The notes below the pieces were generated by a model. That model saw only the letters and a program-made list of their open reading frames with translations, made no database searches and was not told the origin of the DNA. This document shows, piece after piece, positions 1 through 35,015 of a stretch of 35,015 bases of DNA; positions within the stretch are counted from its first letter, which is position 1, and every line of letters begins with the position of its first letter. Source of the DNA: an uncultured Porphyromonadaceae bacterium (GTDB taxonomy: Bacteria; Bacteroidota; Bacteroidia; Bacteroidales; Muribaculaceae); the NCBI GenBank assembly GCA_947177185.1, contig CAMWTJ010000019.1, positions 1 through 35,015 of the forward strand, in the 5' to 3' direction. The position numbers and the translations under genes were made by a program.

Positions 1-935
1 TGGGCGGCCCCGACTTCCGCTTCTTCCAGTACGACATGGTGTCGACCGGACGCCGTCAGATAGGCTCGACCATCAAGCCCTTCCTCTACACTTACGCCAT
101 GGAGTCGGGCTTCACGCCATGCAGCCGCCTGCTCAACGAGCAGCCCACGTTCATAGACGAAAGCGGCCGCGAGTGGTCGCCGCGCAACTCCGGGCGCTCG
201 CGCATCGGCGAAGACGTGGACCTGCGCTGGGCACTGACCAACTCCAACAACTGGATTTCGGCACGCCTGATGGCGCAGCTCAGCCCCGCCGAGCTCGTGC
301 GGCGCATGCACTCCTACGGCATCACCAACAAGCTCCCGGCAGTGATGTCGCTGTGCCTGGGACCGTGCGAGGTGTCGGTGAAGGAAATGGTCACCGCCTA
401 CAGCGCGTTCGCCAACCGCGGCATGCGCTCCGACCCCATGTTCGTGACCTCCATCACCGACGGCAACGGCAACGTGATATCGGATTTCACACCCACGCAG
501 ACTGAAGTAATCACCGAGCGCGGCTACTGGCGCATACTCTCCATACTGCTCAACGTGGTGGACGGCGGCACCGGCAACCGCCTGCGACGCGCGCCGTTCA
601 ACATCACGGCGCAGACCGGCGGCAAAACCGGCACCACCAACTTCAACGCCGACGGCTGGTTCATGGGCTTCACGCCCGACCTCGTGAGCGGCGTATGGGT
701 GGGCGGCGACGAGCGCTACATACATTTCAACTCCATGGCCGAGGGCCAGGGCGCCAGCATGGCCCTCCCCATCTACGGACGCTACATCAGCAAAGTGTAT
801 GCCGACCCCGGCCTGCCCTACAGTCAGAACACGCGCTTCACCATACCCGCCTCCGCCGACCTCTGCGGCGGAGAGGTCGAGGGCGATTTCGAGGTAGAAG
901 AAGCCGAAGAAGCCATACAAGGTATGTTTGACTGA
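1..935 (+). CDS. Class A penicillin-binding protein (PBP1A-like), C-terminal part
   Basis: The reading frame is open from base 3 and has no start in the window, so this is the C-terminal part of a longer protein cut by the left edge. It holds the transpeptidase domain of a bifunctional peptidoglycan synthase: the nucleophile motif STIK just after GRRQIG, an SNN motif in TNSNNWISA, and KTGTT in TGGKTGTTNF. The order and spacing fit class A PBPs, which carry a membrane anchor and a glycosyltransferase domain upstream, not visible here. The enzyme would act on the periplasmic face of the inner membrane, cross-linking peptidoglycan. The tail after residue 270 is short and acidic. A perfect hairpin at 960-1003 follows, so this is probably the last gene of its unit. 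Confidence 0.93.
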   Translation, partial: GGPDFRFFQYDMVSTGRRQIGSTIKPFLYTYAMESGFTPCSRLLNEQPTFIDESGREWSPRNSGRSRIGEDVDLRWALTNSNNWISARLMAQLSPAELVRRMHSYGITNKLPAVMSLCLGPCEVSVKEMVTAYSAFANRGMRSDPMFVTSITDGNGNVISDFTPTQTEVITERGYWRILSILLNVVDGGTGNRLRRAPFNITAQTGGKTGTTNFNADGWFMGFTPDLVSGVWVGGDERYIHFNSMAEGQGASMALPIYGRYISKVYADPGLPYSQNTRFTIPASADLCGGEVEGDFEVEEAEEAIQGMFD

Positions 936-959
936 ACGAAATAGCACAAAAACACAGCC

Positions 960-1003
960 AAAGGCGCTATCGTCACCAACTTTTCGGGACAGATAGCGCC
1001 TTT
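960..1003 (+). terminator. Hairpin terminator after the PBP gene
   Basis: A perfect 12-bp inverted repeat (960-971 with 992-1003) encloses a 20-nt loop and is followed by an AT-rich stretch. It lies 25 bp after the PBP stop and before the epimerase promoter, separating the two units. Confidence 0.75.
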
Positions 1004-1019
1004 ATCAATATTTTTTTGC

Positions 1020-1028
1020 TATTTTTGC
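1020..1028 (+). promoter_or_regulatory. Candidate -7 element of the methylmalonyl-CoA operon
   Basis: TATTTTTGC matches the Bacteroidetes -7 consensus TAnnTTTG. It sits about 80 bp before the epimerase start and just after the upstream terminator. A -33 TTG at 20-bp spacing is not present, so the call rests on the -7 box and the position. Confidence 0.45.
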
Positions 1029-1108
1029 ACAGAAATAGGCTCTTGCCGCTGCAAAAGCCTCCGATACCGAAGAAACAACACAAAACATTAACCCCCATTT
1101 GATATAAT

Positions 1109-1528
1109 ATGGAAATTTCGCACATCGAACACATCGGCATCGCCGTTCCGTCGCTCGACGAGGCAATCCCCTTCTATGAAAAAATGCTCGGCCTGAAATG
1201 CTTCGCCATCGAAGAAGTGGCCGACCAGAAAGTGCGCACCGCCTTCTTCAAGGTGGGCCAGACCAAAATCGAGCTTCTCGAAGGCACGGCCGAGGACAGC
1301 GCTATCTCCAAATTCATAGCCAACAACGGCGGCCGCGGCGGCATACAGCACATGGCGTTCGCCATCCAGGACGGCGTGGCAGCAGCTCTCGGCGAGCTCG
1401 AAGAAAAAGGCTGCCGCCTCATCGACAAAGCTCCGCGCAAAGGCGCCGAAGGCCTCAACATCGCCTTCCTGCACCCAAAAAGCACCGTCGGCACACTCAT
1501 CGAACTGTGTGAAGACCCCAACAAATAA
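1109..1528 (+). CDS. mce: Methylmalonyl-CoA epimerase
   Basis: A 139-residue VOC-fold protein. Family metal ligands are visible: His8 in IEHIGIAV, a His near residue 81 in GIQHMAF, and Glu near residue 133 in TLIELCE. Length matches the family. The enzyme interconverts (2S)- and (2R)-methylmalonyl-CoA, which links succinyl-CoA from methylmalonyl-CoA mutase to the decarboxylase encoded directly downstream. The gap to mmdA is 43 bp on the same strand, so they are likely cotranscribed. The start is the first ATG of the frame that gives the full VOC N-terminus, with an A-rich upstream region typical of Bacteroidetes. No mutase gene is in the window. Confidence 0.93.
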   Translation: MEISHIEHIGIAVPSLDEAIPFYEKMLGLKCFAIEEVADQKVRTAFFKVGQTKIELLEGTAEDSAISKFIANNGGRGGIQHMAFAIQDGVAAALGELEEKGCRLIDKAPRKGAEGLNIAFLHPKSTVGTLIELCEDPNK

Positions 1529-1571
1529 GAAACAATCCAACACGACAACAATCTAACAACACCATAGAATA

Positions 1572-3125
<1,554 letters not shown>

Positions 3126-3134
3126 GCCCACGCC

Positions 3135-4049
3135 ATGAAGAAAAGAATAATCATAGCAGCCATCGCACTCGCAGCAGGCGCTTCGGCTCTTTCGGCCCAG
3201 AGCCGCAAAGCCGTGCGCCTCAACGAGGTGATGGTGGAAAACAATTCCAGCATCGTCGACGATTACGGCGTGCGCACCGGTTGGATTGAACTCTTCAACG
3301 CCAATTTCGCGCCCGTCGAAATCTCGAGCATGTTTCTCAGCAACGACTCCACACAGCCCCGGATGTATCCCGTGCCCCTGGGCGACGTGAACACCCGGAT
3401 ACACAAGCGCCAGCATGTGGTGTTCTTCACCGACGGCGAGCCTAACAAGGGCACCTTCCACACCAATTTCGTGCTCACTCCCGGGCAGGACAACTGGATA
3501 GGCCTCTACGACGCCGACGGCTCCCTTATCGACGAGGTATTGATTCCCGCATCGGTGGAAGCCGATCAGACTTTCGCCCGCGCCACTGACGGCGACGGCG
3601 ACTGGGCTGTGCGCACCGGCGAGGAAGACGCCTACATCACCCCCTCGAGCGCCAATGTGATCAAAGACCGCAACAGCCGCGTGGAAATGTTCGCCGAAAA
3701 AGATGAAAACGGCTTCGGCATGACCATCATGGCCATGTGCGTGGTGTTCAGCGCGCTGCTCACGCTGTGCCTGTGCTTCTACGCCATCGGCGCCATCGGC
3801 AAGCGTATCTCGCGCAGCAACAAGATCAAGAGCACCGGCGACGACCACAAGGACCGCGAGGTGCGCGCTGCTACCACTCACGACAGCGGCGAGGAAATCG
3901 CTGCCATCGTGATGGCTCTGCACGAGCATTTCAACGCCCACGACACCGAAAGCACCATACTCACCATCAACAAGGTGAAACGCGCTTACTCGCCGTGGAG
4001 CTCCAAAATCTACGGTCTTCGCGAACTTCCCGGCCACAACAGGCACTAA
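3135..4049 (+). CDS. OadG-type delta subunit with an N-terminal lamin-tail domain
   Basis: A 304-residue protein starting 9 bp after mmdA. It begins with a signal peptide (MKKRIIIAAIALAAGASALSAQ). Residues about 26-150 resemble a lamin-tail (LTD) beta-sandwich: VRLNEVMVEN at the start, then GWIELFN, FLSND, and VLTPGQDNWIGLYDADGSLIDEV. One transmembrane helix follows at about residues 195-220, then a basic cytosolic segment and a C-terminal helical tail typical of OadG/MmdD (EEIAAIVMALHEHF, then AYSPWSSKIYGLR). OadG subunits help assemble and stabilise the decarboxylase on the membrane. Classic OadG proteins are about 80-120 residues, so the periplasmic LTD is a large addition. Its role cannot be read from the sequence. 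Confidence 0.85.
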   Translation: MKKRIIIAAIALAAGASALSAQSRKAVRLNEVMVENNSSIVDDYGVRTGWIELFNANFAPVEISSMFLSNDSTQPRMYPVPLGDVNTRIHKRQHVVFFTDGEPNKGTFHTNFVLTPGQDNWIGLYDADGSLIDEVLIPASVEADQTFARATDGDGDWAVRTGEEDAYITPSSANVIKDRNSRVEMFAEKDENGFGMTIMAMCVVFSALLTLCLCFYAIGAIGKRISRSNKIKSTGDDHKDREVRAATTHDSGEEIAAIVMALHEHFNAHDTESTILTINKVKRAYSPWSSKIYGLRELPGHNRH

Positions 4050-4091
4050 CATCACATCCCCACCTCATCAATTTTATCACAGTACAGAACT

Positions 4092-4529
4092 ATGAAAGAA
4101 TACAAATATAAAATCAACGGCAACACCTACAAGGTGGGCGTCGGCGACCTCAACGACAACATCGTCGAAGTGGAAGTGAACGGCGTGCCCTACAAGGTGG
4201 AAATGGAAGCTCAGAAAGCTGCTACCGTAAAGGTAGCGTCGGCGCCCCGCGCCGCTGCCGCACCCCGCACTGCCAGCGGCGAGAAAATCGTGGCCAAGGC
4301 ATCCGGCAACGCCGGATCCGAAGCCATCAAGGCTCCCCTGCCCGGCGTTGTGCTCTCGATACCCGTAAAGGTAGGCGACACGGTAAAGGCATCCGACACA
4401 GTGCTCGTGCTCGAGGCCATGAAAATGGAAAACGCCATACATGCCGGACGCGACGGCCGCGTGGCATCCATCAATGTAAGCGCCGGCGATTCCGTGCTTG
4501 AAGGCGCAGTGCTCATCACCCTCGAATAA
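4092..4529 (+). CDS. mmdC: Biotin carboxyl carrier subunit (gamma) of methylmalonyl-CoA decarboxylase
   Basis: A 145-residue protein with three parts: an N-terminal segment (residues 1-40) that would bind partner subunits, an Ala/Pro-rich linker (about 45-75), and a C-terminal biotinyl domain. The biotinylation motif EAMKMEN is present; its lysine is the attachment site. The protein carries CO2 as carboxybiotin from the alpha subunit to the membrane beta subunit. It lies between the delta and beta subunit genes, 12 bp before mmdB, so cotranscription is very likely. Confidence 0.93.
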   Translation: MKEYKYKINGNTYKVGVGDLNDNIVEVEVNGVPYKVEMEAQKAATVKVASAPRAAAAPRTASGEKIVAKASGNAGSEAIKAPLPGVVLSIPVKVGDTVKASDTVLVLEAMKMENAIHAGRDGRVASINVSAGDSVLEGAVLITLE

Positions 4530-4541
4530 AACGGCAGAATT

Positions 4542-5699
4542 ATGTCTTTCGGCGAATTTCTGCTCAACAACCTCCGTCAGTTCTGGGAACTGACAGGTTT
4601 CGCCAACGCTGAGTTCGGCAATTTCGTGATGCTCGCAGTCGGTCTGTTCTTCATCTGGCTGGCCATCAAGAAAAATTTCGAGCCTATGCTGCTCGTGCCC
4701 ATCGGCTTCGGCATACTGATAGGCAACGTGCCCTTCAACACCACCGCCGGCCTCGAAATCGGCATCTATGAAGAGGGCTCGGTGCTCAACATCCTGTACA
4801 ACGGCGTGAGCGCCGGCTGGTACCCGCCGCTGATTTTCCTCGGCATCGGCGCCATGACCGATTTCTCCGCCCTTATTGCCAACCCCAAGCTGATGCTTAT
4901 CGGAGCCGCAGCGCAGTTCGGCATCTTCGGCGCCTATATGGTGGCCCTGCTGCTGGGCTTCTCGCCCGACCAGGCCGGTGCCATTGCCATCATCGGCGGC
5001 GCCGACGGCCCCACGGCCATCTTCCTGTCGTCGAAGCTCGCTCCGAACCTGATGGGTGCCATCGCCGTGTCGGCTTACTCCTACATGGCCCTTGTGCCCG
5101 TGATACAGCCGCCGCTGATGCGCCTCTTCACCACCAAGAAAGAGCGCCTGATACGCATGAAACCCGCACGCGCCGTCAGCCAGAACGAGAAAATCATATT
5201 CCCCATCGTGGGTATGCTTCTCACCTGCTTCGTGGTGCCCTCGGGTCTGCCTCTGCTCGGCATGCTGTTTTTCGGTAACCTGCTGCGTGAGTGCGGTGTG
5301 ACCACCCGCCTTGCCAAGACCGCAAGCAACGCTCTCACCGACATTGTGACCATCCTGCTCGGCCTCACCGTGGGCGCTTCCACGCAGGCGTCGCAGTTCC
5401 TGACTCCGCAGACCATCTTCATCTTCTTCCTCGGCTTCATGGCCTTCATCATCGCCTCTTCCAGCGGCGTGCTGTTTGTCAAGCTCTTCAACCTAGTGCT
5501 GCCCAAGGAGAAGAAAATCAATCCGCTTATCGGCAACGCCGGCGTATCCGCCGTGCCCATGAGCGCGCGTATCTCCAACAACCTCGGTCTGGAGTACGAC
5601 CCGTCGAACTATCTGCTCATGCATGCCATGGGCCCGAACGTAGCCGGTGTGATCGGTTCCGCCGTGGCTGCCGGTGTGCTGCTGGGCTTCCTCGTATAA
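4542..5699 (+). CDS. mmdB: Methylmalonyl-CoA decarboxylase beta subunit, sodium pump
   Basis: A 385-residue polytopic membrane protein of the OadB/MmdB family. Family signatures visible are GGADGPTAIFLSS, the region around NPLIGNAGVSAVPMSARISN, and the C-terminal MHAMGPNVAGVIGSAVAAG. It decarboxylates carboxybiotin and couples this to sodium export across the inner membrane. The length is near that of short OadB forms. It is the last gene of the operon and is followed by a 17-bp hairpin. Confidence 0.93.
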   Translation: MSFGEFLLNNLRQFWELTGFANAEFGNFVMLAVGLFFIWLAIKKNFEPMLLVPIGFGILIGNVPFNTTAGLEIGIYEEGSVLNILYNGVSAGWYPPLIFLGIGAMTDFSALIANPKLMLIGAAAQFGIFGAYMVALLLGFSPDQAGAIAIIGGADGPTAIFLSSKLAPNLMGAIAVSAYSYMALVPVIQPPLMRLFTTKKERLIRMKPARAVSQNEKIIFPIVGMLLTCFVVPSGLPLLGMLFFGNLLRECGVTTRLAKTASNALTDIVTILLGLTVGASTQASQFLTPQTIFIFFLGFMAFIIASSSGVLFVKLFNLVLPKEKKINPLIGNAGVSAVPMSARISNNLGLEYDPSNYLLMHAMGPNVAGVIGSAVAAGVLLGFLV

Positions 5700-5726
5700 G
5701 CCGCCATACGGATTATACGCATACAA

Positions 5727-5766
5727 CGCAAAAAAGGCTGTGCTTCACCGCACAGCCTTTTTTGCG
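5727..5766. terminator. Strong bidirectional terminator between mmdB and the methyltransferase
   Basis: A perfect 17-bp inverted repeat (5727-5743 with 5750-5766) has a 6-nt loop TTCACC. The 5' arm contains an A run and the 3' arm a T run, so it can end transcription from both sides. It lies between convergent genes ending at 5699 (plus) and 5785 (minus). Confidence 0.9.
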
Positions 5767-5784
5767 TATCACGCCCCTGGCGCC

Positions 5785-6966
5785 CTACTCGAGTACCAGC
5801 AGCAGACGCTCGCCGGCTATATCGGTCACGGCCATGAGGCGCATGGCGCCGCCGTCGGCCACAGCGAGGCGCCCGCGCAGAGCCTCGGCCGACATGCCGA
5901 AATTGCGCACGGCGACACTGATCTGCGGATAGTCGCGCCTGAACCGCTTGATAACTTTCGAGGCATAAGGCAGCACTGCCGCCACACGACGCTGCTCGCC
6001 CGGAAAACCGGCCACGGAAGCAGGCCCGTAGTACACGTGCGTGTTTGGAGCGAGCTTCTGCAGGCCGTAGCGCGCAGCCACCAGACGTGTGGCGCCGGCC
6101 TTCATCACCGCCGGATAGGGTTCGAACACGTAGTCGCCCACCCTCGGACGGCCATAGACGGCATCGGCAGTCATTTCCTCCGAGCGCGTGCATCGGAACA
6201 CACATTCGGCATCGGCCGATATGGTGACGGCCTCCACCATGATATTGTCGCGATGGCGCTGCGCATCGTCGAAATCCACCAGCGCAAGCAGCTCCTTGCA
6301 CTCTGTGGGTGTGCCGAGCACGTAAAGACACACGCAGCCCGGCAACGCCTCCAGCACTGAGGCTATGTCGAGCATGGGCGACATTTTCACGAGCAGACGG
6401 CGTGTGTGAGCCCGCAGCGCCGGCAGCATGGCCGTCACGTCGGGCTCGCAGTCGGCGAGTGCAAACACCCGGCCGCCGTCGGCCGCGCGTCTGGCAGGGT
6501 CGATAAACATCATGTCGAAGCGCTGCTCGCCGAGGCTTGCGAGCCACTCGCGGCAGTCGGCCGCCGCCACCGCCACATTTCCTGCTCCCGCCGCGAGCAT
6601 ATTGGCGCGCAGCGCGTCGGCCTTGGCCTCGTCCATCTCCACAGCCGTCACTTGCGCGGCCACCGACGCGCAGTGCAGCGCGTCTATGCCCAGGCCGGCA
6701 GTAAGGTCGGCCATACGCGCACATTCGGGCACCAGGCGGGCGTGGAAGGTCGCAAGGCGGTCGGATGTGGCCTGTTCGCCGGCCAGCACTGTCGGGAAAA
6801 ACCAGTGCGGCACGCGCAGCAGCGTCGCGGCCAGTTTCCTGCCGAAACGGCGCCTGCACTCCACTTGCACTATGGCGGATTCATATGCGCGGCCATATTT
6901 GAGCCACAGCTTTTTAGGGTCGTCGGAGATATGCTCCTCCACCCATTTCCATAAATCGTCGTTCAT
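5785..6966 (-). CDS. THUMP-like-domain SAM-dependent methyltransferase
   Basis: About 393 residues from the ATG at 6966 (MNDDLWKWVEEHI). An in-frame ATG at 6972 is also possible; longer starts run through the promoter. The SAM-binding motif is ADLTAGLGIDAL, followed by an acidic loop VEMDEAKADAL and the motif IV sequence MMFIDPARR. The C-terminal half (PRVGDYVFEPYPAVMKAG, then KLAPNTHVYYG) resembles the THUMP-like domain found with this methyltransferase in Bacteroidetes. The protein probably methylates an RNA, but the target is not known. It stands alone, convergent with the mmd operon. The start lies about 10 nt from the expected transcription start, so the mRNA would be almost leaderless. 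Confidence 0.8.
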   Translation of the reverse strand: MNDDLWKWVEEHISDDPKKLWLKYGRAYESAIVQVECRRRFGRKLAATLLRVPHWFFPTVLAGEQATSDRLATFHARLVPECARMADLTAGLGIDALHCASVAAQVTAVEMDEAKADALRANMLAAGAGNVAVAAADCREWLASLGEQRFDMMFIDPARRAADGGRVFALADCEPDVTAMLPALRAHTRRLLVKMSPMLDIASVLEALPGCVCLYVLGTPTECKELLALVDFDDAQRHRDNIMVEAVTISADAECVFRCTRSEEMTADAVYGRPRVGDYVFEPYPAVMKAGATRLVAARYGLQKLAPNTHVYYGPASVAGFPGEQRRVAAVLPYASKVIKRFRRDYPQISVAVRNFGMSAEALRGRLAVADGGAMRLMAVTDIAGERLLLVLE

Positions 6967-6981
6967 AATCATGCAAATATA

Positions 6982-7013
6982 ACAAATATATCGCAAATGC
7001 GTTGACAATGCAA
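6982..7013 (-). promoter_or_regulatory. Promoter of the THUMP-like methyltransferase gene
   Basis: On the minus strand TTG (7013-7011), a 21-bp gap counted from the end of TTG to the box, and TATATTTG (6990-6983) match the Bacteroidetes -33/-7 arrangement. A second TATATTTGC at 6981-6973 overlaps it. Transcription would start only a few bases before the ATG. Confidence 0.6.
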
Positions 7014-7043
7014 TGGCGCTGTGCCGGATTTGACACAGCGCCA
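7014..7043 (-). terminator. Hairpin after the acetylesterase gene
   Basis: A perfect 10-bp inverted repeat (7014-7023 with 7034-7043) with a 10-nt loop lies 35 bp downstream of the esterase stop. There is no clear T run after it on the minus strand, so it is a weak terminator candidate. Confidence 0.45.
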
Positions 7044-7077
7044 CAGGCATAAGCTATTCCGCCGCGGGCGGCGTGAA

Positions 7078-8523
7078 TCACCAGTCGTCGGTGCGGAAAG
7101 GCACTGCAGGCTGCTCGTTGCCGCCTATCAGCGTGCCCGGCTTGAAATCGCCGAAACCGTAGCGCACGGCCACGGGTTCGTCGACACCGTCGGCCGTAAG
7201 CACCACCTCGTTGGTCTGCCAGTGCAGCCAGCCGGTGGCGGGGTGAAAGACGCGGTCGGGACCTGCCAGTTCGAAACCTTCAAGCATATAGTTGCGGCAG
7301 ATGCCCATGGCGAGATTGTCGAAACGCACCCATGCCTCGCGGCCTTTGGCAGTCCAGCCTGCATATCTCGGGCCGCTGTCGCACACGTTGTCGTGGCCAT
7401 AGGTGCGGTTCAGGGCGAGATAGCTCAGACGCTGCCCTACGGGCGCTTTGCGGCGGGGATGTATGTTGTGCAGCTCGTAAGGCTCGGCAAGGTCGTTGGT
7501 GCACACCATGCCGCTGTTGGGTATGAGTTTCTGCGCGCGGTCCTGCGCTTCACGCAGGCGTGCGCCGTCGCAGCCGTCGCCGCTCTCGTAGTCGTAGGGG
7601 GCTATCTCCACATAGTAGAACGGAATCTCGCCCAGGCCTATTTCCTTGCGCCAGCGCTCCACCATGGCCGCAAGACGCTCGGCATAGGTGTCGTGCATGC
7701 CCACATTGGAACAGCCCTGATACCATATTATGCCCTTGTAGGTGTAGCGCTGCACGGGGCTGAACATCGCATTGTACATGAGCATCGGTCTGTGGTAATG
7801 GGTCATGGCCTCTATATCGGCCGGCTTCAGCGACACGTCGGGATATTTCTCAAGCATATCGCGCGGCATCCAGCTTTCCACCTTGGCGCCGCCATAGGCG
7901 CAGCTCACTATGCCCACCGGCACGCCAAGCGCGCGGGAGAGCGATTTGGCGAAGAACCATGCCGTGGCGCTGAACTCCATGGCATCGCGATAGTCGTCGG
8001 AGGTGGCCCAGCGGCCTTCTACCTCGCTGACCGGCTCATAGGACTGCTCCAGCGGCACATTGAACATGCGCACGCCGCGCACCTGTCCCGCATTTATAGC
8101 CTCGTCGAGGCCGTCCTGCACGCAGCATCCCGGAAAACCTTTGAGCGGCATCTGCATGTTGCTCTGGCCCGACGCGAGCCAGACCTCGCCAATGAGCACA
8201 TTGCTCACGCGCACGGTGTCGCCGCCCGACGCAAAAGTAATCTCGGCCGGCTCAAACGACGCCTCAGGTGTAGGTATGGCGGCCAGCCAGCGGCCCGCCT
8301 TGTCGGCGCGGACCTCTACGGTTTTTCCCCACGAGGCAGCCACACACACCTGCGCGCCGGGGTCGGCGGTGCCCCAAAGGCGTGCGTCGGCCTGCTGCTG
8401 CAGCACCATATTGTCGGCTATCAGCGGATTGAGGTGCAGCTGCGCAGCCACTCCGCCGGCGCAGCACACGGCCATGACGGCGGCCAAAAAGGCTCTACGG
8501 ATGGTTTTCATTTGTGTTTTCAT
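7078..8523 (-). CDS. Sialate O-acetylesterase-family esterase (SGNH fold)
   Basis: A 481-residue secreted protein with an N-terminal signal peptide (about residues 5-28, ending VAAQ). A start at the second ATG (8511) is equally good. Catalytic Ser121 is in ASGQSNMQM, the block I motif of SASA/SGNH esterases. GIIWYQGCSN and the late NIHPRRK (His) fit the remaining blocks. The N-terminal region and the C-terminal tail look like beta-sandwich extensions, as in 9-O-acetylesterases. These enzymes remove acetyl groups from sialic acids or plant polysaccharides. The gene starts 19 bp after the GH127 gene, so they probably share an mRNA and act on the same glycan. That pairing points more to an acetylated plant polymer than to sialic acid, but this is inference. 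Confidence 0.85.
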   Translation of the reverse strand: MKTQMKTIRRAFLAAVMAVCCAGGVAAQLHLNPLIADNMVLQQQADARLWGTADPGAQVCVAASWGKTVEVRADKAGRWLAAIPTPEASFEPAEITFASGGDTVRVSNVLIGEVWLASGQSNMQMPLKGFPGCCVQDGLDEAINAGQVRGVRMFNVPLEQSYEPVSEVEGRWATSDDYRDAMEFSATAWFFAKSLSRALGVPVGIVSCAYGGAKVESWMPRDMLEKYPDVSLKPADIEAMTHYHRPMLMYNAMFSPVQRYTYKGIIWYQGCSNVGMHDTYAERLAAMVERWRKEIGLGEIPFYYVEIAPYDYESGDGCDGARLREAQDRAQKLIPNSGMVCTNDLAEPYELHNIHPRRKAPVGQRLSYLALNRTYGHDNVCDSGPRYAGWTAKGREAWVRFDNLAMGICRNYMLEGFELAGPDRVFHPATGWLHWQTNEVVLTADGVDEPVAVRYGFGDFKPGTLIGGNEQPAVPFRTDDW

Positions 8524-8542
8524 ATGTGTATTTAATGTTATG

Positions 8543-10906
8543 TTATTCAGGCTTTACGAGGCGCACATGGAAGATATCGCCCACATGGCACCCTTCGTGG
8601 GCGCGGAAGGCAATCTCCACGCTGTCGGCTTCGGACACACGCTGCGGCAGCTCATAGACCACGTCGACGAAACGCTCGTCGCGCCAGCGGTCGCCGATGC
8701 TTTCCGTGGCTATCACCTCGCCGTCGGCCAATACGTCGAATTTGTGGCTGCCGGTTTCATTGCCCCAATAGCGCACCATCAGGCGCAGGTCGGGAGTGCG
8801 CAGCGTGCGCATGCGGTAGGAAAAACTGCCTCCCCAGCCACGCCGGCAGGGCTGGCCGAAAAATACGGCGGCTTCCGTGCGGTCAGCCACCATGAAATGG
8901 TCGGCCTCGGGCTGCTGCTCGCCCGCGCGCACGGCGTCGACGGTGCGTGCGTCGAGCGCGAGCAGGGCCTGCTCGTCGCGGAGCATGCGCTCGCGGCGCG
9001 CTTCGAACTGTGCGGGACTCATCGTGAGCCAGTACAGCATATAGCGCGCATCGTGTATGGTGCTGAACGGCTGCAGGACCACTTTCCAGTCCGGGTCGGC
9101 GAACACGCCTTCGAGCGTGTAGTGGCCCGGGCGGCTTTCGTCCGGGCGTATGGCCGAGAGGAGAGCGGCGCTGTCGGCCAGTATCACGGGCGTTTCAAAC
9201 ACCGAGCGCAACGGGCCGTGGGCTATGTGCGCCCAGCGCGAATCGTCGGCCACGAGTCCGTCGAGCCGCTCGCTGTCGAGCCGTGCGCCCAGCACTATCG
9301 GGCCATGCAGTATCGACACATATTGCGGCTCGTGGTTGAGGCGCTCGAGCGAGAAATCCATGGGCAGACCGACCTCCACCACATCGCCGTCGCGCCATCT
9401 GCGCGCCACCACGGCGTAGCCCGAGGCGTCCATACGCGCCCGCACCGGCTTGCCGTTGACAGCCACACTCATCTCCGAGCCGGCCGGAATCCACGCCGGA
9501 CGGCGCACCATAAGCGTGAAGCGCGACGGCCTGTCGAGGCCTACCGTGAGGCGTGTGCTCTGCCCGTGAGGAAACGACGTGTGCTGCGCCACGCGCACAC
9601 CGCGCTCCTTCCAATCGAGCTCCGACGGTATGAACAGATTGACACGCAGCGTGTCGGCTCCTTCATGCGTGTAAATGAACTGGCCGTACTTGCCATGGTT
9701 TTCCATGCCCGTGCCTACGCAGCACCACATGGCGCTGTTGGGCTGCGAATACACCCGGTAGTGGCCCGGGCGCGCCGGCGTGAAATAGACGTATCCGCCG
9801 TGCGCGGGATGCTGCGTGGAGAGTATATGGTTGTACAGCGCGCGCTCGTAGTAGTCGGCAAGCGCTGCCGAAGGCGCCTCGCGGAAAAGCCCTTCGGTGA
9901 GTTTGAGCATGTTGTTGGTGTTGCACGACTCGGGGCCTTCGCGGTCTGTGACGTAGCTCATGTAGTCGTCAGCCGCGGGGAAGTGCTCGCGGCGGCTGTT
10001 ACCGCCAATGCACAGCGAACGGTTTTCCGTGACGGTGTGCCAGAAGAAGCGTGCGGCAGCCGCGCACTCGCTGTCGGCTCCGAGCTCGCCTATGCGCTGG
10101 AATCCCACCACCTTAGGCACCTGAGTGTTGGCATGCATGTTGTCGAGATTGTCGATGCCGGCCGCCATGGCATCCAGCAGGCGGTGGTGGCAGAAGCGGC
10201 GCGCGGCGTCAAGATAGCGCTTGTCGGAAGTGATAGCGTACGCGTCGGCGAGCACTTCGGGCATGCCGCCGTGCTCATTGTCGAGCATATGCTCCATTTG
10301 TTCGTCGGAAAGCGCGGCGGTAAGGTCCGCCGCCCAGTCGCACATGCCGAGAAACAGGTCGCGCGCGCGCTCATTACCTCCATAAAGCCACGCATCGCGC
10401 AGGCCTGCGAAGGTCTTGTGCACGTTGTACCACGGCACCCACCTGTCCCACACGGCCTTGACGTCGCCGGCACGCACAGCGTCCCACAGCTCGCGGCTGC
10501 CGGGCACGCCGCCGCAGTAGCCACAGCCCGACGCCTGCGCACATCGCGCGAGCTCGTCGACCATATAGTCCATGCGGCGTTTCAGCTCCGGGTGCGCTGT
10601 GGAGGCATAGCCTATGGCCAGCGCCGAAAGGTAGTGGCCGCCTATATGGCCGTCCAGACCGTCCCAGTTGGCAAAACTCTCGGCTTTCGGCGGCAGACCC
10701 GCCTCTTTCAGGTACGGAGCCAGCAAGCGGTCGGTGTCATACGAAAGCAGCACCTGCGAGTTCAGGTCGGCCGCGTGCCGGAAATCGCTTCCGGGCAGAA
10801 GCCTCACCTGCGACAACGGAAATTCATTATCATAAAGTCTGTGCTGCGCAGGAGCGGCAAACGCCGCGCACAAGCCCGCGGCGGCAGCTATCAATACGTG
10901 TTTCAT
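8543..10906 (-). CDS. GH127-family glycoside hydrolase (beta-L-arabinofuranosidase type)
   Basis: A 787-residue secreted protein with a signal peptide (to about residue 20). The alpha/alpha-barrel of DUF1680/GH127 is clear: LLPGSDF, then NWDGLDGHIGGHYLSALA. The zinc-binding residues of the family are visible: Glu326 and Cys328 in GPESCNTNN, and Cys395-Cys396 in AMWCCVGTG. A beta-sandwich domain follows, and the last 150 residues form an extra C-terminal domain. Family members remove beta-L-arabinofuranosyl or related residues from plant glycans such as pectin side chains and glycoproteins; the exact substrate is not certain. It is the first gene of a two-gene unit with the acetylesterase. No SusC/SusD pair or regulator is nearby. 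Confidence 0.88.
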   Translation of the reverse strand: MKHVLIAAAAGLCAAFAAPAQHRLYDNEFPLSQVRLLPGSDFRHAADLNSQVLLSYDTDRLLAPYLKEAGLPPKAESFANWDGLDGHIGGHYLSALAIGYASTAHPELKRRMDYMVDELARCAQASGCGYCGGVPGSRELWDAVRAGDVKAVWDRWVPWYNVHKTFAGLRDAWLYGGNERARDLFLGMCDWAADLTAALSDEQMEHMLDNEHGGMPEVLADAYAITSDKRYLDAARRFCHHRLLDAMAAGIDNLDNMHANTQVPKVVGFQRIGELGADSECAAAARFFWHTVTENRSLCIGGNSRREHFPAADDYMSYVTDREGPESCNTNNMLKLTEGLFREAPSAALADYYERALYNHILSTQHPAHGGYVYFTPARPGHYRVYSQPNSAMWCCVGTGMENHGKYGQFIYTHEGADTLRVNLFIPSELDWKERGVRVAQHTSFPHGQSTRLTVGLDRPSRFTLMVRRPAWIPAGSEMSVAVNGKPVRARMDASGYAVVARRWRDGDVVEVGLPMDFSLERLNHEPQYVSILHGPIVLGARLDSERLDGLVADDSRWAHIAHGPLRSVFETPVILADSAALLSAIRPDESRPGHYTLEGVFADPDWKVVLQPFSTIHDARYMLYWLTMSPAQFEARRERMLRDEQALLALDARTVDAVRAGEQQPEADHFMVADRTEAAVFFGQPCRRGWGGSFSYRMRTLRTPDLRLMVRYWGNETGSHKFDVLADGEVIATESIGDRWRDERFVDVVYELPQRVSEADSVEIAFRAHEGCHVGDIFHVRLVKPE

Positions 10907-10928
10907 GGCTTATTCCAATAATAATATA

Positions 10929-10936
10929 CAAAGATA
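10929..10936 (-). promoter_or_regulatory. Candidate -7 element of the GH127-esterase unit
   Basis: TATCTTTG on the minus strand matches TAnnTTTG and lies 22 bp before the GH127 start. No good -33 TTG is found 20 bp upstream. Confidence 0.4.
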
Positions 10937-10987
10937 ATCCAAAAAGCGCAAACATGGCATAAAATCACGAAAATTTCCCATCACATA

Positions 10988-11019
10988 TTGGCATGCCCGC
11001 AAAAAAGCACTATATTTGC
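10988..11019 (+). promoter_or_regulatory. Promoter of the TPR lipoprotein gene
   Basis: TTG (10988-10990), a 20-bp spacer and TATATTTGC (11011-11019) form a full Bacteroidetes promoter. Transcription would start near 11025, leaving a leader of about 40 nt before the ATG at 11066. Confidence 0.75.
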
Positions 11020-11065
11020 ATAAAAGTTCTATGAACAACCAACCTTAAAATAATTCATCACCACT

Positions 11066-12745
11066 ATGAATCGCAAACTCTGCGTGATCGCCGCTACCGG
11101 CGCCGTTCTGGCTCTGACCTCGTGCGGCAAGAAACTCGGACAGTTCAACTCCGACTATTTCACAGTGAACCCCAACCCTCTTGAGGTTGTAGGCGAAAAG
11201 GTGCCCGCCACCGTCACCGCCCGCGTACCGGCCAAATTCTTTGTGAAGAACGCCGAAGTGACCGTCACCCCCTACCTCGTGTACAACGGCACCGAAACCG
11301 CATCGCAGGCCTATAGCTTCCAGGGCGAGAAGGTGCGCGGCAATGCTCCCGTAGTGAACTACGAGCAGGGCGGCACCCTCACCATCCCCGTGAGCTACAA
11401 CTATACCCCCGATATGGCTCAGAGCGTGCTCGAACTCGCGTTCAACGTGCGCCAGGGCAACAAGCAGTATGTGCTGCCGCGCGTGAAGGTGGCCAACGGC
11501 GTAATCGCCACCGCCGCCATGGCCGACGCTGCCGGCGTGACTCCCGCTCTCGCCGCCGACGCCTTCCAGCGTATCATCAACGAGAAATACGCCGCCGACA
11601 TCATGTTCCTCATCAACCAGGCCAACATCCGCGCCGGCGAGCTCAAGACCGACGCCATGCTTGAGCTGCAGAAAGAAATCCGCGAGGCCAACGCTGCCGA
11701 CAACCGCGTGATCGAGGAAATCAACATCTCCTCCTACGCTTCGCCCGACGGCGGCTACGACCTGAACCGCCGCCTGGCCGAAAACCGCGAAAAGAACACC
11801 GACTCGTATCTGCGCAACCAGCTCAAAAAGGACAAAATCACCGAATTCGGCGAACTCACATCGCAGTTCACCGCCGAAGACTGGGCAGGCTTCCAGGAGC
11901 TCGTAAGCAAGAGCAATATCCAGGACAAGGAACTCATCCTGAGCGTGCTCTCCATGTACAAGGACCCCGAGGAGCGCGAACGCGAAATCCGCAACCTCTC
12001 CAACGTGTTTGAGCAGCTCGCCGACAACATTCTTCCCCAGCTGCGCTACTCCCGCATCACGGCCAGCGTGAACGTGATCGGTAAGAGCGACGAAGAAATC
12101 AACAATCTCTTCGACACCAACCCCGCCGCACTCAACGTGGACGAGATGCTCTACGCAGCCACCCTCACCGACGACAACGCCCGCCGCATGGCTATCTACA
12201 AAAAAGCCACCGAGCTCTTCCCCAACGACTACCGCACATGGAACGACCTGGGCCTGACACAGTATGTGGCCGGCGACTACAAAAACGCCGCTGCCAATTT
12301 CGGCAAAGCCGCCCGTCTTGCTCCCGCCAACGGTGAACCCCAAATGAACCTCGGCCTTATCGAAATGCTCAACAAGAACTACAGCAAGGCCAACCAGCTC
12401 TTCGGCTCCGCCGCCGGTGTGGGCGAACTCAACGACGCCCTCGGCGTGTACTATCTGAAGCAGGGCGACAACGCCGCCGCCGCACGCGCTTTCGGCGACA
12501 GCAAGAGCAACAACGCCGCTCTGGCACAGATTCTCACCAAGAACTATTCGAAAGCAAAGAGCACTCTCGCCGCCATCAACAACCCCGATGCCAACACCTA
12601 CTATCTGATGGCCATCCTGGGCGCGCGCACCAACAACCAGCAGATGCTCTCCACCAACCTCAAGCAGGCCGTGCGCCTCGACAGCAGCCTTGCCGCCAAG
12701 GCCGCCAAAGACCTTGAGTTCGCCGATTTCAGCCTCCCCTTCTGA
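11066..12745 (+). CDS. TPR lipoprotein with an OmpA-like segment
   Basis: A 559-residue protein with a lipoprotein signal peptide: LTSC with the lipidated cysteine at residue 20. Residues about 224-256 contain YASPDGGYDLNRRLAENRE, the pattern of OmpA-like peptidoglycan-associated domains, although a complete domain is not obvious. From about residue 385 to the end there are TPR-like helical repeats (YRTWNDLGLTQYVAGDYKNA, then EPQMNLGLIEMLNKNYSKA). It is likely anchored in the outer membrane facing the periplasm and involved in protein interactions at the envelope. It is a single-gene unit with its own promoter and terminator. The coding sequence uses strongly biased codons, which suggests high expression. 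The function is unknown. Confidence 0.8.
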   Translation: MNRKLCVIAATGAVLALTSCGKKLGQFNSDYFTVNPNPLEVVGEKVPATVTARVPAKFFVKNAEVTVTPYLVYNGTETASQAYSFQGEKVRGNAPVVNYEQGGTLTIPVSYNYTPDMAQSVLELAFNVRQGNKQYVLPRVKVANGVIATAAMADAAGVTPALAADAFQRIINEKYAADIMFLINQANIRAGELKTDAMLELQKEIREANAADNRVIEEINISSYASPDGGYDLNRRLAENREKNTDSYLRNQLKKDKITEFGELTSQFTAEDWAGFQELVSKSNIQDKELILSVLSMYKDPEEREREIRNLSNVFEQLADNILPQLRYSRITASVNVIGKSDEEINNLFDTNPAALNVDEMLYAATLTDDNARRMAIYKKATELFPNDYRTWNDLGLTQYVAGDYKNAAANFGKAARLAPANGEPQMNLGLIEMLNKNYSKANQLFGSAAGVGELNDALGVYYLKQGDNAAAARAFGDSKSNNAALAQILTKNYSKAKSTLAAINNPDANTYYLMAILGARTNNQQMLSTNLKQAVRLDSSLAAKAAKDLEFADFSLPF

Positions 12746-12769
12746 TCAATCTACGCATAGCGATATAAT

Positions 12770-12804
12770 AAACGGCCGATTCCGCTCCCCGGAATCGGCC
12801 GTTT
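12770..12804. terminator. Bidirectional terminator between two convergent lipoprotein genes
   Basis: A perfect 14-bp inverted repeat (12770-12783 with 12791-12804) has a 7-nt loop and is followed by a T run on the plus strand. It serves the plus gene ending at 12745 and probably the minus gene ending at 12822. Confidence 0.85.
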
Positions 12805-12821
12805 AATTTTTGAATCAGTAT

Positions 12822-14930
12822 TTAGTAGGTCACTTTTTCCTTTATGGAGTTTTTGGTCCATGAGAGCGTGGGATCGGCAAGCCAACCGGGGAAGTCAGGA
12901 TAGGCATCGCTTATCTTTACGCGTTCCTGAGGCCAGCTCCAGTTTCCTCCGCTTACGAGAATCATCTGCGGGGCTATCTCGCCGCCGGAGTAGTCGGGCC
13001 GACCGATTAGATACGTACCGCTGCCAAGCTCGAGATTTTCCATCAGACGCATCCCCTGCTCGTGCTCGTTCATCGCATCCACGTTCAGGGTGTTTCCTCT
13101 GTCCACGAGAACTGCAAAGCCACTGATGGTTTTATTTTTTGCCGAAGCTATGTGCGAACCTTGCTCAAGATCAAGCTGATAATCCACCGGGACAACAAAC
13201 TGAACCGGCTCCGCTTTCAAATTCTGATATTTCTCGCCGGTATTTACCATGGTCTTATAGGAATCAGCGCCGAGCCAGCTGTGCAGTTCTTTGCCCACAA
13301 TATGTGTACCCTCGGAATATTTGAGGCTGCTCATATAATCCTTTATGGCCTGATTGGCTTCACTATACATCATATCAGCCGTGTCCCCGGTGCCGTCAGG
13401 AATAACAGGCAGCTTGCCTGCTTTCCCGGTATAGGTGATATAGATGGGCATAATGCCGCCTGCGGCTTTAGGCGTTACGGTGATTACGCGCACGGGCTCT
13501 GCATCGCGCGGGCCCCACTCCTCTGATCGGCGAAAATCGGCATTTGTGTTTTCGGTATTAAGGTCTTTGATTTGGTCGGAGAAGGTGAATACCGCATCGT
13601 TGAAGTCCCAGTCGTCAGTAGCTCCCAAGTCTTCGGCAGCTATTGTCCAAGAATACGATTTGCTATTAGTGTATGACGTGGCTCCGCTCCAAGTTTCTGT
13701 GGCAATCCATAGGAACACTACATCGCAATAGTCACGCAGATCTCCCGCATATCCCGGTTGCGATGGTGCAGAATTGAATCCGATAAGATAAGTACGTCCC
13801 GGATTAATAAATTCAACAAATTTCCCGGATTCCTTGCACCCCTCAATTGTTTCGTCGTAGATATAGAACTCTTCTTTCGCGGAACCAAACCTAAAAGCTC
13901 CGTGATGGGCAATATTCAAATGTTTCAGGGGTACGTCGTAATAATTTCCTTTCCAGAATTCAACATTACGATAAGGATTCTCCGAGCTTGCCGCGCAGTT
14001 TCCGTCGCCATCAAATCCATAATTAATCTCAAGATACCACCTGTTGGTGCGAGTTTGGTTTTCAAATTGGCTGAAATAATCCTCGATTCTTATTCCACGG
14101 CTGGCTATTACATTATGGCCTCCCATATCTTGCAGATATGCTTCTCCGTACGTGCCATCATAAAAATACGGATTTGTAAATAAATTATCGATTTTTAATT
14201 CATCAAAAGACGAGCACCACGGGCTATACTTTAATTCGGGAAAAGGAGTGACAGTGCTTTCCTTATCGCTAAAAACTATCTCAATACTTTCAACATCAAT
14301 ATTTTGCCCGAGGTTAGAAGACGAGAACTGTACTTTATAGTCATTGTTACCATACTTGTCCCGTTTCCAGTAAACAGGGAAAATATAGCCTTTTGCCGAA
14401 CGCTTGAAAAAGTAGTTATAATTTATCGGTTGATAATTAATCGTCTTCTTGTCCATTTTGAAGAAACTCTCCATGACGTCCGACATACGGAAGGCTATAT
14501 ATGGGTTGCCATCGGCGCTTTGGGGCGCAGAGAGGCGCTTGGTCACGGACTTGATTTCGTCAAGATTCACCAGGGCATTTGTGGATGCCGTGCGTTCGCC
14601 GTGGCCCGTGGCGATTTTGAGTTCTGTGACGCTGCGGGGAATGGTCACGGGGATGGCAGTGGTACCTGCGGGCACATGGCAGTCGGCAAAGAGGTATTCG
14701 GTGCCGTCTATTTCTGCTGTCACGGTGATGTGGTCGCCACTGAGCGAGGTAACTTTCAGGCCCGCGGTGGTCGCCATCGAGAAGTCGTGGCCGGCGGCGG
14801 GCACGCCGAATTCCTTTACAAACCCACGGTTGTAGGCCTCGGTGGGCGAAATGATTTGTGGCTCGTCGGCACTGCATGCCGCCAGCGAGATTACCCACAG
14901 CAGCATAAGGAGGTGGAGTGTTTTTTTCAT
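12822..14930 (-). CDS. LruC-domain lipoprotein (surface protein)
   Basis: About 702 residues from the ATG at 14930 (MKKTLHLLMLLWVIS); an upstream in-frame ATG at 14966 would put 12 non-signal residues before the signal peptide. The lipobox LAAC gives a lipidated Cys19 followed by SADEP, an acidic patch like the Bacteroidetes surface-export signal. The motif DDWDFNDAVF in the middle is the hallmark of LruC-domain proteins, and the region up to the C-terminus fits the DUF4842-type fold. The N-terminal 120 residues look like a beta-sandwich. It is probably displayed on the cell surface; the ligand is unknown. The middle of the gene (about 13,100-14,500) is clearly more AT-rich than its ends and its neighbours. 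A possible structured RNA lies just upstream. Confidence 0.78.
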   Translation of the reverse strand: MKKTLHLLMLLWVISLAACSADEPQIISPTEAYNRGFVKEFGVPAAGHDFSMATTAGLKVTSLSGDHITVTAEIDGTEYLFADCHVPAGTTAIPVTIPRSVTELKIATGHGERTASTNALVNLDEIKSVTKRLSAPQSADGNPYIAFRMSDVMESFFKMDKKTINYQPINYNYFFKRSAKGYIFPVYWKRDKYGNNDYKVQFSSSNLGQNIDVESIEIVFSDKESTVTPFPELKYSPWCSSFDELKIDNLFTNPYFYDGTYGEAYLQDMGGHNVIASRGIRIEDYFSQFENQTRTNRWYLEINYGFDGDGNCAASSENPYRNVEFWKGNYYDVPLKHLNIAHHGAFRFGSAKEEFYIYDETIEGCKESGKFVEFINPGRTYLIGFNSAPSQPGYAGDLRDYCDVVFLWIATETWSGATSYTNSKSYSWTIAAEDLGATDDWDFNDAVFTFSDQIKDLNTENTNADFRRSEEWGPRDAEPVRVITVTPKAAGGIMPIYITYTGKAGKLPVIPDGTGDTADMMYSEANQAIKDYMSSLKYSEGTHIVGKELHSWLGADSYKTMVNTGEKYQNLKAEPVQFVVPVDYQLDLEQGSHIASAKNKTISGFAVLVDRGNTLNVDAMNEHEQGMRLMENLELGSGTYLIGRPDYSGGEIAPQMILVSGGNWSWPQERVKISDAYPDFPGWLADPTLSWTKNSIKEKVTY

Positions 14931-14991
14931 AAGGTCTTGGATGTTAGCCTTGTGCCTCCGGCCCAAATTAAAGGCTGATATTTAGATAGAT

Positions 14992-15173
14992 AAAAAAAGC
15001 GTGAGGGCCATACCGTTTGCCCGTTCCACCATCTGAGGCCTTCGCATTGCCCATCTTCGTAGAACGAGCAAACATGCAGAAGCCTCACGCGGTATATGAA
15101 TATATACATCTCCGGGCGACGCTCGCGCGTCGCTTGAAGACGGAATATACATATCCACAAGGCGTCTACCGTT
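14992..15173 (-). ncRNA. Predicted structured RNA (unassigned), minus strand
   Basis: No convincing protein gene lies between 14931 and 15475. On the minus strand, 15156-15098 can form a long hairpin: 15141-15156 pairs with 15098-15114 through nearly continuous base and wobble pairs, and 15127-15133 with 15116-15122 (7 bp, 4-nt loop) at the tip. Next comes a second hairpin with an outer stem 15083-15090/14999-15006 (8 bp) and an inner stem 15062-15072/15016-15026 (11 bp, one wobble). It is followed directly by seven U residues (14998-14992), as in an intrinsic terminator. The segment 15095-15090 can pair with either 15171-15167 or 15015-15010, so two folds compete. It could be a stand-alone RNA or a leader attenuator of the LruC gene. 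No known class is recognised. Confidence 0.55.
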
Positions 15174-15367
15174 TGCTACAGTCTTGACGAAGATTTGAAA
15201 GTTGCGAAGTTTCAGATGGTCAAGAAAGAGCGTCGAGTATACGCTTTCCAAAATTATGTCCGCAGCCCGCCCTCATTGCCCTTGACCGGGCCTCTGCATA
15301 ACGGTCTGCGCCGTAAAGGTAGCAATATTTTTTTAATACGGCAACATGTGGCTTATAAATCTTTATT

Positions 15368-15412
15368 TAGAGCCCGTTCCCCGATTTAACAAAAATCGGG
15401 GAACGGGCTCTA
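15368..15412. repeat. Palindromic repeat, compact copy
   Basis: A perfect 20-bp inverted repeat (15368-15387 with 15393-15412) with a 5-nt centre. Its arm, AGAGCCCGTTCCCC plus the following TTGTTAAA segment, recurs at 25194-25220 and 25381-25407. It is therefore a dispersed palindromic element, not only a terminator. Confidence 0.8.
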
Positions 15413-15418
15413 TTATGC

Positions 15419-15453
15419 AGATAGCCCCGTGCGGGGGGCGCACGGGGCTATCT
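15419..15453 (-). terminator. GC-rich hairpin after malQ
   Basis: A perfect 15-bp stem (15419-15433 with 15439-15453) with a 5-G loop on the plus strand lies 23 bp beyond the malQ stop. There is no strong T run, but the position and stability fit a transcription terminator. Confidence 0.65.
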
Positions 15454-15475
15454 ATGCCGAATGGTCGGCGCACTG

Positions 15476-18157
15476 TCAGCGGCCGCTGCGGGCGATGGCG
15501 TTGCGCAGTATGTCGTTGAAGCTGTCGGCCCGCTGCAGGGCCTCTATAGTCAGATGCATGCGGTAGCGCCAGTAGTGGCGCGAGTTGGCGGGCACGTTTA
15601 TCTGCTCCTCGCGGGGGTCGGTGCGGCGAAGGTCGCCGTCGATGCTCAGCCAGTCCTGCAGCGGCAGTATGCACAGCATGGACGGCGAGTTCAGGTGCTG
15701 CTCAATGATTTCGCGGCATATCCAGGGCTCGGCGTAGTACGGAGCCTCGCCGTCGTGGCGCAGCATGGTGTTGTAGAATCGCTGCGTGGCCGCGCGGTCC
15801 TCTTCCCACCACTGGCGTATGCCACCCATGTCGTGGGTGGAGGTGGTGCACACCGACAGATAAGGGTAGCGGTCGGTGTGGCCGAACTCCGTGGCGGGGT
15901 CCTTGGGCATACGCTGAATCTCAAGCGCGAGTATGCGCAGGCGGTCCATCACGGCCGGCACGCAATGCGGAATCATGCCGAGGTCCTCGGCACACACGAG
16001 CATATCCGTGGCCTGAATCAGCGGCGGGAGCTTCTCCATGGCCTTATGCTCCCAGAAAGCATCGTGGCGGTGGTAGAAGAAATCGTCGTACAGACGGTTG
16101 AAGCACCAGCGCTCATAATCGTTCAGCGAGCGGTAGATGTAGGTCTGCTGCGCGGATATGCGCGGATGGTACTTGCCGCGCTCCACGGGGTCTTCAATGA
16201 AGAGCACGTTGTCGATAAGGCCCATCAGGGCGTCGCGCAGGCGGCAGTTGTCGGCGGTCGGCGGCAGAGCCGCGAAATGGTCGGCCACCTTGCGCTGGGT
16301 GTCGAACTCAGGCAGCAGGCTGTAGCGTCCGTAGCCCTCGGCCTTGAGATAGTGCGCGCGGGCAGTGTCGGTGAGGTCGCCGAAGAAATCGCCGAGAAAC
16401 CAGTCCATGATGTAAGGCCTGGTGTGCAGGTCGGGATTGATTCTGAAATCGTAATTGCGGCTCAGCTCGTCGGGCGAGAAGGGCAGCGCCGGGCTGAAGA
16501 TGCCGAGAAGGCCGTGCACGGCATCCATCGGAATCTGCCATATGCGGAAAAATCCCAGCACGTGGTCTATACGGTAGGCGTCGAAATACTGGCTCATCTT
16601 GCGGAAACGCGCTTTCCACCACGCATATCCGTCGCGGGCCATCACGTCCCAGTTGTAGGTCGGGAAGCCCCAGTTCTGTCCCAACACGGAGAAATCATCC
16701 GGCGGCGCACCGGCCTGACAGTCCATGTTGAACAGCTCGGGCGACTGCCATGCGTCGGCACTCGTGCGGGATATGCCTATGGGTATGTCGCCTTTGATGG
16801 CGATACCACGGCTGCGGGCGTAGGCGGCCACATGGCGCATCTGCCTGTCGAGGTGATACTGCAGGTAGCACACATAGTCTATCTCGGTCGAATTCGCCGC
16901 GGCAAAGGCGCGCACGGCCTCGGCATCGTAGACCGCGTGCTCGGGCCACTGCGAGAAATCGGGCGTCTGATAGCGGTCGCGCAACACGCAGAAGGCCGCG
17001 TAGGGCACAAGCCAGTCGCGGTTGGCCTCGAAGAAGGCCTTGTAGGAGTCGGAGGCTATGGTGGCCGCTCCCTCCTGTGCGAATATTTCGCGGAAGTATT
17101 CTATCTTGGCGCTGTTGACCCGTTCGTAGTCTATCTGCTCAAGAGCGTTCAGTTCGCCGGCGAGCGTAGCAAAATACTCGCGTCGCGACTTGTCGGCAAG
17201 CGTGCCGAGCTCCTGCAGACGTAAATACATCGGGTGCAGCGCAAATGTGGAGTTGGCGTTGTAGGGATATGAATCCGTCCACGTATGGGTCATGGTGGTA
17301 TCGTTGACAGGCAGTATCTGCACGAAGCTCTGCCCGGTGGCGGCGGCCCAGTCGACCATCGCCTTCAGGTCATAGAAATCGCCGACACCGAAATCGTCGT
17401 CGGAACGCAGCGCAAACACAGGAATGGCCACTCCGGCGCCATGCCACGGCCTGAAGGGGTCGCGCATGCGCAGGCCGGCCAGCACTGTGGCCTCGCCTAT
17501 GGCCGGGTCGACGCCGAGCACACGGTTTTCGCCATACTCCCAGCCGGCAACGTCGCCTGTGGCCGGGTTCAGCACTATGAATTTGTATTCGGTGGCAGCC
17601 GTCAGCTCACGCGCGTCGACACTGCCGCGCCACAGCGGGTAGTCACGGCTGTCGAGGCGCACAGCGCGCGCAGGAATCCACGAACCGAGCGACGGGGTGC
17701 TGCCGCATACGGCCACCACGCAGTCGGGCGCGACAACCGGCGCCTCAAGCTCGAAAAACACTCGCCCGGCTTCGGGCTCCGGCGCGGTGCCGGCGGGCTG
17801 CGCCGGACGCGCGAACACCGCTCTTGTGAAAGCCGACGCATACATCGGTTTGTCGGCAGGCATGTCGCACCAGTGGTCGTACACATTCATGCTGTGCACC
17901 GAGCGGCAGCCGAGCGTGCGGGGCTTGCCCCACTCGCGGCGCACGGTGCGGCCGTCGCGCACCACTATGTAGCTGTACTCGAGCGGCATTTCCGCATCGG
18001 GGATGTCGATATTCAGCGTCCACCGGCACCCTTCGGAGTCTGGAGTCATGGGAGCCGCGAAATTGTCGCGGCCGGCGCCGAGAGCCTGCGCGCTGCCGCA
18101 CACCCTGAGGCTCTCGCCCCACGCCGTGCGGTAGTCAATATGCAATGTGAGCATCAT
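15476..18157 (-). CDS. malQ: 4-alpha-glucanotransferase with N-terminal starch-binding domains
   Basis: An 893-residue GH77 enzyme of the DPE2-like type. Residues 1-105 and about 130-235 look like two CBM20 starch-binding domains (YRTAWGESLRVCGSAQALG and VVAVCGSTPSLGSW are the typical first strands). The catalytic core starts near residue 245. The expected active-site residues are present: nucleophile Asp531 in YRIDHVLGFFR, acid/base Glu724 in CAEDLGMIP, and Asp776 in TTSTHDM. The large insert typical of this subgroup is present. The enzyme transfers maltosyl or longer glucan units between alpha-1,4-glucans in the cytosol, in maltodextrin or glycogen use. No signal peptide is seen. ATG at 18154 is an alternative start. 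Confidence 0.93.
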   Translation of the reverse strand: MMLTLHIDYRTAWGESLRVCGSAQALGAGRDNFAAPMTPDSEGCRWTLNIDIPDAEMPLEYSYIVVRDGRTVRREWGKPRTLGCRSVHSMNVYDHWCDMPADKPMYASAFTRAVFARPAQPAGTAPEPEAGRVFFELEAPVVAPDCVVAVCGSTPSLGSWIPARAVRLDSRDYPLWRGSVDARELTAATEYKFIVLNPATGDVAGWEYGENRVLGVDPAIGEATVLAGLRMRDPFRPWHGAGVAIPVFALRSDDDFGVGDFYDLKAMVDWAAATGQSFVQILPVNDTTMTHTWTDSYPYNANSTFALHPMYLRLQELGTLADKSRREYFATLAGELNALEQIDYERVNSAKIEYFREIFAQEGAATIASDSYKAFFEANRDWLVPYAAFCVLRDRYQTPDFSQWPEHAVYDAEAVRAFAAANSTEIDYVCYLQYHLDRQMRHVAAYARSRGIAIKGDIPIGISRTSADAWQSPELFNMDCQAGAPPDDFSVLGQNWGFPTYNWDVMARDGYAWWKARFRKMSQYFDAYRIDHVLGFFRIWQIPMDAVHGLLGIFSPALPFSPDELSRNYDFRINPDLHTRPYIMDWFLGDFFGDLTDTARAHYLKAEGYGRYSLLPEFDTQRKVADHFAALPPTADNCRLRDALMGLIDNVLFIEDPVERGKYHPRISAQQTYIYRSLNDYERWCFNRLYDDFFYHRHDAFWEHKAMEKLPPLIQATDMLVCAEDLGMIPHCVPAVMDRLRILALEIQRMPKDPATEFGHTDRYPYLSVCTTSTHDMGGIRQWWEEDRAATQRFYNTMLRHDGEAPYYAEPWICREIIEQHLNSPSMLCILPLQDWLSIDGDLRRTDPREEQINVPANSRHYWRYRMHLTIEALQRADSFNDILRNAIARSGR

Positions 18158-18219
18158 GGCTTGATGAGTATTTTTTAAGCGGTTATGATATAATCTGTTT
18201 CTTTGTGTAAAAGTACAAA

Positions 18220-18244
18220 AAATAGGCGAGAGGCCCGCCTATTT
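18220..18244 (-). terminator. Terminator of the ribonucleotide reductase gene
   Basis: A 9-bp stem (18220-18228 with 18236-18244) is followed on the minus strand by a run of T residues. It lies between the reductase stop (18271) and malQ. Confidence 0.8.
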
Positions 18245-18270
18245 AATGTTTTTTAATAAATCCTGCGAAA

Positions 18271-20805
18271 TCAGCCGCATTTGCTTGTTCCGCAAGAGGT
18301 GCAGATGAGGCATCCTTCCTGATATATGAGTGTTTCCTGACCGCACTTGGGGCATGTCTGACCGCTGGCTTTGGTGCCGTTGGGCAGATATTTCTTGAGC
18401 GCGCGCTCCACACCCATCTTCCATGTGTTGATGCTCTGCGAGTCGAGCTCGAGGCTGCCCACGAGCTTGAGCACCTGATCTACGGGCATGCCGTAGCGGA
18501 GCACGCCGGAGATAAGTTTGGCATAGTTCCAGTACTCGGGGTTGAACTTTTCGCTCAGGCCTTCGATGGTGGTCTTGTAGCCGCGCTTGTTTATGAACTG
18601 GAAATCGTAGCGTTTGTTGCCCTCGGCGTCCACAGCCTTGATTATTTTGCCGCGGCTTACGCTCTTGGGGCAGAATATGCCGTCCTCGTCGTCGGTAAGG
18701 CCCGTGAAAATCTCGTAGGGCTTGCCGTCGCGCAGACCGATGAAGGCTATCCACTTTTCCTTGTTGTTCTGGAAACGCACCACATCGGCCTCAAGCTCTA
18801 TGGGGCGCTTGCCCACGTGGAGTGCGGGCTCGGGCGTCTTGGGCTCTTTCTTCTCCATGGCGATAAGCACGCCCGAACGCGAGCCGTCGCGATACACCGT
18901 GCAGCCTTTGCATCCCGCATGCCATGCCTCGAGATAGAGGCGGTTGACGAGCTCCTCGCTCACATCCGACGGCAGATTGATAGTGACCGAAATGCTGTGG
19001 TCCACCCATTTCTGTATGCGGCCCTGCATCTTCACCTTCTCGAGCCAGTCTATATCGTTGCTGGTAGCGCCGGCGTAGGGCGAGCGTGCCACCAGATCGT
19101 TCAGTTCGTCCTGCGTGTAGTCCGGGCGCTCGGGTATGCCGTTGATGCGCATCCAGTCTATGAATTTAGGATGGTAGACGATGTATTCCTCGAAAGCGTC
19201 GCCGGTATCGTCCACATAGTCCACGCGCACGGCAGCATCGTTGGGGTTGACCTTGCGGCGGCGCTTGTAAACTGGCATGAACACCGGCTCGATGCCGCTG
19301 GTGGTGCGCGTCATGAGGCTTGTGGTGCCTGTGGGGGCTATGGTCAGGCAGGCAATGTTGCGCCGGCCGTGCGCAAGCATGCGCTCGTACAGTTCTGGCG
19401 ATGCCCCGCGCAGGCGGTTGATGAAGGGATTGTTCTTCTCGCGCTCGGCGTCGAAAATTTCGAAAGCGCCACGCTGCGCGGCCAGCTCCACGCTCGAACC
19501 ATAGGCCGCGAGTGCCAGCGCGCGGTGCACGCTCTCGCTGAAATCGGTGGCTTCGGTGGTGCCGTAGCGGTAGCCGAGTGCGGCGAGCATATCGCCTTCG
19601 GCGGTAGTGCCCACGCCCGTGCGGCGCCCCTTGAGAGTCTTCGACTTTATCTTAAGCCACAGATTGCGCTCGGTGGCCTTCACCTCTTCTGTTTCGGGGT
19701 CGGAGTCTATCTTTTCGAGAATACGGTCTATCTTCTCCATCTCGAGGTCGATGATATCGTCCATGATGCGCTGGGCTTTCGCCACATGCCCGGCAAAGAG
19801 TTCGAAATCAAACGACGCTTCGGGCGTGAATGGATTGCGGACGTAGCTGTAGAGATTTATGGCCAGCAGGCGGCAGCTGTCGTAGGGACAAAGCGGAATC
19901 TCGCCGCAGGGGTTGGTGGAAATGGTGCGGAAACCAAGGTCGGCATAGCAGTCGGGCACACTCTCGCGGGTGATGGTGTCCCAGAACAGCACGCCGGGCT
20001 CGGCCGACTTCCAGGCATTGTGTATGATTTTGCCCCACAATGCCTTGGCGTCAATCTCCTTGCTCACAAGCGGCGCATCGGATACCACGGGAAACTGCTG
20101 CACGTACGGAGCGCCGCTTTCCACGGCCTGCATGAAGGCGTCGTCGATACGCACGCTCACATTGGCGCCGGTGACTTTTCCTTCGGTCATCTTGGCATCA
20201 ATGAAGGCTTCGCTGTCGGGATGCTTGATGCTTACGGTCATCATAAGCGCGCCACGGCGTCCGTCCTGCGCCACCTCGCGTGTGCTGTTGGAATAGCGCT
20301 CCATAAAGGGCACGAGGCCGGTGCTGGTGAGTGCGGAGTTTTTGACGGGCAAACCCTTCGGGCGCAGATGCGACAGGTCGTGGCCCACGCCGCCGCGGCG
20401 CTTCATGAGCTGCACCTGCTCCTCGTCGATGCGTATCACACCGCCATAGCTGTCGGGAGCGCCGTCAAGACCTATCACGAAGCAGTTGCTGAGCGAGCCC
20501 ACCTGATAGCTGTTGCCTATGCCCGACATAGGGCTTCCCTGCGGCACAATATACTTGAAATCCTTGAGCAGGGCGAATATCTCGTCCTCGCTCATAGGCT
20601 CGGGGTATTTGTTCTCTATACGGGCTATTTCGCGGGCTATGCGGCGATGCATATCGTCGGGGGTAAGCTCGAAAATGTGTCCGAACGAATCTTTCAGGGC
20701 ATATTTGCTGGCCCATACACGTGCGGCGAGTTCGTCGCCGCCGAAATATTCGAGAGTAGCAGCCTGGGCTTCTTCGAAGGTATAATGCTTGGTGTTGTCT
20801 GACAC
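18271..20805 (-). CDS. nrdJ: Adenosylcobalamin-dependent (class II) ribonucleotide reductase
   Basis: The reading frame is open to 20937, but the upstream part overlaps dnaA in another frame. The likely start is the GTG at 20805 (VSDNTKHYTFEEAQ), giving 844 residues and a 44-bp gap after dnaA. The protein has the radical-enzyme barrel: SLSNCFVIG (first redox cysteine), STNPCGEIPL (catalytic Asn/Cys/Glu motif), and the PTGTTSL loop. The C-terminus is a cysteine-rich zinc-ribbon-like tail (CPKCG and CTSCGTSKCG) that probably holds the reducing thiols. It makes deoxyribonucleotides without oxygen, using B12. No B12 riboswitch is visible, because the upstream region is only the end of dnaA. Confidence 0.92.
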   Translation of the reverse strand: MSDNTKHYTFEEAQAATLEYFGGDELAARVWASKYALKDSFGHIFELTPDDMHRRIAREIARIENKYPEPMSEDEIFALLKDFKYIVPQGSPMSGIGNSYQVGSLSNCFVIGLDGAPDSYGGVIRIDEEQVQLMKRRGGVGHDLSHLRPKGLPVKNSALTSTGLVPFMERYSNSTREVAQDGRRGALMMTVSIKHPDSEAFIDAKMTEGKVTGANVSVRIDDAFMQAVESGAPYVQQFPVVSDAPLVSKEIDAKALWGKIIHNAWKSAEPGVLFWDTITRESVPDCYADLGFRTISTNPCGEIPLCPYDSCRLLAINLYSYVRNPFTPEASFDFELFAGHVAKAQRIMDDIIDLEMEKIDRILEKIDSDPETEEVKATERNLWLKIKSKTLKGRRTGVGTTAEGDMLAALGYRYGTTEATDFSESVHRALALAAYGSSVELAAQRGAFEIFDAEREKNNPFINRLRGASPELYERMLAHGRRNIACLTIAPTGTTSLMTRTTSGIEPVFMPVYKRRRKVNPNDAAVRVDYVDDTGDAFEEYIVYHPKFIDWMRINGIPERPDYTQDELNDLVARSPYAGATSNDIDWLEKVKMQGRIQKWVDHSISVTINLPSDVSEELVNRLYLEAWHAGCKGCTVYRDGSRSGVLIAMEKKEPKTPEPALHVGKRPIELEADVVRFQNNKEKWIAFIGLRDGKPYEIFTGLTDDEDGIFCPKSVSRGKIIKAVDAEGNKRYDFQFINKRGYKTTIEGLSEKFNPEYWNYAKLISGVLRYGMPVDQVLKLVGSLELDSQSINTWKMGVERALKKYLPNGTKASGQTCPKCGQETLIYQEGCLICTSCGTSKCG

Positions 20806-20849
20806 GGTGTGTGGTGTGAGGAAATATTGTAATTGACTTAAGGGTTGGT

Positions 20850-22244
20850 TTAATGTGCGGCAAGCTCGGCCTCGATGGCCACTATGTCGTCGTGCAGCTG
20901 TTTCTCGAGCGGCAGTCGCTCCTCGATATTGCGGCACGCATAGAGCACTGTGGCGTGTGTGCGGTCGAGCCGCGAGCCTATGGCGGTGAGAGGCATTTTA
21001 AGCACTTTCTTGGCCAGGAACATCACTATCTGGCGGGCGTCGCTGATTTCGCGCTTGCGGCTTTTCGTGAAGATGGCGTCGGACTCGAGGCCGTAATGAT
21101 CGCACACGGCTGTGGCTATCTCTTCGAAGTTGACCTGACGGCGATTGATGCGCACGGCGTTGGCCACGACGGTGCGGGCCAGGTCGAGCGTGATATCCAG
21201 CCCGAGCACGGTGGCACGGCCTATGAGCGACACCACGATGCCTTCAAGCTCGCGGATGCTGTCCGTGACATTGGCAGCGATGTAGTCTATAACTTCTTCG
21301 GGCAGCTCCAGGCCGTCCTGCTCGGCTTTCTGCACAAGCACGTTGCGGCGCAGTTCCACGTCGGGATTCTCAAGTTTTACGCTCATGCCCCAGCGGAATC
21401 GCGACAGCAGGCGGTCTTCAAACCCCTCCATATCGGCCGGCGCGCAGTCGCTCGACATGATTATCTGCTTGCCGTTCTGGTGCAGATGGTTGAATATGTG
21501 GAAAAACGTGTTTTGCGTCTTGGGCTTGTCACGGAAATCCTGTATGTCGTCGACTATCAGCGTGTCGATGCTCTGATAGAAATGGAAAAAGCTGTTGGTG
21601 GTACCTTTGGCCTCGGCCGTGGTGTACTGGCTCTGAAACAAGCGTGCCGTGACATACAGCACCTTGGCCGCCGGGTTGCGCTCCTTCACGCGTATGCCTA
21701 TGGCCTGCACGAGGTGGGTCTTGCCCACGCCGGTGGAACCGAAAATAAACAACGGGTTGAACGTTTTGATTTTCGGGTCGTTGGCTATGGTCTGCCCGAT
21801 GGAGCACGCCACCTTGTTGCTGAAGCTGCAGCAGTAGTTCTCGAAATTGTAGCGCGGATTGAGCCTCGGGTCAATCTCGCCCACAGGCTGCGCGGCAAAC
21901 GGATTGCCTCCCGCAGCGGCCGCGCCGGAATTGAGTATCGCCGGCGACGGTTCGGCCGAACGGATGTTGACGGCCGACGCGGGCACGTCCTTGACCTGGT
22001 TGTAATGATAGTACAGCTTGACACCCTGTCCGTACACCTTGCGTATGGCTGCCCCGAGCAGTCCGAGGTAGCGCTCCTCGAGCTGCTCCACAAAGAAGGC
22101 CGACGGCACCATGAGCGTCAGGCTCACGCCGTCGAATCCCTGCGAGGCAACATCCCGAAACCACGCGTCGAACTGTGCGGGGGGAAGATAGTCTTTGATT
22201 ATCTGACGACATTCCTCCCAAAGCTGTTGATGATTCTTTTCCAT
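20850..22244 (-). CDS. dnaA: Chromosomal replication initiator DnaA
   Basis: A 464-residue AAA+ protein. The N-terminal DnaB/DiaA-interaction domain occupies residues 1-90 and a short linker rich in Ala/Gly residues 95-120. Walker A is GSTGVGKT (169-176) and Walker B is IVDDIQD (about 230-236). Domain IV carries the DNA-binding signature in LDRTHATVLYA near the C-terminus; many DnaA proteins have GGRDHTTV there, so this version differs slightly. It binds DnaA boxes at oriC and loads the helicase. It is followed by nrdJ on the same strand, so replication initiation and dNTP synthesis genes are adjacent. No cluster of DnaA boxes is seen in the upstream 22245-22463 region. Confidence 0.96.
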   Translation of the reverse strand: MEKNHQQLWEECRQIIKDYLPPAQFDAWFRDVASQGFDGVSLTLMVPSAFFVEQLEERYLGLLGAAIRKVYGQGVKLYYHYNQVKDVPASAVNIRSAEPSPAILNSGAAAAGGNPFAAQPVGEIDPRLNPRYNFENYCCSFSNKVACSIGQTIANDPKIKTFNPLFIFGSTGVGKTHLVQAIGIRVKERNPAAKVLYVTARLFQSQYTTAEAKGTTNSFFHFYQSIDTLIVDDIQDFRDKPKTQNTFFHIFNHLHQNGKQIIMSSDCAPADMEGFEDRLLSRFRWGMSVKLENPDVELRRNVLVQKAEQDGLELPEEVIDYIAANVTDSIRELEGIVVSLIGRATVLGLDITLDLARTVVANAVRINRRQVNFEEIATAVCDHYGLESDAIFTKSRKREISDARQIVMFLAKKVLKMPLTAIGSRLDRTHATVLYACRNIEERLPLEKQLHDDIVAIEAELAAH

Positions 22245-22266
22245 TCAGGACAGTGGGTTGGCACAA

Positions 22267-22297
22267 CAAAATTGACAATAATTTTTTGAAAAAACAA
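22267..22297 (-). promoter_or_regulatory. Candidate dnaA promoter
   Basis: On the minus strand TTG (22297-22295), a 20-bp spacer and CAATTTTG (22274-22267) fit the Bacteroidetes promoter except for the first base of the -7 box. The leader would be about 16 nt. Confidence 0.5.
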
Positions 22298-22350
22298 CAG
22301 CCCGAAAATTTGGAAATATCGAAAACTTTACAACACCCTACCTCACAACA

Positions 22351-22392
22351 TGTTAAAAGCAGAAATTCCGAAACGAATTTCTGCTTTTAACA
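22351..22392 (-). terminator. Perfect hairpin between the MCE gene and dnaA
   Basis: An 18-bp perfect inverted repeat (22351-22368 with 22375-22392) has a 6-nt loop and T-rich ends. It lies between the MCE gene stop (22464) and the dnaA promoter, so it most likely ends the upstream unit. The rest of 22245-22463 shows nothing else clear. Confidence 0.7.
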
Positions 22393-22463
22393 CACAGGCC
22401 ATTTTCAGACCTATCAGAGATATGCGACCCCGGCGTTAACACTGAGCCGGCTCGCGCCATACC

Positions 22464-23360
22464 TCAAAGAAGTTTGATATTGATATAGCGTTTGGGATGG
22501 GCTTTGATGTCGACAAACAGCGAGTCGAGCGAGCCTATGGCGCTGTTGATATTTCTGTACAGCTCGGGGTCCTTCATAAGCAGGCCGAGCGAACCGTCGG
22601 GGTCGTTGAGCTGCTCGCTCAATGCGCGGAGATTGGCCACCGCAGCTGCCATGTCGGCCACAAGCGAGTCCACCGGCACGCCGCTCAGTCGGTCGCTCAG
22701 CACGGCCATGTCGTCGGAGATAGTGTCGAGGTTGGATGTCAGGTGTTTCACATCCCTGAGCACTGGCTGCAGCGCCGAAAGCGACGCCGACAGCGTGCGC
22801 GTGGACGCTTCCAGATTGGCCGTGATGCCGTCAAGACGGCGCACCGACGATGTGAGCGCGGGGTCGCCGGTGATGGCGTTGAGGTTCGACAGCAGTGTGT
22901 CAATCTTCGGGAATATAGCTTCCACGGAAGGCATCACCTTGCCCACGCCTGCCATCAGCCCTTTGTCGGTGACGCCTACCAGGTCGTCGCCCACGCGATG
23001 GCTCTCGGAGGCAGTGCCGGGACGCAGCGCTATCGAGGCTGTGCCGAGCAGGTCGGCAGCCAGCACGGCTTCCGTGCCTTTAGGCAGTTTCAGCTGTTTG
23101 TCGAGGCTTATTTCCACTTTTACATGCCCGGGGTTGTCGTACTCGTATCTGATTTCCCGCACCTGGCCCACTTTGAAGCCGTTGAGCGTGACCGGGGCGG
23201 ATATGGCGAGTCCTTCCACGTCGGTGTACTGTACATAATAATAGTTGGCCGATTTGAACACATTGACTCCTTTCAGGAAATCAATGCCGAAAATCAGCAG
23301 CGCCAGAGCCAGCAGCACGAGGCCGCCGATGGTGAGTTCTTTTTTTAATGTACTTTTCAT
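22464..23360 (-). CDS. MCE/MlaD-family lipid transport protein
   Basis: A 298-residue protein with an N-terminal membrane anchor (residues 9-27: ELTIGGLVLLALALLIFGI) and one MCE domain at about residues 38-120 (YYYVQYTDVEGLAISAPVTL, then GFKVGQVREI). A long helical C-terminal region follows with regular hydrophobic spacing, typical of single-MCE proteins that form hexameric rings. Such proteins bind lipids between inner and outer membrane. The MlaE permease and MlaF ATPase genes are not adjacent, so the partner set must be elsewhere. It starts 21 bp after the amidase gene and is probably cotranscribed. Confidence 0.87.
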   Translation of the reverse strand: MKSTLKKELTIGGLVLLALALLIFGIDFLKGVNVFKSANYYYVQYTDVEGLAISAPVTLNGFKVGQVREIRYEYDNPGHVKVEISLDKQLKLPKGTEAVLAADLLGTASIALRPGTASESHRVGDDLVGVTDKGLMAGVGKVMPSVEAIFPKIDTLLSNLNAITGDPALTSSVRRLDGITANLEASTRTLSASLSALQPVLRDVKHLTSNLDTISDDMAVLSDRLSGVPVDSLVADMAAAVANLRALSEQLNDPDGSLGLLMKDPELYRNINSAIGSLDSLFVDIKAHPKRYINIKLL

Positions 23361-23381
23361 ATGTACGGTTGTGTTGAGTTA

Positions 23382-24506
23382 TCAGATTCGTTTTCCATCC
23401 TGCAGTTTGATTATGAACGCTTCAGGATGCTTCTTGCGCACTTTGGCAAGGGCCTTTTTCGCCTGAGAGAGCGTGGTGAAACTGCCGGAATAATACTTAT
23501 ATAGTCCACCGTCGTGGTAACATTCCACATTGTCGACGCCCGCCAGACGCCTGTCGGAGGCCTGCAGACGGCTGCCGCTGGTCAGAAACTGCACATGGTA
23601 TGTGGGTTCCGCCCGACTCGCGTCAGCAGCTTCTGTTGCCGCTTCGGTGTGCCGGGCCACGGTGTCGCCGCTCAATTCTTCGCTTCGGGCTGCCTTGGAA
23701 GCGATGTCGGTGCGCCTGTGGCGGCTGTAGTAGGCCGTGAATGCATTGGCCAGCGCCCTCGCGCATTTCTCCCGTCCGTCGGCCGAGTTCAGAAACTGCT
23801 CCATGCGCGGGTTGCATATGAAATCGAGCTCCACAAGCACCGACGGCATGGCCACGGCCCAAAGCACCCAGAATCCGGCCTGACGCACACCCTTGTCGGC
23901 ACGCCCTGCCGTGGCAATCAGCTCGTTCTGCATCGAGCCGGCTATCTCTATGCTGTTGGCCACATGGCTGTTCTGATTGAGTTCAAACATTATGTAGCTT
24001 TCCGACGAGTTCGGGTCAAAGCCCTGATACTTGGCGCTATAGTCAGGCTCAAGTTCCATCACGGCGTTCTCGCGCATGGCCACGCTGAGGTTGTTGTCGC
24101 TCTTATGCAGCCCGAGCGTGTATACACTCGCTCCGTGCACGCTCTGGCGGTTGCGCGAGCGCTTGTCGACACTGTTGACGTGTATCGACACAAACAGGTC
24201 GCCGCGCGCGCTGTTGGCCACGTCGGCACGCTGCTGCAGCGTCAGATACCGGTCTGTGTCGCGGGTATATTCCAGCTTCACCTCGGGGTGCTCTTTGCCT
24301 ATAATCTTGCCGAGCCGGCGCGCCACATCGAGCACAATGGTCTTTTCGTTGGTGAGTTTTCCCACACAGCCATAGTCCTTGCCGCCGTGGCCGGGGTCGA
24401 GCACAAGCGTGAACGGACGCTGCTCCTGAGCCGATACGGCCACTCCGGCCGCTCCATACAGAGCGACCACGACTGTGAGCACGCGAAATAAAACCGTTTT
24501 AAGCAT
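23382..24506 (-). CDS. N-acetylmuramoyl-L-alanine amidase (Amidase_3) with a C-terminal SPOR-like segment
   Basis: 374 residues from the ATG at 24506 (MLKTVLFRVLTVVVALYG), which gives a proper signal peptide ending in VSAQ; a longer frame from 24602 would add 32 residues upstream of it. The zinc-amidase motifs are clear: LDPGHGGKD (first zinc His), NEKTIVLDVARRLG (Glu), SIHVNS (second His) and VLVELDFICNP with the catalytic Glu. The last 75 residues (TYHVQFLTSGSRL, then YKYYSGSFTTLSQAKKALAKV) resemble a SPOR-type domain that binds denuded glycan strands. The enzyme splits septal peptidoglycan during cell separation. The expected transcription start lies only a few bases before the ATG. Confidence 0.9.
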   Translation of the reverse strand: MLKTVLFRVLTVVVALYGAAGVAVSAQEQRPFTLVLDPGHGGKDYGCVGKLTNEKTIVLDVARRLGKIIGKEHPEVKLEYTRDTDRYLTLQQRADVANSARGDLFVSIHVNSVDKRSRNRQSVHGASVYTLGLHKSDNNLSVAMRENAVMELEPDYSAKYQGFDPNSSESYIMFELNQNSHVANSIEIAGSMQNELIATAGRADKGVRQAGFWVLWAVAMPSVLVELDFICNPRMEQFLNSADGREKCARALANAFTAYYSRHRRTDIASKAARSEELSGDTVARHTEAATEAADASRAEPTYHVQFLTSGSRLQASDRRLAGVDNVECYHDGGLYKYYSGSFTTLSQAKKALAKVRKKHPEAFIIKLQDGKRI

Positions 24507-24514
24507 ATACGGAT

Positions 24515-24523
24515 GCAAAAATA
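24515..24523 (-). promoter_or_regulatory. Candidate -7 element of the amidase-MCE unit
   Basis: TATTTTTGC on the minus strand matches TAnnTTTG and lies 8 bp before the chosen ATG. No clear -33 TTG is seen at the usual distance. The location supports the 24506 start, because longer frames would begin upstream of this promoter. Confidence 0.45.
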
Positions 24524-24611
24524 CGGAATTCTTTGCTTTCTGAACGCCTGCGCGGGCAGATTTTTGTTCGGAAACGGCAAAAAACTCCAATTTTCGGGCC
24601 ATAGGGCACTA

Positions 24612-25184
24612 TCACTCTCTGCAGATATCGGAGATTATGAAATCGAGCATCGCGTCGGCCGACACTGCCAGACCGGCCGAATCGGTGTCGGCGCCGGCTA
24701 TGTCCATGGCGTGCATGCAGTCGAGCGCGAAGCCTTCGAGCAAGCGGCAGCGCCCGGCGTCGAAGCGCCCGCTCTCGATGCCTTCGGCCAGCAGCGCGTG
24801 AAGCATGGCCTTGGCCTGGCCGCTTACAAGGCTGCGCACGCGGCTCATACGCCGCAGGTCGGGCTTAAACAGGGCGCGGAGCGATGCCACGGCCGATGTG
24901 TGCTCGCGACGCTGCACAAGACGCACCGACAGAAATTCACGCAGACGCGTTTCCACGGGCGCGTCGGCTTCGACGGCGGCTTTCAGACGCTCCAGCAGAA
25001 ACTCGCTGTCGCTCTGCAGCACTGCCGCATACACCTCTTTTTTGTTTCGGAAATAAGTGTACACCGTGCGCCGGCCACGCTCGCTCGCGGTGGCAATATC
25101 GCCCATCGTGGTGGCTTCAAGTCCTTTGCGGGCAAAAAGCTGCCGGGCTACGTCTATAAGGTGGTCGCGGGTGGTGTGGGCCAT
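24612..25184 (-). CDS. TetR/AcrR-family transcriptional regulator
   Basis: A 190-residue protein. The N-terminal TetR helix-turn-helix is clear (residues 4-50: ARQLFARKGLEATTMGDIA, then RRTVYTYFRNKKEVYAAVL). The C-terminal helical domain would bind a ligand or form the dimer and gives no clue to the inducer. No efflux pump or other obvious target gene is divergent from it. Downstream on the same strand is the amidase, which has its own promoter candidate. The start codon lies only 9 bp from one arm of the palindromic repeat at 25194, so the promoter must lie inside the repeat unit. Confidence 0.87.
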   Translation of the reverse strand: MAHTTRDHLIDVARQLFARKGLEATTMGDIATASERGRRTVYTYFRNKKEVYAAVLQSDSEFLLERLKAAVEADAPVETRLREFLSVRLVQRREHTSAVASLRALFKPDLRRMSRVRSLVSGQAKAMLHALLAEGIESGRFDAGRCRLLEGFALDCMHAMDIAGADTDSAGLAVSADAMLDFIISDICRE

Positions 25185-25193
25185 GTCTTAATA

Positions 25194-25407
25194 AGAGCCC
25201 GTTCCCCAATTCTTGTTAAATCGGGAGCTGTCAGTCTTTGAGCTATTTTGCTTTAAACAGTCAAAGGATGGCTGCGGCCGGTTTCTCATTGGGGCGGTAG
25301 GCTTTTTTAGTTTATAAATCTGTATATATTTGAACCGATTCTATTATCAAGTCACCTTGGTGTCGTTCCACGACCCCCGGTTTAACAAAAGTTGGGGAAC
25401 GGGCTCT
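25194..25407. repeat. Inverted-repeat element, expanded copy
   Basis: 25194-25220 and 25381-25407 form inverted arms: 16 bp perfect at the ends (AGAGCCCGTTCCCCAA and its complement), then 11 bp with two mismatches. Similarity weakens further inside. The arms match the compact palindrome at 15368-15412. The 160-bp interior carries no gene but has a TATATTTG box at 25325-25332 on the plus strand. The unit fills most of the gap between tetR and ybaK. It could be a MITE-like element or two diverged palindromes facing each other. Confidence 0.7.
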
Positions 25408-25457
25408 AAATATTGCGCGAAGTTAGGTATTTTTCCGCACATATTGCGTTTTTTTGC

Positions 25458-25466
25458 TATTTTTGC
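25458..25466 (+). promoter_or_regulatory. Candidate -7 element of ybaK-aroC
   Basis: TATTTTTGC matches TAnnTTTG and lies 18 bp before the ybaK ATG at 25484. The region upstream is T-rich but has no exact TTG at 20 bp. Confidence 0.5.
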
Positions 25467-25483
25467 GACAAAATTGTCAAATA

Positions 25484-25966
25484 ATGGCGAACATCACAAA
25501 AACCAATGCAGCGCGCCTGCTCGACAAAGCGCGGATAGCCTACCGGCTTGTCCCCTACACCGTCGACCCGGACAATCTCGCCGCCGACCACGTGGCGGCG
25601 GAGCTTGGGGAGGACATACGACAGGTATTTAAAACCCTCGTGCTCAAAGGAGAGCGCACCGGGCATTTCGTATGCGTAGTACCCGGCGACTGCGAAGTCG
25701 ACCTTAAAAAAGCCGCACGCGCGGCAGGCGACAAGAAAGCCGACCTTATACCGATGAAAGAACTGCTGCCCACCACCGGCTATATACGCGGAGGATGCTC
25801 GCCTATCGGTATGAAGAAAGCGTTTCCGACCTTCTTTCACTCTACCGCTACGGATTTCGACACCATATTTGTGAGCGCAGGCGTACGCGGCCTGCAGCTG
25901 GCCGTCGCCCCGGACGCGCTGATTGCCTTCACAGGCGCCACCATTGCCGATCTCGTACAGGAATGA
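25484..25966 (+). CDS. ybaK: Cys-tRNA(Pro)/Cys-tRNA deacylase, YbaK/EbsC family
   Basis: 160 residues from the ATG at 25484 (MANITKTNAARLLDKARI). An upstream ATG at 25454 lies before the -7 box and is unlikely. The YbaK/ProRS-INS fold is recognisable: VFKTLVLKGERTGHFVCVVPGD, then LKKAARAAGDKKADL, and the TGYIRGGCSPIGMKK loop. Family members hydrolyse Cys mischarged on tRNA-Pro, acting with ProRS in the cytosol. The stop overlaps the aroC start (ATGA at 25963-25966), so the two genes are translationally coupled. No functional link between them is obvious. Confidence 0.93.
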   Translation: MANITKTNAARLLDKARIAYRLVPYTVDPDNLAADHVAAELGEDIRQVFKTLVLKGERTGHFVCVVPGDCEVDLKKAARAAGDKKADLIPMKELLPTTGYIRGGCSPIGMKKAFPTFFHSTATDFDTIFVSAGVRGLQLAVAPDALIAFTGATIADLVQE

Positions 25967-26979
25967 ACACGCTGGGACACATTTTCCGATTCACAAATTT
26001 CGGAGAAAGCCACGGGCCGGCCATAGGCGGCGTGGTGGACGGCATGCCCGCCGGACTGCCGCTCGACGTCGCCGCCATACAGTGCGAACTCGACCGACGC
26101 AGGCCGGGCTCGGGCGCAGCCGGCACCTCTTCGCGTCGGGAGAGCGACCTCATTGAAATCCTTTCAGGCGTGTACGAGGGTGTCACCACCGGCACTCCCA
26201 TCGCTTTCGTGATAGCCAACATCGACGCGCGCCCTGCCGACTACGACTCCATGCGCCACGCCCTGCGCCCCGGCCACGCCGACGCTACGTACATGCTGAA
26301 ATACGGCGTGCGCGACCACCGCGGCGGCGGACGCGCGAGCGCACGCACCACCGCGGCCACCGTGGCGGCAGGAGCCATGGCAAGGCAGCTGATAGCGCAC
26401 AGCGGCATAAGCGTGCGCGCCTACGCGTCAAGCATAGGAGGCGCCACCGATGCCGAAGGCATGGCGCGCGAACTGCGCGAGGCGCAGCAGGCTGCCGACA
26501 CGACGGGCGGCACTGTCACGTGCGTCATATCAGGCTGTCCGGCCGGACTCGGCGAGCCCGTGTTCGGCAAGCTCCAGGCACGGCTGGCCGCAGCCATGAT
26601 GAGCATCAACGCCGCCAAGGGCTTCGAGTACGGCGAGGGCTTCGCCTCTGCGGCCATGCGCGGCTCGCAGACGCTCGACCGCCCCGTGGGCATAGACAGC
26701 GCGCTGCACACCGAGGCCAACCACGCGGGGGGCATACTCGGCGGCATCAGCACCGGCGAAGATATCACCATGAGGGTTGCTTTCAAGCCCATAGCCACCA
26801 TGATGCGCGCCGTCGACACCATCGACTCGCACGGACAGCCCTGCACGTTAATGGCAAAAGGAAGGCACGACGTATGCGCCGTGCCTCGCGCCGTGCCGGT
26901 GGTGGAAGCGATGGCTTGCCTCACCATGGCCGACGCCCTGCTCGCTGCCCGCGCCGCGGGTCAGTTGAGCACCTTATAG
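25963..26979 (+). CDS. aroC: Chorismate synthase
   Basis: 338 residues from the ATG that overlaps the ybaK stop (MNTLGHIFRFTNFGESHG). Family motifs include the first signature GESHGPAIGGVVDGMPAG, the RRPG and S(R/E)ES-type region (RRESDLIEILSG), the DHRGGGRASAR loop, and MRGSQTLDRPVG. It converts EPSP to chorismate with reduced FMN, the last step of the shikimate pathway. The protein is a little shorter than the usual 350-360 residues, mainly at the C-terminus, but all recognised motifs are present. Its 3' end overlaps the convergent ilvA by 19 bp. Confidence 0.95.
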   Translation: MNTLGHIFRFTNFGESHGPAIGGVVDGMPAGLPLDVAAIQCELDRRRPGSGAAGTSSRRESDLIEILSGVYEGVTTGTPIAFVIANIDARPADYDSMRHALRPGHADATYMLKYGVRDHRGGGRASARTTAATVAAGAMARQLIAHSGISVRAYASSIGGATDAEGMARELREAQQAADTTGGTVTCVISGCPAGLGEPVFGKLQARLAAAMMSINAAKGFEYGEGFASAAMRGSQTLDRPVGIDSALHTEANHAGGILGGISTGEDITMRVAFKPIATMMRAVDTIDSHGQPCTLMAKGRHDVCAVPRAVPVVEAMACLTMADALLAARAAGQLSTL

Positions 26980-28157
26980 CCTTTTTCGGAAAGAGCCTCG
27001 CGTATGTGGTCTATATGGCCGTTGTCGCGCGTTTCAAGCTCGATGCGTATGGTGCAGCCGTTGATCTCTGCGCTTGTATTTATGCGCTCGTGGCTCACTG
27101 ATATTATATTGCCGCCGGCGTCAGCAATCACATTGCACACGCCCGACAGCTGTCCGGGCTTGTCGGCAAGGTCGATGGAGAACGTGTAGTTGCGGCCGCT
27201 CTTAGACAGACCGCGCGTGATGACACGGCTGAGCGTGCTCACATCGATATTGCCGCCGCTCACCAGGCATACCACTTTTTTGCCTTTGACGGGCACCTTG
27301 TCGTACATCACAGCAGCCACGCTCACGGCGCCGGCGCCTTCTGCCACTATTTTCTGCTGCTCTATGAGCGCGAGTATGGCTGCGGCTATTTCGTCGTCGC
27401 TCACGGTAATCACCTCGTCGACATAGCGGGCACACATCTCGTAGGTGTTGACACCGGGCTCCTTTACGGCTATGCCGTCGGCTATGGTGCTCACCTCGCC
27501 CAGCCGGGCTATATGGCCCTCCTGCAGCGAAGCGGCCATGGACGGCGCACCCGACGACTGCACGCCGTAGACCTTGATTTCGGGACGCAGAGTCTTGATG
27601 GCAAACGCCACACCGCTCACAAGACCGCCGCCGCCGATGGGCACGACCACGGCCTCAACGTCAGGCATCTGTTCGAGTATCTCAAGCCCTATGGTGCCCT
27701 GCCCCGCTATCACTTTGGGGTCGTCGAAAGGATGCACGAAGGTATAGCCTTTCTCCTTCTGCAGTTCGATAGCACGTGCGTAGGCGTCGTCGTACACGCC
27801 CGGCACAAGGCACACCTCGGCGCCATAGCTCTTCGTGGCCTCCACTTTGGAAATAGGCGCTCCGGCCGGAAGGCAGATCACGGCCTTTATGCCATTGCGG
27901 CGCGCACCCAAGGCCACGCCCTGCGCGTGGTTGCCCGCCGAGCATGCTATCACACCGCGAGCCTTCTCCTCGTCGCTCAGCTGCGATATCTTGTAGTAGG
28001 CGCCACGCAGCTTGAACGAGCCAGTGAGCTGAAGATTCTCCGTTTTAAGATACACATCCGCCTCGGGATTGATTTTGGGAGCGGGTATGAGCGATGTTTT
28101 CCGCGCGACGTCCTTCAGTACGGCAGCGGCATTGAAAATCTCACTAATTTCCAACAT
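26961..28157 (-). CDS. ilvA: Threonine ammonia-lyase
   Basis: 398 residues. The PLP lysine is in GSFKLRGA, followed by CSAGNHAQGVA and the phosphate-binding loop IGGGGLVSG. The C-terminal 75 residues (SIDLADKPGQLSGVCNVIADAG) form an ACT-like regulatory domain. One ACT domain and 400 residues fit the shorter, catabolic or anaerobic-type form. The enzyme deaminates threonine to 2-oxobutanoate, used for isoleucine synthesis or fermentation. It starts 10 bp after the engB stop, so both are on one mRNA. Confidence 0.92.
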   Translation of the reverse strand: MLEISEIFNAAAVLKDVARKTSLIPAPKINPEADVYLKTENLQLTGSFKLRGAYYKISQLSDEEKARGVIACSAGNHAQGVALGARRNGIKAVICLPAGAPISKVEATKSYGAEVCLVPGVYDDAYARAIELQKEKGYTFVHPFDDPKVIAGQGTIGLEILEQMPDVEAVVVPIGGGGLVSGVAFAIKTLRPEIKVYGVQSSGAPSMAASLQEGHIARLGEVSTIADGIAVKEPGVNTYEMCARYVDEVITVSDDEIAAAILALIEQQKIVAEGAGAVSVAAVMYDKVPVKGKKVVCLVSGGNIDVSTLSRVITRGLSKSGRNYTFSIDLADKPGQLSGVCNVIADAGGNIISVSHERINTSAEINGCTIRIELETRDNGHIDHIREALSEKGYKVLN

Positions 28158-28167
28158 GGTGTTTATG

Positions 28168-28773
28168 TTACTCTAAAGGTAAGTTGTTTAGTTCCTCGAT
28201 ATAATCCAGCAAAGCCTCGCGACCGCGGCGGTCGGCGCTCGATGTTCTGAACACGGGCGGCAGCTCCTCCCAGCGCTCCATCAGTGCCGAAAGATACACC
28301 TCGGTGGCTTTTTTGGCCGCAGTGGAACTCAGTTTGTCGAGCTTGGTGAACACTATACTGAACGGCACGCCGTTTTCGCCGAGCCACTCCATGAATTCGA
28401 GGTCGATGCGCTGAGGCGCGTGCCTTGAGTCGACAAGCACGAAAAGAGTGGTCATTTCCATGCGGTTCAGTATATAGTCCTTTATCAGCTTCTCGAGCTT
28501 TGCGCGGTCGGCCTTGCTGCGGGCGGCATATCCGTAGCCGGGCAGGTCTACCACAAACCATTCGTCGTTCACCAGAAAATAATTGATAAGCATGGTCTTG
28601 CCGGGAGTAGACGACGTCTTTGCCAGGTCTTTCCGGCCAAGCAGCATATTGATGAGCGACGATTTCCCCACATTGGAGCGTCCGATGAAAGCATATTCGT
28701 GTCGCTTTGCATCGGCCGGACATTTGGCTGCGGAAGGTGCGCTCACTACGAAGCGCGCATTGTTTACTATCAT
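28168..28773 (-). CDS. engB: Ribosome-assembly GTPase EngB/YsxC
   Basis: 201 residues with the G motifs in order: G1 GRSNVGKSS, switch region STPGKT, G3 DLPGYGYA, G4 TKLD and G5 SSADRRG. The lengths and motif spacing are those of EngB (YihA/YsxC), which helps assemble the 50S subunit. It precedes ilvA by 10 bp. It is the last clearly chromosomal gene before the element; a terminator at 28792-28828 separates it from leftward transcription of the element. Confidence 0.95.
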   Translation of the reverse strand: MIVNNARFVVSAPSAAKCPADAKRHEYAFIGRSNVGKSSLINMLLGRKDLAKTSSTPGKTMLINYFLVNDEWFVVDLPGYGYAARSKADRAKLEKLIKDYILNRMEMTTLFVLVDSRHAPQRIDLEFMEWLGENGVPFSIVFTKLDKLSSTAAKKATEVYLSALMERWEELPPVFRTSSADRRGREALLDYIEELNNLPLE

Positions 28774-28791
28774 AACCTGCTGTGTATAAAT

Positions 28792-28828
28792 AAAAAAAGA
28801 CTCTCGAGCGCGGGGCTCAAGAGTCTTT
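28792..28828 (-). terminator. Terminator separating the element from engB
   Basis: A 14-bp stem with one wobble (28796-28809 with 28815-28828) and a 5-nt loop is followed on the minus strand by seven T residues. It ends leftward transcription arriving from the element and lies upstream of engB, protecting that gene from read-through. Confidence 0.85.
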
Positions 28829-28924
28829 GGCGAGTAGCGAATCAGGGACTACCACCTTTTTGTCTAACTCTCTGCCCATAACGGGTTTACGTTTAGGTTC
28901 GTTTTTATTTGTATCACATTTGTA
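28817..28924 (-). pseudogene. Possible 3' remnant of a minus-strand gene at the element boundary
   Basis: A short open frame encodes 35 residues without an early start (ending in VVVPDSLLAKDS) and stops inside the first arm of the terminator at 28792-28828. A stop directly followed by a terminator is how genes normally end, but the frame is closed upstream at 28927. The last 20 residues could start at an ATG at 28879. It may be the tail of a gene cut by insertion of the element, or a small gene. It is not recognised. Confidence 0.3.
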
Positions 28925-28928
28925 TCAC
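28907..28928. repeat. Tandem 11-bp direct repeat near the element's left end
   Basis: ATTTGTATCAC occurs twice in a row with no spacer. It lies between the last repressor gene and the terminator next to engB. Such short direct repeats near an element end are often integrase arm sites or operators, but no integrase is present in the window to support this. Confidence 0.6.
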
Positions 28929-28979
28929 AACATTTTTGGCTATCTCATTGTGTTGTAAACGCTTACGCATTTACGGCAG

Positions 28980-29342
28980 CTATTTGCTTGATAATGCGTC
29001 AATTATCCTATGCAGCGCATCGATTTGCAATTTCGCGCCCTCGTATGCCTGCTTGTAGTCGGCGTTGAGGTCGCCGCCTCCCTGCATAGTCATTGCTCCC
29101 TCGCCGGTGCATATCCATGCGAGGTTTAGTTGCGGGAACGCCTTGATAATGCGTCCGAGCATTTCGGTGCCGATGTTGCCCTTGCCGGTGTGCATGTTGT
29201 TGGATATGTACTTTGGCGAGAGGCTGCATATCCGCTCGAAGTCGTACTCGCTCTTGCAGAGGCCCTGGCCCTGCGCCCACTTGACAAACTCCCGGAGGCG
29301 CTGGATGGGGGTGGACTGTTTTATTTCGTTTTCTGTTGCCAT
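28980..29342 (-). CDS. Phage CI-type helix-turn-helix protein 1
   Basis: 120 residues. The N-terminal half (FVKWAQGQGLCKSEYDFERI, then LSPKYISNNMHTGKGNIGTEML) looks like a divergent XRE/CI repressor DNA-binding domain. The end of it carries LNLAWICTGEGAMT, the W-x-x-TG-x-G-x-M sequence commonly found at the end of the HTH domain of Bacteroidetes phage repressors. The C-terminal 40 residues are helical and have no peptidase. It is the last gene of the leftward operon that begins with a related protein (30597-31058). It could be a second repressor or an antirepressor-type partner. Confidence 0.6.
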   Translation of the reverse strand: MATENEIKQSTPIQRLREFVKWAQGQGLCKSEYDFERICSLSPKYISNNMHTGKGNIGTEMLGRIIKAFPQLNLAWICTGEGAMTMQGGGDLNADYKQAYEGAKLQIDALHRIIDALSSK

Positions 29343-29367
29343 ATTCTGATAAAATGACTATATTTGC
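29336..29367 (+). promoter_or_regulatory. Plus-strand promoter inside the leftward operon
   Basis: TTG (29336-29338), exactly 20 bp, then TATATTTGC (29359-29367) form a complete Bacteroidetes promoter. It overlaps the start of the repressor-like gene at 29342 and reads antisense into 29391-29957. An 88-residue open frame starts at 29371, but it is a shadow of the minus-strand gene and not called here. Confidence 0.6.
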
Positions 29368-29390
29368 GGTATGACAATATCCATTTCTTA

Positions 29391-29957
29391 TCATTTGCCT
29401 GACGGCATTGCCTTGGATTCGTCCCGAACAGCTGAGTGTTTCGCTGACGTTTCGATTTCCAATATCCGTATAGAATCATTAGCTAATGTGCTCGCAGAAC
29501 TTTCTAAACTTTCGGTCAATGACTTTGCACGGCTTGCTACGCTATCTTCATTCAAACCCAATTGCGACTCGGACGACCATAATGTTGAATCGATTATGAG
29601 GCGGTTAGCTTCGCCACATTCGGGGTTGTCTGATTGAGTGTAGCCTCTTAGCGCCCACCCGGCATATCCTGAGATTAGTGCGACTGCTACATTTTCGACT
29701 ATGCGTAACACTAATCCTTTTGCGTTGCGCCTTGTTTGCGCCCTACTCAATCGTGTATAACCGCCACTTTCAAGGAACGCCTTGCCATTGGTGGTTATAC
29801 GTATGAATATCGGGGTCTTCTCGGCGTCGTATTTTACCGTGATAAAACCCGCTTGCTCCAAATCAAACAAATGCTTCGTCAATCCCTCAATCTCGTTGAT
29901 GGGCTTGAACGCCTGAATCTGCGCCAGTATGCGGTCTTTCTCTTTCGCTTCGCTCAT
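29391..29957 (-). CDS. Unknown protein with wHTH-like start and one membrane helix
   Basis: 188 residues. Residues 1-65 (RILAQIQAFKPINEIEGLTKHLFDLEQAGFITV, split by charged loops) have the pattern of a small winged-helix domain with a beta-wing (PIFIRITTNGKAFLES). One hydrophobic segment follows (about residues 87-106: VENVAVALISGYAGWALRG), then a polar tail. No family is recognised. It lies 16 bp after the coiled-coil membrane protein and 48 bp before the second repressor-like gene in the leftward operon. A membrane protein in a lysogeny operon might act on other phages or on the host envelope, but nothing in the sequence shows this. Confidence 0.55.
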   Translation of the reverse strand: MSEAKEKDRILAQIQAFKPINEIEGLTKHLFDLEQAGFITVKYDAEKTPIFIRITTNGKAFLESGGYTRLSRAQTRRNAKGLVLRIVENVAVALISGYAGWALRGYTQSDNPECGEANRLIIDSTLWSSESQLGLNEDSVASRAKSLTESLESSASTLANDSIRILEIETSAKHSAVRDESKAMPSGK

Positions 29958-29973
29958 TAGTCGGCGGGGGTAG

Positions 29974-30597
29974 TTAGTCAGTAGTGATAAATTGGCTAAA
30001 ATACTTGATTAGGGAAGTAGCCTTTTCTCCCTCAATTTTTTTAAGAGCTTCGCATAAACGCTTAATCGCATCTTGGTCGAGTTGTTCCAAATTAAACGCT
30101 TTGCTCTTGTATATCTCCAACCAATCAAGGAGTTGGTCTGTGTGCTTTGAGTTTTCAGCATCATTACTTTTCTCCAATGCAACCACAAGACGATTAAATG
30201 CTTCGGAGAATTGATTCAACATCATGTGGTTAGTAGCCCATAATAGTTCAAGCATTGCTTGATTATTATTGTCATACTCTTGAATTTCCTTGTTTATTAT
30301 GGAAGACACCTTGCTCTCGACCTCAATCTTGAAATCTTTGAATTTATCGAGAATATCGCTTATCTTTCCTTCATACTCTTCTTTTAGGCGTTCTCTTGTT
30401 TGTTCAATTTCTTGTCGCGCATTAATAGTCTGCCATATTTGCCATCCTACGAGAAGGGTTACAATCACACTCAAAGTCGCCACGATTATTCCAGCTGAGC
30501 TATTAGAGTCAAAAGCCAAATCACAATAGCAGGCGTAACCAATCCACCCGCCAAGTATTGCTACAATGATGTATAATATAACGATTGCATTTCTCAT
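29974..30597 (-). CDS. Unknown membrane protein with two N-terminal helices and a coiled coil
   Basis: 207 residues. Two transmembrane helices (residues about 3-24 and 33-54) are followed by a coiled coil (residues 60-100: INARQEIEQTRERLKEEYEG) and a helical cytosolic domain. The start ATG shares one base with the stop of the preceding repressor-like gene (TAATG at 30595-30599), so the two are translationally coupled. This topology is common in small accessory proteins of unknown role in Bacteroidetes elements. It is expected to be made together with the repressor, in the lysogenic state. Confidence 0.6.
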   Translation of the reverse strand: MRNAIVILYIIVAILGGWIGYACYCDLAFDSNSSAGIIVATLSVIVTLLVGWQIWQTINARQEIEQTRERLKEEYEGKISDILDKFKDFKIEVESKVSSIINKEIQEYDNNNQAMLELLWATNHMMLNQFSEAFNRLVVALEKSNDAENSKHTDQLLDWLEIYKSKAFNLEQLDQDAIKRLCEALKKIEGEKATSLIKYFSQFITTD

Positions 30598-31058
30598 TAT
30601 TTCTTCCCTTTCAGTTCATCAATACGTTCTTTCAGCTCTGATATACGCTCGTCTTTGTCGGTTATGATGCTTTTGAGGTCTTTTATTTTATCCTCTTTAT
30701 GGGCGAGGCATACTTTCAGATGTTCTACATCTTTCTCCAACCCTTTTATGTACGCAATCAATTCAGGAGATGCGCCATTGAAATATACGTTATTGTCGCC
30801 TTGTTGATTATTGTTGCTATCGCCTTGAGTATTTTCATAAGTTGGGACAGCTCTAAGCATTTCGCCATTGCCAGTTTTAAGCCATTCAATATTGAGGCGA
30901 GGATAGGCTTGCGCAATTTTGTGGAAAGTGGCACCATAGCTCTTTTCAGTCATTTTGCTTGCGGTGCCAGCCTTTATATCACATTGACGCTCAAAGGCTC
31001 TCATAGATATATCCTCATAATTGAGGAACTGTTGTAGCCTATCTTGCAAAGTGTTCAT
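30597..31058 (-). CDS. Phage CI-type helix-turn-helix repressor candidate
   Basis: 153 residues. Residues 1-70 are an XRE-like HTH (ISMRAFERQCDIKAGTASKM, then FHKIAQAYPRLNIEWLKTGNGEML) sharing the W-x-x-TG-x-G motif with the protein at 28980-29342. A polar Asn/Gln-rich linker follows (GDSNNNQQGDNN). The last 60 residues form a coiled coil (YIKGLEKDVEHLKVCLAHKE), for oligomerisation. It is the first gene of the leftward operon, facing the rightward early genes, as expected for a lysogeny repressor. A palindromic operator candidate lies 4 bp before its start. Confidence 0.7.
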   Translation of the reverse strand: MNTLQDRLQQFLNYEDISMRAFERQCDIKAGTASKMTEKSYGATFHKIAQAYPRLNIEWLKTGNGEMLRAVPTYENTQGDSNNNQQGDNNVYFNGASPELIAYIKGLEKDVEHLKVCLAHKEDKIKDLKSIITDKDERISELKERIDELKGKK

Positions 31059-31061
31059 ATC

Positions 31062-31075
31062 TTAACAAATGTTAA
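31062..31075. promoter_or_regulatory. Palindromic operator candidate before the repressor gene
   Basis: TTAACA, two bases, TGTTAA is a perfect inverted repeat directly upstream of the repressor start at 31058. It lies within the leftward leader and 15 bp from the -33 box of the rightward promoter, so a bound repressor could affect both. Confidence 0.5.
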
Positions 31076-31089
31076 ATAATAGATGAAAG

Positions 31090-31122
31090 TTTGGAATGTT
31101 TGGAGTTTGATATTACCTTTGC
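31090..31122 (+). promoter_or_regulatory. Rightward early promoter
   Basis: TTTG (31090-31093), 20 bp, TACCTTTGC (31114-31122) fits the Bacteroidetes consensus. TTTGGA repeats (31090-31095, 31099-31104) with a third partial TTTGA (31106-31110) overlap the -33 region and may be operator half-sites. Transcription would start near 31128, with a leader of about 140 nt before the gene at 31269. The leader has a CGCCA/TGGCG hairpin and an alternative CCGCCA/TGGCGG pairing. Confidence 0.7.
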
Positions 31123-31204
31123 ATTGTCTTTCCGCCAAAGCAGTGGCGAGAGGCAATACAAAGGCTGGCGGCGACACTTCGCTACCTATCATATATTCTC
31201 AACT

Positions 31205-31236
31205 GCAAAGTTAGCCGTTAGCTTTTGTTTTTACAA
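31205..31236 (-). promoter_or_regulatory. Leftward repressor-operon promoter
   Basis: On the minus strand TTG (31236-31234), 20 bp, TAACTTTGC (31213-31205) is a full promoter. Transcription would start near 31198 and run left across the rightward promoter into the repressor gene at 31058. Confidence 0.65.
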
Positions 31237-31268
31237 GTTTTTGAGCAGTTATTTTCCGTAAAAACGAA

Positions 31269-31493
31269 ATGGCACAGGAATTAAAACATGACGCATTAAA
31301 GAAGATGAAGCTCGGAGGGCGGCCGAAGGTGTTTCGGTTCAATACTCCCGCTGAGTTTGAGTCGGCGAGGAAGAACGCCGAATACATACAAAAGAATTGC
31401 CCTCGCCCCGACGGCGCACGATACAATGTGAAATGCTCCTATCAGTCGGGCACAATAACGGTGACGCTAACTGAAAATGATACAGAAGGATGA
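31269..31493 (+). CDS. Small unknown protein, first gene of the rightward operon
   Basis: 74 residues. A basic N-terminus (KHDALKKMKLGGRPKVFRF) is followed by a helical segment (PAEFESARKNAEYIQKNC) and a C-terminal beta stretch. No family is recognised. Its stop overlaps the next start (ATGA at 31490-31493). Its position directly after the rightward promoter is that of an early phage gene such as a Cro or excision factor, but there is no HTH to support either. Confidence 0.65.
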   Translation: MAQELKHDALKKMKLGGRPKVFRFNTPAEFESARKNAEYIQKNCPRPDGARYNVKCSYQSGTITVTLTENDTEG

Positions 31494-31642
31494 AAAAGTT
31501 TGAATACTACTCGTTCTGCGGAACTCACGGCGACACCACCGACGAATATCTTGACAAACTTGGCAAGGACGGCTGGGAGGCATATGCAGTAGTTCCTAAC
31601 GGCGACACCATAGTGGTCTACCTCAAAAGGCATAAGCGATGA
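31490..31642 (+). CDS. Small protein resembling DUF4177
   Basis: 50 residues (MKKFEYYSFCGTHGDTTDEY, then LDKLGKDGWEAYAVVPNGDT). The sequence LGKDGWEAYAV followed by a strand and a basic end (YLKRHKR) resembles the DUF4177 pattern of small phage and plasmid proteins. Overlaps of 4 bp with the genes on both sides (31490 and 31639) show translational coupling and support it as a real gene despite its size. Confidence 0.65.
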   Translation: MKKFEYYSFCGTHGDTTDEYLDKLGKDGWEAYAVVPNGDTIVVYLKRHKR

Positions 31643-31872
31643 CAACAAACTTCTCTCCCAAGCAGCTTGAGATAATCGCACATAAAGTCGCTGAAAAGCT
31701 CATGGAATCCCAAGATGAGATGTGGCCACTTGAAAGGTTGCACAAAGAAAAAGGGTTTTCCAAATCCTATATCTACCACAATGCGGATATTCTCGGAGGT
31801 GTGAAAGCCGGTGGCAAATGGTTTTTCTCCAAGCGTAATATTGAAGCCCTAATTAAAAGCGGGCAATTATAA
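31639..31872 (+). CDS. Small DNA-binding protein (excisionase-like helix-turn-helix)
   Basis: 77 residues. The C-terminal part (LERLHKEKGFSKSYIYHNAD, then GGKWFFSKRNIEALIKSG) has the layout of excisionase/AlpA-type winged helix proteins: helix, turn, helix, then a short wing. It may be the excisionase or a transcription activator of the element. Its stop codon lies in the palindrome TTATAA, which also holds the stop of the opposing 60-codon frame. Confidence 0.6.
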   Translation: MTTNFSPKQLEIIAHKVAEKLMESQDEMWPLERLHKEKGFSKSYIYHNADILGGVKAGGKWFFSKRNIEALIKSGQL

Positions 31873-32049
31873 CAGCCCCGCGGCTCTGAGAGCCGCGGGG
31901 CTCCAAGAGAGGACATTGACATCGCGGACTTGTATGGAAAGCCCATACATTTGAAGTGAACAACGATATATCTTCCCGGCGCAGCCGTGCAACGCGGACG
32001 CAGGGGAGGAAAGAAAAGAGGTTACGACCTCGGTTGAAACCTCAGCCAT
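31867..32049 (-). CDS. Possible small protein opposing the rightward genes
   Basis: A 60-codon frame (MAEVSTEVVTSFLSSPASAL, ending SPAALRAAGLL) that starts 17 bp after the VRTS-repeat peptide. It has no recognised family. Its last codons lie in the GC-rich hairpin at 31874-31902, so part of the reading frame may be a by-product of that hairpin. It is kept because it is on the strand of the promoter at 32246-32278, next to a better-supported small gene. Confidence 0.3.
   Translation of the reverse strand: MAEVSTEVVTSFLSSPASALHGCAGKIYRCSLQMYGLSIQVRDVNVLSWSPAALRAAGLL
31874..31902. terminator. GC-rich hairpin between converging small genes
   Basis: The two arms 31874-31887 and 31889-31902 are perfect complements, so a stem of about 13 bp with a minimal loop would form. 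It starts 1 bp after the stop of the rightward gene and faces the opposing minus unit. There is no T run, but the position and stability suggest a bidirectional terminator. Confidence 0.65.
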
Positions 32050-32066
32050 AACCTCCCGACACGGGG

Positions 32067-32144
32067 TTAGCCGCGTCTTACGCGGACAGATGTCCGAACC
32101 GTGGTGCGAACGGATGTGCGCACGGTTACTTTGATTTTACCCAT
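32067..32144 (-). CDS. 25-residue basic peptide of VRTS/VRTT repeats
   Basis: The frame starts at ATG 32144 and reads MGKIKVTVRTSVRTTVRTSV and then RVRRG before TAA. Three four-residue units (VRTS, VRTT, VRTS) and a final VRV are encoded by 12-nt units that differ mostly at synonymous positions: GTG CGC ACA TCC, GTT CGC ACC ACG, GTT CGG ACA TCT, GTC CGC GTA. That suggests the peptide, not only the DNA repeat, is kept by selection. The peptide carries nine basic residues and no acidic ones, and alternates Val with polar or Arg residues, so it could form a basic beta-strand. A promoter matching the -7 consensus lies 100 bp upstream. The function is unknown. Confidence 0.5.
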   Translation of the reverse strand: MGKIKVTVRTSVRTTVRTSVRVRRG

Positions 32145-32240
32145 AGTTGTACCATTTTGGGAATTTTGAGTTCTAAAATGACTCCCTCTTTGGAGCCTCG
32201 CTTTTCCCCGTAGAGGAAGGCGCTATTGGCAAAATCAAAG
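32129..32240 (-). promoter_or_regulatory. Structured leader closing over the start of the small peptide gene
   Basis: On the minus strand the expected 5' end of the mRNA (32240-32231) is a perfect 10-bp complement of 32138-32129, which lies in codons 3-6 of the peptide gene. Between them three hairpins can form: 32213-32216/32196-32199, 32192-32195/32182-32185, and 32175-32180/32153-32158 with an inner GAA/TTC pair. Together they make a four-way junction. Pairing would close the start codon region into the fold, so translation could be switched. It may also be a structured RNA in its own right. Confidence 0.45.
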
Positions 32241-32245
32241 CCTCC

Positions 32246-32278
32246 GCAAAGATAATCAATTTATCCGTACGGAGAAAA
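32246..32278 (-). promoter_or_regulatory. Promoter of the small minus-strand unit
   Basis: TATCTTTGC (32254-32246) on the minus strand matches TAnnTTTG. TTTT (32278-32275) lies 20 bp upstream in place of TTTG. Transcription would start near 32240. Confidence 0.5.
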
Positions 32279-32282
32279 CGGA

Positions 32283-32353
32283 AGCCACATAGCTCAGTTG
32301 GTAGAGCGGTCTGCAAAACAGATGCGTCGCCGGTTCGATTCCGGCTGTGGTTC
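32283..32353 (+). tRNA. tRNA-like gene with a 5-nt anticodon loop (Cys- or Phe-like)
   Basis: All arms of a tRNA are present: acceptor AGCCACA (32283-32289) with TGTGGTT (32346-32352, one wobble), U8-A9, D stem GCTC/GAGC with AGTTGGTA, and T arm GCCGG TTCGATT CCGGC. The anticodon stem pairs GTCTG with CAGAT (one wobble) around only five bases, CAAAA. A 7-nt loop GCAAAAC with a 4-bp stem is possible, but it puts C instead of U at position 33. If CTGCAAA is taken as the loop (Cys GCA), the stem falls apart. The length of 71 nt is two short. No CCA is encoded. It may be degenerate or a tRNA mimic. Confidence 0.75.
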
Positions 32354-32367
32354 CTAATTTAATCAAT

Positions 32368-32853
32368 ATGAATTATAGTAGAATAGAAGAATTGGCTCAC
32401 AGAAAGGGTTATCGCGTGGATGCTGACGGATGTCTGCAATCTCCATCTCGAGGCGCTGTAAAGTACACCATCTCACCAACGGGGTATAGAAACTTTACAA
32501 TACGCATTAAAGGGAGAAATAGGCAGCTTCGGATTCATAGATTGGTTGCATACCAAAAATATGGAGAAGGAATCTATGAGGACGGAGTGGTTGTTCGCCA
32601 CTTGGATGGCAACCGTCAGAATAATTCTTTTGACAATATAGCCATTGGAACGCAGAGTGATAATTGTATGGATGTCCCACGTGAAATACGTTTACGCACA
32701 GCTATCTACGCCACCTCTTTTATGACCAAATATGACAAAGAGGTTGTTGAGAGGATTAAAGAGTTCAAAAAGACTCATGGTTACAAAGAAACAATGCGCG
32801 AGTTTGGAATAAGTAGCAAAGGGACTCTTTGGAATATTCTAAACAAACGATAA
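32368..32853 (+). CDS. HNH endonuclease (phage/homing type)
   Basis: 161 residues from the ATG at 32368; the longer frame from 32347 starts inside the tRNA. The HNH_3-type core is clear: RIHRLVAYQKYGEG, then RHLDGNRQNNSFDNIAIGTQSDN, with the His/Asn/Asn metal-finger layout. The N-terminal 45 residues are beta-rich as in NUMOD-associated endonucleases. The C-terminal 40 residues (EVVERIKEFKKTHGYKETMR) look like a helix-turn-helix that would set target specificity. The gene sits between two tRNA-like genes, a typical place for a homing endonuclease in phage tRNA clusters. Confidence 0.87.
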   Translation: MNYSRIEELAHRKGYRVDADGCLQSPSRGAVKYTISPTGYRNFTIRIKGRNRQLRIHRLVAYQKYGEGIYEDGVVVRHLDGNRQNNSFDNIAIGTQSDNCMDVPREIRLRTAIYATSFMTKYDKEVVERIKEFKKTHGYKETMREFGISSKGTLWNILNKR

Positions 32854-32908
32854 ATCATTACTTTGTTTGACACCACAAAGTTAGTGAAAATCGCGGAGGA
32901 ATCCGCAT

Positions 32909-33022
32909 AGCGGCATGGCGGAATTGGCAGACGCGCCTTGCTAAAACAAGGTGGCAGAGGGTTGAGATTCTGGATGATAAAGCCCTCGTAAGACCATGCG
33001 GGTTCGAATCCCGCTGCCGCAA
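32909..33022 (+). tRNA. Leu-type tRNA-like gene with a 6-nt anticodon loop and long variable arm
   Basis: A class II (Leu-like) tRNA frame: acceptor AGCGGCA/TGCCGC (6 of 7 pairs), TG at 8-9, D arm GGCGGAATTGGCAGACGC, and T arm GCGGG TTCGAAT CCCGC. The anticodon stem CCTTG/CAAGG is perfect but encloses only CTAAAA, one base short of a Leu loop CTNAAAA; the missing base would be the wobble base. The variable region (32952-32997) is 46 nt, far longer than a normal Leu arm, and holds GAGGG/CCCTC plus TGG/CCA pairs. CCA is not encoded. Decoding by this RNA is doubtful. Confidence 0.75.
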
Positions 33023-33044
33023 CAAATCCTAATTCAAAAACAAT

Positions 33045-33566
33045 ATGGAACATACATTTAAAGAGGGCGATAGAGTCAGAGTCATAGACTCGCGGCCTGC
33101 GGATTGGTGCGAGAGTCCTCTCTGGACTGACGAAATGAATAGATATGCCGGAAAAGAGGGAGTAGTAGTAGAGCCATCCAATGTGCGTGCTGTTGGAGTT
33201 CAGTTTGAGGATGGTAAATCTTGGCACTACAAGCCATCCTGGCTGAAACCGCTGGAAGCCCGGCAAGAACCCCTGCTCAAAGTCGGCGACCGTGTGAGGC
33301 TTTTGAGGCCCCGCTACCGTTATCCTGCGGGGGAAATTCTAACTATTGAGGAAGTTGAATCCAACGACCTTCGCCTTCCTTACAAGGTTGGAGGCTGGTG
33401 GATGGGAAAAGAGGATGTAGAGCCTATATCCGAACAACTCCAAAAGGCCAACAGCAGCCTTTCTGAGATTAAACGTATTCTCGGAATATGGCGCGCCCAG
33501 GGACCGACAGCAAAACTGCCGCTAATCAACAAAACCAAGTTATTAACCACCATAAAATTAGATTAG
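33045..33566 (+). CDS. Unknown protein with two SH3-like (KOW/MIB-type) segments
   Basis: 173 residues. Two similar segments start with FKEGDRVRVIDSRP (residue 5) and LKVGDRVRLLRPRY (residue 77). Each continues with a glycine-rich turn and a strand ending in a tryptophan (SWHYKPSWLKPLE, GGWWMGKEDVEPI). This is the pattern of small beta-barrels of the KOW or MIB/HERC2 type. A helical tail follows. It starts 23 bp after the tRNA. A role in binding nucleic acid or protein is possible, but nothing specific is visible. Confidence 0.65.
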   Translation: MEHTFKEGDRVRVIDSRPADWCESPLWTDEMNRYAGKEGVVVEPSNVRAVGVQFEDGKSWHYKPSWLKPLEARQEPLLKVGDRVRLLRPRYRYPAGEILTIEEVESNDLRLPYKVGGWWMGKEDVEPISEQLQKANSSLSEIKRILGIWRAQGPTAKLPLINKTKLLTTIKLD

Positions 33567-33568
33567 AA

Positions 33569-33889
33569 ATGAAAGAAAAGAAAATGAAACGCATCGAGGC
33601 CATCATCAAAGGCCGCAAATTCACCGAAGCACTCTTCGGCCTCAAAAAGAAACAGATCCGTCGCGCCCTCGAAGCTGCCGCCGACAACGCCGAGAAGCAG
33701 AAAGAGGAAGCCGCAATCGCCTACGAGCAGGCTTTCACCCATCTGGCGGATGATGATGTCAACTACCAGCTCGTCATCGGGGAGATGCTGGCACACAAGC
33801 AGACCATCATCTCCGCCGGGGCCACCATCGAGGCCGTCGAAGAAATCAAGGCCGACCTCGAAGCCGAAATCACGGTAGAGGCCGAATAA
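33569..33889 (+). CDS. Small helical unknown protein
   Basis: 106 residues from the ATG at 33569 (MKEKKMKRIEAIIKGRKF). An earlier ATG at 33488 lies inside the upstream gene. It is rich in Ala, Glu and Lys, with long helices and a likely coiled coil (KKKQIRRALEAAADNAEKQK), and has an acidic C-terminus. GC content is high, unlike the gene before it. No family is recognised. Confidence 0.65.
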   Translation: MKEKKMKRIEAIIKGRKFTEALFGLKKKQIRRALEAAADNAEKQKEEAAIAYEQAFTHLADDDVNYQLVIGEMLAHKQTIISAGATIEAVEEIKADLEAEITVEAE

Positions 33890-34032
33890 CGCTCGGCCGG
33901 TCACACACAGCGCACGACACAGTGGGGAAATGCCGCCCACGGAGCGGGTGAAATCACTAAAACCTGGCACACCCGTACTGGCCAACGGTTGCAGCCATCG
34001 CGGCTGCCGTGCGCACTATAAAATAACAAAAA
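33890..34032 (+). other. Intergenic stretch between small phage genes
   Basis: A 143-bp stretch with no supported gene. A hairpin of GCAGCC/GGCTGC at about 33992-34008 is the only structure noticed. It may be a leader or weak terminator. Confidence 0.3.
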
Positions 34033-34224
34033 ATGGAAGTAACATTTGACGAGATAAGCGGAACGTTCGCCATTGCCGAGCTGACATTTGAGCAGTTAGA
34101 CCACATTCTAAACTGCATAGCTTTCGCAACGGAACATGACGCAAGGATGCCGAAAGAGAAAGACTCCGACCCGAACAGAAAGCGTATCAACATTGAAAGA
34201 GCCAAACGATACAGGAAACAATGA
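34033..34224 (+). CDS. Small unknown acidic-to-basic protein
   Basis: 63 residues. The N-terminal half is acidic (FDEISGTFAIAELTFEQLDH) and the C-terminal half basic (PNRKRINIERAKRYRKQ). An A-rich leader precedes the ATG. It is not recognised; it fits the run of short early phage genes. Confidence 0.55.
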   Translation: MEVTFDEISGTFAIAELTFEQLDHILNCIAFATEHDARMPKEKDSDPNRKRINIERAKRYRKQ

Positions 34225-34339
34225 AAGCCTTGCGGGTTAGGCACCGCCTCTGCAAAGGGATATAGAAACACGGGAATAAAACTCAGTTTAAAGCTACTCA
34301 GAATACCGTGACTTAAAAGGCTTTTTTAACTCTACCAAT

Positions 34340-34588
34340 ATGAAAACAACAACTATCCGGCGACGCATTGCCGCAGTCGCAGTCGCATCCGTAGGCATGC
34401 TCGGTCTGTTTGTGGCTTCGGGAGAGCCCGCCGAGCCAACGGGTGCCGCCGAGGCGTTTGCCAGGACATGTGCAGCTATGGGCGTCTTTGTCTTGTGCTG
34501 CTACGCAGTCTGCAAACTTGTCGACGGCGGCACAGACACCGAGAACCCGCACACAACAACCTCACAACATAAAACACATGGAAATTAA
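34340..34588 (+). CDS. Small membrane protein
   Basis: 82 residues with two hydrophobic segments: about residues 9-26 (IAAVAVASVGMLGLFVAS) and 44-60 (CAAMGVFVLCCYAVCKLV). The N-terminus is basic, so it would lie in the cytosol, and both ends are then inside. No family is recognised. It overlaps the next gene by 11 bp. Confidence 0.55.
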   Translation: MKTTTIRRRIAAVAVASVGMLGLFVASGEPAEPTGAAEAFARTCAAMGVFVLCCYAVCKLVDGGTDTENPHTTTSQHKTHGN

Positions 34589-34814
34589 TACACAATTCGC
34601 TATCGGCGACAAGGTATGGACCGTCAATCGCTGCAAGGCTGTGGAGCTGACGGTTGACAACATCTCAGTGTGCGAGCGTGAAGGCGTTCCGCGCATACTC
34701 TATGCCGGCAAGGACGCCGCCGGCGCCGTAACAATCGCTTACGAGCACGAGTGCTTCGCAAGCAAACAACAACTACTAAACTACATCTCCGGCAATGGAA
34801 ACGAAAATATGTAA
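34578..34814 (+). CDS. Small unknown protein, beta-rich
   Basis: 78 residues (FAIGDKVWTVNRCKAVELTV, then DAAGAVTIAYEHECFASK). It has a short beta-barrel pattern similar to the KOW-like segments of 33045-33566 (GDKV-W). Its start overlaps the small membrane protein gene and its end overlaps the zinc-ribbon gene by 20 bp. The overlaps support real coding. Confidence 0.6.
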   Translation: MEINTQFAIGDKVWTVNRCKAVELTVDNISVCEREGVPRILYAGKDAAGAVTIAYEHECFASKQQLLNYISGNGNENM

Positions 34815-35015
34815 AGCCTGCGGACGCGAGCTGCCGTGGACTGATTTCCGCCTCATCAAAGGCGATGTGAGGGCGGCAACCTGCAACGCCTGCATCGCGG
34901 AGAAACGCGCTCAGACGCGCTACGAACGTGCCCAAGTGGGGGGGGGGGTAAACTCAGCCCTTTATGGCCCCCGCACTGCCAGCGCAGGGACCGGGGCGGG
35001 GAAGTGCGCATATGG
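34795..35015 (+). CDS. Zinc-ribbon protein, partial at the right edge
   Basis: At least 73 residues, cut by the window end. A C-x2-C pair in KICKACGRELPWTDF and a second in ATCNACIAEKR form a zinc ribbon of the kind seen in HNH-related and other phage proteins. At residues about 48-52 the frame enters a run of 11 G (34938-34948) and the sequence afterwards (GVNSALYGPRTASAG) looks less protein-like, so the frame beyond the run is uncertain. Confidence 0.55.
   Translation, partial: METKICKACGRELPWTDFRLIKGDVRAATCNACIAEKRAQTRYERAQVGGGVNSALYGPRTASAGTGAGKCAY
34938..34948 (+). repeat. Homopolymer run of 11 G
   Basis: The only homopolymer of this length seen in the window. It lies within the zinc-ribbon reading frame and could be a site of slippage in the cell or an assembly/sequencing artefact. 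Confidence 0.9.

Follow-up and report, generated by a model that had tools for sequence, protein, structure and literature searches.

Since the contig ends at position 35015, the prophage in the window (the whole stretch of DNA that was analysed, 35,015 nucleotides) is incomplete. A first-pass annotation had pointed out a minus-strand frame that encodes VRTS, VRTT, VRTS and VRV in tandem 12-nt units, and this frame is present at 32144-32067. The product has no acidic residues, as described, and contains eight basic ones (2 K, 6 R), not the nine counted before. The following features of the region were read or computed from the sequence:

32247..32278, minus strand: promoter with TTTT as -33-like element (32278-32275, 3 of 4 to TTTG), a 20-nt spacer and the -7 box TATCTTTG (32254-32247); from the consensus and a match in family genomes
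32145..32242, minus strand: 5' leader of a small RNA, about 97 nt; from the inferred start and the fold
32223..32240, minus strand: 5' arm of a predicted long-range helix, CTTTGATTTTGCCAATAG; from an inverted repeat and the fold
32129..32146, minus strand: 3' arm of this helix, over the start codon and codons 2-5; 89% complementarity between the two arms, which are 76 nt from each other
32144-32067, minus strand: micro-ORF, 25 codons and TAA, MGKIKVTVRTSVRTTVRTSVRVRRG; ATG-TAA frame read from the sequence
32079..32123, minus strand: tandem 12-nt units VRTS, VRTT, VRTS and a partial VRV; from Tandem Repeats Finder and unit comparison
32013..32055, minus strand: intrinsic terminator, a long hairpin followed by TTTTCTTT; from fold energies
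31106..31117, plus strand: TTTGATATTACC, third copy of the arm motif TTTGATWTTRCC and candidate operator; overlaps the -7 box of the rightward early promoter (31090-31121)

Further elements lie close by. A perfect 14-bp GC-rich hairpin (AGCCCCGCGGCTCT/AGAGCCGCGGGGCT, 31874-31902) directly follows the early gene 31639-31872 and precedes a leader-like element, A(C/A)ATTGACATNG(C/T)GG. The latter recurs in eight loci and was found in the window (31907-32003, plus strand), in five family genomes, in Dulem virus 40 and in a microvirus, there after a TATATTTG promoter. The copies outside the window are:

L008, 1553, minus strand: leader-like element
L034, 1323, minus strand: leader-like element
L035, 1523, minus strand: leader-like element
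L046, 1516, minus strand: leader-like element
L048, 1506, plus strand: leader-like element
L005, 6878, plus strand: leader-like element
L031, 410, plus strand: leader-like element

Two of the family-genome copies are located upstream of putative genes that resemble recT by appearance. In five of the eight loci (window, L008, L031, L034, L035) the element is followed by a hairpin with differing arms and preserved pairing; in L046, L048 and the Dulem copy the hairpin fits poorly. A GCGCAG-containing stretch comes next after the hairpin region in the window, L034 and Dulem. Rfam gave no match for the window copy of the element. To the right of the micro-ORF unit there are two phage tRNAs with odd anticodon arms (32283-32354 and 32909-33022, plus strand). 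One of them, called as Phe(AAA), has a predicted fold with a 5-nt anticodon loop; the other, Leu-like in our reading, has a predicted 6-nt loop and was missed by ARAGORN and found by Rfam. A tRNA called with a four-base anticodon stands beside the leader-like element of L034, too (1334-1417, minus strand). An HNH endonuclease gene (32347-32853, plus strand; Pfam HNH_3, PHROG 59) lies between the two tRNA genes of the window, a position that would fit a homing insertion.

The three full 12-nt units of the micro-ORF comprise positions 32123-32088 and are identical at 8, 8 and 9 of 12 positions in pairwise comparison. The Tandem Repeats Finder score of the array is modest (39, one of 25 rows with at least 30 in the window). 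As it is the sole array of this kind in the window, where no second equally alike triple of 12-nt units occurs, and none was obtained in 20 dinucleotide shuffles, the repeat is more than chance. The length of the ORF is unremarkable, since a complete ORF of at least 25 codons arises in 21% of 5,000 shuffles of the transcript.

Of the twelve columns of the unit, five vary (3, 6, 9, 10 and 12), and these include all four third codon positions. Units 1 and 3 show silent differences only, and unit 2 additionally exhibits an exchange of S to T. The hypergeometric probability of this silent bias is 0.010 in the phase originally proposed and about 0.03 after correction by hand for three phases, with a further discount due because the whole 35-kb window had been read. 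As proof of selection on the peptide, for which they had been taken, the silent changes are a weak argument, because the core GTNCGNAC of the repeat is its own reverse complement and its free positions are third positions on both strands. GTNCGNAC encodes Val-Arg-Thr on either strand, translated or not, and a palindromic site with free positions yields a pattern identical to that of a coding repeat. The locus L077, where a VRT-rich frame runs antisense to the VRTD repeat of a 480-aa ORF, illustrates this two-strand effect. As no homologous locus was found for dN/dS or covariation, statements on selection stay provisional. The micro-ORF does not have gene-like codon usage: its score is reached by 38% of the window's 133 short ORFs (the micro-ORF itself included), and 5% of 2,000 25-codon gene pieces, drawn from the training genes, score as low.

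The sigma-ABfr consensus of B. fragilis consists of TTTG near -33 and TAnnTTTG at -7 (PMC7366714). An exact search with this consensus misses the promoter of the micro-ORF because its -33 element is TTTT. Six TAnnTTTG sites occur in 31000-33100, four of them with 3 or 4 of 4 matching letters at -33; besides the micro-ORF promoter these are three sites, two of which have no recognised gene. By itself the consensus is not distinctive; this site stands out by a longer match to host promoters. In a comparison of the 406-bp region with 397 family genomes the promoter stretch turned up before unrelated genes. The core WAAATTGATTATCTTTGCG with up to one mismatch is found in 10 of 59 family genomes (own included) and its reversed control in none of the 59. 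For 13 other loci, nine from the core search and four from the search with the 406-bp region, we inspected the best-matching site: in 11 of them an ORF of at least 70 aa begins 6-112 nt downstream on the same strand, L101 has no such ORF, and L097 sits near a contig end and cannot be judged. In L038 the scored site differs from the one found with the 406-bp region. At the level of sequence, this minus-strand match indicates that the micro-ORF unit has a host-type promoter and supports the earlier proposal of an own promoter facing the early genes. Transcription would start near 32242-32240 (about 32241).

The terminator follows the stop codon after 11 nt. Its hairpin has a fold energy of -23.2 kcal/mol on the minus strand (z -5.6), compared to -13.3 kcal/mol on the plus strand (32013-32056, z -3.4); it is stronger on the minus strand because G-U pairs turn into mismatches on the plus strand. 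A generic terminator scan listed only the inner part of the hairpin, with 4 sites found compared to 2.1 expected. As promoter and terminator bracket the micro-ORF, the frame is part of a self-contained unit (about 230 nt) directed towards the early genes, with which it is convergent. The unit has, as far as the sequence tells, both an own start signal and an intrinsic terminator, two features shared with Bacteroides intergenic sRNAs. A 60-aa minus-strand frame (31867-32049), which starts inside the terminator hairpin and is antisense to the leader-like element, is probably spurious.

In Flavobacterium, where Shine-Dalgarno sequences are lacking, A at positions -3, -6, -12 and -13 promotes initiation (PMC6847099). 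The ATG of the micro-ORF has A at all four positions. When the remaining 1,145 non-gene ATGs of the window were examined, only 2 had all four adenines; in the prophage part it was none of 205. Of 26 listed genes, a list that is our own choice from the ORF list and may include some wrong starts, 24 begin with ATG; one of these starts has four adenines, eight have three and fifteen have two or fewer. The adenine context is independent of the repeat and represents the best single piece of evidence for translation. A translated micropeptide is partly supported: start context, promoter and terminator argue for it, codon usage does not.

We calculated RNA folds for the interval 31998-32245. On the minus strand it reaches -98.0 kcal/mol (z -6.2), a stability found in none of 200 shuffles, and on the plus strand -88.9 kcal/mol (z -4.0). 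The adjacent stretch 31870-32003 folds strongly on both strands, too (z -4.8 and -4.6). The idea that the whole interval forms one large RNA was rejected, as the interval splits at the minus-strand terminator. Within the unit, the significant predicted structure sits in the terminator and in the start-codon helix. The start-codon domain (32129-32242), comprising the leader and the first codons, has a z of -3.8 on the minus strand (0 of 400 shuffles as stable) and is also unusual on the plus strand (z -3.3). The leader without the arm in the ORF has a z of -0.5, and the ORF alone is unremarkable (z +0.14; 212 of 400 shuffles as stable).

According to the prediction, the 5' end of the RNA pairs over 18 nt with the start codon region. 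Five inverted repeats with 18-nt arms, at least 16 complementary positions and a span of up to 140 nt exist in the window, compared to none in three shuffles; the micro-ORF helix is the only one of the five spanning more than 45 nt, the other four spanning 41-45 nt. The predicted mean unpaired probability around the ATG is 0.20, lower than at each of 23 gene starts (0.25-0.74), and rises to 0.51 for an RNA starting at 32234, i.e. about 8 nt shorter. Intramolecular structure is thus predicted to hide the start of the primary mRNA, as is the case for type I toxins. This pairing of leader and start codon, which the first-pass annotation does not contain, would be the RNA feature affecting translation most.

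The codons of the micro-ORF are not demonstrably tuned to the helix, because many recodings do equally well. The stability of the transcript is equalled or exceeded by 377 of 1,000 synonymous recodings and by 128 of 1,000 codon permutations; among 192 variants of codons 2-6, 20 match the stability of the domain and 25 that of the transcript. When only the ORF is folded, 909 of 1,000 synonymous recodings are more stable than the actual sequence. Tuning of the silent positions of the repeat for RNA pairing was considered and rejected, since many recodings fold equally well and the ORF alone is unremarkable.

Alternatively it might be that the unit encodes an untranslated structured RNA of about 230 nt, antisense to rightward transcription, in which the VRT frame is incidental and the repeats are small palindromes. 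We regard this as possible, with a chance well below even. It accounts for promoter, terminator and fold as well as a translated frame does, and better for the codon usage. The z of -6.2 over the predicted transcript, the stronger fold of the minus strand (-98.0 vs. -88.9 kcal/mol) and the unremarkable length of the ORF fit such an RNA, and so does the predicted burial of the start codon, since a buried start is also what an untranslated RNA would show. In B. thetaiotaomicron, 9 of 11 tested intergenic sRNA candidates were validated, eight of those with a start site and an intrinsic terminator (PMC7366714). However, the significant structure is confined to the terminator and the start-codon helix, the ORF alone having a z of +0.14, and a scan of 28500-35015 with the Rfam 15 covariance models at E up to 1 gave two tRNAs only. 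The complete adenine start context is not expected from an untranslated RNA, and this is the only point where the explanation fails. If it is nevertheless correct, the prophage carries an sRNA without an Rfam family.

DNA control sites would be another explanation, in which the 18-nt arms are operators of the prophage repressor and the GTNCGNAC repeat is a palindromic protein-binding cluster. The proposed operator motif TTTGATWTTRCC matches the window exactly at three sites, which all belong to the control region: one where leftward transcription would start, one at the ATG and one on the rightward early promoter. A fourth site, at 20023, has one mismatch. Repressor operators have to be considered because of the one further exact match on the early promoter. 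Since GTNCGNAC is its own reverse complement, coding is not needed to explain two of the four variable third positions. We consider this explanation quite unlikely. The motif was written from the sites themselves, so that at most one match is independent (0.55 expected at up to one mismatch). Dulem virus 40 (L005), whose early promoter is colinear, has no exact motif and a single one-mismatch match far off at 1465. Furthermore, the G-U pairs point to RNA rather than to a DNA palindrome; this is clear in the case of the terminator and weak in that of the arms.

If translated, the peptide has a marked alternation. Between residues 3 and 23 the odd positions read KKTRSRTRSRR and the even positions between them IVVTVTVTVV. 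The hydrophobic moment for a beta strand is 1.13 at 180 degrees, a value reached by none of 10,000 residue shuffles; this test overstates the significance, because the period-4 repeat itself makes alternation likely. The non-repeat flanks alone keep the alternation, with a chance of about 1 in 35 (calculated by hand). The peptide would thus be a cationic amphipathic beta strand with Val, Ile and Thr on one face and Lys, Arg, Ser and Thr on the other. It does not resemble a hydrophobic membrane-spanning toxin: none of its seven Val/Ile residues are adjacent, and the 25 aa contain no hydrophobic run. No match to the peptide was found among PDB sequences at E up to 10, no family in Pfam, NCBIfam and PHROGs, where such a short query has little power, and no match to peptide strings in the literature of one open-licence library.

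No homologue of the ORF or the RNA was detected in the collections searched, the genome sets of the different searches overlapping. The protein search in 99 genomes gave the own locus and three weak matches (E 0.10, 0.83 and 0.94) in frames of 397, 83 and 31 aa, and the DNA pattern of the repeat was found in 297 genomes at the own locus only. With the 406-bp region, 19 of 397 genomes match (own included), outside G000 only over 20-58 letters; these matches fall on the promoter, the plus-strand leader or scattered places. The scattered ones, three of which touch the ORF (L037, L042, L045), we take as chance. Extending the region to the tRNA yielded matches in 28 of 49 genus genomes, by coordinates nearly all in the tRNA gene. 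A covariance model detected, besides the own locus, one match at E 0.78 in 297 genomes, and in nine sources the own sites only. The tblastn search of phages and plasmids was negative, and weak because the low-complexity filter was on. A degenerate pattern for the start of the peptide gave no match in genome_contigs and viral_contigs, and neither did two longer repeat patterns in viral_contigs. A loose VRT pattern was found in 37 viral stretches with 77 readings in the frame of the pattern, none with a KIKVTV lead in the 12 residues before the match; the closest in appearance was L077. Three early-region proteins used as bait in viral_contigs retrieved no relative, nor did one of them in genome_contigs; the HNH protein as bait retrieved one, L006. 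Among 477 short ORFs in the nine sources, two are basic and V/T-rich; one is the micro-ORF, and the other, in L008, does not resemble it.

Among phage records, Dulem virus 40 (PP511379) is the nearest and the sole match to 28900-34900 (76% over 14% of this interval). The early promoter and the first two early genes (31063-31660) align with this virus (L005, 5500-6096). The possibility that it carries the unit was rejected: the early genes are colinear, and after them only about 60 letters align, at 31868-31927. The 74-aa early protein has no relative except its own in the 397 family genomes.

The lack of relatives in the collections searched, the silent-bias probability of 0.01-0.03 and the codon statistics, which are not gene-like, would all fit a functionless repeat, present by chance or in decay, beside a promoter and a terminator that are real. 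Against this stand the absence of such an array from all 20 window shuffles, the start context shared with only 2 of 1,145 ATGs and the unusual long-range helix on the start codon, and we regard it as very unlikely.

Our tentative preference, with a little less than an even chance, is a leader-gated micropeptide gene of the prophage, which would resemble a type I toxin mRNA in its mode of action and differ from it by a product that is cationic and amphipathic. The host-type promoter would start a transcript of about 230 nt near 32241, which would run leftwards, opposing the early genes, and stop at the terminator at 32013. Its first 14-18 nt or so would fold onto the start codon and codons 2-5, and the full-length RNA would be poorly translated because its 5' end covers the start. 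The start codon would become open once about the first 8 nt are lost or occupied, e.g. through trimming by a nuclease, through a shorter start site or through binding of an RNA or a protein. The product would be the 25-residue peptide, which would most likely bind an anionic membrane or nucleic acid.

A more far-reaching version of the leader-gated gene, which we consider unlikely, is a self-silencing micropeptide gene of a new kind, in which the extreme 5' end of a Bacteroidales phage mRNA locks a non-Shine-Dalgarno start and 5' trimming releases the cationic amphipathic beta-strand repeat peptide of 25 residues. If true, this switch would be similar to those of type I toxins and would have a product of another class than their usual hydrophobic ones, in a phylum whose type I pairs are described as putative (PMC7366714). 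If the frame is translated, prophages of Bacteroidales can encode regulated peptides much smaller than gene finders report, and the first few nucleotides of an mRNA can serve as a switch for access to a start codon that lacks Shine-Dalgarno pairing. It would also mean that the combination of promoter, adenine start context, leader helix and terminator can flag such genes without homologues.

Cationic beta-strand antimicrobial peptides show alternating hydrophobic and basic residues, as does the micro-ORF peptide, which in contrast to them has no cysteines and did not match any solved structure at E up to 10. The proposed gating resembles that of type I toxins, e.g. Hok, TisB and ZorO. In the two-step scheme of type I toxin mRNAs, RNA structure hides the start region until the mRNA is processed (PMC11228461). 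Like these mRNAs, the micro-ORF unit combines a very short ORF with a predicted RNA structure that would hide the start until processing. Type I toxins are usually small and hydrophobic (PMC6563280, PMC3919570), whereas the micro-ORF peptide contains eight charged residues and no hydrophobic stretch. No plus-strand TAnnTTTG for an antisense antitoxin is present in 31950-33100; the site at 31946, which would read into the unit from its left side, has only 2 of 4 at -33, and a sigma-70 scan gave no plus-strand site in 31000-33100. We do not file the unit as a type I member, because its product lacks hydrophobic character and these scans gave no convincing promoter for an antisense antitoxin. In B. 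thetaiotaomicron, type I pairs are described as putative (PMC7366714). They resemble the unit as small RNAs with an sORF in a Bacteroidales genome; the genes of these pairs are divergent and antisense with an sORF candidate each, whereas for the micro-ORF one transcription unit was recognised. The intergenic sRNAs of B. thetaiotaomicron, e.g. GibS (PMC7366714), resemble the unit in their intergenic position, own start signal and intrinsic terminator and in being structured, which for the unit is a prediction. The micro-ORF unit is likened to them by features, not by sequence, and differs from them by an ORF with the complete Bacteroidetes start context.
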